NCBI GenBank assembly: GCA_020055645.1
Contig: CM034547.1
Location: 3,844,001-3,908,000, forward strand
Direction of reading: 5' to 3'
Length of the DNA: 64,000 nt
DNA from: Tomocerus qinae
Lineage: Eukaryota; Arthropoda; Collembola; Entomobryomorpha; Tomoceridae
Part shown: piece by piece, positions 1 through 64,000 of the stretch
How positions within the stretch are numbered: the stretch's first letter is position 1
Layout of the letters: each line of letters starts with the position of its first letter
The notes under the pieces: model-generated
Database searches by the model: none
What the model was told of the DNA's origin: nothing
Seen by the model: the letters and a program-made list of their open reading frames with translations, nothing else
Position numbers and translations under genes: made by a program

Positions 1-115
1 TTTGATGACCAGAATTATTCTTGTGACAGTTATGGCTGCAAAGGTCAACGAATCGTCTACGAAAATTCTCCGTACTAAATTGCACAATTGTCCCATGGAG
101 CAATTCTCACTAGAA
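1..115 (+). CDS. Gustatory-receptor-like protein, 3' part of an exon (partial)
   Basis: Frame 2 is open from the left edge for 38 codons and ends at a clean donor (GAA|GTAAGT, phase 0). The peptide contains AAKVNESSTKILRTKLHN, which resembles the intracellular stretch before the last helices of arthropod gustatory receptors (7tm_7), where alanine, valine and glutamate precede a short helix and a splice site. The complete receptor at 6728-8262 has a phase-0 donor at the equivalent place, which supports the assignment. The product would be a seven-helix ligand-gated channel of chemosensory neurons. The 5' part lies outside the window. The matching C-terminal exons are not evident downstream; a doubtful candidate begins at 2637. 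The gene could be broken or simply divergent. Confidence 0.5.
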
Positions 116-1418
116 GTAAGTGTTTCGTGACCTTTCACGCATGAAATGCTACTCTAATGTAATTTTTGTAAAGTATTTGTTAGTAAATTTCATTTCATTA
201 TCATAGCTGATGTGAAACATTCAATAATAGATCACGTAAAAAGCGACACAAAGCTATAAAAATCAACAGCCGTTGCTTTGTACTATGTACAGGAGTATCC
301 AAAAGTCATAATAAGAGTGTTTGTAACTGTCAAACTAAAGTAGACATTTGAAAGAGGACATTCCAACTTAATGATGATGGAATCCTATTAAGGATTTTCC
401 TATTAGAGAACTGATCACATTTCACATGGCGCGGATTTCGTATTCATTTTCGTATTTTTCGTAATCCGCTGCACTACGCAAGGGGGTGGCCAGGGGGGCC
501 TGGCTCACCCCCAAAATCGAAGAAAGGAAAAGACTATTTGCCTTAAATTAAAACCCAAAAATTTTTCGCGTATATGTTTTCACCATTAATTTGTCGCTCC
601 CCCCCAAAATTTTTCTGTCCTGGCACTTTATGGGCTATATTTTTAAAATGTAAAGACTGATGACTAAACCATCTTAAATCCAAACAGTACTGGTGGCCTA
701 GTATTTTTTATAAAAATTACTTTGCCCCGATTTGGAAAGAAAGCTTTCTGTATTTTTTTCATTCTTTTTTCATTCATTTTCTGTATTCGTGTTTTACCAA
801 TTTACCCTCCGATTGATCCGTATTTCAAACTTTGTTATTGCTATACAATTACAAAAACTTGTGATGATTGAATTGAAATAATCGGATATAACATTCAACT
901 GGACAAAGAAATGTCCTTTATGTTGCCCTTTAGAAGCTGAAACAGACCATAAACAAACCTCGAACGATTTATAGGCAACCCTGTACATAAAAAGTATACA
1001 TAGTTTTTTCCAATATCTCCACTTCAGACTTCAGAACGTGTGTGTCTGTAGTGTGTGTGCTCTGCTTCTTGAATAAAACTGGCATGCAAGCTGACTGACA
1101 AGTAGTGTTGTTATGCCCTTGTAAAAATAGAATTTTTTTTTACTGACAGATTGAAAGGTTGGAAAGCTTGTCGACTAGCAGAACTTTGGGATTGACAGGA
1201 TTGGGATGCTTCACAGTAACAAAAAAGTTTATAATATCGATAGTATCTGTGGCTTTCACATTTGAAATGGTTCTACTTCAGCCAGACTCCGCGATAATAT
1301 ACACGCAGTCCTCAGACAGTTCTCCAGAATCCTGAGTGACATGACATGAGCGACGGAACTAGAGCTACTGCAGCATTTGAAATGCAAGGGCAAGTAAGGT
1401 CAAAATATGTTACCAAGT
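116..1418. other. Non-coding stretch downstream of the partial receptor exon
   Basis: No coding exon could be supported here. A G/C-run patch at about 478-625 (runs of g and c around 'gggggtggcc' and 'ccccccaaaattt') looks like a transposon end, but no partner terminus was found. If the receptor continues, this is intron. Confidence 0.4.
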
Positions 1419-2613
1419 ATATATGTTAACGGCAATAAGTAAATTCAGGCATTAAGCTTAATGCCTAAAAATGCCCGGCATTAAGCTTAGTGCCTAGTCT
1501 TTAAGCTTAAAGCCTAGGCATTAAGCCTAATGCCTGAATTTTACTCGGCATTAAGCTTAATGCCTGGTCTTATTGCCTGATTTGGGTGGAAATCAATGTA
1601 AACAACAAAAACCTAAGTGTAATATACACAGTCGATGTGTATTTTTGTAAAATGCAAATGTACACGGTTAGGGTTAGTCATTTAAAACAATATGGGGTTT
1701 TTAAATGTATTTTAATTTCATGAATTTTACTAATACTCTATGTTACCACCTCCTCCATTGGGATTTCCCAATAGAGTTGTATTGGAGATGCCAAGATTTC
1801 TGATCTAAATGTGATGAAATGACTCTTCAAGTTAACGATAGAATTAGGACACAGGCAAATCTATAAGTTTATAGTTTATTGCAGTGAAATATGAATCGAT
1901 TGGATGAACTCTAAGTTACTGAGGTAAATTACAATATTAGTGACATGGTAGAGGTGATTACGTGGGTGGTGATGGGCTCATGATGATGACACTCCTCATA
2001 AGTCATTGGGCAGGCCTGAGTATGGATAAAGATGACAAATGACAATTGAAATTTTTCCTTTGGGGATTACTAAAATGGAACTGTTTAACACTCGACTTTA
2101 CTCTGAAATCTCAATGGAGGAGGTGGTAACATAGAACATTAGTAAAATTTATGAAATTAAAATACATTTAAAAATCCCATATTGTTTTAAATGTGAGAGT
2201 GAAATAAATATATAACAGACTAATCTTAGTCACGTGCACCCCGCTAACATCACTCCTTTTAGTGCATCCAGTTCAGGCGCCAAAAGCTAACAAAGAAACT
2301 GAGATGTTACCGTGCTGTTAGTGACTAAGATTAGTCTGTTCTTTATTTCACTCTCACAAATGACTAACCCTAACCGTGTACATTTGCATTTTACAAAAAT
2401 ACACATCGACTGTGTATATTACACTTAGGTTTTTGTTGTTTACATTGATTTCCACCCAAATCAGGCAATAAGACCAGGCATTAAGCTTAATGCCTAGGCT
2501 TTAAGCTTAAAGACTAGGCATTAAGCTTAATGCCGGGCATTTTTAGGCATTAAGCTTATTGCCTAGGCATTAAGCTTAATGCCTGAATTTACTAATTGCC
2601 GTTAACATATACA
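1419..2613. repeat. Large foldback element with long inverted arms
   Basis: The outer ends are reverse complements: TATATGTTAACGGCAAT at the left and ATTGCCGTTAACATATA at the right, each followed inward by AAATTCAGGC or its complement. The arms pair over at least 300 bp (about 1419-1760 against 2112-2613). Each arm contains several copies of a palindromic unit of the form GGCATTAAGCTTAATGCC. The right arm is interrupted at 2193-2357 by a second, smaller inverted-repeat element. No transposase frame is present, so this is a non-autonomous element. No clear target duplication was found. Confidence 0.85.
2193..2357. mobile_element. Nested MITE inserted in the right arm of the foldback element
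   Basis: This 165-bp insertion has terminal inverted repeats of about 40 bp. It begins GTGAGAGTGAAATAAA and ends TTTATTTCACTCTCAC, with CAGACTAATCTTAGTCAC and its complement further in. AAAT(G) occurs on both sides. The uninterrupted left arm of the host element carries that site only once (complement of about 1673-1690), so the empty site is visible within the same locus. Target duplication is 4-5 bp depending on how the shared G is assigned. It has no coding capacity. The superfamily is not assigned. Confidence 0.85.
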
Positions 2614-3190
2614 TGCAATATTATGTTTCTCTGCAGGTACTTTTTGCGTCCCTGCGTAACATTCGAACTTGTATTAATTTCCGTGACCTTTTCGGGACTC
2701 ACGTTTTCATTCTTTCTCTCATGAAGGAAGAAAGCCCAAATTCGCATGATAACCGTCATTGCCTTCTAAATTTATCTTTTTATGGTTTAATTAACTTGGT
2801 CCTATGCATTTCATTTAATACATTTATTCCATTGAAACGGTATTTATTTTAATTGGAAATCCTTCATTCATAATTAGGTGTGTACAATAAAGTGTATTTT
2901 AAATAATTATTTCCCATATTAAGTAAATATTAATACGTTCCACAATTTAAAGACTAAATGAAAACTACTTTTCGATGAAATACCCACCACCAGAAATAAA
3001 GTTTAATACAGTTTAGAAATTGAACTTAAGATTAAGTCACTCATTTTGTTAAAGTCAGATGTGTTAATAAAACCAGATGCAACATTTTTAATGAGATTTC
3101 CAAGAGATTCCCTGCAATGCCAACAAAATTACGTTTCTAGTAAATTTTTAATTCAAATTAATACATTGTTCTGGAAGATTTAACAGTTAA
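2614..3190. other. Short spacer, no supported gene
   Basis: A good splice acceptor (tttctctgcag) ends at 2636 and is followed by an open frame that loosely resembles a receptor C-terminal exon, but no donor or TYLV-type terminal exon follows. The rest is AT-rich, with an AATAAA at about 2887 (+). Nothing else is supported. Confidence 0.3.
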
Positions 3191-3862
3191 TTACCCGTCA
3201 TAAGATCTGTAGTATCCAGAGCCTGATTCTGTGTCGGCAACTCCACCCGTAAAATGTTCAAAAAGTATAACGAAAATGACAAACCAAAATACTCCAATAA
3301 TAAATGCTGCTATAAAGACCGGAAATGGTATTCCACTGATGACCTCATTTGCATTAGGGCTCCCAATCTGAATATTTACATAATCACGTTATTTATGCAG
3401 CAGGTACGTTAAATTATTTATCAAATATGAAATACGATCTTATGTAAAGACATACGAAACGAAAGTACTAAAAGCTACCCGCGTTGGAAACAACATGATT
3501 TGAAAACACCAAAGTTGTGGATCTCAACTTGATGTACCTTTTATTTTAAAGTAATTTTGAAGATGTTTAAAACATTTTAAAATGGTCAATTTTACCGGAC
3601 AGCCCGCCCTAGCATTTTTTTCGTCATCCTCGTCTTTATTTTCGACAATTGTAGCTAGATGCTTTAGGGCGGTGATATTTGTATTTTTAGAGATGTTTTC
3701 AGAATGCAAGATTGGTCTGTAGGTCCTTTTTGCAAAATCTTCAGATAAATCCGGTGCAATAGTTGTTTCCTGATTTCTTACAGTAGCAGCACTGGCGCTG
3801 AAGAAAAAACTTATTATACATAAAATTAAATAATAATAATTTTCAAGGTTTCTGGCTTTCAT
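3191..3862 (-). CDS. Small type I membrane protein, unknown family (two exons)
   Basis: The exons are 3596-3862 and 3191-3367 on the minus strand. They join in phase 0 (TGT CCG|GTAAAA ... TTCAG|ATT GGG) to give 147 residues. The start is an ATG followed by a basic, then strongly hydrophobic N-terminus (YYYLILCIISFFFSASA), a typical signal peptide. The predicted mature extracellular part is about 65 residues and Asp/Glu/Asn-rich. Exon 2 adds a membrane helix (PFPVFIAAFIIGVFWFVIFV) and a short tail ending SGSGYYRSYDG. The continuing frame of exon 1 past the donor gives another 23 residues and a stop, so an unspliced soluble form is possible. I do not recognise the family. The matched phase and the signal-plus-helix layout make the two-exon model likely. 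Confidence 0.6.
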
Positions 3863-4293
3863 GTTTCAACTTTGTGAAAAATATTGGTCAAATATTTAAC
3901 CGTGACCTTTAGATTTTTAAATAAACAGACTCAATTAAAATGGAACTAGCTTCTGATTTTCATTTTTGGAGAGAGAAAAAGACGCTATACAGGTGAGACT
4001 AGATAATCAAAAATGACGGGAATATTTAGAAAGCGTTTGGTTAACTACGTCTGCCATTCATCTGTGACTATATTCATACATAACGGTTCTTAATTTCTAA
4101 ATTAGCATGAATAATAACAATATGAATTTACGTGGATTTACTATTACTTCTGCATGAAAATGTGCTTTTGTGTATATTAGGTACATATTTAACTGTCTCG
4201 GCATTATTTTGTCTACACGCAACATGCTACATATTCCTTTCCAGTCTAAAATTATTCAAATGATAAGATGCACGATACACAATGGACAATTCG
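3863..4293. other. Upstream flank of the small membrane gene
   Basis: No coding sequence is supported. It should hold the promoter of the minus-strand gene ending at 3862. No clear TATA box was identified. Confidence 0.4.
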
Positions 4294-4797
4294 TTAAGGC
4301 AATGGTGCATGTTTCAAAAGACTCAGATTGTTTTTGCCACAAATGGGGATGTTGCTGGGCAACCAGCAAAAATTATCATAGAGGGTAAATGGGAATCGGA
4401 AAAATTCGTACTTTTTTTTGGAAATTCCCTAAGGATCTGAGACTACTGGTCCTACAGCCGTACAATAATTTTTTAAAAATTCTTCGATACTTATTCTATG
4501 GTAGTTATATTGAAAATTCAACATTTTGGTCTTCGACTTGAAGATATCATCGTTTGAAACCGAAAAATGTGTGTTTTTTTGTGAATTATATATTGCGAAT
4601 TTATATCTTCAAGTCAAAGCCCAAAATGTGGAATTTTCAATATAACTACCATAGAATAAGTATCGAAGAATTTAAAAAAAATTATTGTACGGCTGTAGGA
4701 GCAGTGGTCTCAGATCCTTAGGGAATTTCCAAAAAAAAGTTACTGGCAAATATGATAGTCGAGAAATTATTTTCGTTTCCATGCACCTGGGCTTTAA
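4294..4797. mobile_element. 504-bp TTAA-flanked foldback MITE, copy A
   Basis: The element is bounded by TTAA on both sides, with imperfect ends TTAAGGCAATGGTGCATG and, complemented at the right, TTAAAGCCCAGGTGCATG (14 of 18 identical). Inside are two long inverted arms starting GGAAATTCCCTAAGGATCTG and its complement, with a central loop near 4555-4585. A second copy at 13870-14373 has exactly the same length and differs at only a few bases. TTAA target sites are the signature of piggyBac-type transposases, so this is probably a non-autonomous piggyBac-like MITE. No transposase is encoded. Confidence 0.85.
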
Positions 4798-4824
4798 GTT
4801 AAATTATAATAAGCATTCCTTGCT

Positions 4825-5188
4825 TTAAGGGTGGCTTGTAGCGGGGTAACTTGAGCATACACTTTGTGTGTATTACTTAGGATTAGAATGTAGCCCGTAA
4901 TTTTTTACCAAAAGTCTTCAAAATTTTCAAAAAGTGGCGGAAGGTAAACATCTCGGACTTGTGGTTCAGGAAAATTTGAAATTTCTAATAAATTTTGAAT
5001 TATAGCGTTGGTAGGAAATCATGTAATTCAAAACGTATTAATTTTTTTAATATTTCGGAGCCACAAGTTCCAGATATTCACCTTCCGCCACTATGTGGAA
5101 ATTTTGAAGACTTTTGGTAAATAAATACGGTCTACACTCTATTCCTAAGCAATACACAAAGTGTATGCTCAAGTTAGGTCACCCTTAA
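4825..5188. mobile_element. 364-bp TTAA-flanked foldback MITE
   Basis: The ends are TTAAGGGTG and CACCCTTAA. The two arms pair almost throughout: the left arm includes CATACACTTTGTGTGTATTA and GTGGCGGAAGGT, and their complements appear on the right near 5065-5170. It lies only 27 bp from the end of the 504-bp MITE. A related but truncated copy lies at about 11010-11261. TTAA flanks again suggest mobilisation by a piggyBac-type transposase. Confidence 0.8.
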
Positions 5189-6727
5189 ATGACTCTGTGA
5201 ACATCTAGGGAATATGCCGTAAATGCAGTTCTGTTTATTGTTGCTCGTATTCGTATTCACAACAGGTTAATGCAAAATGCATTACTGCAAATTTTTGAGT
5301 AGTTGGCAATCTTATTTTATATAATGTCTAAAATGACAGTGTCTTGACTGCATATCTAAATGGGATGATATAATTGTGGCTTGTTGTGTAGAATTTCAAA
5401 AAAGCAGTGAAGTGCTGTTTGTGGAATAAAGGTCAAAAGATTTTTACAGTTCATTGTGGGTTTGCTTAAAGTTGTCGTCTGCAATCTGCCAGCACTCACT
5501 CACTACGATAACCGAGTAATAATCTGAAAGACATGCAGACGTGGATATCGAGTGTCACAAGTCAAGTCATAACTTCTTACAATTGAAGCATGTAAACAGC
5601 AGATTTTGTAGTTTTACCCGGTCTGAACTGGATAACGCTCAGTTCTTTCTGTTCTCATCTGATAGCGAATTTACTAGATTATAAATTGTGGTACTTATTA
5701 TTACATCCTGAAGTTTTCAATTCAATAAAACGAGTGCCACTTTCTTTACATCTTGATTTCTGCTGTCCATCTTCCCTGGATGTACCTAATTGCGTAATAC
5801 AAAACCACTTTTTGTTCCAGAGACTATTTTTAGGTTTCTGCTGAATAGAATACGCTGTTCATTGAGAGCAATTACGTCCATCACGAGGGCTCTGGCTCTT
5901 ATCTATTATTAGAACTCTATCGCTGATTATAAATGACCCCCGCTTTACTCACATATCATATTCATTCAAAATACCTACCGAATACAATTTGTTATTATTC
6001 CCTTTATTACACTTTGTCAGCAGAACTAAGCATATACACTTGTCAATGCGTGGACAACTTACTAACAGCAATGATATTATTTGCTTTGTCATTTTTTGGA
6101 TATTTCATAGGTTATCTATCTACTGAAAAACAAATTGCAGAAAATTGGCAATGTCCTGCTTTGTATTATTGATGTGCAGAAATTCGTAATTCCTTAATTA
6201 TAGATTTACCAAACCTGCAAACCATCGTATTACCTTTTTCGGTAATTTTGTGATAATGTTTACTTTGTGGGTAGACAATTCCGAAAACAATCTCCCTTTC
6301 TTTGTAAGCCTGACGTCACAGTTTTCTAATCGTTTATTATCAATCACTTAATTGATTGTAAATATTAATTTTGGGATGCAAAGACTGAGAACTCATAAAT
6401 ATTTACAAATTACACATAACGACAACGTTACTTCCTCTCCATTTAGCTGTTATGAAAATGAACAAAACTATCATGAATGATGTTTCCAAGAAAGTTGGAG
6501 TTGGAGACCTTATGCTAACAATCAGACTAATTAATTGAGCATCTCTTGTTGTAAATTTCTTTAGGTAAAACTGCTGCAGGAGGATAAAATGTCATTATTG
6601 CTGAATGTCACTGACAGTGACTTCTTGGGATACAAAATGTGTAATCGGCATATTAATAAAAATTAACCGATTTAATTAAAATGTAAATAGTCTTCAATAT
6701 TTCCAAAAGTAATATTTTTAACTCATC
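5189..6727. other. Intergenic stretch upstream of the gustatory receptor
   Basis: No gene is supported. A 79-codon open frame at 5933-6172 has one hydrophobic run but no splice context or family resemblance. The promoter of the receptor at 6728 should lie at the right end. A recognisable core promoter was not seen. Confidence 0.4.
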
Positions 6728-8262
6728 ATGAAGCTTCACTTTTTTGCTGCTGAAAGCAAAATGGTCAATTGGACCGTTGATAACGTGGAGACGAACTTGC
6801 TTGAGATTGGTAAATGGGCATTTGACTCAGTGCGGATTTTAGGATATTGGCCGCTGACAATTGTGACTCATTTGACAGAAGATCGCATCGGTTACAATAA
6901 AGTGAAATCTTTGACATTCATTTTAATAAGCTTTCCATGTGGATGGGTGATTTTTAACTTGTTGGTTGATATTTTGATGTTTACTTACTATTTCCACCAT
7001 TCTTACTCTACAGTGATGAGTAATGATACTCTTGTCGTGAACAAGCATCCTAAGGGGGAAACTGCGGCATTGCTAGTACTGTTGTTCATTATGGCGACAG
7101 CAGTTCTTTACTTCAAAATCAGTGGAATCTTCAGTGGCAAAGCATTTGTCCAGTTTTGGCAAAAGACAACATTAATTTATAAAAGTTTGCTGCACATCGG
7201 TGTTAACTTAAGTACTGCGGAATCCGCTTTGTTTTTCACAAGCCTTAAAGCCCGGATTAGAAATCTTACTTTATTATGCACTTTTGGGACTTGTATTTAC
7301 ATCTTGCTAATGATTTATTTATACACCCAAATCATGCCCGTAAATGGTTCCATTTTTGATCAGCTGCTGCACTACACAGCCGGGATCAATTGGTGTTTTA
7401 AATCCATTTTCCATGTCAATCATTCTATTTGGTTATTTTTCTTTATGAAATTATACAGCAGGGCTTTTGAGATAATTGCTAAAGAATTGGGAAGTTCATC
7501 GCTTGTGCCAGTGCACCAGGAGAAAAAGCTTCTCAAAAACCTGCTTTACATTTACTACGATGTAGAAATGCAAATCAGGAAATTCAATGAACTTTTCGGG
7601 TACAAATTGCTACTCGAAATATTTCTATGTGCAGTTTCTCTACTATATAGTTCCATATCAGGAATAGCAATCGTACTTTTCCAACGACTAAATTACTTCT
7701 TTCTCATTTCATACCTTTTACTGATAGTGGCTTTCTCTTTCTTTGAATTGGTACTCCTCATTTTTACTGCATCGGATCTAACTACTGCTTCCAAATCTAT
7801 TGCGGACTCCATAAGAATAAATTCTCTCGATAGATTTGACAGTGATTCAAAGATAAAGGTAACTTTTACATCTTCATATTTTGCACATTTAGAAAATCGT
7901 AATAACCATTATTTTCGCACATTCTATGCTCTCAACTCTTGTGTTTATAATTCAACCCACTCAGACTATATTTTATTATAACTATTTTACAGGCACAACT
8001 ACTTGTATCAACATTGGAGAACAACCCACCTGCTATATCTGCAGCTGGGTTTTTTATTCTAAGCCGAAAAGTTTTGATTTCGGTAAGTCCAGAAGCGAGT
8101 CTCGCTTGTCGCTTGTTAAATAGTAATTTCAGTGTCTTGAATCGTATTTTACATTATTGCATATTGTAATTGTGACTCTCATAATAATATCAAATTGCAT
8201 TACAGGTGGGCAGTGTCCTAATTACTTACGTCATCGTCCTTATTCATTTTACAGATACTTAG
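6728..8262 (+). CDS. Gustatory receptor (7tm_7 family), complete, three exons
   Basis: The exons are 6728-7858, 7993-8082 and 8206-8262, all joined in phase 0 and giving 425 residues. This is the normal size for an arthropod gustatory receptor. Exon 1 carries several hydrophobic helices, for example LTFILISFPCGWVIFNLLV, AALLVLLFIMATAVLYF and the run around YFFLISYLLLIVAFSFF. Exon 2 encodes the conserved segment NNPPAISAAGFFILSRKVL. Exon 3 encodes VGSVLITYVIVLIHF, the form of the family's TYxVxLxQF C-terminal motif. Two short phase-0 exons at the 3' end are typical of these genes. The protein would be a ligand-gated cation channel in taste or other chemosensory neurons; the ligand is unknown. 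Two in-frame ATGs (6728 and 6761) could serve as start. The upstream one is used here. Confidence 0.9.
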
Positions 8263-11009
8263 TAGACTTATTATATCGATGGTCATTGTCTCTCGCAACT
8301 CAGGCATAGATAAAATTATATATTTAATATTTGAACACTGCCAATCACCCTAAGCCAGAGACGAAACAGCGGAAAAGGGAGAAGCACAGTCTTTGTGTTG
8401 CGAAGAAATAAACCGCTGCTGGAGTATTGAGATCGTAACCCTATCGTTAATTCAAAGAATATTAAATTTGCATAACTCACTCTGTCGTAAGTAGTAGTAC
8501 GTGGTAATAATAATCTATAAATAATACATGTCACACTATCAAATGTTTATCTAGTCCAAATTACATTGTCAATCTCCCATAGCGACATTTTACACATTTA
8601 CATGATGCAAAATTATATAGCTCTACGGCCTGTAAGTATATTCAGCTGCCTATCACGTGATGCAAGACTTTTTGTCATGGACAAGTGAATTTTTCTATAA
8701 CGATGTCCGGTGCTTCTACGCAATTAAATTTACGATTACTAGACACAATGTGCCAAATAAAATATTCTGATTACTCATTTGCATTGGTTTTGACTTAAAT
8801 GGGATATAATTGAATAAGAGGTATAAGATGATTAGAATTCACACTGAGAGCATGAGGCAAGGATGGAGGGAAATTATTCCGAGTGGATTCCGGAAGTGTA
8901 ATTTGCATAAAGTGATGTACATTTATGTGTAACAATAAACGGATGTACCTCTAGAGATAGAACAAGCTTCCTTGCAGTCGATTGTTCTTGACAGAGTTGT
9001 CTGTCTGTCCTATTGAAGCGGTTGACATGTTGACAATCTTCCCTAGCTACGAATATATAATTACAATGCATTAGATGAAAGGACTCACATCTGGAACTAT
9101 CATTACAATAGTTTTATGTAGTAGTATAATTACATGCAAGACCATTTGGATGTAAATGAGCAATACGGAATGTGACAAGGCATCTTTAATTTAGGAAGTA
9201 AGCACATGCATCCGGATCTGTTATTGATTGCACGTCTGTCTGCATACAAGTTTATATTCTTGTCGTATACTTAATTAGTTATTCACCTATATCGATGTGA
9301 TTGATGTGATATAACTGCCAACAACAAATAAGATGTACATTTACTACGGACAGTCTTCAAACATCCTTAGACAATGTCAAATTAAATGCAAGTGGTTTGC
9401 TTAGGATTGTCTCTTTTTATTTGCATTATACTTGAGTACTAACAAACACTAATAAGTAGATGTAGCTCTCTGATAATGACTATGATTAAGACAATTACAT
9501 GTACATGCCTATAGCACAATGCATGAAGGCCAAGTGTTACCTTAACTCAATGATTGTTTCCAGAGCTGAAAAAAGTTATTATTATGGTAGGTGGAACAAC
9601 AAATAACATTACAATCAATATTTGATTTCATATTTTCTCACTTCAGTCACTTCGACCTTCCTTGACTTCTAATTCCCTGATATACACATTCATTTATTTA
9701 TTGATATAATACATCTCAACTTGTACTTCATTCAATGCACTTCCACTCACTCAGACAAGTTCAATCAATATTATAAACTTGTTTGTGGCTGAGATGTACT
9801 GCACAGTAGTCCTAAACAAACAGACGCTGACATTGCATTCGAATAATTGGCACACACACAGACCTAACTAACTAACTACTCATTAAGGTTTATCGTTTGC
9901 CATAGATTTTCCTATTCTGTTCATCTATGCTACTACTCTACAGCCATAGATTGTAATCCTTGCATGATCAGATTATTATTCGTGTGCAATTAATTATCAT
10001 CTACTATAATATAGTATACCCTACTTATACATCATAAACCAATAGGCATTAATGTACTTGTCCTTAAATCCTATTCTTAGATGCCCGCATAAGCATTGCA
10101 AATCAAATATCTGTCCTTAAACACATAGTCTATTTATTTACTAGCAATATGATATTACTATACTGCATAATAGTAAATGCAATAAGAAGTTATTAAATAA
10201 GATTTAAAGAAAACTTCCTTGTTGGACTACTTTACAATATCTGCCCTGCCCGCACTTATTCGACATATTTAACGTTTATACAGATAATATTATAGGCATT
10301 ATTTGACGTAGTTGGTACTTGTTCTCGTTTTTGCTTCATTTTAGAGGGTTACTCAAATGACCTTAAAACTGAGTCAATTCAATGGCATTTGTGTCATACT
10401 TGAATTTCTCAGTGTAGGTGGAGTAGTAAGACTTTATGCACACACAATTAATATTTTGAAACCCTTCGCTCTACAGCAATTTTCTCTTATCCCTTACACA
10501 ATCATCTAACTTCTAAGTATTTGCATTTCTTTTCCATCCTTTAACTTACCTTATGTAACATTTATGTGTACATAACTTTAACATGCACAAGCGTCTCAAA
10601 GTCCTACCTACACAAACTCCAATTAATGCTTTAATTTTGTTTTACTTACACAGATCACTCAGATCTCATTCAGATTAAATTAACCATCCTTATTTATTTA
10701 ACTCTCCTCTGCTTTGTTTACATTAACAATTACCCAAATAAGTACCTATTTCCAGTTGTTGCATAATTGTATAGTAACTTTGCAAGTTTTTTTAGTATTG
10801 ACTTTAGAGGTTACGAAGCATAGAGATTTGATGTATTTACTTTGTACATAATAAGACGGGCATAATAATAGGTACTTAGGTAAATCATCTTAAAATTGAA
10901 CATTAACCTTTAATTTTAAGGTCCAAATCTGCTAAACACCACGTGGTATAATTTTGCGAATTTTATAATTTAAGGTAAATTAAATTTAGATGTTAGTGTC
11001 CGAAATAAC
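8263..11009. other. Intergenic stretch, no supported gene
   Basis: This AT-rich sequence follows the receptor. AATAAA occurs near 8757 (+), possibly its polyadenylation signal. Short open frames here have no domain, signal peptide or splice logic. Confidence 0.4.
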
Positions 11010-11261
11010 ACAGTACCGAATTTTTTTTAAATGTAACACGTTTTGAATTATAGCGTTAGTGGGAATACATGATTTCCGGCCAACGGTCTAATTCAAAACG
11101 AATTAGTCGAATTTTCCTGAGCCACAAATCCGAGGTATTCGCCTTCCGCTACTTTTTGGAATTTTTGAAAAATTGTGGTAAATGAATACGGGCTATACTC
11201 TAATCCTAATTAATACACAGAAAGTGTATGCTCACGTTGCCCCGCTATTAGTCACCCTTAA
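11010..11261. mobile_element. Truncated copy of the 364-bp TTAA MITE
   Basis: The stretch matches the loop and right arm of the element at 4825-5188 (shared TTTTGAATTATAGCGTT, a GCCTTCCGC block and GTGTATGCTCA) and ends in CACCCTTAA. The left terminus TTAAGGGTG is not found upstream. The copy is therefore 5'-truncated or its left arm has decayed. Confidence 0.65.
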
Positions 11262-11267
11262 ATATGA

Positions 11268-11294
11268 CATGTTGGGTTACGTTAACCCAACATG
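11268..11294. repeat. 27-bp perfect hairpin palindrome
   Basis: CATGTTGGGTTA, a three-base CGT loop, then TAACCCAACATG. The two 12-base arms are exact reverse complements. It sits 7 bp after the truncated MITE, so it may be a scar of excision or another element's core. Confidence 0.8.
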
Positions 11295-13869
11295 CTTTCA
11301 ACTTAGATTATATAACTAGTACACTGTAGACCTAGATACGACATACGGTCACATGATTGAACTTTTGTTTACATTTGGAATTTGGGTAAACTGAGGCAAA
11401 TACAAAAACTGCCGTTTGCCTAATACAATATGACAATCTCAATATTCTCAATGTTGTCAAACAAATCAATTGAGCTTTTAAATTGTCCCGCCTTTTACCC
11501 AATTCACTCTTAAGTCTGTCCTTCGCAGGTCATAAAAATGCAATACGTTAAATGAATGGAGTTGTCATATCTATCCAAATCTATGGCTTTCAATGGGGAC
11601 ATTCAAAATTTTTAAAAGCATTTAAAACTGTCAATAATAAATATATTTGGTCGATAGAACCTTTTTCTGACCGATTTGATAGTGCTAAATCCTGGAAAAA
11701 TATTTTCAACTGCCTAATGTCTTCCTATTTCAAAAGAAATATTAATAGACCGTATTGTTCAATTCTTTAGTTTTTTAATTCAGTTTAGTATTTTAGTACA
11801 TTAAGATTTACCTTATTAAATTAAAATACACCAGAAAATATCTTACCTGACCGTATTGAATAGTTTCTGGCATTTTTATACACCTTTAAAAATTTAGGAT
11901 GTCACCGTTGGCTAGTTTGTTTTAACATTCACCGTCATGTCATCTTTAACTGCTCCGTTATATAATACGAAACGTAACGTACAAAGAAACGAAAGCGTTC
12001 ATTGAATGTCCTACTGCATGTAAATGTATATACGACCAAATTTTGGCTAGACCGCTGACCAATGTTACAAAGTTCTGTTAGAAGAGTGACATTTTGGTAA
12101 ATAATCTGTCTGTCATTTGCAGATACCTATTTATAGTGTAGAGTATATCTGATAGTAATTTTATGGTTTCTTGTAATGTTCACATTCGCATTTGAACTCG
12201 TGCACTGGAATTGTCCTTGTACGTACGTTGTATTCTTGTGTAATCCTTAAAAACCTTGGTTTAGGTATTGGATTCATTTTGGGAGAAGCAAACAGTCCGT
12301 CCGTTTTCCACTCCATGAATTCAATCAAATCATTACATGAACAAGTGTGTGCGATGTTCCGCATGAGAGAGTCTTTCCTTTGATATTTTCTAACAACATA
12401 ACATAGCACGCTCACTCGTCCAATACACTACTGGAAATGAAACAGACACTTTTGTCAATAAGTGGAGTTGAGGGTACAACTAAACAGCAGGTAACCATCG
12501 ATAAAGCCATTCCTCGAATTTGAATTAACACAGAAACCATACAACAAATGCTTGTCAAATACATTATCCATTCCTGAATTGTAATTCTATTAATGACTCT
12601 AGCACTCAAATCATTTGTTCGTACATACATTTATTGGGATGAAGCGATAATGAAGTATTCATTTGTTACTATCATGATTGTACACGGTACTAACAAAACT
12701 CCATTTTAGTTGATTCCTTCGTAGTACTTATATCTTCCTACACAGTATTTAAATACTTGTAGTAAAGATTTTTCTTGGCAGATAGTTGAAAAGCGCAGGA
12801 GACACCGAATTCATTATTATTATTATATTATTCGGAACACGACAAACTGTTGTAAATCGTATGCGGAGACAAGGAAGAAATATGGTATTATTTTTTTTGC
12901 TATACTTTAGTATCCATTGTGTTCGTTATCGTGTAAAGTCTAATCAGATTAGCTGTGGTAGAATTATGTACCGAAAGGATTCTTCATCTCGCTTGTGCAG
13001 TTTAAGTACGACTTTGTAACATCTTACTATCCCAAACTTGCAAGAGTAATGAAAATCTACGTTGGCTTAAATATTATAGCAACCTGTACGTAGTACGTAA
13101 ATAATAAAATAAATATGTACGTAGGAGGTATGTTTGTTGCGTAATTGTCGTACATACTTATATATAATACAGTACATAAGCCATAATGTCATTATAAATG
13201 TTTAGAATTAAGTTCGCACTGATGCATACGCTTTTATGCTAGTAATACACGTACATGTCATTTATACTATATTAGTATTATGATAAATAATTGCATCATT
13301 GACTAAAACTACACCGATGTGCATCATATCAATGTCGAGGCATAATTATACGAATCATTAGTAGACCTTCGAATGCATGGCAGTCGCTTTCACATGTGGA
13401 TCTTCCAATTCGGATGTAATATAATACATTGAAACCGGGACTGATATGGTGCACTGGATATTTTCTTTCAGACTTCATTGTCGGTACAGTTCGATAAAAA
13501 AATATTAATCTTATCCACGATAGGATGATGAATTGTGGTGACGTATTTTTGTAGGTTTGTAGGAAAGGGAAAAGAAATCTGCGGCAATCACTTTAATCTC
13601 AACATTCAATGCATGCAGGTGTTTGGGTTTTCATAAAAAAGCAATAATATCTGTTGTAATTCAAACCACAAAATCAATACAGAAGAAATAAGAGTCCTGT
13701 TATGTAATTCAATGATATTGCTTCGCCTGGTTGTACAGGTAAATAAATATTTGAAAACTAATACTGTTTAAGCTCAAATAGAAGAATATTACGGGAAAAA
13801 TAATTTCAATATCTTGGATTTCTCGGGTTTTAAATGCTATGAATTCTCCTCTTATTCCTATCATGCAGT
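11295..13869. other. Intergenic stretch with one doubtful exon
   Basis: A minus-strand frame at 12161-12427 could be a terminal exon (acceptor at CAGTAG, 88 codons, Cys-containing) but matches no family I know and has no partner exon. No other feature is supported. Confidence 0.3.
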
Positions 13870-14373
13870 TTAAGGCAATGGTGCATGTTTCAAAAGACTC
13901 AGATTGTTTTTGCCACAAATGGGGATGTTGCTGGGCAACCAGCAAAAATTATCATAGAGGGTAAATGGGAATCGGAAAAATTCGTACTTTTTTTTGGAAA
14001 TTCCCTAAGGATCTGAGACCACTGGTCCTACAGTCGTACAATAATTTTTTAAAAATTCTTCGATACTTATTCTATGGTAGTTATATTTAAAATTCAACAT
14101 TTTGGTCTTCGACTTGAAGATATCATTGTTTGAAACCGAAAAATGTGTGTTTTTTTGTGAATTATATATTGCGAATTTATATCTTCAAGTCAAAGCCCAA
14201 AATGTGGAATTTTCAATATAACTACCATAGAATAAGTATCGAAGAATTTTTAAAAAATTAATGTACGGCTGTAGGACCAGTGGTCTCAGATCCTTAGGGA
14301 ATTTCCAAAAAAAAGTTACTGGCAAATATGATAGTCGAGAAATTATTTTCGTTTCCAGGCACCTGGGCTTTAA
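13870..14373. mobile_element. 504-bp TTAA-flanked foldback MITE, copy B
   Basis: This is the same element as 4294-4797, in the same orientation, of identical length and with TTAA at both ends. Only scattered single-base differences are visible, which points to fairly recent transposition. Open frames running out of its left end in either copy are by-products of the repeat. Confidence 0.88.
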
Positions 14374-17300
14374 AGATGTTAATCCCCATTGAATGCCAAT
14401 TCTTTCGTTTCTCCATTTCGAGTTTACTGCTGTGGATCTTGTCGCAGGTATTGGCTCTATGGAAGGAGATTATAGTTGGGTATAGTACTACTCTTAGATT
14501 GGATTGAATTATCGATGTTATAGCATTCCCGTATTTTGTCTTGGATACTCCAGCTTTGATTTCCTAGACGGATGATTTGGGTAAGCTACTTATTCCTAGT
14601 CTGAGTTATTTGAACATTCGATTTGATTTTACATAAAAAAGGGTTCTAATAACACTATATATGAGAAATGCAAAGCTAAATGTCCTTCACAGTCACCCAA
14701 GAAGATCATTTTTTGCTGGAAGAGGGGCATTACAGTGCAGTGGGAGGACAAAAAAGACATTTTTGGCAATTTAAAAAATGTCCTGTGATAATTTTTGGGG
14801 AAAGATGAACACGAAGGATCGATATATAAGTTGACACAGGTGGTCACCAATGTGGACTACCATACAAAGGATAAAGGTACTTTAGCCTTCTCTTGGCATA
14901 ATAGATAAACACTCAATCGTTGAACAGAAGAAAAAGTTTTGCTTACGTTTAGCAAGTATTATCTAACTATCGTGCTCAAGCCATTTGCGTTTCCAAATAG
15001 AATCTTTTTGTGTAGGATGCCAAGAAAGTTTTGCCTAACTATTTCGGAGATGTGTCCACAACTCGAGAGGGATGTCCAACATCTCAGTCTTTCCACGGCT
15101 ATCAGAACTGCCAATAATGTGAGTGAGCAGAGAACTTTATTTGGCAAGTATGGCAGAGTGCAAAAGACATTTTGAGATGCGGTAGAGAGATTCTGCTGGT
15201 TTGAGACACAAATAGTTTTCCGTGGACCACGGTTTGGCAGATACGTAAGATTAAAAGTCACGCTCATACTTCATATACCAAAAACAAATCTTGTCTTACA
15301 GTCCGTATATCATACTTACCTTTGTATATAAGTACAGACGCGTATTTGGAGAGGAGGAGGAAAATGGATGACAGGATCCCCCTAAGAAAAAAGATAAAGG
15401 TTGTTAAAAAAGGGCCACACAAAAATATTTTATAATATTTATTTTTTATGGTGAAATAGCTTACTACGCGCCTGTTTTTATATAACCTCAAGCATCTGAA
15501 TAATCAGCTGTCAGATATATAAGAAATTCTTTATATGAACTCCCTCTTTCTGATTGTAATAAATGAATGGTTAGAATTAGCAGAGATGAAACGGAAGTGG
15601 GTGATATACCTAATGCGAATAGTAACACCGAAGTGCTTTGATGATATGCAGGCTCCAAGGGATTATGCCACCCACCTACCTATCCAACTTTCCATCTCCT
15701 CCTTTTCTTTATTTCCGACGTGAAATATGGAGCTGGTTGGGAAAAGTCAGTGAGGGAAAAGAAATGAAATGTAGAGCAGAACGACGAGCTCCGTTTTCAT
15801 TATGATTTCTCAGAGTAGATGAAGATGAGCTGCGTGCGTAAGAGACACCACAAGCCAAATCTCATCTACATTGCGTTTCATTTTACCATTCCAGAGGTTG
15901 AAGTTTATGAGAGTTGTGCAAAATCAGCTTTTGATGTGTCAACGTCATTCATTGTCAGCATCCTGAAATCCTACCTGCATTGTGCAACTCCCTTCGTTGC
16001 CACAATATTAACAACCAAGTATTATCATAAAATGTATTTACATGCATGGCATTATTATCTGCACCGTTCTTGGGAACTCGGGTTGGTTAAAGCCAGACTT
16101 TGTGGACAAAACCCACGCTGAAGTTTTAATATCCTACTATTCTGTTTGCCCTATGTAAATATTTTATCTCATGCAGTTTTTGGACAGAACCAAACATCAA
16201 GGTCACTTTAGTAAGCTTTCTACCAAGCCAACTCAGCTCTGGATTCATGTATATGTGTACATTTTAAATAAATAATTACATCTTGTGGAAACTATTTATT
16301 ACAATATTCATAACTATATAGAGGAAGTGAATAAAAAGTAACATTGAGATTAAATTGAGACTACAGTTTACTGTGTATTTTGATTTTGATTGTTTCCGAG
16401 GATTTTTGTTTTAGTTTAACTTCATAGTTCGTGATTTATTTTTTGTACAGGGTACGACTGAAGTATCGCATAAAGGTTCAGGGTTTTTAAAAATACGGGG
16501 GACTTCAATAAATAAAGGTCTGTTAAAGGTTACTGTAACAATCCCCACGAAGTCAACCTGGCTCTGAGAACCACCACTCGATACGCATTCCTATAGGCCG
16601 TTTTTTTTTTGAAATGCAGCAATCTAATTGGTTGTCTCTTTGACGAAAATTTTATAGATTATCCTAAGGGGGACATTTTACAAAATTGTGCAATTGTAGC
16701 AAGATACAACGGAGTCATATATTAATCATATGTTTATACCTATTAGTTTCCATTGCAATGCATTACAATGTAGACATTCATTCTGAAATACGATATTGAG
16801 ACAAGAGATGGGTTATTTTTATAATTACTAGAGTTGGTGGCCTTTGGCCTAGTGATTAGTAATAGTTTTCTCAAGCGTCAAGCTAACGTGAAAGTTACGT
16901 ACCTACTTTGACCATACCCTGTACATTGTCTACCATGATAGGGTTTTAAAATCCGAATTTTTGCAATCTCATGTAAATTACATTTGGAGGAAATGTGCAA
17001 TAAGTTTATGTAATGCGATGACTAAGGATTGCGTAAGGTGCACTGGATTTTAATTAAATCGTAAGAAATTGTACCTCATCCCTCTCCTTTCCTCGCATTT
17101 ATCTGAGACAGACAAAGTAAACATTTACTAGACTGTACCAATTAACATTTTGAGATCTTCTAATTCTCTTTGAACACTTTCTTGGCTGCCTTAGTAAGTA
17201 GAATAGAGAAGGCCAAAGTTTAGAAAGGCAGCCAGGAGCATAGCCCCTCTTGAGTAATGACTTAAGAATGAAACGATAAGCTAGGTCCTCATTTTAAATC

Positions 17301-20300
17301 TCATGAGATCACAGGTATCCCACCACATTACTTATACTAGAATCACTTTTATTGTTTGCTTAGTTTGGCTATTGTTTGCTCAGGTGTAGTAGCAATGAAA
17401 TGGAATTACATACACACTTACAATCTAGCATACAATAAATATTGCGACATACACAAAGAACATGGATCACCCTTTATGATTGTCAATTAGGTAGCCCAAC
17501 CTACTACTGCAATACCAGAGCTTCAGGATCTCCTTTTTAAGTACCATTGTTGTAACGTAATGTATAATCACAAACCACTTCTATTCATATTTTAGAGAAT
17601 GTTAAAAAATGCAGTCCTTTCAATTTTTACTTGTTTCCGGCAATCTCAAATGAGGATTTAATATTTATACACAGGAGAAACATTGTTTTAACTATTTCGG
17701 TGCAATTGTCAATATAACTTGTATACTGTGTCTAAATTCAATTGTTATAGAGTTGCAGAGAATTTCTTATACCTATGAGCACGTTCAATAAATAATGGCA
17801 AAGGTCATTCAGATAATCATTGTATTATTATATTCCCACGCAATTACTCAGAAAAGTTAATTTGCCGAATAGTTCTGACCTCGCAACATTACAAAGCGTA
17901 CGTGAGGATAATCCATATGAGAAGATTATGTCAACAGGACATAATATTCTCTCACAAGTATCGACAACACAGTTGTCACAATACGTAAGCAAGCTTGTTG
18001 CTATATCTTAATGTGTAAGATACTCTGGGCTATAGGTAAGCCAAAAGGTCCATTGCTGTTTTGTTGGGCCAAGAATGTGACTTTTCGCTATTTTACGACG
18101 GAGAAACAAAAGTTGAGGAAAACGGTGTGCGTAAAACCTTTGTTATCGTTGTAGATAAGCGCAAGTTTAATTCGCCTACGTAAGTTATGCTTTGTTTAGC
18201 TTAGGTAAGGGTTTTCAGTCATAAAGTTCCAAGAAGAAGCGATCATATTTCTTAGTAATGATCTGGCTTTCCTTGATTCGAAGCTAATCTGTGTGTAGAA
18301 TTAATTGTGGGTGAATACTATTATGTGTACAGTGTAGTAGATGGCCCAGAGCAAGAAATGTCGAGTAGTGTAGAGATAGTGAACAAGTACTTGTCTTGTA
18401 TTCCTTCACTGTTGGAACAACAATAATATAATGAGAGGCTGCTTGCCCTTTTGCAAATTAGTTTACCCATCTAGCGATTCATATAATTGTTATCAAAGAT
18501 TATAATAATTGAAGCGTAGTGATGGAATGAAGTAGATAAACAAAAGCTTCTGGATCTTCAAGACGTGACGTTGATTCAATTCTGATGTCAATCTTGTTTC
18601 GCCTTCTTTCTGTCATTCAGCTTCTGCTATAGGTACTATATGTACATTCCTAGGCTGAAATAAGTTTCATATTATAGTATGTAGTCCGTCAGGTTGGGTT
18701 GGAGGCGCCATGGAATAATGATAAACATATTAAGTCAGTGCCAAGAAGACATACCTTACTTAGGTAACTAATTTATAAGTAACATTATCGTTATTAGCAT
18801 AGCTATGGTGCACACACACGTAATGAAATGTATTTCATTTTGTAGTACAAAACAACCATCCTCCCTATAATATTATAATATTTATATATTTCAGCAACTA
18901 TGTAACGAGTATAGTGCTCTGTAGTGTTACATACATCTTACAAGCAACTTACTACTACTAGATGTTGAGAATGAGTTAAGTAGCCTGCATCTCACACACC
19001 ATTCACTCTTTGCCTGTGACTGCAAGATCCACGAAAATCGAGTGAGGATAGATAGAGGAGCACATGGGAAAGCTGTTCAGTGTGCATCTGGCACTTTGCC
19101 GAAGAGGACGTCTCAGTTTACCTTTGTGCTGTATTTCACATTTAGTTCTTTCTATACACCCAGTCATAACATAAAAACATCATTCAAGTTGAATGAAACT
19201 AAAATAAAGTCAAACACATATTAGTGGTCTGTTTACCTGTGGCTATTTAACCTACCTACTGTTTTATTTAGCTCGAAAGTTACAAACATCCGTATTCTAT
19301 GTAAATCTGACTGCTGAAATTATCAAACAGATAAGACAGACTGTTTTTATTATTTTGCTATAGCCTTGTCTGCGTCATAAAATATACCAAGAAGTTATAA
19401 TAAAAAATGTAATTTAATGTTGTAAACAATCTCATCAGTCAAAACATTTTTTGCACATTTCTTTTGTTCCTTTGTACCTACTGCAATAATATTCATGCAG
19501 GAACTAATAAAGAAATCTAATCAAGATGAATGTAAACAAGATTGATATTTGTTCAATCAAGTTGGACGTCTTTCGCAGTGCTGTTTTTCAAGTCAAACTT
19601 TCAACGTGCCAAAATATTTTTGAATTATACTGAAAACTGAATTTTTCCGCTGTGAACTGGAATTGTTTGAGGAAAAGTGCACACCTGCACTGCCATTTTA
19701 TCAATTTTGCAAAGACACACAACACAGAACCTATAAATACATTTTGTACAACGATAAGCTCTTAGATTGTGTACATTGTATTCGTAAACACATCTCAACT
19801 CTAATCAAATACAGTTTTACGATGCGTTTACCACAGCCCACAGCATAACTTAAGTAAGTATCATAAGCTTATAAAAGGGTAATTTCTGTCTTTATTCAGC
19901 CGAGGTGTTAACACAAACACATCGCTGCATTGTCGTTGTGAGATTTCATGTGTAAAGTGCTTTCTATTTGCAGACGTGTGGATAGGATAGGCAATAAAGT
20001 TTAAAAAACGCTTTTGCTAGTCTTAAAACTTTGGACCAGCATTGCATAACAAATAAAAGTCTTCTTGTAAAAAAGTTTGTGTTGATATTGGCATGAGTTG
20101 TCAAAACATTTTTATCCGTACCATTGCTACAGGTATAGGTATAAGTTAACGTTTTCTGTCTCCAATTAATTTCTTTTGTTTTAATCGCACTCGAACAAAT
20201 GAGCAAAGTTTTATGAATGACACATATAAACCTCATATTATTTATATCCACCATTCCGACTTTTAATTTTCAGGAGTTATTACACAATTCTACAAAGTCG

Positions 20301-21491
20301 TTAAAAAGTTTTAACATCACAAAGTATTATTATTAGAATTTGCTTTGTTGTACCTCGTTACTAGTGCACCGCCTGCAGATGTTTAAACAAGTTCTTATTT
20401 AGATCACGTCCTATTGTAATTAATCCATTATTGTCTGTCATTTTTATCCAGTATATATTGTTGACACAGTTTAGTAAGATATGGCCAAAGACTCGAGGCC
20501 AGACTCGCCAGACAAAAGAGTCCACAGCTGGGTTGTGCCAAGTTGTGAATGCATGACATAAATATTTGTTCATCTAGTCCATCATAATAACATTTCTGAA
20601 ATTCCAAAAATAGCAGAACGTAATAAGGAATAAGAGAGTGTATCGATCTGCCCAAATTATCATCTGTGGTCCTCTATCTTTATTATTGTGGAGGCTGCAT
20701 GTTGGGAACGACTGCTGCAAAACTGTCTCAAATTTTCCTGGACAGGCAGAGAGCAATTTAAAACGAGACTGATATCTGATGTGCAAAATTGTAGCAGAGT
20801 GAAAGAGTAAAGTGTTCACAGCAGACAGAGAGATTAAACTGAAGGCTAGACTTTGAGCATCTATGTGGAACACGGAAGATAACTACATAATACGTAAAAT
20901 CTCATTTCTATGTATGTATGTGCAGTAGCTGTAGTTTATTGCCTACCTTATCACACTGTTACAGTTCAGTTCACTGATGATGATAGCAGTAAATGCTGAT
21001 GTTATGCGTAATAATAGCAGAAGGAGTAATATTGGGTAATAAATCAGTTCTTAGAGTGTATACAAGAGCCAAGTCTCTACTGATACACAGACAGACAACA
21101 GTCAATACCCAATACAGGTCACCGTCGCATACGAGAAAATATATCTAAATAACAAGATCATTATTTTTATCCTAATTTGATTTTTTTACAGGGAAAAGAC
21201 TGACTGCATTGATACAGAAAACAGTTCAGTAAACAGAAACTGTGCAGTTGAAAATAACTTTGCTTGGGCAAACAAACTCGTGTATACACTTTATAATAAC
21301 ACATTATAACTATCTACTACACTATTACCATTATTGAAGCATTTATTAACATTAGAATAACCTGGTTATGTTTATACCTAAATCAGAAGACCGACCTTTT
21401 TAACTGAAAAATAGAAAAATCTTAACTTTTGCAACAGGAACAATAGAAAAGTTAGTTAAAGATCCAAAGACGCGGCAATTGACAACTGAAA
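14374..21491. other. Seven-kilobase gene-poor stretch before the LRR gene
   Basis: No coding exon with family resemblance or coherent splice sites was found. Many frames of 60-100 codons are open by chance in AT-rich DNA. Untranslated 5' exons and regulatory sequence of the LRR gene may lie here but cannot be pinned down. Confidence 0.4.
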
Positions 21492-24400
21492 ATGGCCCAA
21501 GTGTATAAAAAGGCGGGAGAAATAAAAGTTTTTCAGTTTCAAAGAACTTGGAAAAGCGTTTACCATTTGTTTTCCATGCCGGTGTTTTTCTTCTTTCTTC
21601 TTGCACTTTCACTCGTTTTTGGGGGGCCAGTGAACCTGGAAACGAGTTTTGGTGCTAAAGTTCATGCACGTCAAATACTGAGTGAATTTCCTTACCGTCG
21701 ACATCAAAGTGAAAATGAAATAGAATCAGATAATATAGAAAACCAGTTAGTGAATCCATCAGAGTTGACATTCAATCTGAATGAATTCTGCTCAGCTGAT
21801 GTTTCATTAGAGAAAGTAGTCTGCAACGGTCTGAAGGGACGTCACGATCTGCCCAAAAGAGAAGATGACTTTGATGGAATTCAACAGGCGATTTTCGTCA
21901 ACGTTTCTGGAAGTAGTGATATTCAGCTTCAAGATGTGCATCGGGTATTTCCTAACCTAATTCTCCTGAGCATCAATCACTGCCCGGAGTCAGCAGGAAA
22001 TATAATTAATCTGACGAGGAAGATCAGAGACTTGACTCTCTTGAGTGACACTGGCGACAACAGTACAATTCCAGAGGCTGAAGATGATAGTGCATTTGTT
22101 AGTGACAACGGCACGATGGCATTGGCTTACACCAGTAGTGGGGCAAGTGGGACATCCTATTATGAAAATCATGCCTTGCCAGGGGACGACGCAGCTCCTG
22201 GAGAAAACGAAGACACGGAAGGGCAATTTATGTGGAAATCTGTACGCTTACTCAACTTATCATGGAATGAGTTGACGTCTGAGTCTATTCCCAAATCACT
22301 CTTGAATATGTTCCCAAATCTGGAGCAGCTTGATTTATCGAATAACTTCATCTCAACTTTAACCAATATTCCTCAGAAGGACTGGGTTCAGCTAAAGACT
22401 GTTGACCTTTCTGGTAAGTTTTCACGTCCTACTCGCTTATTTATTGACGCTGACTTTACTCATACAGAAAAAGTTACTCTCACTCTTCTTTTGTCGCATC
22501 CATGCACCGATCTACTCACCGACAAACACTTTTTATCCACCTTTATAATTGGATTACTATACTGCCAGTGCTTATACTTACTATTGACTTTTAGTGATAG
22601 CAACAACCAAATGACAAGCTTAGAGTATTTCCAAATACTAAAAGACTTTATTTAATAGGATCGGTCTTACTAGGTTACTAGATATTAAATGAATGAGAGT
22701 GAAATTCCATTATAAAAGTAGAAGTAAATAGGTCGGTATTATTGTTCCTAATTGGAAGTGTGCCTAAACTTGCTCATCTCGTTTTGCTCCTTGCCTATTG
22801 CTTCAGATGAAACTAATGAACACAACTTGCTAAAATACATTTACACGTGTGCAGAGACTCTTCATTTTTTGTATTTTGCAATAGAATTGCATTATATCTT
22901 TACTTTCTATAAAAGATGAACACTTACGTGTTCTGTTATCAATGGGCATTATTGGGCTATTGGGCATAGGCTATATTTCACTATAATGTAAAGTGTAGAA
23001 TAAAAAACGTAGGGTAATGGGTACAATGTACTTTTACATTGCCAATCCCTCCTGTTGTGTATGAAAAACATTACGTCAAGGAGTTATATTGAGTATGCGA
23101 ATTATTAAATCAGCCTGGCAGTTGACAAGTTGAATTAATGTAGCCGCACAAAGTAAAAATGAAATTGCTACTGATATCAACGTTTAAGCAGCTAAAAATA
23201 GATTCACCCATTTTTAATCGTACTCAGTGATTGAAGTTTGAATAACAAAACTGGTATGAGTTTACTTTGTTTTAAAAATCTTTTGCTGATACCATTTTTG
23301 TTTACAACTTCCATGAAGATGGAGCAAATCAGGGAATTACGTCCCTGTGTATTTTAAGAAGATTAGATATTAGTAATACCAAAGCTTAAGTTGCCCCGCA
23401 TCTGCCTGAGGTCATTTGTTGTGGTCTCGAAATAGTTGGTAGGTTGACACTAACACTAAACACTAATCAATATAAGGCAGCACCTAAAGATATTAATACT
23501 TATTATCACGTACCGAAATGTATAAAATTTAGTGGCTATATAATACAGCATAATATAAAGTCTGCTTTAAATCAGTAAACTTTGTTTAGCTGGCTAACCT
23601 TATTACGTAATCACCTTTTTAGCTTATTGGTTGTTCAATTTACTCCATCACAGCTAGTTATCATTGCAAATAATATAATGATGTACTTTAATTCTTGTTA
23701 ATCTGATTGAACCCATTTGGATAGACTTACAATGCAGTATATAATAGCCTTAAGTGGAAAGAGATAAATAGCAAATCTCCAAATAGCGTATTTTTAGGAA
23801 GTCTATTCTTTGATCTAATCACCGCTGCAACGTAAATCATTAATGACTTGGCGTATTTACTTCTATGCATAATATTACTAGTTATTAGACCCTAATCGTA
23901 TTTAAATGCTGTACATTTTCAGCCTACAATATAAATTCTGTCACTAAATGCCAGTGTCATCCATCAAATGCTAAGCCATAATTAGCAATTCTGTTTTAAA
24001 TGTATAAGACTTAAAATAGTAAATCGTTCTAATTATGCATTTTGCATGAACTAGTTTGCACTGGAGTTTAAATCTTATTTGGATTTATATTAGTGTAGTA
24101 GAGATAGGATTTGACCACTGTTATTAGATCATACATCTGGCACATCTTTCATAGACTACACCATGAATTACCAGAATGTTAAACACAAATTCTCGGTAAT
24201 CTATTTGTAGCTGTGTAAAAGTTAATAAACTAAGAAGTAATTTCAAGTTTAAATTTGTTAGCTGCAAGAACAATCTCATTTGTGGTGGCCATAAATAATT
24301 CTTAATGTTCAGAAAGCGTCTCGTCCTTATGTGGTCATTTATTTCCATTAAACCCTCTACATCAAAAATGAATCTGACAGCAGAACTCTGAAGGTGGAGT

Positions 24401-27400
24401 TTCACTCGTTTACTCAGTTTGTGGCTGCATTGATGTATGAAATTATTTGATGTGTAAGGATATTACAGCTATCTATCTCTGTGATTAGGGTTACTTTGTA
24501 GTTCTCCAGTCAAGGTGAGGGCAACTGGGCTTGTTGTTTATTCATGACTTCTTCTTGCTGATTTATTGCCACATATTATAACTTGTTCCTATAAGCATTA
24601 ATTAATATGAATACAGTTACTAAGTTAGCTACTTTTATGGTTATTCACATGTCAAATATAAATCCATACAGCTGGTCATTTGGCAATAATAAAAATATTT
24701 GTTTACAACAGTTATTGATCAGTCTGAAGCTATCAATCAGTTATTATTAGGCACCTAGTCAGTAAGAACTTCATAACACCTTAATAGGTACCTACTATAA
24801 GAATATATTATTAGCATTAGATAAGTGACACAAATGTTGTGATTTGTGATCCATTTATTTCACTTCTTGTCAAAATAAAATGTTTCATCTTAGATTCAGC
24901 ATTCAGAGGTATTTATGTAGAAATTTAATAGGAAACGTAGTATAAATAGGTGATTACCTGCTTTTGCAAATGAGTTTGCTGATTTCCATACTACAGGTAT
25001 TATAGATACTTATTTTTCCATAAACTTGCATAGAAATTCGTTCAGAATTATAAATGTTAAAATTATGTTGATACTCCAATTAATTAAGTGTGGTGTGACT
25101 GACCTAATATATGTCTTAGCTGATATATAAAATAGTACTACAAATGATTCTGATGGTGTAATAATAATTAGGTACACGATGAACTTTAGTATTCAGAATT
25201 CAAAAGTATTAGCATACAACGGCATTTTCAAATACTTTTTGCAATCTAGACATAGCTAGGTACTACTATGTACACTAATCTACACATTCTGCTTAGTTCA
25301 TGAAAGTAGCACTAAACTAACAATTTTCATAACTTTAAGCGAAGTCTTTGAAATATTTAGAAAAGAATTCCCAACATAGTTTGGGAAGAATTTGATTTGG
25401 TGTGTTTACTGTTAGATTTTATCCCTCTGTTCCGTCAGTTAATAGACGTAAAATTAATATGTGCAAGTAATCTAAAACTTTTACTATACTGAAATGGCTC
25501 AACTGACAAATCATCGAATGAGAAATGAAAATAAAATATTTTAAAACCAACTATTAACTATACGAAACAAGCAAGATATGAAATAAAGTAAACGAAGGAA
25601 TTTATCCAAATTGAAAGCAGAACCGACGATTGTGCAATATGTAATAGTAATGTAATATGATCCTCAGACTTAGACACTCAGCTCAGACATACTTAATTTA
25701 TTTTGAAGTTATATAGAACAGTGAGTTGTATTCCGACAAAAATCAATTTGTGTAATGGAGTTTTCGTAATGCACCGGTAAGTGCTTATGGAACGAACTTT
25801 CTGAGACTGAAGTAGTCGGAATACCTTTTTTCTGCCATGTTCATGCCTTAGACACTTATATTTAAGACTGTGTTAGTGGGAAGACTGATCTTTTCAGCAC
25901 AGTGTGATTAAAAATGCTCTTCAGAATTCTTTTTTACATGGAATTGCTTTTATGTGTCTAAGCAATAATTTCAGCCACTTAATTTAACATAATATGTAAG
26001 GATAATGAATACTGATGGAAATATTTTTGACAGGACATGACACATCACCCAGCTAAAAATAACTCGCATGTAGCCAATTACTTCGGAGCATGAGTCATCA
26101 ATTTTGTTATTTAAAAGGCAGTTGTTAATACTCCTTTTGCATGGTCGTTTTAAAATAGCAGATAAAATATGTAAAGGTATCCGAAAAAGATTACAAACTG
26201 GCTTTATGCTTACTTAGCATATTTAATACTGTTCATTGCCATTTACATTGCAAATATCCCGAGAATGTTAATGCCTATTGACGTCGTACCTATATAATGT
26301 CCATAGTCCATTCTCCATCCATACTCAAGTTGCCATTCTCCGCAGCAAAGCCATGCAAATATTCTGCTGACAAAGTGGATGTTAACTTACTGGGTCTTCT
26401 AAGTACCTCGTAATCGTAAAAGTAGAGTATCTCATATCTAGTAAATAGTTTACATAACATAGAAAGTTGGAAAATGTACCCAACGGAAAGAATCTCATCA
26501 CATCAAACGAATTATGCATTAATATCTGTAATTACCGCAATTAAATGGAACGTTTATTATAAAGGCATACATAATACATTGCCGTGTTGAAATAATGAAA
26601 TGAGTACTGAAAACCCATAGGAAGACCGAGAGTTCATAATGAAAAGTGAGGAATTTGGGGAAAAGGTATGTTTTAGAGATAGTGAAGTGCATACAGAAGA
26701 TACTTACTGGTTTTACCATCCATTGCCTAAAGTGCAGTTGAATTGCATTTACATACACTATATACAATATGAATTCATAACTACTAAACCACAAGATAAC
26801 AGGTATGTTAATAATGTAGTGCTATTCTGTAGAAGCCTCGTGTTTTAACGATAATTGGTGGTCAGACAGACACCGACAGATGTATGAAAGTCAAAGGCTG
26901 TAACAAGTACTTGGCTTTTTGTACCTAGACCATAGTTAATAAATAACTAGAGCTTCAAAATCCAAAAATTCAACTTGGATTGCATTTTTATTTAACTCAG
27001 ATTCCTGAGGTCACTATTAAGGATAACTTTTGTCCCCAAGTAATAAAAAAGTCAAAAAAAACTGATTATTATTAGTGAATTCGTAGTAAAAATAATATGT
27101 GATTTAAACTATAGATGTATCTACATTCTATAGTTAATGGCTGAGAAAATTGGTACGCCGGACTTGAATAGCAATAGAGAGTCTTTATTTAATGTTATTG
27201 TTTGTGTATCCATTCTCTATTGTCAATTGTCATTCATCTTGTCATTTGCAGGAAAAGGTGCGTAACCTTATGCCTTAGGCATTGAATATAAATGTGCCCT
27301 GGAATTAAAATGACCGTAAATGTTCCAAAGAATACCCTCCACTCTTTTCTGTAAAATATAGCGTACATCATGAAGCCAAATCTACAGTTTTTAATTAGCT

Positions 27401-30400
27401 CCGATGTTTTTAAAGTCTGGTTTTTATTACAGCACTTTCGATACGTACTTTGTTTGATAACATTGTGTTGTTAATGAGCCAAGTGGTCCAACAGTCAGTA
27501 TAGTAAGTGTGGGATGTTTTCTTTAGCTCAATTCATTTGCATATCAATTCATTTACATATGTACAGTAAAGATAATAGATACCTACTTAGGCAGTACAAA
27601 ACTAATAACATAGTAGTAGCAATAACATAACCTATATAGGTTTGATTGTGACATTTATAATTAAATAATACCTATCTATCTGTAATTGTCTGTCAGGAAT
27701 CCGAAGTATATTACTCAAGCGCTCTGCTCAACTCACTTCATTCTTCAGCTGCTTTAAAGTATAAAATAAAGATCGGATCCCCTAAGACCCCCTAGTTATA
27801 CACCTCACCCCACTATTGCCCTGGTGCTTGCTCTGCTGTCTGGTGGTCCTTCAGTATTCTCTCAGCTCACTACAAGGAAGCATTCAAATAGCTGCATAAA
27901 TTGTATTTTGGAACGAAATTATAGTTTTTTTGACACTTGCAAGGGGTTGGACCCCAAAAAATTTTGTTACCTGAATAAGGTATCATCATTGTGACAATGG
28001 TTAACAAGCAAATCCCAGGCGGTGAGACCCCAAATCGGGATTCTAATACCCAAACAGTGACAGTGGACGAGCTAAGAACTTTAATATTGCCATCCTTACA
28101 GGATATGATCAAAAGTGCTGTGGCCGAAGCCACAAAGTCTAATAAGTCTCACCCTGAAAAACCCATAAGAACCAGCGTGCAGACAAAAAACGATTCATTC
28201 GAAGATGAGCTGTCCAAAATTTCAACGTCCGATGACGGACAAATATCGGAAGACGATCTAGATCCGATCGCACAAGTATCGAACATGAGTGCCAAGTGGC
28301 CTCCACCACCTAAAACTGCAGAGTTCTTACAGGTGACAACTGACACCAAGCAGAACGATATATATTTAATTATTGTTTCAAATTTGAAATTATATTAATG
28401 GCATCATAGAGACCATGTAAAATATTTGAAAATTAAACCTTTTGTAGAAATGCTTACAAAGATCGTTGACTAAAGAAGAGAGGACAAAGATGCGAGAAAT
28501 CCATCCTCCTCCAGATTTAGGAGAGGCAGAAATGCCCAGATTGGACGAAAATTTGAGTCACTTACTGAGACAAAGAAAAATATCTCTCAAACGTAATTAT
28601 GGGCTGCAAGCCATTGAATCAACGCAAAGATATCTTCTGGACAGCATCGGTCCATTGGCAAGTTTGCACGCAATCGCAACTGAAGCAGAATCTGCGAATA
28701 AAGAGTTAAACGCTCAAAATGTCATTTCTCACGTTAATTATGGTATTAATATTTAAATTGGCAATCTAGATTGTCTGATTAACGAACTAAATTATTGGGG
28801 TAATATTATTTCTGTGCTTATCGTTACAGCACTGTCATTTTTCGGCAACGCAAACTCTCAGGCAATTTACTATCGACAACGCTTCACTCTTGCCAGTATT
28901 AATGGAACATTGGCACCGTATGCACCCATTAGTACAAACGCAGAAACTGTACCTAGCAGCGTGGCCAATAACCGGAATGTCGGAAATGAGAATGAAATTT
29001 CTGAAGTCACTAAGCAATTGCTCGAAAATTCCATTAGAAAGTCAACCCGAAAATCCTACAACTCTGCTTGGAAAGCATTTCAGTTGTGGCTCGCTTCAAG
29101 GCCAAGAAATACCCTTCATATCACTGTACAAGATGTAGCAGATTACCTTTCACATCTCCATACTAAAGCCTTTTCCTACCGAACAATCAATCTACATAGA
29201 TCTGCAATTTCTTACTTTGCAACTCCTATTAATAATGTACCCATTGGACAACATGAAACTATTATGAAATTGTTGAAAGGTATCTTTAACTTAACACCTC
29301 CGACTGCGAAATATACGGAAACGTGGGACGTCTCAGACGTAGTAACCTACATCAAAAATTTAGGACCAAATTTAGACCTTCCATTGTCCACCTTATCTAA
29401 GAAATTGGCCACCTTGCTCGCTATCACAAATGCAGACAGATCATCTGATATACACGCACTGGATATTTCAAAATTAACCTTCAGACCCGAAGGAGCCGTA
29501 TTTGAATTTGTTCACTTGCGGAAGACCTCCAAATCCGGATTTACTCAACCATCGTTCTATGCGAATTTCGATACCAATGAAAATATTTGTGTCGTAAAAA
29601 CTCTCAAAGACTACATAAGTAGGACAGCAGACTTAAGACAATCAACACGTCTCCTGATATCCCATATCAAACCGCATAAAGAAGTTACAACTGCTACTAT
29701 ATCACGGTGGATCGTAGATATCCTCAAGTCAGCAGGAATAGACACTACCAAATTTAAAGCTCATTCTACACGGTCAGCGTCAACGACGAAAGCCTTTTCG
29801 GCCGGCATTAGCCTCCACGATATCAAACGCCATGCAAATTGGAGAAAAACCTCAACTTTTAACAGATTTTACTATCGGCCTACCTTTTCTGCCGAGTTTA
29901 GCACATCAATCCTAAATGGTACAGACAAGACTTTGAACAGCGCTTGAGTAATATACTTCGGATTCCTGACAGACAATTCAGGATTTGACGAGGGCTCGAA
30001 GAGCCCGATGTTAAGTCCTAATTGTCTTAAGGAATCCGAAGTATATTACTCAACCCACCCTCCACTCCCAATTTAATTGAATATGTCTGTACCATATTAT
30101 ATATGTATTAACATTTAAATACGGCTATGTTACGTAATTTCAGGTGGAGCAAATGATTCAAGGAACTAGAAGAGATTACTGTTTTCTAAATAGTGCATCT
30201 GATCAAATATTCGTAGACATGTTATATCTCCTTTATAAATGACCCTTAATAAAATTGAGATAACTAACGAGAATTTGTTTATCTTTCTATATTTCATTAT
30301 TATTTTGTTCGCATCGAGAATACTGAAGGACCACCAGACAGCAGAGCAAGCACCAGGGCAATAGTGGGGTGAGGTGTATAACTAGGGGGTCTTAGGGGAT

Positions 30401-33400
30401 CCGATCTTTATTTTATACTTTAAAGCAGCTGAAGAATGAAGTGAGTTGAGCAGAGCGCTTGAGTAATATACTTCGGATTCCTTAAGACAATTAGGACTTA
30501 ACATCGGGCTCTTCGAGCCCTCGTCAAATCCTGAATTATTTGTTTCTTAGAAATTAAATATCACACGAGATAGTAAAACCATGCTAATAACATTTTTTGT
30601 ATTGCTGAACTGCATTTTGAATCTGGTTCACGAGGGATCGCTTCGCGTATTATACCTAAACTCATTTTTCCTCAGGATTTCATTCCACTAAAAAAACAAA
30701 TCTCTTCTGAATTTATTGGAGATTGAATGCGTAAAGAAAGATGCATAACTATTCTCAATTAAAAAGGATTTATGCATTATAGTATACAAAGTATTGTGGA
30801 ATGCTTATTAGTGAAGCCGTCTGTGCTATAGTATAATGAGTTTGACTGGCGCCAGGCTACTGGATTAACGGGCTTGTTCCAAATACCCAATAACATATCT
30901 GCAGCCTGACTCTTACTGCAATTCAATATCAAGGTGATAAAAACCAAGTACCTGCTGTTATTCCGTTGCGTTGCCTCTTAGACCATCTCAATCAATAGAG
31001 GTAATCAGATGCAATATACATACCATTACATCGTAGTAAGAAAACGCATACTAAACAAGCATACAAAAGTCTGCCTAATAAAAACTATGATCAAGAATCC
31101 GAGAGATATGCAAAACTCTTTTTTTAATAAATTCTTATGCATAGTTCTTATCTTATATTACAGAATTTCAAATATAGATAGAGATGCATAATTTTTACTA
31201 TTAGCCCATTTTTATTACAACATATAATTACAGCCTGTTTCACCTACTTATATACATTATGTCCTATATAGTGTGTTTATAAATATAGCAAACTGTATTT
31301 GCAGAATAAGCTATAGACAAATAATAAAGACTTAGTTATATCTGTAGGCATATTTCGTTGCTACTTAAATCTCGCCAAAGCAGAACTGTTTTTGTGGTGC
31401 TGTCTTTGTTTGCTTCTAATCCAGCATTGTAGATTTTTTCGTAGCTAATTCCAAGGGGATGAAATTCTGGATAAAACTGGATTGTGTGGGATGCTGGAAC
31501 GGACGTATTCCTACAGTTAATCTTTTCTTTAATACAAAATCCATTGGCTATTGGAGATGTCTGGGTATTTATATAGTATTCACTTTGTCACTGCGTGTGT
31601 AGGTCGTCTCTTGGACTTGGAGGAGATGCTAATCGATGGAATGACATTGAGATTTACCTTCTTCTTCTCCTACTTAATATCTTAACTAAAAATAACAATT
31701 TCATTTATTAGTCTCCTGGCGAAGAGCAAATCTTCATTAGATAACTGAGTACTTCTCAAATGTTTCCATTACGGGCTACTTATGTAATTCTCAATTACGC
31801 TGATGGTAGCCTCAAGTTTATTGAACATTATACAACAGTGTCAATATTAAAAGGTGTCTGCTATGTTCTGAGGCAAAATGAGAATTTTGTGAGAGAGGCT
31901 ACACTAATGGTTTAGTTGGTTGAGGTTGGTTTCATAGAAGAGTGTTTGTAAAAGGTTAAAACAAAAGTGGTGAGATAGCATAATTTGTACATTAGACTTG
32001 ATCTTCATTTATGACTCACTCTCATTGTCCTTAAAGTTCCGCTTGTAGTAAGGAACAACTCTTTCCCCTACAGACTACGAATTTTTAATGTATGGAAGAC
32101 CTTTAAACCCTGGAAGAGCAAGTTCTTTTTCCTGCCTCGTCATTAATTATTTGTACATAAATTATTTGACCCAGTAAGAATATAAATATCCAGCAATACA
32201 TGTATGATCAATGATTAATAAACTTTGCCACAGAATTTTATTATAGCTAGCTTTGCTAATATTTATTTTTGGCACATTGGGCGGAGGTAGCTAATCAGAG
32301 TTTTAAATAAATAAAGACTGGTTTTAGCTACTATACAAATGCAAATGAGCAAATATTTATTATGGATAGCAAGCCTGGTAGTAGATGTTCGTTCATCATC
32401 AATGTCCTTAAAAAATTTTGAGGTAACGTTCAGAATATTTATTCCATGGTATTTAGGTATGTTTATAGTGAATACTACTTTAAATCAAGTAGAAAAATGA
32501 CAAGCGTGCTTACCTCTGTGAATATATATTAGTGTCAATCCATCATCATGATGCTCGAGCGTAGTCTCACTTAAGTATTTCTCTTTGTCTCATGTCAGCG
32601 TTTTAAACCTTTTATCTCTCTAAGGATGTAAAAATAAGTCAGTAGGTATATACTAGCCACATCGAGGGAAGAGCAGTATCCAATTTTATTTATTGTGCTC
32701 TATTACATTACTACCTACGCAATAAATGTCCTTCTGTTATCTGAGAAAGGCTTGTTTTTGGATTGTCATCCTTTTTTAATCTGCTAAGAGTGATTTAAAG
32801 ACTTATTTTTTATTATCCTTAAAATCGACTGCTTGTATCTTCAATGTAAACACTTTGTGAAATTGCGTTCTACCTAATTACTTTTAATGCATTTTGTATC
32901 ATCTGTACGTACTACGATATACAATATAGTCTATCTGCCTGTCTATGTATCGCTTTCTGGCGATTTATCTCCTTTTATCATTTTCGTTCAAACTTGCAAT
33001 CTTTTTGGAATTAACATTGGTCACTTTCAGCTATTTTTAAGTTACAGTCATGAACAAGTTTAGGAATGAAAGTTCCTGAATTTTCGGCGTTTCGGGAGAA
33101 TATTATATGCATAATTTCCGACCAAATACGACTGAAAGTGGTAAAATCTGTCGATATTTGCATGAAAGTACTTTTTGACAATTGAACTTGGTGTTCCCCC
33201 CGAATGGAAGCTTCTGTCTCACGGTTTCCGACTTGTATTCCGACATTACCCAAGGTAATACGCTACCCTACTACATTTCAGAAGTTTTCGTTATGTCTGA
33301 CACTAGTAGCCTCATACCTTTACATGCTCAAGCCCAACCCTCGAGGCTCTATTTGTATATTTCGTCAGGGTTGCTTTATATTCCGTTTATGGATCACTTT

Positions 33401-36400
33401 TCCGGTAAAAACAATCTATATAATATTTTAGGCTGCAATGCTTGCCTTTTTTGACTGGACGATGTGGTGATGAAATTAATGTTTTTAATAATGTACCTCA
33501 ACACATACCTCCATGTACTAAATTTAGCACATGAAGATATGCGTTGGGGTACATTATTGAAAACATTAATTCGATAAAAACAAAATCAGACAAATCGTCT
33601 GCATGGGAGAAATGTAACTTATTTTTATTCATCGTCGAATTTCTAAAATTATTAGTAAACTTCCATTTCGATTACAAGTGAGTTAGTTAGTAGGTTTACT
33701 TGTCATCTAGGGTTATTATCATCACAAGTAATCTTCTACTTAAGTAAATGTATGTGAATGGAAATCATGTTACATTCTTATTCTTGATGATTGCAATATG
33801 AACTCCAAATCTTGTGGATGGTGAAACCCTGGTGAAGAGTATTTGCATTCAAGCAAAAGTGGCTGCTGTTGCATTCAGAGTAAAGTGTCCTTGTCGGGTA
33901 CATTAGAAATGAATTAGAATAAGAATGTTTTATAAATGCGCATTTGTAGTCGCATGTGTAGAAGTCTTTTCTTGCAATGTAATGGATGGAAATTCGTAAT
34001 AAATATGCATGACAAACTTTGCTTATCTTTGCTTATGGTCAATAAAAGAATGGCAGAAAACAGTAAATTGCATAATAATGGTACTATGTTGATAACAGAG
34101 ATTGGATTGCATGTAATAGTGACTCAACTCTGGTATTCGACGGAACGGGAAGGAAGTATTCCGATTCCCATCCCAATAGAACACATACTCCCCCGTTGTA
34201 AATAATATAGTTATATATCAATGGGCAAAGTCCCCATCCCCCTGGGGGAGTAGAAACTTTTAAAAACATGTACTGTACATTTGTCGAGTCTTTTCCATAA
34301 AAGGAATTTTTAATTCACATTTTTGGTAAGCCTACTGGAAATGTTTATTTTTAAGCTGTTAGTGACTTTGTGCTTATTTTAAGAGTAGCAAAATACTTGC
34401 TGATGTCCATATCTTTTTCAAAATTAAATCTGTATCTCGAATTCTTATTAAAAAATGCAAATTTAATTCATAAATTGTACAAAAATTGGTTGTACCTATA
34501 CCAGAAACATGTCATTCAATTTCTGTCTTACATTATATCGGTAAGCGTTTTAGCTTTGAGAATCGTTAGTTTAGATATTATCTGCCATGAAAAAGTATTA
34601 TTACTATTTTGGTGATTGTGCCCCATTCTCATTAGTACTTAGTAACTACGTGTTAACAATTGCATAAAATAACCTGTGTATTCAGCAAATTCCAGATATG
34701 ACCTTGTTTTTATTTGCAAAGTACATTGATACATTACATTGATACGTACATAAAAGTGTCTAAATTTAGAACTGAACATACTTCAGTGAACATTTAATAG
34801 ATCTACATTTACCTGTTCTATTTACACCTCCATACATAAAATTATCATAATAATTTGAGCTTAAAATGGAAGCACATAAGTGCAAACTTCTTCTAGCAGG
34901 GAGATTTACCAATGGCTAAAACAGAATAAACAAGTAGTGGGTCCCAACTCTTGCTCGCTATGAAAGTAAAGTAATGACGAAGCAAGCAGTCTAAGTAATT
35001 TAGAATGCATAATAATAATGTAATAATGAGAAGGAATATTTATTGCTTAAACTGTCTATACGTCTCTGAAAATACAAAATAGTAATCGAGCCACTATTTA
35101 CCATGGAATGAACTACAAGTTTGCGTCACTCACTCAGTCGTGCAAATGCAATTTAAAAGCGGATTATGCCTGGTTAATTGCATTGACCTTTCATATATGT
35201 ATACAATAAGGGTACTCATTCAAATCCGCAGTTAGTTAGTTTGTCAGATTGTTAGATCAAATTTTTTTATTGCGACTGCGTAACAAAGTGCGAAAGTAAT
35301 GAAAGTGAACGCCCCAGTACGAAACTAGCTTCAATCCAAACAAAGAAAAGCTAAATGCTGCCCTACGGCATAGCGCTCTGCCTGAAATCCGAAGTAAACA
35401 AACTGTCAGCCAAAGTATACATGCCTTTTTGGTCGGCAGACTGTTACTTTGGCCCGCACTTGCGTCAGCCAATAACAGAGCTCGTAACATTACATTACAC
35501 CTCGTGACTCCTGCACTCTGTTACTTCAAGTCACAAAGTTAAAGACTTACAAAGTGCGAGCTGAAAGTGAGTACCCTTAATGTATAGTTATAAAAAATGC
35601 TCCCTGTTCATGCTAAAAATCAGTCTCATTATACGCTATCTGAATTTAAATTCTAAATCAAGTAGAGAATCTAAATTCTAAATCAAGAGAATCCCATAAT
35701 TACATTTCACCGACCGTGCTTTCATTTTCTCGGTTATGAAAGCACGTCGAAACACAATTGATATTAATACTCTTGGTAGTTGTATGTAACCATAAGTCAA
35801 ATATAAGGTACATGGGTATGTGCTGGGTAAACCACAGTAAGGCAATGTGAATGCCCTAGAATTGCTTACCACGATTAAATAAATAAAGACATTCTATATT
35901 TATAAACCAAAATTAAGAAAATCTGTGGGAGAGTGTACACAGGTGACGAGTAGATGTACTGACCGATTGTACCTCACTGCTGAGATGCACTTTCAACTGA
36001 GTCTTACGTGAGTCAGTCAGTAGGCACTAAATTCTATTTTGTCTTTGATACAGAAGGTATTGTGTAGTGTATTCATGGGAATCTGTGCCTGTCGTTCTTG
36101 AAGTTTCATTCTATTCAGTTCCATTTCTATTTTGCAATTACCATAAATATGTGTAAAAGGCAATCCTTAGTCAACTGGAAATCCAATATCCATTCTTCCT
36201 GTCCGTGGATAGAACACAATCCATGTGCTAATATAAAACTTTGGTACAACTTGTCTTTTCAAGCTAGAAATTCCGCATCACTATACTACTCGCCCTGCTT
36301 ATACTACTATATTCTATACATTTGTGCACTCTTAAAAGGATCCTAATAATTCTAAGTTACAAAATGTATCCGTATACTGTACTAGAAACATTTAGGATTT

Positions 36401-39400
36401 GTATTTACTTCTAAGAGGGAATCCCCCATCAAGTGTCGTTCGTTGTCTTGAGTCTGTGTGAGAGAGAACGTTAAAAGTAAAGGAAGAAAATAGTTTTAGC
36501 CTTTGAGAAATAAAAGATCTTTTTCTTTCTAAAAGCAAAGTTCTCATGCTAGACAGTTGGCCTTTCTTTAAAATTGAAATTATACTAACAAAGTAATAGA
36601 TATAAGAATATAAATTATGCCAAATGTAGTCAATGGGATTCCAGGGTGAATTTAAGTCTCAGTAGTAATATTTTTTACTCCAGCTATCCGAGTCTCTGCT
36701 TTGCATTCGTATATCATTTTATTGTAATAAACAGCCTCTGACATGCATGAACGCGATACTATACTAAATGGATGCATAACAAAGTTTTCTTTAACAAAGC
36801 CCTAAGAAGTCTTTGTGCATCATTTTCAGACTTGCCATTGGTATAAGTGACAAAAAATAATACAACATGAGAATGTAAGCTTTGTACAAAGTGTCAACTG
36901 TCAACAAGAGTTTGTAACACTCTTGGCGCAATGCACTGGAAAATAGGCAATGCTAGTACAAAGTATTTACAAAATGGAATTCACTAACCTAGTTTTATTT
37001 TGTGGTCATGTGCTTGTGGCTGCGTACATTTATCATTATAGCTACAGTGCAAGTGCGTGCATCTTCAATCCGACTCTGTTTCACATTTCCCCAGTTTCAC
37101 TGCAATGCATTGCAATATTGTAAATATCTTCTCTACACACTTACGAATCTAGACCAGCCTTGGCTCTACTATTGTTTCTAGCTTGGATGCTTTCCTTTTG
37201 TTTTGATTTCAGCAGTAGCACTTCACAGTTCTGTTGACTTTGCAAATCGAATTTATTTTTGGAATAAAGTCAACTGCGTTTCGCACACATGGTGTCGTTG
37301 CTTAAAAGACGGTATGAGATTTAACATCGCAAAATGCTCTTCCCTCCCCTTTGGTCCAATTCCCGAATAAATACTATTCTCAAATCTCCAATTAGAGTTG
37401 AGTATTGAAGGTAGTTGAACACATAAATATTGCCGGAGCTCTTGTAACAAGAGCCGCAGGGGAACTATACGTAATACAATCGCCATATGTTATCCTTATC
37501 GCCTAAGGAAAGCCCCCACATAGTAAATGCATACATTTGTAAAAATCTGAAATTCTAAACTCGGTTATTACGACAATAATGTTTTGTTTATTCCTCAAGG
37601 TGCAGTAGCGGAAACTTATTTTAGTTCCACTTAAAGTCAGAAAGGAGATAAATAGAGATAGACAGAAACCTTGTAGTGCTATTTACCAATTTGTGCATTA
37701 TCGAGATTTCCCTCACATCTGCCACCTCTTTCTATTTTTATTACCACTCCCGTGTACTTTAAATCTTTTCTTGCTCTTAACGATGTATTTTTGTTTGCTT
37801 TTGCAGGGAACCCGTTGGATTGCACATCCGATTTGGAGTGGTTGGAAAACCCAAGTGTTAAGCTCATGCACTCGAACCAAACTTTGTGCGATCTGCCACC
37901 GCATCAGAACAAAGCCAAGCCCATTGTCAAAGTCATTCGTCTTATTAAGGTTAGAGTCTGTTTAATTAAAGTTAAACTTACAACCTCTACATATCTATGC
38001 ATTGTAAACATTAATGCTCTAGGGCCCACAATGCGCAATAATAGTGACCTAATTTCTTTTTGAGTTATACAAAAAGACGTACAATAGACTAAATTATAAA
38101 AACAATAGCCAGCTAAACTTCATGTCTGCAATTCTAGTTACCCGTGCTTTACTGAGGGAAATCTTTAGTTATGACATGCACATACGTAGTTTATATCCAA
38201 AATGTGTAACAACTCATTGTAGTAGCGTGCACAAGCATAACTAATTTGTTCCTAGCAAAACTGTTCCTTGTTTACTAATTTTGTTTGTAGTAATACTTTT
38301 TTGATGTCCTTCCTAATACTGTATGCGTAAGACAAATTGTGTAAACTGTAAATAATATTGTATTGACAGTAGTAAAAGTACATGTTCACATTACACCATG
38401 AGGCTTTTGTATGGACACATACCATACCCTTATTATACAAGCACCCACGTGATTGTAATTTCTAGGAACAATATCCACGTGCCTTTCAATTTCGAGTAAA
38501 TAGTGACAGAAAGTATTAGCAATGAATGTTATTTGACGACAGGAAAGGAAAATGCGACAAAGTGGATGAAAACGGAGCTGACTGTTATGCACGGCTAGTG
38601 CAAAACGTAATTATATTATAGTAATGACTATCGGAACATAAAATAATGGTTCTTTATTCTAAAACCTGGTAGATATTACGTTATCAAATGCTAATAATAT
38701 TGTCTTAGTATAATAATATTGGAATGGATGCGCAAATACTACGCTAAAATATTTCCTGAAGGGCATACTCTTTCATCATTTGATCAAATACAATATTGAA
38801 GATATCTGCATCTGATAGCCTGTAGACACTTTGCTACAGCAAGAGTAATAGCAGCTGTACAGATGGAAAGAAAAGCTTTCAACAGAAGAACTGAAATGAT
38901 CTATATATTACAGTAGCTACACACACAGTGCTGAAAGCCAACTCTAACAGTAACAGTTGTAAATGAATATTAAAATTGCTATGCTCTACTCGTCGGCATA
39001 TCCAACTTCCTCTGCTGTTACTGTATCGTCAGTATTATATTATCGGGCTTTCTCTTAGTGAAAGGGGATTGAATACGCTTAGCAGGGAAATCTGCGAACA
39101 TCGTTATTAGTATAACAGAAAAGCAGCTGAGAATATTTAATATTGAATTGTCTATTTCAGAAAGTGAAGGAAGAGTGCCAGGTGAACTGTACTTGTAATA
39201 TTGCCTACATCTGGGAGCAAAACCATGTCATACACTCGAAAACAGCCGTGAACTGTTCTGGTCGTGGATTGACGGAATTCCCTGACCCGGACAAACTGCC
39301 CCATCCAACAGATACACTTGATCTAAGCAACAATCAGGTATGCAATGACATTGTCTGCACTGCAATTGCATTTCAATCCATTTCCGACTCAATTCCATTG

Positions 39401-42400
39401 CATAATGTTGTATTTCCCTTGGGAGCTATCTAGGGATATGCATGTACACCAAAACACTTTAAGCTAGCGTAAATTAAATGTCCCTTTTCACACCTGATAA
39501 ATTATAAAATTATTTTCATGCTTTCACCACATTCATTTCACTTTCACCTCCTTTCATTCACAACTTTCACTGAAAGAACGCTGAAATAGAGTTTATCTCC
39601 TACAATAAATGCCATACAATTTCCTTCTTCTTTTGAAATTAAAATACCGTCGTAATCATAAGAAGGGATGGAAATAAAATGATCCCAGCTCCCAATCTTA
39701 TTTTAAACCCAAGAAATTGTCAACATATGAATTTAAGTCTTAGAAGTACATAACATGGTGGACTAAAGAGTAGTACTACATACGGACACTGTAGTAGTTT
39801 GGTTGAGTATAAACACGTATGTAATATAAATAGGGAGAGGTCTGATTGAATATTGACCGAGTAGGCAGCTGAAGATCATCTGCAAAGTAGGTATAGCTAA
39901 TGTGTTTTATGCGCCAAGTCCGTTAAGGCGGTTTTGTAACTACGTGATATGTCAACCCTGTCCTTTTATCTGTTTCTGTTTACTGTCGTCATCCTGGGGA
40001 AAGTAGCTGGTAAACATGCATGCAATCACTTGGACTTGACTTAAAATCCGAGTGCCCTCATTTCTCGTCGTTGTGGTAGTAGATGTGTCTTGGCTGCTTT
40101 CTCACAGCTTTATCTCCCAAAAAGACTTGAACACTGCTCGGGTAGGTAGGTAGCTATTCCTACAGCAGTTCCTACTTAGCCATGTCCTGTGTTTATCAAC
40201 CTTTCTTCATCCTTCCTTTTTCTATTCCGATCTTCTCCAATTGTATGGTCTTTTCCTATATATACACAACGGGCTGCACTCACTCTCTATTTTGTTTTCT
40301 ATGCCTGAAATTTCTTTCAACTTCTGCCTAGTGTTCACATAAAAAGTTCCCAAACGACTTCTAAAACTTTTACTTGTTCTACAGTCCCTTTAGGTCAATA
40401 ATGTTTTATTCTCTGACAGAAGTTATTTGAGAAACTTCAATTCTGGAATACGTCTTCCTATATGATTGTTTTAGCATAGCAGACTCGTGATGACTTCGTT
40501 TCTTTTGCATATAAAATGTAAATAAATTACACAAGGATTAATTATTTAGTCAGGTATACAAAAAATAGAATGAACTTTCAATTAAATAAGTGCATTGTTG
40601 GATGCCGCATTTAACCTTTTGATCATACTGAACGTAATGTAAGGTACATACCAATTAGCATGTCAAAGAAAAATATATCTAATCCTACAATGCATAGATA
40701 GCGGTATTTCTATCCTATCTTTGGAGTATCCTCCAAAGTCTTGAATTACTGTCATACGATTTTCACCTCTAGAGAAAATACAATTTAATCTCGACTACTC
40801 AAGAGAAAGTCGTAGCATTCGTTTGACAATTTCGTAGAGTTTCAAGAATTTGCTTTCTGTGCCCAGCCACCCAGACAGTAATTAAACAGAAATAAATCTA
40901 GTATTGCTTACTGGTGTACTCTTGATTAAAGATCTATCAACATACCCAAAATAAATGTCTGTGGCTGAGGGCTTCACTGGAATTGTAGTAGAGTTAATTA
41001 GAGTAGGAGAAAGGAGTAGTCTCTTCTAAGCTGAAAGTCTCGATTAGCTTCATTGAAAGGTTCTAAATATTTATTTCTTCATTCTGGTATAGATAACATC
41101 AATGAAAAAGTTCGTGGAAGACAGACGTTACACAGATTTGCACGTGATGAACCTATACCTGGACGAAAATAAAATATCCTCGATCAACATCCTAGAAGGT
41201 TCAGATTGGTTCTACAGTTTTCAAGTTTTCAGCATAAAACGGAATAATCTTTCAGAGGTAATTAAATAGAACCTACCGACCCAGAAAAACAAAGATTTTT
41301 GTGATACGTAATTACTATTAGAACTAATTGTGTGCATTGTCTTAATAGGTCCCTGTCTACGTCTTAGAGAATGTTCTCCGTCAAAACAAGCGACTATTGT
41401 ATATTGATTTAAGCCAGAACGACTTTAAATGTGAATGCTCCACTGTCTCCACATTCAAGGTAAGGATACACAAATACTCTCTTCCTTTTCTCCCGACTCA
41501 GCTCAGCTCAATTAAGTTTAACACTTAATCTGTCTTTACGATACCTCAAAGTGATATTGATAAACAAATGGAATGGAGGAAATTACAAAAATTAATTAAT
41601 TCCTAACAATGTGTTCCAGGTTTGGCTTCTTCGCTATGCTGAAAATGTCAAAAACGGAGATGAAGTACGATGTGCGAATACGAAAGAGCAGGTTTGTGCC
41701 CAAAATATATCTGATATATGATTAGTTTCAGAATTCCGCCTGCATTTGAGCAATATAAGATTACTAGTTGAATCCTAGCACATAAAGCGTGCTAGAAAAT
41801 GTTGAAATCAGTAAATTTCTAGCGACTGTGCATTGGCCCGAATTTCATAGACCGTTGAATGGACTCACTACTGATAGTAGGTACAAATAACCAAAATATG
41901 TTAAAAAAGGTAAAAACAAGTGAGTGTTATTCGCTTTCAAATATCACAATTCGTCCACACACGAAGTCTTAAGAGTGTTAGCTGTGTCCTAGAAAAAGGT
42001 TTTTTACCTAACTATCCGTACCCTGCTGATAGTCTGTCCTTGCTCATTAATTACAAAATATTACGGACATATGTGCAAACCTTTATACAAGAATAGTGAA
42101 AGAATTCCATGCGCATGTCTCACTTTACGTGTATGTAGAGTAAAGATAGGGTAATCATAAGTGACAACAGTGTCAAAAATACATAGTAGGGTCGTAATCT
42201 TTACTCTACATAAAGATAAAGTGGGGCATGCGCATGGGATTCTTTCACTATTCCTGAATAAATGTTTGTATCTATGTCCGTAATATTTTGTAATTAATGA
42301 GTAAGGGTAATATTTTGTAATTAATGAGCAAGGACTAGGCTATCAGTACTGAGTCCAATCAACGGTCTATGAAATTCGGGCCAATGCGCAGTCGGTAGAA

Positions 42401-43841
42401 ATTTACTGATTTCAACATTTTCTAGCACACTTTATGTGTGCTAGGATTCAACTAGTGTAACTTATATTGATGCTCGCTACAAATTTTTCATAATATTTGT
42501 GATTGTTGTTTTTAATGACAAAATGGAGTTTTGCTTTTGTCTTCGTATGTAGCAGTGTAAATACATAGGATACAACATTCCGCTTCCGAGCATCAAAAGC
42601 GATTGAGTAATTATCGAAATAAAAATACTTCACTGTAAGATATGTCATGCGCGGACAAATTGAATGTGATTTAATTACTACAGTTGTAGTAGTATAAAAG
42701 CTTTTAGCAGGAGCAAATTGTAGTTAGTTCATTTATTACAAATATGGCGTATTCCATTTGGGATTTGACTACTTCATTATGCATTCAATGCACGGAGGGC
42801 TAATTTTCATTTTCCACACAAGTGAGATCATGTATAAAATTAAATTCTAAATATTCAGAATGGTTAATCATGGTCATGGTTAACTTTCCGATAGAGCTAA
42901 ATATATATAATGCTAATTTTCTTATAGATGTGGTTTATGCTCTGACAAAAACCTCACTAATTGTTTAAATTGGGCTAATTGTCAGACTCTGTAGTCATTG
43001 GGCTGGCACCTGGAGGCAATGGAAAAATACAGAATTTGTAATTGATGAAAATTACTTTACTCTCAATAATTTATTCATGTCGTAATCAGGAAATTAGCCA
43101 TCCTATGCTCACTGACGCCACTTTTCTTACGTAGTAGGTACTTTAAAAGACAGCTCCTTCCCAGTCTCAAAGCGTCACAGCTATAAACCGAGCACCGGGC
43201 TCTTGAGGATAATAAATGTACATCCATAATAAGGCATTATATTATAAACTGTTTTAAGTTCGACACGGTAGCAAATTAATTAACTATATTTCTGTTTGTA
43301 ACAGTTTGCTTTACAGTGTACTGTACACTGTACTGTATAATGTAATAATATAATGGTTATAGGAATAGATTAAGAACAGACTTAATCAGAGAATTTGAAT
43401 AATGATAACCCACCTTATTTGTTCCTACATTTATTTTTACATGGAAAAATACATGTAAGTACATCGATCTATTAATAAAATATTACAATCAACAAAATCT
43501 CGATTTTGAAACATGAATCAAAAGTTAGAAAGACGTCGAATGAATTAGCATTCTTATGTATAGTAGTATAATGTAGTAATTGTTTTCGTATATATTCTAT
43601 TTCGTATATCGTATATTGTGTGGAAGTTGTTCTATAATACATATTATTTTGTTGACAGATCAAATATATTAAACGTGAAGATTGGTGCAAAATGGATGAA
43701 GGAACTCGACTTATTGAAATTCTGGATCTTATCAGTATAACTCTTGCCATTGCCATTGTTGGTGTCATTATTAAAGTTTATTACGACTACTGGAATTTCA
43801 AGAAAAATGGAAAACTACCTTGGCTCGTTAGAAAAATGTGA
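21492..43841 (+). CDS. LRR type I membrane protein, halfway/singed-wings-2-like (seven exons)
   Basis: The exons are 21492-22413, 37807-37949, 39161-39337, 41093-41257, 41349-41459, 41620-41691 and 43659-43841. The phases match throughout (phase 1 at the first join, phase 0 after), giving 590 residues. Residues 29-46 form a signal-like hydrophobic run after a basic N-terminus. Exon 1 has a Cys cap (FCSADVS, VVCNG) and LRRs such as LLNLSWNELT and LEQLDLSNNFIST. Exon 2 is an LRRCT-type cap (GNPLDCTSDLEWL). Exon 3 opens a second Cys-capped block (VNCTCNIAYIW, AVNCSGRGLTEFPD), followed by LRRs and a second cap (NDFKCECSTV, WLLRYAEN). The last exon has a membrane helix near residues 554-571 and a short basic tail (FKKNGKLPWLVRKM). 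Two capped LRR blocks, the length and the tail fit the insect halfway/singed wings 2 group, but the name is an inference. Intron 1 (15.4 kb) carries the DIRS-like element. Confidence 0.85.
27696..27861 (+). repeat. Left inverted terminal repeat of the DIRS-like element
   Basis: Begins GGAATCCGAAGTATATTACT and ends CAGTATTCTC. It is the reverse complement of 30316-30481. It contains a TATA-like and AATAAA-bearing AT stretch near 27760 that could act in transcription, which is not proven. Confidence 0.9.
27997..29947 (+). CDS. Gag-like/tyrosine recombinase fusion of the DIRS-like element (three exons)
   Basis: The exons are 27997-28332, 28448-28742 and 28830-29947. Joins are in frame (CAG|GTGACA to TTGTAG|AAA, phase 0; ATG|GTATTA to TTACAG|CA, phase 1), giving about 582 residues. 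An in-frame stop precedes the ATG. The N-terminal part is acidic and Ser-rich. The middle (RLDENLSHLLRQRK, YLLDSIGPLASLHA, SFFGNANSQAIYYRQR) resembles the gag-like ORF of DIRS elements. The C-terminal part is a tyrosine recombinase: a core-binding domain (STRKSYNSAWKAFQLWL, TVQDVADYLSHLH), the first Arg in NADRSSDIHAL, HSTRSAS as the HxxR box, then HANWRKTSTFNRFYYR with the nucleophilic Tyr. The catalytic set looks intact. The stop codon lies inside the internal complementary region. The enzyme would join the circular intermediate to the chromosome. Confidence 0.8.
29939..30053 (+). repeat. Internal complementary region of the DIRS-like element
   Basis: The first part (through CCTGACAGACAATT) is the reverse complement of the element's left end. 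The second part (from AATTCAGGATTT to TATTACTCAA) is the reverse complement of its right end, including the extension with the GGGCTCGAAGAGCCC hairpin. The join carries AATT once (29975-29978). This region can act as a splint that brings the two termini together. Confidence 0.88.
30316..30481 (+). repeat. Right inverted terminal repeat of the DIRS-like element
   Basis: Exact complement of the left repeat over 166 bp as read by eye, followed by a 56-bp outer extension absent from the left side, ending CCTGAATT. Confidence 0.9.
33475..33570. repeat. 96-bp near-perfect hairpin in LRR intron 1
   Basis: Arms of about 42 bp start ATTAATGTTTTTAATAATGT on the left and complement to ATTAATGTTTTCAATAATGT on the right, with a handful of mismatches and a loop of about 10 bases around CTAAATTTA. 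It could be a microRNA-like precursor on either strand or a very small MITE. No target duplication was found. Confidence 0.6.
35200..35586. mobile_element. Inverted-repeat element, possible TTAA-type MITE
   Basis: The ends TATACAATAAGGGTACTCA and TGAGTACCCTTAATGTATA are reverse complements with one mismatch over 19 bp. The inner sequence contains repeated AAAGTGCGA motifs near both ends and is more GC-rich than its surroundings. The TAAGGG start resembles the two TTAA-flanked families in this window; one side has TTAA and the other ATAA. There is no coding capacity. Confidence 0.5.
41763..42456. repeat. 694-bp foldback element in the last LRR intron
   Basis: The ends are ACTAGTTGAATCCTAGCACA and its complement. 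The arms pair over most of their length: CCCGAATTTCATAGACCGTTGA (41839 onward) pairs with its complement near 42362-42383, and CCATGCGCATG pairs near 42230. The centre lies around 42150-42190. No coding sequence and no clear target duplication were found. Confidence 0.75.
42280..42333. repeat. Tandem duplication of 27 bp
   Basis: Two adjacent units of the form GTAATATTTTGTAATTAATG plus AG(T/C)AAGG lie in the right arm of the foldback element. The left arm has one counterpart, so the duplication arose after insertion. Confidence 0.7.
43312..43332. repeat. 21-bp palindrome
   Basis: TACAGTGTAC-T-GTACACTGTA is symmetrical around a single central base, in the last LRR intron. It is short and may be chance. 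Confidence 0.5.
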
Positions 43842-45004
43842 TATGTATCTTTTAGTGCCCCCCAATTTACTATTGTACCTAATCTACGGGTTAATCTTCT
43901 ACCAAATGCAACAACAGAATCATCTTCGATAGACTGCTACCAATTAAAAATGCAAATGTGCAATACAAAAACGTCTCTCATCTCGTCTTTTAAGTTACTC
44001 TCAAGTTATTGCCCACGGAGAAAGAAGAAACTGAAACCACAAGTGGAGCAATTGCAATGTTTCGAAGTACAAATCCCAGTTACAGACCTACCTTAGTCAT
44101 CTAGTCATTTAATTTTAACTTTAAGGTAAACCACACTTAAATAATATAAAATAATTGCTATAACATGGCAAGACTTTTATTGCGCTTATAATTTGCAGTT
44201 TCACAATAATTTCGAGGTGGGAGTTGACAAGAGTAATATCTTATGGGTAGACATGGTATTTAGGAAGTATGTAAACTGTAAGGCAAGTTTCTTAAAAAAT
44301 GGATGGAAATGTTTGTGAAAAGGCGACGATTCGCAATCTCGAAATATTATTTAGTACGTTCCGGTATATATACACAAATAACAGAAACAGTTCTCCATAT
44401 ACTTCTCCTGCCTAAATAAATATATTTAAATCGTTATTAACTATATCCTTATCATACACAACAAACTTTCTGTACAAATGGACTTTCGTTACTGTACTAC
44501 TACTATACATATTAATACTCTACTAATGATAATATTATTATATCCTAGCCAATTTTCATCCCCTATTTACAGCGTTACAGTTTACTGCTTTAAATTAGGA
44601 AAATGGTGAGTAGTATCGTTACAACAGAAAGGTAGAGAATGTAAAGACATAGTAGACTTTTGGTCACATATTTTTAGGTCTCTACTATACTTCATGAATT
44701 TTTATAACTAATTTTTAAATTACGAAATATAAATATCATCAAAGAATTATAAAATTTGAGAGCTGCAACTGCAAATCCATTAGCTTTACAGCAAATGGTG
44801 AATACGTACATGGATTGCATTTAATGCGAAACAGAATATGTCTCTGCGATTCTAACAATAATCTCACCTCTTCAGTAATTTAAAAATAAAATGCTAGCAC
44901 TTTCCGCTTCATTTCATAATATTGTAATGTCAAGATTTAAGGGGTCGAAACGGTCAGAAACTTTTGCTTAACGATTTGTAGTTTATACTTAATTGTATGC
45001 ATTT
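43842..45004. other. Tail-to-tail spacer, 3' UTRs
   Basis: This lies between the stop codons of the LRR gene (+) and the lipase gene (-). It presumably holds both 3' untranslated regions. No further coding sequence is supported. Confidence 0.5.
44415..44420 (+). terminator. Candidate polyadenylation signal of the LRR gene
   Basis: AATAAA lies 574 bp after the LRR stop codon, within the 1.16-kb spacer separating it from the convergent lipase gene. Confidence 0.4.
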
Positions 45005-48000
45005 TTATATCACAGAGTAAAACGGAGCACTGGCAGTAGCATTGGCGACATCCTTGAGAGCTCTGTAAACATTATCTGGATAGTGATCAACCATCATTTT
45101 CGGTGTAACACGAATCTCTCCAAATTCTGTGCGTTCAGCCCATCTGTATTCGTACCGTGGACCATCCACCAAATCCGGTCTGAAACAATTACATAATTCA
45201 GCTATTTTATACTATTAAAATAATCGTTACTTATCGTGCAGTCAGTTTTTCTATTTCTAATACCAGGCAGATCTATTTCGGTAATGTATACAGTAATAGA
45301 TATGTATATGAATACAGTCTTGTTTAATAATAAGTATAAAATTATATTAAAGTATTTAGTGCAATTGTTAACATATTGTGAATATTTATTTGAATATGAT
45401 AATAATATAAAACCTTGAATAATCTGAACTCTTGCAATTTTCATTTACATGTCTAAACAGTAAACTTGTATGTATCTTTGTTTTTATGATGTAAATACCT
45501 ATTAATGTTAACTAAGGTTTTAAGAGATATTTTGGATTTAGAATAATGTACTTTAATAGCTATAGTAATTGTCCATAACTTATAATACCACGTAGTCAGT
45601 CAGTGTCCAGTGTGTAATAGAAACAATGTAATTGAAGTAATAAGTAAATATTAATTAGAGCATATGATATGAATATAGTAAATACATACCGTGACTGAAA
45701 AATTGGTCTCTCTGTAACGTGCATTATCTTTCCAGGAGGGTACATAGGGCAGCTGGTTACAGACTCTCGCTGCAACCGATGACTTACTTCTGCTAAAGAA
45801 ACCTGAAAACATGTCGGAGAGTGTTTAGTTAATTATGTCAATGTGTAGGAATATGGAAGGCAATTAAATATAAAAATGTGTTATTGTGTATTTTGTTAGA
45901 AAACAGGTTGAGGTGGAGGAACAAGTGTTTGATAATGAAAATGTTGTATTAAAATTGTATTTTACTATGTAAATAAATGTTATTCTTTACTTGAGAATTT
46001 TATTGCTTACATAAGTATGGTAATTGACTTGTTCACTCTCGCATTGAAGAAGATTTGTGTCACTCCTTTGCTCGTCTCGATCTCGACCAGCTTCATTAAA
46101 GGAATCTTGATGATAATTTAGGTTAGGTATGCCACCCATTAAGAAATAGCAGCATCCTCCGACCAATATGCGGTACTAAATAATACAAAAAAACCTTTCA
46201 ATTCAGTATACTTTATATATTTCGATTCAAAATCTCCATTAGATTGTGTAGGAATAAATCGATTAATTAGGTTAGGTACCTTAGGAGCACGGGAATCTTT
46301 TATTGTTTTTACTAATTTAGTTTTAAACTTTTCAAAAGCAGGAACACTCAGTCGAGCTACTATGTCATCTCCAATAACAATGGAGGTAGTAAAACTCTCA
46401 CAAAATTCTGCTGCCTCTGCAGTCACCAATCCCCCTAAATAGAACAAAGTGAATAGACTGTCAATGTCGATGTCTTCAAAATTATAAAATAAAAGTATCT
46501 AAACCTGGAGGTGAGTAAGCGTAACAACGAAGTGTAGGATATCGAGAACGAAGCATAAGAGCAAGCACAGTCGCTGTTCCACCTCCTAAGCTGTGACCTT
46601 TATAAAGTAACCAAAAATAAATATAATTTTTTTTAATGTTCTCCATTAGAAAGTGACAGCAAACTTTTTCGACATACCTGTAACCACAACTGTGTAACTG
46701 GGATGAGCAGCAACTGCTCTATGCAAAATGTCCAGACTCTCCAATTTTTCATATACGTTTTTGGCAGACAATATCATTCCATAGTGAGCCTACAATGAAA
46801 ACAAAGTTTAGCAGACCTTCATTATCAATATGAAAATACCTAAAGTATCTAAGTAGATAATAATAAATATAAGTCTATAAAGATTACTTTACAACCAGGA
46901 GGCAAACCAGGGGAATCCAGAGGCTTAGCTTCTGCAGTCAAATCAGTAAGAGCATCCCTTAGCGACATTGTACCACGAATTGCAATCACAACAGCTTTGA
47001 TAGCATGATCAATGGCAATATAAAATGGTGTTTGAAAAACTTGGTTGTGGAAAGAGGCATAGAGTAAGTCTTGATCCTTAACTTTTGTAGTATCCTTTAG
47101 AGCGGAAGTGTGGCAAAAGCAGCAATTGTCTCCTTCTACAGAGCAAGGATGTGATCTGCAAAAATTGTAGACTCGTCAATTCTAATACTAACAATGCATT
47201 ATAACAAATAAAATGTATACGTGTATAAGTGATTTAAACTTACAGACAGCAACCACAACATAACAGATTCTCCCATAAGCGACACAATCCTGTTTTGGGA
47301 TGAGCAACCAAATACCAAGGCCAACCGTAGGAACCCAATGCATATTTCATGAAATGGCTTATTGTTTGTGGAGAATTCCAATCGTCATTTTCCATACTGG
47401 AAGACATGCCACAAAAGTCTTCTCTGGTAATTGGATTTTCATTAGAGTAATTTTGTAGCGCGTTTGCCTCTGCTTGGTTTTTCCAATGGAGAATTATAAG
47501 TCCTGCTGCCAAGTCTGAAGGAACGAGATCCAGGTCTTCAAAGAGGAATCCCATTATTTCTGGCAAAAAAATAGCAAAGCATAATTTTTTTCCTTTCGAT
47601 CTATTTAGGAATCTGTTTTATTTTCTTACTGCCAACTTCTTTAAATGCATCACGGCTCATATCATCAGTTCCCGTGCAAGAACACATCAAAACTTTGCAT
47701 CTTCGTTCCCATAAACGAGTGTGTCTATTGTTGCCGTGCAGAATGCCATTTTCAAATCTTTCATATTCGTCGTCGAATGTTTTGTGACTGGATCCCAAGG
47801 GATCAAAAACTAGGCCAATGGCTACCACCATGAAGAAGATGAGAACCCAATTGAAGACGATTAAACCTGCAAAAGTTTTGATTTCAAATTGCCAATCAAT
47901 GGTAATCAAAAAAATATTCGAAAAAGAATAACCAATGATTTATCTAAAACCTTTGATTAACAACACAGATTCGGGTGCTTCGATACAGTGTAGAGACTTG

Positions 48001-48590
48001 GCAAAGACCCACACAGTTCCCAGCACATTCCAACCAATTTCAGGAATTTCTAGGAGCAATCTGTGAAAATTAGAATCAATCAAATCTCTTGTTTACAAAG
48101 CAAAAACAGTGAAATTATCTTTTAGTTTCAAAGAGTGACAAATACAATTTTGTATTTGTGCGAATACAATATAGGAAAGGTTACCGAAAGTATAAACATG
48201 GTGCTACATATTTTCTCGCTTCCAAATCCATCATGTGGCCATCCATACTGTTTTGAACCAAAGCAATATCCGAAAATATTAGGCTCAGCTGAACGGCAAA
48301 GTTTCCGTACAAATATACTTTCATGTAGTGTCCCCCTTCGCATGTTAGGTTAGCTTCATGTTTCCAATAAATTACACAAGCAGCTATTAACCTGGAAAGT
48401 TAGTTTAGTCTCATTATTATTTTAATTTGAAAACTCCCAGCTAATTGAATTTAGTTTAGCTATTTTTATTTTCATATAGTCATTTTTTGGCTCACCCTCC
48501 GACACGAATCAAGACGTCAATAAATCCTGGGAAAACGAAATCATCGCTAGCGATTTGCCAACGTCTGCCAAAAGCTACAAGGGCCGGCAT
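45005..48590 (-). CDS. DAGLB: sn1-specific diacylglycerol lipase, beta type (twelve exons)
   Basis: Minus-strand exons, 5' to 3': 48496-48590, 48185-48391, 47951-48060, 47630-47866, 47244-47559, 46888-47155, 46678-46789, 46505-46597, 46280-46434, 46011-46175, 45690-45802, 45005-45179. All phases match and give 681 residues, close to mammalian DAGL-beta and far shorter than DAGL-alpha. The start [20 protein letters not shown] is the family's conserved N-terminus. Four membrane helices follow (about residues 25-220), then [11 protein letters not shown], the [14 protein letters not shown] segment, the nucleophile elbow GHSLGGG (Ser451), a probable catalytic Asp in [10 protein letters not shown] (Asp503) and His in VDHYPD (His656). 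A Cys-rich patch (LLCCGCCL) precedes the catalytic domain. The enzyme cleaves diacylglycerol to 2-acylglycerol at membranes, supplying 2-AG-type lipid signals. The long regulatory tail of DAGL-alpha is absent. It is convergent with the LRR gene. Confidence 0.93.
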
Positions 48591-50831
48591 TGATTAGGTA
48601 AACTGGAGGAAGACAAAAATTGGCAAACAAATAGGGGGAAGTCCTACCTAACCCAATCAAATAATTCCTAAAACCTAGATCTCGTTATGATGCCTTCAGC
48701 CTAATTTCAATCGACAAAAATATTCGAACAAGTAATAATAATAAATATTTTGCTTTCTCATTCCATTAGTTCTCTACTGTTTAAACTAATTAGGTACAAA
48801 CTTCGTACATTGTTCAGGCAAATCTCATATTAGTTGTTAGTTTCATTAGTACTTAGTACTCAGGCATATCAGCATTCGTCATCAGTCATCACATACAAAA
48901 TTGCAAAATGTGAACTGTATAGACCATAATACTATCTACAATTACAATCTATAAGTTTTATACCTACATTTGATTTATTTAAACTAGATGTATTTGTTGG
49001 TGTATATAAGTCTAACCCAAATCGTGGTTTAAGATATTTCTTAAATATTAAATTTGCCGATTCAAGTTGAACTGTCAGTGAAACTTTGAACTTGAATAAC
49101 AACTTCAAAAGTAAAAATCAGTTATTTTGGTTGTACTTATAATTTTTGGATGACATAAATGCAGTATAGATTCCAACGAGTAAAAATTTAGGTATAATTT
49201 CTTTCAGTCATTAATGTCAGTCAGACCTGTCAACAACAACACAAGATTTTGTTCACAATTTCAGTGTTGTTTCCACATGTGACTTGCTTGCTTTCCGATT
49301 GTCGCTGTCACTTTGTCCTCAGTTGCTATACTCGGTCCTGTCGTCAGTCGTCAGTCTACTTACTGTCACCAAAATTCCTCCTACCTACTACTGCCTACAT
49401 ACGCATACAAAAATACGGCATACTTTTGTCCGGACTTTTTAACTGTCTTCTTGTGCTAACGCAAATGCTTGCAAATTTGCAAAATCTTTATCAATAATAA
49501 GGATTTTAAGTGTACCGCTCTTCTCAAGGATGCATGAGATGAATCGGGAATGTCAGGAATGTGAATGTAAAGCCCTAAAATACAAAACTTTCTTGGTTTA
49601 GATTTCAGACACTTTGTTTGCAAAATGAAAAATGCAACAGACAAAGGCGTTTTGTATTTTTGGTCATTTTGTCATCGCATCGGTCATAGGGTAAGTGAAA
49701 ATTGGTTTTTGCTAGTGATAATTGGTTAGAAGGTGTAGTAAGGAAATTACTACTACTTTTTTATCTTCATGAGGGTATAGGCTTCTTAGGCATGGCATGA
49801 GACAAGTCCAGGATAGCATATTTTTTGAATCTTTTCGGGACTCAAATAACCTTCTGATTTGATATCAAAAGCAGTTGACATAAGGTAGTTCAAAAACCAC
49901 ATATCACCTTTCCAAATAAAAAATTGAACGGGTTTCTTAATTCGTTGCGATTTTTTCACCATTTATAAAATTAGGATGTGGTGAGTGGTGAGTTTAAGGC
50001 AATGACAATTAGCAAAATAGAATTGAGGAGATTCGGATTAGGTCATCATGCAATGCATACTAAGCATCAATTTTCACATGGATTTAGGTTATTGTTCTCA
50101 AAGGTTATACTTAGAACTCTGCGCAACTTTCCGCAACTTAGAACATTCAGTTTTTCCTTATTGTATCATTCCGAACTCAATACTGAATACGTATTCGAAT
50201 ATTGACAGTGAACTATGATAATTATATGTAGACGTAGACCGTAGACCATCATTACTTTTGTGGTAGCAAAACAAAGCACAAATGTGTCATTTGCTATGTA
50301 AAAGTGTAAACAAATGTATCCTGGAAATACCTCTATCGTATGATCATGATGATAAAGAAGTTTTATGCTTAAGTCTTTCAGGATAACTTGTAATTTAATT
50401 AATAATAGAGCAGAGTTTGGTGCATATACAGGGTGTCCATGAGAAATTTAAGTTGCAAAAAATGCTCATTATTTTAATTATGTCATACTTCGATACGTCA
50501 TAGTCTTCGCTGTACAAATAAAGTAAATGAAGAAAAGTTATATAGGAAAACAGACGCAGTGAATGAGTCAACACAAAACTAGAGTATAGTCATTTGTCAA
50601 TAACAAAATATTCCAAGCCTAATTCCTCAATTGTCTGTTTTATAAGCAGTTGTTAATATAAAACTATTTTGTTATCTTGTGTCTAACGGCCAGTCACTAA
50701 TACTTTTACTGGGCATTTGTTTCTTCTTCATTATTTGCAACAATAATTAAGAAACACATTTTTGATTTTGGCCCACATACTAAGAATTAATACAGAAAAA
50801 CAAAAATACATTTAATAATTGGAATTTAGGT
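48591..50831. other. Head-to-head spacer between the lipase and a small membrane gene
   Basis: It should contain the promoters of both divergent genes. A T-rich and C-rich stretch near 49250-49420 may be part of one. No exon was supported. Confidence 0.4.
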
Positions 50832-51466
50832 ATGTGGGATATACTACTGATAATATTTTTTGTCATCCTCAGTATCTTTGGAGCTATTTGGGCAAGTTTC
50901 CATTTAATTTTCCGTACTACTATTTCTCCTACGGTTTATTGCAAATTAAATAGTGAATACAAATTAATTTGAAATTGGAATTGCATTTCTCAAGAAAATA
51001 AAATATGCACTTTACACCTAACATGAGATTTAACTTGACTGCAATTATTGTCCTTGTTGCAGGTATACGTACTTTACAAAAGGAGACAAAGCGCTATTAA
51101 GCAGGGAGATGAGGATGCTTTGGGCATTGTAGATATCATCACTAGAAATTCTGGTAAGTAAGCTTTTCGTGGTTAACGACAATTTTATTTCCTATTATAA
51201 ATGAATTAATTTCGATAATTTTTTGCAAGCATTTTGTTTGGTATTGTGATGTTGAACAAACATGTCTGGTTCTCTAAACAGTTCTTACATTTGTAGGATA
51301 TTGTGAGCAATCTACCAAAAACTTTACAACAGTGCCATTCAGGGTCAGCGTCGTCTCAACCAGCTCTCACTCTAGTAAAAGTAGCACTCTAAATCCACAA
51401 GAGAGAAAATCAACAGATAGTGCGGGAGATAAAAACGAAAGCTTTGGCAATCCGAAGGAAAAGTGA
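50832..51466 (+). CDS. Small single-pass membrane protein, unknown family (three exons)
   Basis: The exons are 50832-50933, 51063-51153 and 51297-51466, giving 120 residues. Exon 1 starts ATG TGG and encodes one long hydrophobic helix (ILLIIFFVILSIFGAIWASF). Exon 2 (VYVLYKRRQSAIKQGDED) is basic then acidic, as expected just inside a membrane. Exon 3 is Ser/Thr/Lys-rich (VVSTSSHSSKSST) and ends at TGA. The joins are phase 0 and phase 1 and keep the frame. The exon 1 donor (ACG|GTTTAT) is weak, so exon 1 is the least certain part. I recognise no family. Confidence 0.5.
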
Positions 51467-51694
51467 TATGTCCTGGAAAGGGAATCCTCTGGACGAAGAA
51501 TCCAAACAAGATAATAAGATGCAAAAGTACAACGAGAAAACATGGACGTAGCAAAAATTGTTTACATCTCAATGACTTTCGAATTAAAAGAGGGGTTTAT
51601 TTATTTCTGCTTTATTCGTATATCTCGGCGGATAGATTTAAATATAACTGACATTTAAAACATTTTTTTGCATTACACATTCGATAAGTAAATT

Positions 51695-51700
51695 AATAAA
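51695..51700 (+). terminator. Candidate polyadenylation signal
   Basis: AATAAA lies 229 bp after the stop of the small membrane gene ending at 51466. Confidence 0.5.
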
Positions 51701-52104
51701 GAAGTCGAAAATATTTTTATGAACAGAATCCAATAGTATTCAGAATTGTATAACTGTCTTATTCATGTGAAATAAATAATAATATTTTCTTGGCCCTAGA
51801 AAAGAGAAAATTTGGAGAATTTTAACATAGGAAAACCTCCCAACACCCAAAAACATTATATACAACTTTGCACCCAAAAAACCAAAATAGCCAGTTTCAT
51901 CATTCGTTAGACCAGTTCCCATGTTATACTTTCTGTTTACGAATTTACGGTTCAATAAATTGGTTACCACGCCTCGTGTGCTTCAATAAGTATAAGAATG
52001 GATAACCATTTTACCAGAACTAACACTTTTCAGCTGTTGCCTGTGGCTTATGGTTGGGCACGACAGAATTTATTTTTAAGGCCTTCATTAGTCATTTCAC
52101 TTAT

Positions 52105-53914
52105 TCAAATGATGTTGCAAAAATCAATCTTCGCTTTACCAATGTTCTCTGCATATTTTCCGACAAAGTTTCCTGGCGGATTATAATTTGCGACAACGTA
52201 TGTATCTAAACAAAAAAAACATTATTACTTTCGCTACTGTGCTCACTGAAAAGACTTCGGGATTAATGACGTGGGGTGACGATAAATAATAAAATTCAAT
52301 AAACAGTAAAATCTAATATTGTGGTACAATTCGGCGGAGCAGAAATAGCTTTTGCGATTCCAACTTCCTTCGACCCTTTCCAGATCAATTGAGTAAAATG
52401 TCCTGTAACAAAAAGTTGTAACATGACTTAAACCTTGTTTATAGTTTCTGTTTTTATGTAGTACCTATTAATATTATATACTGTTTAGATTTGAATGGCG
52501 AACTAATATGTACAACTGCATACAACAAAAAAATAATTTAATATTCTTAATAAATTATAAGTATAAAGATGTAATTTTTATATAGATTAGATACAAATAC
52601 AAGAGTTCAATATTATTACCAGTGCCTTTTTGTCCTTCCAACCGACTCCAATCGTATTTTTCAATTTCTGAGTACCACCCTTCTACAGGCTTTCGACCAT
52701 CAACTTTCGTGGATCCTCGGTAATATATATTTTCCCCTAATTTAGGGTTATCATAATCGCTATGTTGCATTTTTCTCTCGGCAGCATTGAGATTTGCTTG
52801 CGCTTGAGCGATTTTACATAGCTGTTTGATATAAACGCAATTATTATTACAAACTTAGTCCCGCGCGTCGGCTGTCCCGATCCGGAAAGTCAGTAAGTAC
52901 AAAAATTTTTAAGCTCAAAAAAGGTGTAATTACCTAAGATAAAAAACATTATTAGCAAAAAGTTCAACAAACTCATGATTTTATACTAGAGCCTGTAATC
53001 GAATGTAAAAACATTGAGACATAAAAAAACTTACTTCTAAATTAAGGACTAAAGACGGGGCGTTGTGTTTTTCTCGAAATTCATTATGGGCCTATTTTGT
53101 GTAAAAAGAGAACCATTACAGAAAATCCTTATTTTATTTATAGTAGTATCGTTTCACCTTGAGACATTCTTCGATAAAATCCTCTTCTGTAGTTAATTCT
53201 GCCTGGATGAAGTAAATTAAAATGTACCAGTTAAAATTCATGGAGAGAATGCAGGATTATTCGTAGTGGATCAGGATTTGATATCTCTATCTGCTTCTTT
53301 CATGCCAATTCGGCATACAGATTACAGATGTATACCAATTCATTCTCATATGTATTTCATGTACCCCGCCCTTAATTAATTTTTTTTCATTTAACAAAAC
53401 CAAATGGTAATGGCTTGCTAAGCAGAAAAAAGTTAGGATTTGAAAAGGTAGAAGCCAGGAAATAAACTCAGTGAATTGGTGTGCTGGAAATATTTTTAGT
53501 TAAATATTGCTATACTTACCTTAGGAGCTTTGCAAGCGTTGAGATCAATTCCAATGACTGAAGCGGACTTTTCTGGAGGTAGAGGAACTCTTTTAATTGT
53601 TCCTGTCAATGTTTCTACTCGTGTTTTAGATTGAAGTGATCCATCGGCAAGTACATTTGTGGTAGTTGTAGAAATAACCTTAACAATGGTGCCCTATAGG
53701 TTTGTAGTTATGATTATCAAGCGCTTTAAATAATTCTATAGGACAATTTATGTATATATCATATATGAGTTTGTGAAATTTCGTAATTCCACACTATCCA
53801 CACTAAAAATTAAGTTTAGAAAGTTATGAATATTATTACGTCTGATTTCGTGGATGTTTTAGTATCCGTTTCTACTTTCGTTGACACAACTCTCTTGTCC
53901 GACATTGTCACCAT
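52105..53914 (-). CDS. CAP-domain protein, GAPR-1/GLIPR2-like, with an N-terminal extension (seven exons)
   Basis: Minus-strand exons: 53840-53914, 53520-53693, 53158-53202, 53035-53091, 52620-52821, 52328-52402, 52105-52205, giving 242 residues with consistent phases. Residues from about 88 on form a CAP domain without a signal peptide: ECLKAHNEFREKHNAP, KLGENIYY, EGWYSEIEKYDW and GHFTQLIWKGSKEVGIAKA supply the family's His, Glu, Glu, His cluster. YVVANYNPPGNFVGKYAENI is the usual C-terminal strand. This pattern is nearest the intracellular, membrane-associated GAPR-1 group rather than secreted members. About 88 residues ahead of it are Thr/Ser/Lys-rich (VVSTKVETDTKTSTKSD, VISTTTTNVL) and are not part of the domain. 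The last 11 residues are read to the first stop; a further splice at ATTG|GTAAAG is possible. The first ATG is used, though a second at 53905 has the better context. Confidence 0.85.
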
Positions 53915-56616
53915 TAATAATCCTTGATAAAATGATTAATTTTGAAGAAAAAATTTTGTTATTGAGTATACTAATAATTTTGAAGGCGAGTGTGCTGAAT
54001 GAAAGCTTTGCTAAAATTCATAAACTTTCTTCCTACTAAAATTTTATGAATCATTCATCCAAGCATCTAATTAAAATTTCTTCCTGTTGGCTGGGACACA
54101 AATACTATATAGTACCAAGATTCGTCTATATGGTAACAGGTTAGTCGGTCCGGTAGTTGGCAAATTAAAAATTCACTTTTGTCACTTCTGGAGGAAAAAT
54201 CCTATAATTTGTCCTCCACGGCTTGGTTAGGATAAAGGACTGCCATTGCTAACTACCATGGTGATTACAGGCAGGTGAATATGGAGGTGAAAAAAGTGAA
54301 CTTTTAATTTGCCAACTCCCGGACCGACTAACCTGTTACCATATAGACGAATCTTGATATAGTACAGTACCAAGCTTGTATTTTTAGGTCCCGTGTTGAA
54401 CCAGTGTTTTAAACACACTACTCTGTCCCAAGGCTAGTAGAAGTCAATATAAAACTCTGTCCTGTCAATATAAAACGTTTTTCGTCGTAGATGGACATTT
54501 ACGTTGATAAACTTAAAAGCATATTAATTCACATAAAATGTTAATCATACCTACATCTTTACTATTATACTATCTTTCAAGATAAAGCTGGATTCAATTG
54601 TATTCGAAGTTATAGATTAGGGCATATAAAATGACTAATCGATGCATTTCTATTCACAAAGTCAAACAATAGAAGACTCCAATGCATAGTATTTCGTCTC
54701 AGGAAAGCAAAGAATATTTAATCCACATTTTCAGATGATCCTAAATGCATTTGAGAAACGTCAGGATACGTAAAGTATTCGATGGATTTTGAAGTACTCG
54801 GAAAAGAATAATAGAACTGGTAATCTCAAAGATAGTGCGAGCGAAATATAAGTCGAGAGTGGAGATTAGGTAAACGTATTAAAATGAGTTCTGGGGCAAA
54901 AATTTCTTGAGACATAAATACCTTACCTTTCTATATAAATCTCTAAATAGGTACTCATTTTAATAACATGGCCAAACAATGCATATTATAATCTATTTCT
55001 TAGTATTTAAATAAATACGGTAAGCTGTATAATGTGTAAAATGTTCTATGCAGCCGAACAATAGATGATTCGACTGAACTTCCAAGTACAAGCCTTGGGT
55101 TTAGCGTTAACTTATTCCCAACAAGCATCTGATGAGTGCATGCTTACGCACCACAGATATCTTATTTCATCTCAGTGTAATATAATTCCTTCAGTCAGGT
55201 TGAATAGAAGCATACGACACAAAGGGAGCTTTCTGATACGTTGCAAAGATATCATACGTTCAGACACTCTCCGTAATATTAGCAGTAAAAATATGCCAAT
55301 AAATCAGTCGACAATCCTTTAAAGATATACACTCACTGCACAATATGACAACGTATATATACCTGTGTGTGTAGTCTACGTTGGCTCCAAGACTCTTTAA
55401 CATTGATTCCGACCCCTCTACATGTTTACATTCGCAGTCAGTAGGCACGTTAACGTTGCATACGTTTGTATCTCCTTCATGACGTAACTTATAAATCCAT
55501 TACGCATACACATCGAAGAATGAGTCTTGTACACGTAGCTATGCACTTATACTTTTGCAATGCAAGTGTTGAGACTTGACCTGATCTCTTCCTTAAATAA
55601 CAAAATTTTCCTCCTGATTTAATTTACAATTTGAGAATAATCTGTTTTGTATAGTAGAGCATTAGTGGAAATTATCTAGGAAGTAAGGCCAGACTTTACA
55701 GAAGTATTTCTAACAAAGACCATAACTATTTTCATGTTCTTAACACACACAGTAAAATAATTATTAATTTCATTGCTGCCTTGACGCTGCTGTACAGCAG
55801 AGCAAAGTACGTTATATTATACGTATACGTATCAAGTACGTATACACATGAAACATTACTTCAGTTACATAGTTAGATCAACACTGACGATTAGCCTTGT
55901 GTGGTTAGAGCATAGTAGAATTCCTTCAACCACGTTATAGTAGCGTTTGTTCAACTGAACCAAAAGCGTTGTATAAACATAATACGCCATTTAGTGGCTG
56001 GATTCATTTGGCCTGACTTCAGGTTTTACATTATTTAGAGTCTGCTAGTCTGTGGATTTTTGTATTCCTTTCAACATCAGTTCCAGTTTCCAGTGTACTT
56101 TGTTTCTTGATAAACTCTCTTATGATTGCAACTACAAGTTCAAGCTGGCTGCAGTAATTTACAAGTAATATTTACAAGCAAAATACATTTTCTTTACGAT
56201 GTATTCCTCTGGATTCTTTGGAGCAATCTGAGGATTCTTCATTCCTGTATTCAGAGTTCAGTGTAAATTCAAAAGTATTTCGAAGCTACACGAATTTCGG
56301 TCAAAATTGTGTTTCCTGCAACAAATCAAAAGTCAAAAAAAGGTAAGCTTTTGTTTCATTGGAGTTAATGAGTTGTACATCAGAGAAAAAGAGTTCGTGA
56401 AGAATCATACTGCTATATGTTTATAGCTGAGCTAAAAGAATAATGGAAGCTGACACGTAGCATGTACAAAACTACTATCTCAACAAAGACAGCATTCTCT
56501 CTCTCTCTGGCTCGCTTTTCTCATTTTCTTCCTTCACTGCTGAATTTTCTAAAGTGCGCGCGCAGTGTACATGTATATTTAAAATATTGTTGATTTTAAA
56601 CTCCAGTTGTTCCACA
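53915..56616. other. Spacer between the CAP gene and the TAZ1 gene
   Basis: Holds the promoters of two divergent genes and the Mutator-type MITE at 54116-54356. A (TC)n tract lies near 56495-56510, just before the TAZ1 gene. No other coding sequence was seen. Confidence 0.45.
54116..54356. mobile_element. Mutator-type MITE with 9-bp target duplication
   Basis: The terminal inverted repeats are about 65 bp, beginning CAAGATTCGTCTATATGGTA and ending with its complement. The 9-bp sequence ATATAGTAC is present immediately on both sides (54107-54115 and 54357-54365). A 9-bp duplication with long terminal repeats is characteristic of Mutator-like elements. The 110-bp centre has no coding capacity. 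Confidence 0.85.
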
Positions 56617-57437
56617 ATGCAAATTCGTCAAGTTCCTATGAATCCTCATCCAAACCCGAATAACGGTCTCCAAAATGTTCGCCGGGATATTGTTCGGGGA
56701 GACCGGGGCCAACAACGTCACCAGCAGCTACATCAACGTCTACCGACAAATCTGTCTGAGATGACTTATCAGAACAAGAAGATATTGATCCGAAGACAGC
56801 TTTTACTGATGCTCCACGCCAGAATGTGCCTCTGTGAAGATGTCATGCATCAAAGGGAAAATCCCAACACACCAAGACCACGGGTAAAATAATACATTTT
56901 GGAAAATTAAATAGATAATAACTCGTGACCTGGTTGAAAATGTGACTGAAAATAAATGTCAGCGTAAATTAATCGACATGAATGATCTCCTCATATGCAT
57001 ATCTTGTGGTGGTAATAATTTGTACTTGAATTTTGCAGTGTGATATGCCACATTGTGGATTATTAAAGACTGTACTGTACCATATGAAGAATTGCACCTT
57101 GGGACGTGACTGTACCGTTGTTCACTGCTCCTCCTCAAGACAAATTCTAAGTCACTGGAAAAATTGTGCAAATCATGCCTGTCCGGTGTGTCCAGAAAGA
57201 CTGAAACCCAGCAATTATTATCCAAGACCGAATGTTGATGATGATCCTACTGGTCAGAGACTTCTTTCAGGACCTGATCAAATCGGTACTCCAGATTTTG
57301 TAAGGCATCTCAATAGCTTTAAAAGGCTTCTTCATTCTGAAATTGACATTTTAGCAGCCACATTCGACGCTGTTGAGACTGGAGAGAGTCCTACTGTATC
57401 TTCTACTACCGGGGAAATTATTCCCGTTGAAGAATAG
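56617..57437 (+). CDS. Stand-alone TAZ1 zinc-finger protein (CBP/p300-type domain), two exons
   Basis: The exons are 56617-56883 and 57039-57437, joined in phase 0 (CGG|GTAAAA to TTTTGCAG|TGT), giving 221 residues. The region from about residue 50 to 150 reads as a TAZ1 domain: IRRQLLLMLHARMCLCE, CDMPHCGLLKTVLYHMKNC, DCTVVHCSSSRQILSHWKNC and HACPVCPERLK supply three Cys/His zinc sites in the order seen in CBP and p300. In those coactivators TAZ1 binds activation domains such as those of HIF-1alpha and CITED2. Here there is no KIX, bromodomain, acetyltransferase or TAZ2 and only short flanks: a Gln/Asn/Arg-rich N-terminus and an acidic C-terminus. An intron argues against a processed copy. A role as a small adaptor or as a competitor for CBP partners is inference. 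Confidence 0.85.
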
Positions 57438-60400
57438 CATTAACATTATCGTTTCTGTTGTAAAATAAGATATCGTCTCTTCTTCGTTTCGTCAAAAGAC
57501 CGATACCGTTATATTTACCTGCAAAGTAGTAACAAATAGCAATTTATCAAAATTGCACCCGTAAAAAATCTTAGGGTGTTTAATTTGCAGTGTATGGAAA
57601 CATTTTATCCATGTTTATTATACCAACGAGGAGAGAGATATGACTTACCACTTATGTGTTTGCTGTTCAATTAAGTTTAGAGTTTTCAGTTTAGTTTAGT
57701 TAATTTCAGACTTTAATAATAGGTTTCTTATTCGGCCAATTCCTTCTTTATTTAGGGTGCGTTTAGTTATATACTAGTGAACCCAGCTAAGGGGTGAACC
57801 TGGTACTCAAGGGAAATTAACCAGGCCACCCATCACAACAATAAAAACAATTCCGGTTCAAATGGAAAAGTTCTTAAACCAAAATAATAACTGTAGATCG
57901 TAGTATCCAATTTATGGAATAATAAAAGACTATTTTTAATAAACACCCCAGAATGTTCCCCTTTAAAATCAGAAAAATATGATGCTGGGATTTTGGAAAA
58001 CGAATTGTCTTCTTTAGCTAATTATTTCCATTTAATCACCATCACCAATAATCATCTTATGTGAATTTGTATTATTGTTCTGATGTTATTATAATATGAA
58101 ACAACTCATTTCGTTTGTTTAGAGGGAGGGGGCATGCGCATTTTGCTTTTGTGCTTTCAAGGAACGTGCATATATTACGTTTGTAGTTGATGGAAGAGTT
58201 ACAGCTACAGCTAGCACTTGCGCTACACTTGGGGGAGGGGGTTTTACGTTATACGTAATATATGCAGGTTTCCTAGGCTCTCCTACCAAGATATAGATAG
58301 TCAGGTATTTGTACGATTATATTATAGAATTTGCTAAAATAATTTCTACACTTCAATTTGATATACAACCTAGTTTACATATAGTTTAGCAATTACAATT
58401 TGGTTCGCTACTAGAGGATGAAGAAAAATGTTTAAATATTTTTGGCGGTCATAAAAATCAAAACGTACATTAAAGTTTGAAATACTAGAGATGTAAAGTG
58501 TTAAAAATATTTAGTGATTGATTTACAGCCTACAAATAAGAATAAACCACTTTAATTCATACTTCATATCACAGAGTATACAAACACACAATAATTAAGT
58601 ATTATTTGAAGTAGGTACCTCACTGCAATTTTGCGCAAAAATTTGAACAAATGACCAGTAAAGCGCTATAACATTACAGGCTGCTACATTGTAAATTATA
58701 AAACACGCGAAAAATGTATACTCTATCAAAATGAGAGATATTTAACTATTATTAGTATTAGAAATAGATTTACATAATTAAACTTTTGTTCCTTAATAGT
58801 GCAGCTGCAAATTATGTATGAAATTCTTGTTTGTTTCATTTGCTTTAAAAGAAATGTTTTTGCTTTCAGCATACAAATCATAAGTAGTCAGTTATTTATG
58901 TATTACTAAAAGTTTAGTAGTAATAACATGCGAACGAGCCCTTTGGATTGAAAGTAATACAATACAGCGTCATATAATTTTCGAATCGTTAATTTGCAAG
59001 AAACTGTATTACTTGTACTGATGTTGTTAGTGTAAATAAAATGAAATACTTATATAAAAGTTGCATAAATTATTGCGAAATCTGTTTTATTCCATGCATT
59101 TTTGGACAGCTTTTCTTGATTCTCTGGAATATCAATTTTACTGATTTCTTTTTTTTTATGAATTAATGAATTTCTCTTACTTTACTAGAAGATGCATCTG
59201 AGAAAGTTCGCTCAACGGCATTGCAGCACAGCATGATTAGCAAAATTAAATTAGCACTACAACTACAAAATAATCGAAAAATGTTAAATAGTTTATTTTT
59301 CATGTCATATTCTTATAAAAAGCAAAGCAGAAACATAACTTTCGATCCTTGATCTGCATAATGCAAAAAGATTCAACTTGAGCATGCTGAACGCTGAACC
59401 TGAATTTTGTAGCACATAAATATATCCTATTCCCAAAACTGCCAGAAACACTCGGTCACTTCAATTCTGGAAACCATATCAGAAGCATGTTATTTTCGTA
59501 ATCGTTCTACCTTCCTAGACTAATACGATCTACCTTCCTAGACTATACGTTATAGCATTAGTAGCATTAGTACTTATCATGTCTCATCTCATGATGCATC
59601 ATGATGTCGCAGTCTCATGTGCAAAATGTGCATTCTACATTGTTTTATGCAAGTTATACAAATAAATCGCAAATGAACCCATCACACTAAATGAATAACT
59701 ACTCTGATATAGTTATAATATAATAACTATAAGCTATGAATTTTTAGAGTTCAATTATTCTAATTATCATTGGTAAATGGTAAAAAATTAGTGTCTCATT
59801 GTCATGTAAGGTTTACGCAATGAACACAAGCATATTATATGTATAGGGAAATTATATAGCACAATGCTAATAGAATGATAAAATATTTTTAATATTAGGC
59901 TTGGCTTAAGTAATTTAACACAGAGAATAGAAAGCGGTCTTTGTCTTTGTTACAGTAGGGAAGTGAAAATAATGTTTATTGTTGTGCTGAGAATAGCAAT
60001 ATCCAATTTGGAAATGTAACCGAGGAGTAGCAAGAACAAACCTTTAGAAAGAAAAGAACATAATGATTAATGATTTATTATAATATTTAGTACGAGGTAT
60101 TATTAATTTAATGAGTACTACTGCCTCAGAACACAAGAGTACCAAACAAGACTTCATACATACGAAATATACTTCATACATGCACAAACAGTTACTACAA
60201 AACAAATGGAGTGAAATTATTCAGTTAATGTCTAACCGATTTAAAAGCGACCTGACAATCTCATCCATTTGCAGTATCCACAAAATCCATTTATTATTAT
60301 GCTTAAGTTCCGGTCGAAAACGTTGGAAGTGGAAATGCTAGCATGCTGACGAAACTGACTCGTCATAAACTCCACTTAGAGAACGTTCTTGCAGCTCTAT

Positions 60401-61671
60401 TTTAGTAGGTATTGCGAAATACGTCATCAATGAGGGGATCCCTATTACCAGACACATTCCGCACAATGTGTCAACATTCCACCTCCAAAAGTGCGTGAAT
60501 CTGTTTACTATTCTCTACATGCTCAATGCAAGTAACAATCCTCAGCAGATATTGCGTAATAAATGCGTATAGTACGTTGTACTGCACAGTACTGCATAAT
60601 GAGTGTGTGAGTGTCTAGATTGACCAACTTTGAGAGAAGCGAAAGGGAGACACCTTCTAGACCAGTATAATAGCACCTTAAAACTCATTTAGATGTAAAA
60701 AATTATGTCTGGAATGATAAATATTTTCAGAAAAGAGCATTTTTCAGAGATAAATGCCTTTCTTGTTTGTTTGTTTTGTTTACAGAAGTTTTTAGAAAAC
60801 TTGCCTCTATTTTCAATTGATGTGTATCTGAGAGTACTAAAAGCAAGTAGGTTGCAATAAAGCTATACAATACAAGATAAGACAGATGCTATGCTTAAGA
60901 TTATTAATTGTTTGGTGACAAATAAGAACGAAATAAACTCCTCTCCTTTTCGTCCTTTTAGAAATCGTTATTAGCTATCAAAGTTCATTTTTTTTAAATT
61001 GTTATATATCATAATGAGGAGCGAATCGAAAGTTGGGAACTGAGGAGTTAGGTCAGGTGAAAAATTAATTGTAAACTATTATTATGACTAATGGCTATAT
61101 AACTATAAGTATTGCCAACTGATACCTGAAAGAATTTCACCGGTTCATATGCAAAAACCTGACTTCTTAACTATTTATCAGTATTTTTTTCAGTGACAGA
61201 AATATCATTCATCCATATATTACTATATACAGACATACCGAATCCCGCCAAGTTCTGAAATTATTCCCTCGGGTTGGTGAATGTTGTGTGAACGGTGAAC
61301 GAGAAGAACCAGACTGCCAATTTCTCACATATGATAAATAATTTATTACTATTTCATAATTCAATATGATGTGAATCGTCTACCAACAATTTCGACCATT
61401 TCAATTACGGCTAACTATAAAATAAGGTAAAGGAACTAAATATCATCATTTCATCACATACATCGTGAAATGAATATATGATAATTTCTGGAAGGAAAAG
61501 AAGATTTTCTAACAGCTAATTAACTGCCTTCTGTTAGTTCTGTTCATTCATTCTAATCTAATTTTCTATTTATATGTCTAGCGTTTCAACAGGTACTAAA
61601 ATCATCAAGCATAAAAATAACAAAGAAAAAAACTGGATTTCTTCTTTAATTTCGAGGCTGAAAGTCGAAGG
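57438..61671. other. Spacer between the TAZ1 gene and PICK1
   Basis: AATAAA near 57840 could end the TAZ1 transcript. A short imperfect inverted repeat (GCATATATTACGT and complement, 58169-58265) flanks a G-rich patch. No coding exon is supported. Confidence 0.4.
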
Positions 61672-61721
61672 ATGAACATGTTGGACTTGGCTGAGGATTA
61701 CCTTCTCGACGAGGATAAATT
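61672..61721 (+). CDS. PICK1: PICK1 candidate first exon 1a
   Basis: ATG-initiated, 16 codons plus two bases, ending GATAAATT|GTAGAT. Joined to 63672 it reads LLDEDKL-GLKITSGTV. The acidic run ending EDKLG is the form found at the same place in vertebrate PICK1, so this is the most conserved of the three alternative starts. Its donor GTAGAT is weaker than the other two. Confidence 0.65.
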
Positions 61722-62415
61722 GTAGATTTAAGATTTATTTAATCCACTTTTGTCACTTATGTTATTAATTTTTAATTTCATTACAATTGACTGATACAAA
61801 AATTAGTCGTTCTTAATTTTTTGCGTGAAGCTACGATATTATACTTCGAAACATTCTCATTAAGAAAAGCTAGTCTTAGCTTTAGTCGTAAATGAGGATA
61901 AAAAGGGTTTAGAAGAATTCATAAGAATTGAATTCTAAAATTCTTGATTTATATTATAGAATTTGGTTCATAGAATTTATATATATTCATTGCATTTCTG
62001 AAATAATATTGTGCCTGTTTTTTATTGTTTTTTCCCTTAAAATATGCACATTAAATAGGCAGTAGTAGTAAACTAGACAATATTATTTTGTATTTGTTTG
62101 TATATACAGCAGTATTCGTTTACTTTTTATTTTTATTTTACTAGTCACTAGTGGCCTTATTGGATTTCCACTGCAATTTGTCATTGATGGGCTAAGTTTT
62201 ATGGTTCATAATTGGCAAACGTGGCATAACATTTTGCTAAATGTGAAGTTTTATTTTATCGTCATTAATAGTTTATCCGTCTTTATGTATTGGATTACTA
62301 AATATATAAATATGCTATTTTTATTGTGATTCAAATCTAAACATTTTTGTAACCTATATAGTCAGCTTGTATTGAACACGGTAAAAAACATTCTGTTAGT
62401 TTATAAATTAGTAAG

Positions 62416-62519
62416 ATGACTCATTGGTATCCAAATCCAGACTACTTTATGGATCCAATGCTTCCTTTTGATATGAGCAATCGCCACTACGGCTCCGACT
62501 TCAATGTAGAAGATCGAAT
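62416..62519 (+). CDS. PICK1: PICK1 candidate first exon 1b
   Basis: ATG-initiated, 34 codons plus two bases. The donor is CGAAT|GTAATA, phase 2. Joined to 63672 it reads DFNVEDRM-GLKITSGTV. The N-terminus (MTHWYPNPDYFMDPMLPFDM) is aromatic and acidic. It has the same splice phase and the same codon split (AT|G) as exon 1c. Confidence 0.65.
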
Positions 62520-63107
62520 GTAATAATTTTGTTGATTTTGTTTTATAATTTGCATTTGCTTGAAAAGCATGATTTAGATTTAACTATAAGTTATCGTAAT
62601 GCTTGAACAACTCTCCATTATTTTATTTATTTAATATTAATTCTAATAAAAAAGCCAAGAGGTTTGTAGGAAATTAGATTTGTGCTTTTTTGGCAGGGCA
62701 GGTTTATAGGCAGTTTAGTGAATGAGGACTTTTTTTAGGATTTTATTCTATGCCCTTGATAAGTGTATTGCACTGTTCAGTCAGGTATTTTTACAGACCT
62801 CACTTTTAGAAAAATATTTGATAGAATTTCAGCATTGATATGTCATGGCTTCAACTTTTATGAATTAATTGGCTTTTAAGTACCAAACAATAGTAAGTAC
62901 AACACTTAATAAATAATAATATTAATAATAGACACATTGTAGATAGTTTCGTCGTTTCGTGTGTTTAAGTAAAATTGGCTGTGTATATGTAACAATTATT
63001 ATGGCCTAATGATAACAATCTATATAGATATGGATAAATGCAGCAGGATATGGTTGGATAAAATATACAGAGTAAACCATATTATAATTATTAAAATAAA
63101 TAAATAA

Positions 63108-63286
63108 ATGTATAGAAGTATCGCCGGAAATGCGGTTAGGAGTGGGAGTTCGACCGCAACTGATTTCATAGGAACGTGTCCACTACTGTCTCCTATGGAA
63201 TGTTATACTAATTTTGATTACCAGCATGTGAGGCATGTCGATGTTGGTTATTCTGCCAGTGTACTACAGTCTCTACATGATGACAT
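63108..63286 (+). CDS. PICK1: PICK1 candidate first exon 1c
   Basis: ATG-initiated, 59 codons plus two bases, ending GATGACAT|GTAAAT, phase 2. Joined to 63672 it reads VLQSLHDDM-GLKITSGTV. It encodes a longer Ser/Gly-containing N-terminus. It lies only 385 bp before the PDZ exon. Confidence 0.6.
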
Positions 63287-63671
63287 GTAAATATTATGTG
63301 TGTGTAGTTAGATTTTCGTACAAGTTGGCCAATGTTAGTAGAGTTAGTTGATTGTGTATTCCGACAGACTAGATTGTTTGATACTTCACTGCTTTAATTG
63401 GGTTTTGTTGCGATGTGAATGTTGTATTATGTGTGTGTGTGACCTGACTCTGTGTAGTCCTACAATTACATTTAGGTAGATAGATTAGATTTCTGTAAAC
63501 CACCAGCTAGAGTAACAGTATGTATAAAAATATAAAGTCTAGCACTCTCTTGGAATATTGGTACTTTGTCTTATTCAATTATTAACAAAATGCTTTTTAA
63601 TTATTTGGACCTTAGTTCTGTAATAATAATATTGTCTGACTAAATACATTTTATAAAATGTTCATTTTCAG

Positions 63672-63915
63672 GGGGCTAAAGATAACATCCGGCACTGTGA
63701 CAATTACCAAAGATGAAAATACAAATATGATTGGTATTAGTATTGGGGGTGGTGCACCAAACTGCCCTTGTCTATATATTGTGCAAGTGTTTGATAACAC
63801 TCCGGCTTGCAAAGAAGGAACTTTACAGAGCGGAGACGAGATTACTGGCGTCAACAGCAATTCTATGAAGGGTAAAACTAAAGTAGAAGTTGCCAAAATG
63901 ATCCAGAGCATTAAA
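63672..63915 (+). CDS. PICK1: PICK1 PDZ-domain exon (gene continues beyond the window)
   Basis: Acceptor TTTTCAG, donor ATTAAA|GTAAGT (phase 0), 81 codons after completing the split codon. It encodes most of a PDZ domain: GTVTITKDENTNMIGISIGG contains the carboxylate-binding loop, followed by CPCLYIVQVFDNTPA, GDEITGVNSNSMKGKTKVEV and AKMIQSIK. This is diagnostic of PICK1, a peripheral membrane scaffold with a PDZ domain followed by a BAR domain that handles receptor and transporter trafficking. The BAR exons lie to the right of the window. Confidence 0.95.
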
Positions 63916-64000
63916 GTAAGTTTGATCACTATTTTTTACACAGTCATTGAAATAAGTTTCATTTTTATATTTCGAAATTCAAATTATTGATTTTGTTATT
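63916..64000 (+). other. Start of the next PICK1 intron
   Basis: Begins GTAAGT and runs to the window edge without an acceptor. Confidence 0.8.

Follow-up and report, generated by a model that had tools for sequence, protein, structure and literature searches.

A gag–recombinase element in Tomocerus qinae is very probably an internally deleted copy of a DIRS1-like retrotransposon family

The window analysed here is a stretch of 64,000 nucleotides of Tomocerus qinae, corresponding to C2:3844001-3908000 in the 334-Mb assembly of 115 contigs that we searched, in which all match counts are lower bounds. On its forward strand it carries an element of 2,854 bp (27684..30537) with AATT at both ends. 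These limits match those of a sibling copy, L009 (1001-5965 of that locus), whose flanks are different, and no target-site duplication is present beyond the AATT. The left inverted terminal repeat (ITR; 27684..27861, forward strand) and the right one (30316..30493, forward strand) are perfect over 167 bp (27695-27861 and 30316-30482), the outer 11 bases on the left (27684-27694) and the remainder on the right being divergent. The inverted repeats of the original prediction are real, their perfect part being 167 nt where 166 had been given. A right extension of 44 bp follows (30494..30537, forward strand); apart from the right end it is present in the internal region alone, a layout described in section 10 of PMC3266345.

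Two internal complementary regions lie on the forward strand close to the right end. The left one (29939..29978) matches the left end at 40/40 positions, the right one (29975..30053) matches the right end at 79/79, and the AATT over which they overlap (29975-29978) represents the circle junction. Taken together, these 115 nt (29939-30053) are the exact reverse complement of the right end plus the left end joined over one AATT, which bears out base for base the predicted identity of an internal region with the joined outer ends. When up to 3 mismatches are allowed, the window contains the 24-nt core of the repeats four times, versus none in 100 shuffles. Folded as single-stranded DNA, the 115-nt region is strongly structured (-40.1 kcal/mol, z -13.4) because both of its halves contain the inverted core. 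Over about 515 repeat positions we found no difference, giving a rough 95% upper bound of 0.58% for change since the ends were last equal, which fits a recent regeneration of the ends.

Between the ends, a gene model of three exons on the forward strand encodes a gag split by two introns and fused in frame to a tyrosine recombinase (YR), both of which features had escaped the original prediction. Exon 1 (27997..28332) encodes the N-terminal part of gag and exon 2 (28448..28742) its middle part, while exon 3 (28830..29947) reads in a single frame from the end of the kept gag into the YR and has its stop codon (29945-29947) within the internal complementary region. Intron 1 (28333..28447, 115 nt, 74% A+T) and intron 2 (28743..28829, 87 nt, 72% A+T) both have GT...AG borders and are richer in A+T than the exons (55-60%). 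Their predicted splicing yields an uninterrupted product of 582 aa. In this product the N-terminal and catalytic YR domains were recognised by Pfam (PF02899, E 3.6e-9; PF00589, E 6.7e-8). In an alignment of 14 rows, four residues of exon 3 (R203, K231, H311 and R314) show no variation and two others (W337 and Y347) hardly any; we take these six to be the catalytic residues of the YR.

The gag part matches by tblastn the gag of three of 20 other full DIRS loci in the genome (L032-L034) at 36% identity (E 1e-28 to 1e-40), and none of 1,202 candidates from the protein database matched it at E <= 1. No RT (reverse transcriptase) domain was found in the spliced product, where only the YR domains reached the Pfam cut-off. 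In a domain scan of the spliced gag piece and of 9 other frame pieces, one of which was cut, no match was better than E 0.15; of the 19 frame pieces, the 8 left out are of 49-61 aa, too short for an RT. The gag-like part and the complete-looking YR without RT, as originally described, are thus confirmed by Pfam and by the gag homology to L032-L034. Since the RT and RNase H domains that belong to a DIRS1-like retrotransposon, and the methyltransferase (MT) domain that usually does, are all absent, the window copy is to be regarded as a deletion derivative and not as a complete DIRS element. Two further matches were set aside: a sub-threshold Rfam snoRNA match in exon 3 (E 0.14, in a scan of 27500-30700), taken as chance, and two matches from a PDB sequence search (E 0.84 and 0.97), which are not meaningful.

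The origin of this arrangement becomes apparent from the other copies of the family. A left-end query gave at least 10 genome matches from four places: the window element, L009 (C2:9020913-9025877), L010 (C1 near 137.66 Mb) and a right-end fragment (C1 near 4.376 Mb). The sibling L009 is 4,965 bp long and lies on the same contig, 5.1 Mb from the window copy. It has the same introns and ends and differs by one real mismatch in 2,854 shared bases (at 28841 of the window); the mismatch also listed at 28922 reflects the breakpoint edge. Because the flanks of the two copies differ, they represent two separate insertions, and both of these are recent. In contrast to the window copy, L009 contains RT and an RNase H/MT-like region, and its YR lies in a separate, overlapping frame.

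This difference corresponds to 2,111 bp (L009 2242-4352) that are missing in the window copy at a single junction (28923..28924, forward strand), with the dinucleotide CA common to both breakpoints. The missing stretch holds the C-terminus of gag, the RT, the RNase H/MT-like region and the start of the overlapping YR frame. In L009, the exon-3 frame continues through the rest of gag into RT (RVT_1, E 1.3e-27) and the RNase H/MT-like region, the end of which is overlapped by the YR frame; the 2,111-bp deletion therefore fused gag to YR. RNase H of L009 gave no Pfam match and is seen only by alignment to L032 and L033, while the MT-like match (PCIF1_WW, E 7.6e-5) does not reach the cut-off. The full order in L009 is ITR, gag in three exons, RT, RNase H/MT-like region, overlapping YR frame, internal complementary region and ITR with the right extension. 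The RT expected of a DIRS1-like retrotransposon is hence present at the level of the family, through L009, which is the kind of longer relative, with RT between gag and YR, that had been proposed as a possible parent. Five genome matches (a lower bound) were obtained with a 131-bp query across the deletion junction; only that of the window covers it whole, the other four covering one side each. The several copies of the 2.8-kb structure that a propagating family would have left were looked for in the same assembly, and one was found, all counts being lower bounds.

The gene model is supported by the spliced gag-pol of L009 (1,016 aa, no stop), which aligns without gaps across both intron positions to L033 (43% identity) and L032 (44%). 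These two relatives have a single-frame gag-pol without introns at both aligned positions. Within the family, both intron sequences are kept in three long copies: the window copy, L009 and L010 (G000:C1:137661200-137668200). The latter is degenerate and looks the oldest, with 94-98% identity to L009 by block and with the AG of intron 1 lost. A stretch of about 158 bp in L010, equivalent to 28066-28223 of the window, is present in triplicate tandem.

In the genome as a whole, a search with the YR gave 110 matches (a lower bound, from 110 of 191 candidates scored), and 70 of 592 candidates were scored in the search for RT. A listed RT lies just upstream in 61 of the 110 YR places by coordinates, and in 66 when the loci that were read are added. 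The window copy is a YR match without adjacent RT, and the RT tally leaves out 43 of the 110 matches. All 20 other YR loci that were studied (L024-L043) carry RT and RNase H/MT regions by tblastn; gag is recognisable in three of them (L032-L034). The ITR pair with both internal complementary regions is found in 18 of the 20, L029 having none and L035 one pair. The layout of the window element is therefore that of RT-bearing elements in this genome. Many of the at least 110 DIRS-type YR matches have open YR and pol frames, and several pairs have equal scores and may be recent copies.

In the protein database, the search with the whole fused product gave three hits and that with exon 3 gave 166, of which 120 were listed, making 121 relatives combined; the gag part showed no significant match to these 121 (best E 0.39). 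Among the 45 listed relatives with at least 80 aa upstream of the YR, 19 admit the pattern W-P-x3-W-[YF]-x2-L-[LVIM], presumably the signature of the pol tail, when the frame is moved by one base. It stands at -64 in 17 of them, at -65 in one and at -57 in one, and it is absent in the other 26; shuffled sequences contain it in a mean of 0.3 of 45 cases and a maximum of 1. This constant position suggests that the YR frame overlaps the pol gene in at least these 19 relatives. As DNA, no YR relative was confirmed among 1, 43 and 74 pattern matches in viral contigs and 73 in genome contigs. In a tree of 110 rows, the YR of the window falls into a set of five with P0001, P0002, P0004 and P0007 (support 100/99). 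One further relative, P0048, has an RT domain joined directly to the YR, such as the internal deletion of a different DIRS element would produce.

Comparison with known systems places the element near the DIRS1-like retrotransposons. With those described in Piednoel et al. 2011 (PMC3266345) it shares the ITRs, the internal complementary regions overlapping at a short circle junction, the right extension, gag and YR, as well as ends of the NTT type, represented here by ATT within AATT. The ITRs and the right extension are within the ranges of Table 3 of that paper (66-316 bp and 9-75 bp, respectively), whereas the size of 2,854 bp is below the 3,793-6,283 bp of the 28 elements tabulated there. 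Unlike the elements of that source, the window element is without RT, RNase H and MT, has gag fused to YR and contains two introns in gag. SIRE, the non-autonomous form of VIPER outlined in PMC6681497, is likewise a truncated derivative of a YR-retrotransposon that retained the ends; however, it consists in that account of two ends plus about 30 bp, while the window copy has gag and YR and was found once. Among the titles listed from the open-access literature on RT-less or non-autonomous DIRS, none describes an RT-less gag-YR DIRS element. The Crypton DNA transposons also have a YR without RT, but in the account of PMC3212892 they are without terminal inverted repeats, and the window copy has DIRS ends and an RT-bearing sibling. 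Crypton identity was rejected on account of the long ITRs and the internal complementary regions, and the YR gave no DUF3504 match in Pfam at E <= 1. Ngaro or PAT identity, which implies split direct repeats, was also rejected: the outer ends are inverted, and the short direct pairs D1 and D2 arise secondarily from this inverted arrangement.

We conclude that the window element belongs, with little room for doubt, to a low-copy DIRS1-like retrotransposon family, of which it is a non-autonomous copy with an internal deletion. One deletion of 2,111 bp with a 2-bp microhomology removed all that stood between the kept gag and the start of the YR domain, putting gag in frame with YR. In the published DIRS model, which we suppose to hold for this family, new copies would be reverse transcribed from an RNA that is incomplete at its ends. 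The missing parts would be restored with the internal region as template, and the YR would then insert the product at a short shared sequence, which in this family is AATT. By itself the window copy would be incapable of RT-based copying. The deletion may have occurred during copying, by a template jump with RT provided from another copy, or after the insertion of a full-length element.

The original prediction had left a choice between a non-autonomous derivative that kept its own integrase and an RT-less lineage that moves as DNA circles. The former is borne out in structure by L009. The latter, in which the YR would cut the element out as a circle and put it back, a mechanism proposed for Cryptons, appears very improbable. 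The complete ends and the gag-YR frame, open over 582 codons, would be expected of a functional RT-less element, yet the open frame is equally explained by youth. The introns retained in three copies fit movement as DNA, and 43 of the 110 YR matches lie outside the RT tally, but the near-identical sibling has RT, the deletion junction was found once, and an internal region identical to the ends, with no RT to maintain it, fits only a very young copy. An RT-less lineage is not supported for the window element, a statement that covers this element and not the whole genome, and a single copy is what had been named beforehand as refuting it.

Still less probable is an assembly error that joined two parts of a longer element, so that the site truly holds a full-length copy. 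A near-identical longer copy is indeed present in the assembly, but L009 was resolved at full length at its own place, and the breakpoint is clean, with 2-bp microhomology and unique flanks. That the RT region was spliced out of a family RNA which was then reverse transcribed is hardly credible, for all that the family has introns and the join fuses two reading frames cleanly, as the removed stretch in L009 is without GT...AG borders and both true introns are still in the window copy.

The window element is thus no new kind of element. It is an ordinary internal deletion in a recent copy, striking owing to the clean open frame and to the full set of repeats that were left. Now that its origin can be followed to the single base, one candidate for a new class of RT-less elements falls away.

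The introns are odd for an element copied through RNA, and they are the part that deserves specialist attention. The three long copies that keep them have different flanks and represent separate insertions. The survival of the introns through these insertions suggests, from sequence comparison, that the molecule copied in this family would be unspliced RNA, antisense RNA or DNA. Tentatively, and with the balance somewhat against it, one can propose a division between genome and messenger resembling that of retroviruses: two putative spliceosomal gag introns persist in the copied molecule, whether unspliced RNA, antisense RNA or DNA, while splicing would give gag-pol; the window copy would then be a trans-mobilised variant, the spliced RNA of which would encode the gag-YR fusion. 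For DIRS-1, the account in PMC5633606 mentions sense and antisense transcripts, the sense RNA being incomplete and its ends thought to be restored from the internal region, and this review calls the DIRS replication model not fully proven. The main texts of PMC3266345, PMC3783388, PMC2685390, PMC9210276, PMC4157794 and PMC6681497 do not contain the word intron; as these texts belong to the open-access literature only, we make no claim of novelty for introns in DIRS elements. With an intron-bearing family, one could examine from which strand, and from which RNA, DIRS elements are copied.

Elsewhere in the window, the open frames at 57033-57437, 63658-63990 and 21492-22655 look host-like; the domains seen in them are a TAZ zinc finger, a PDZ domain and leucine-rich repeats. 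A further open frame of 417 aa (6728-7981), without Pfam match, gives the impression of a multi-pass membrane protein, perhaps a chemoreceptor.
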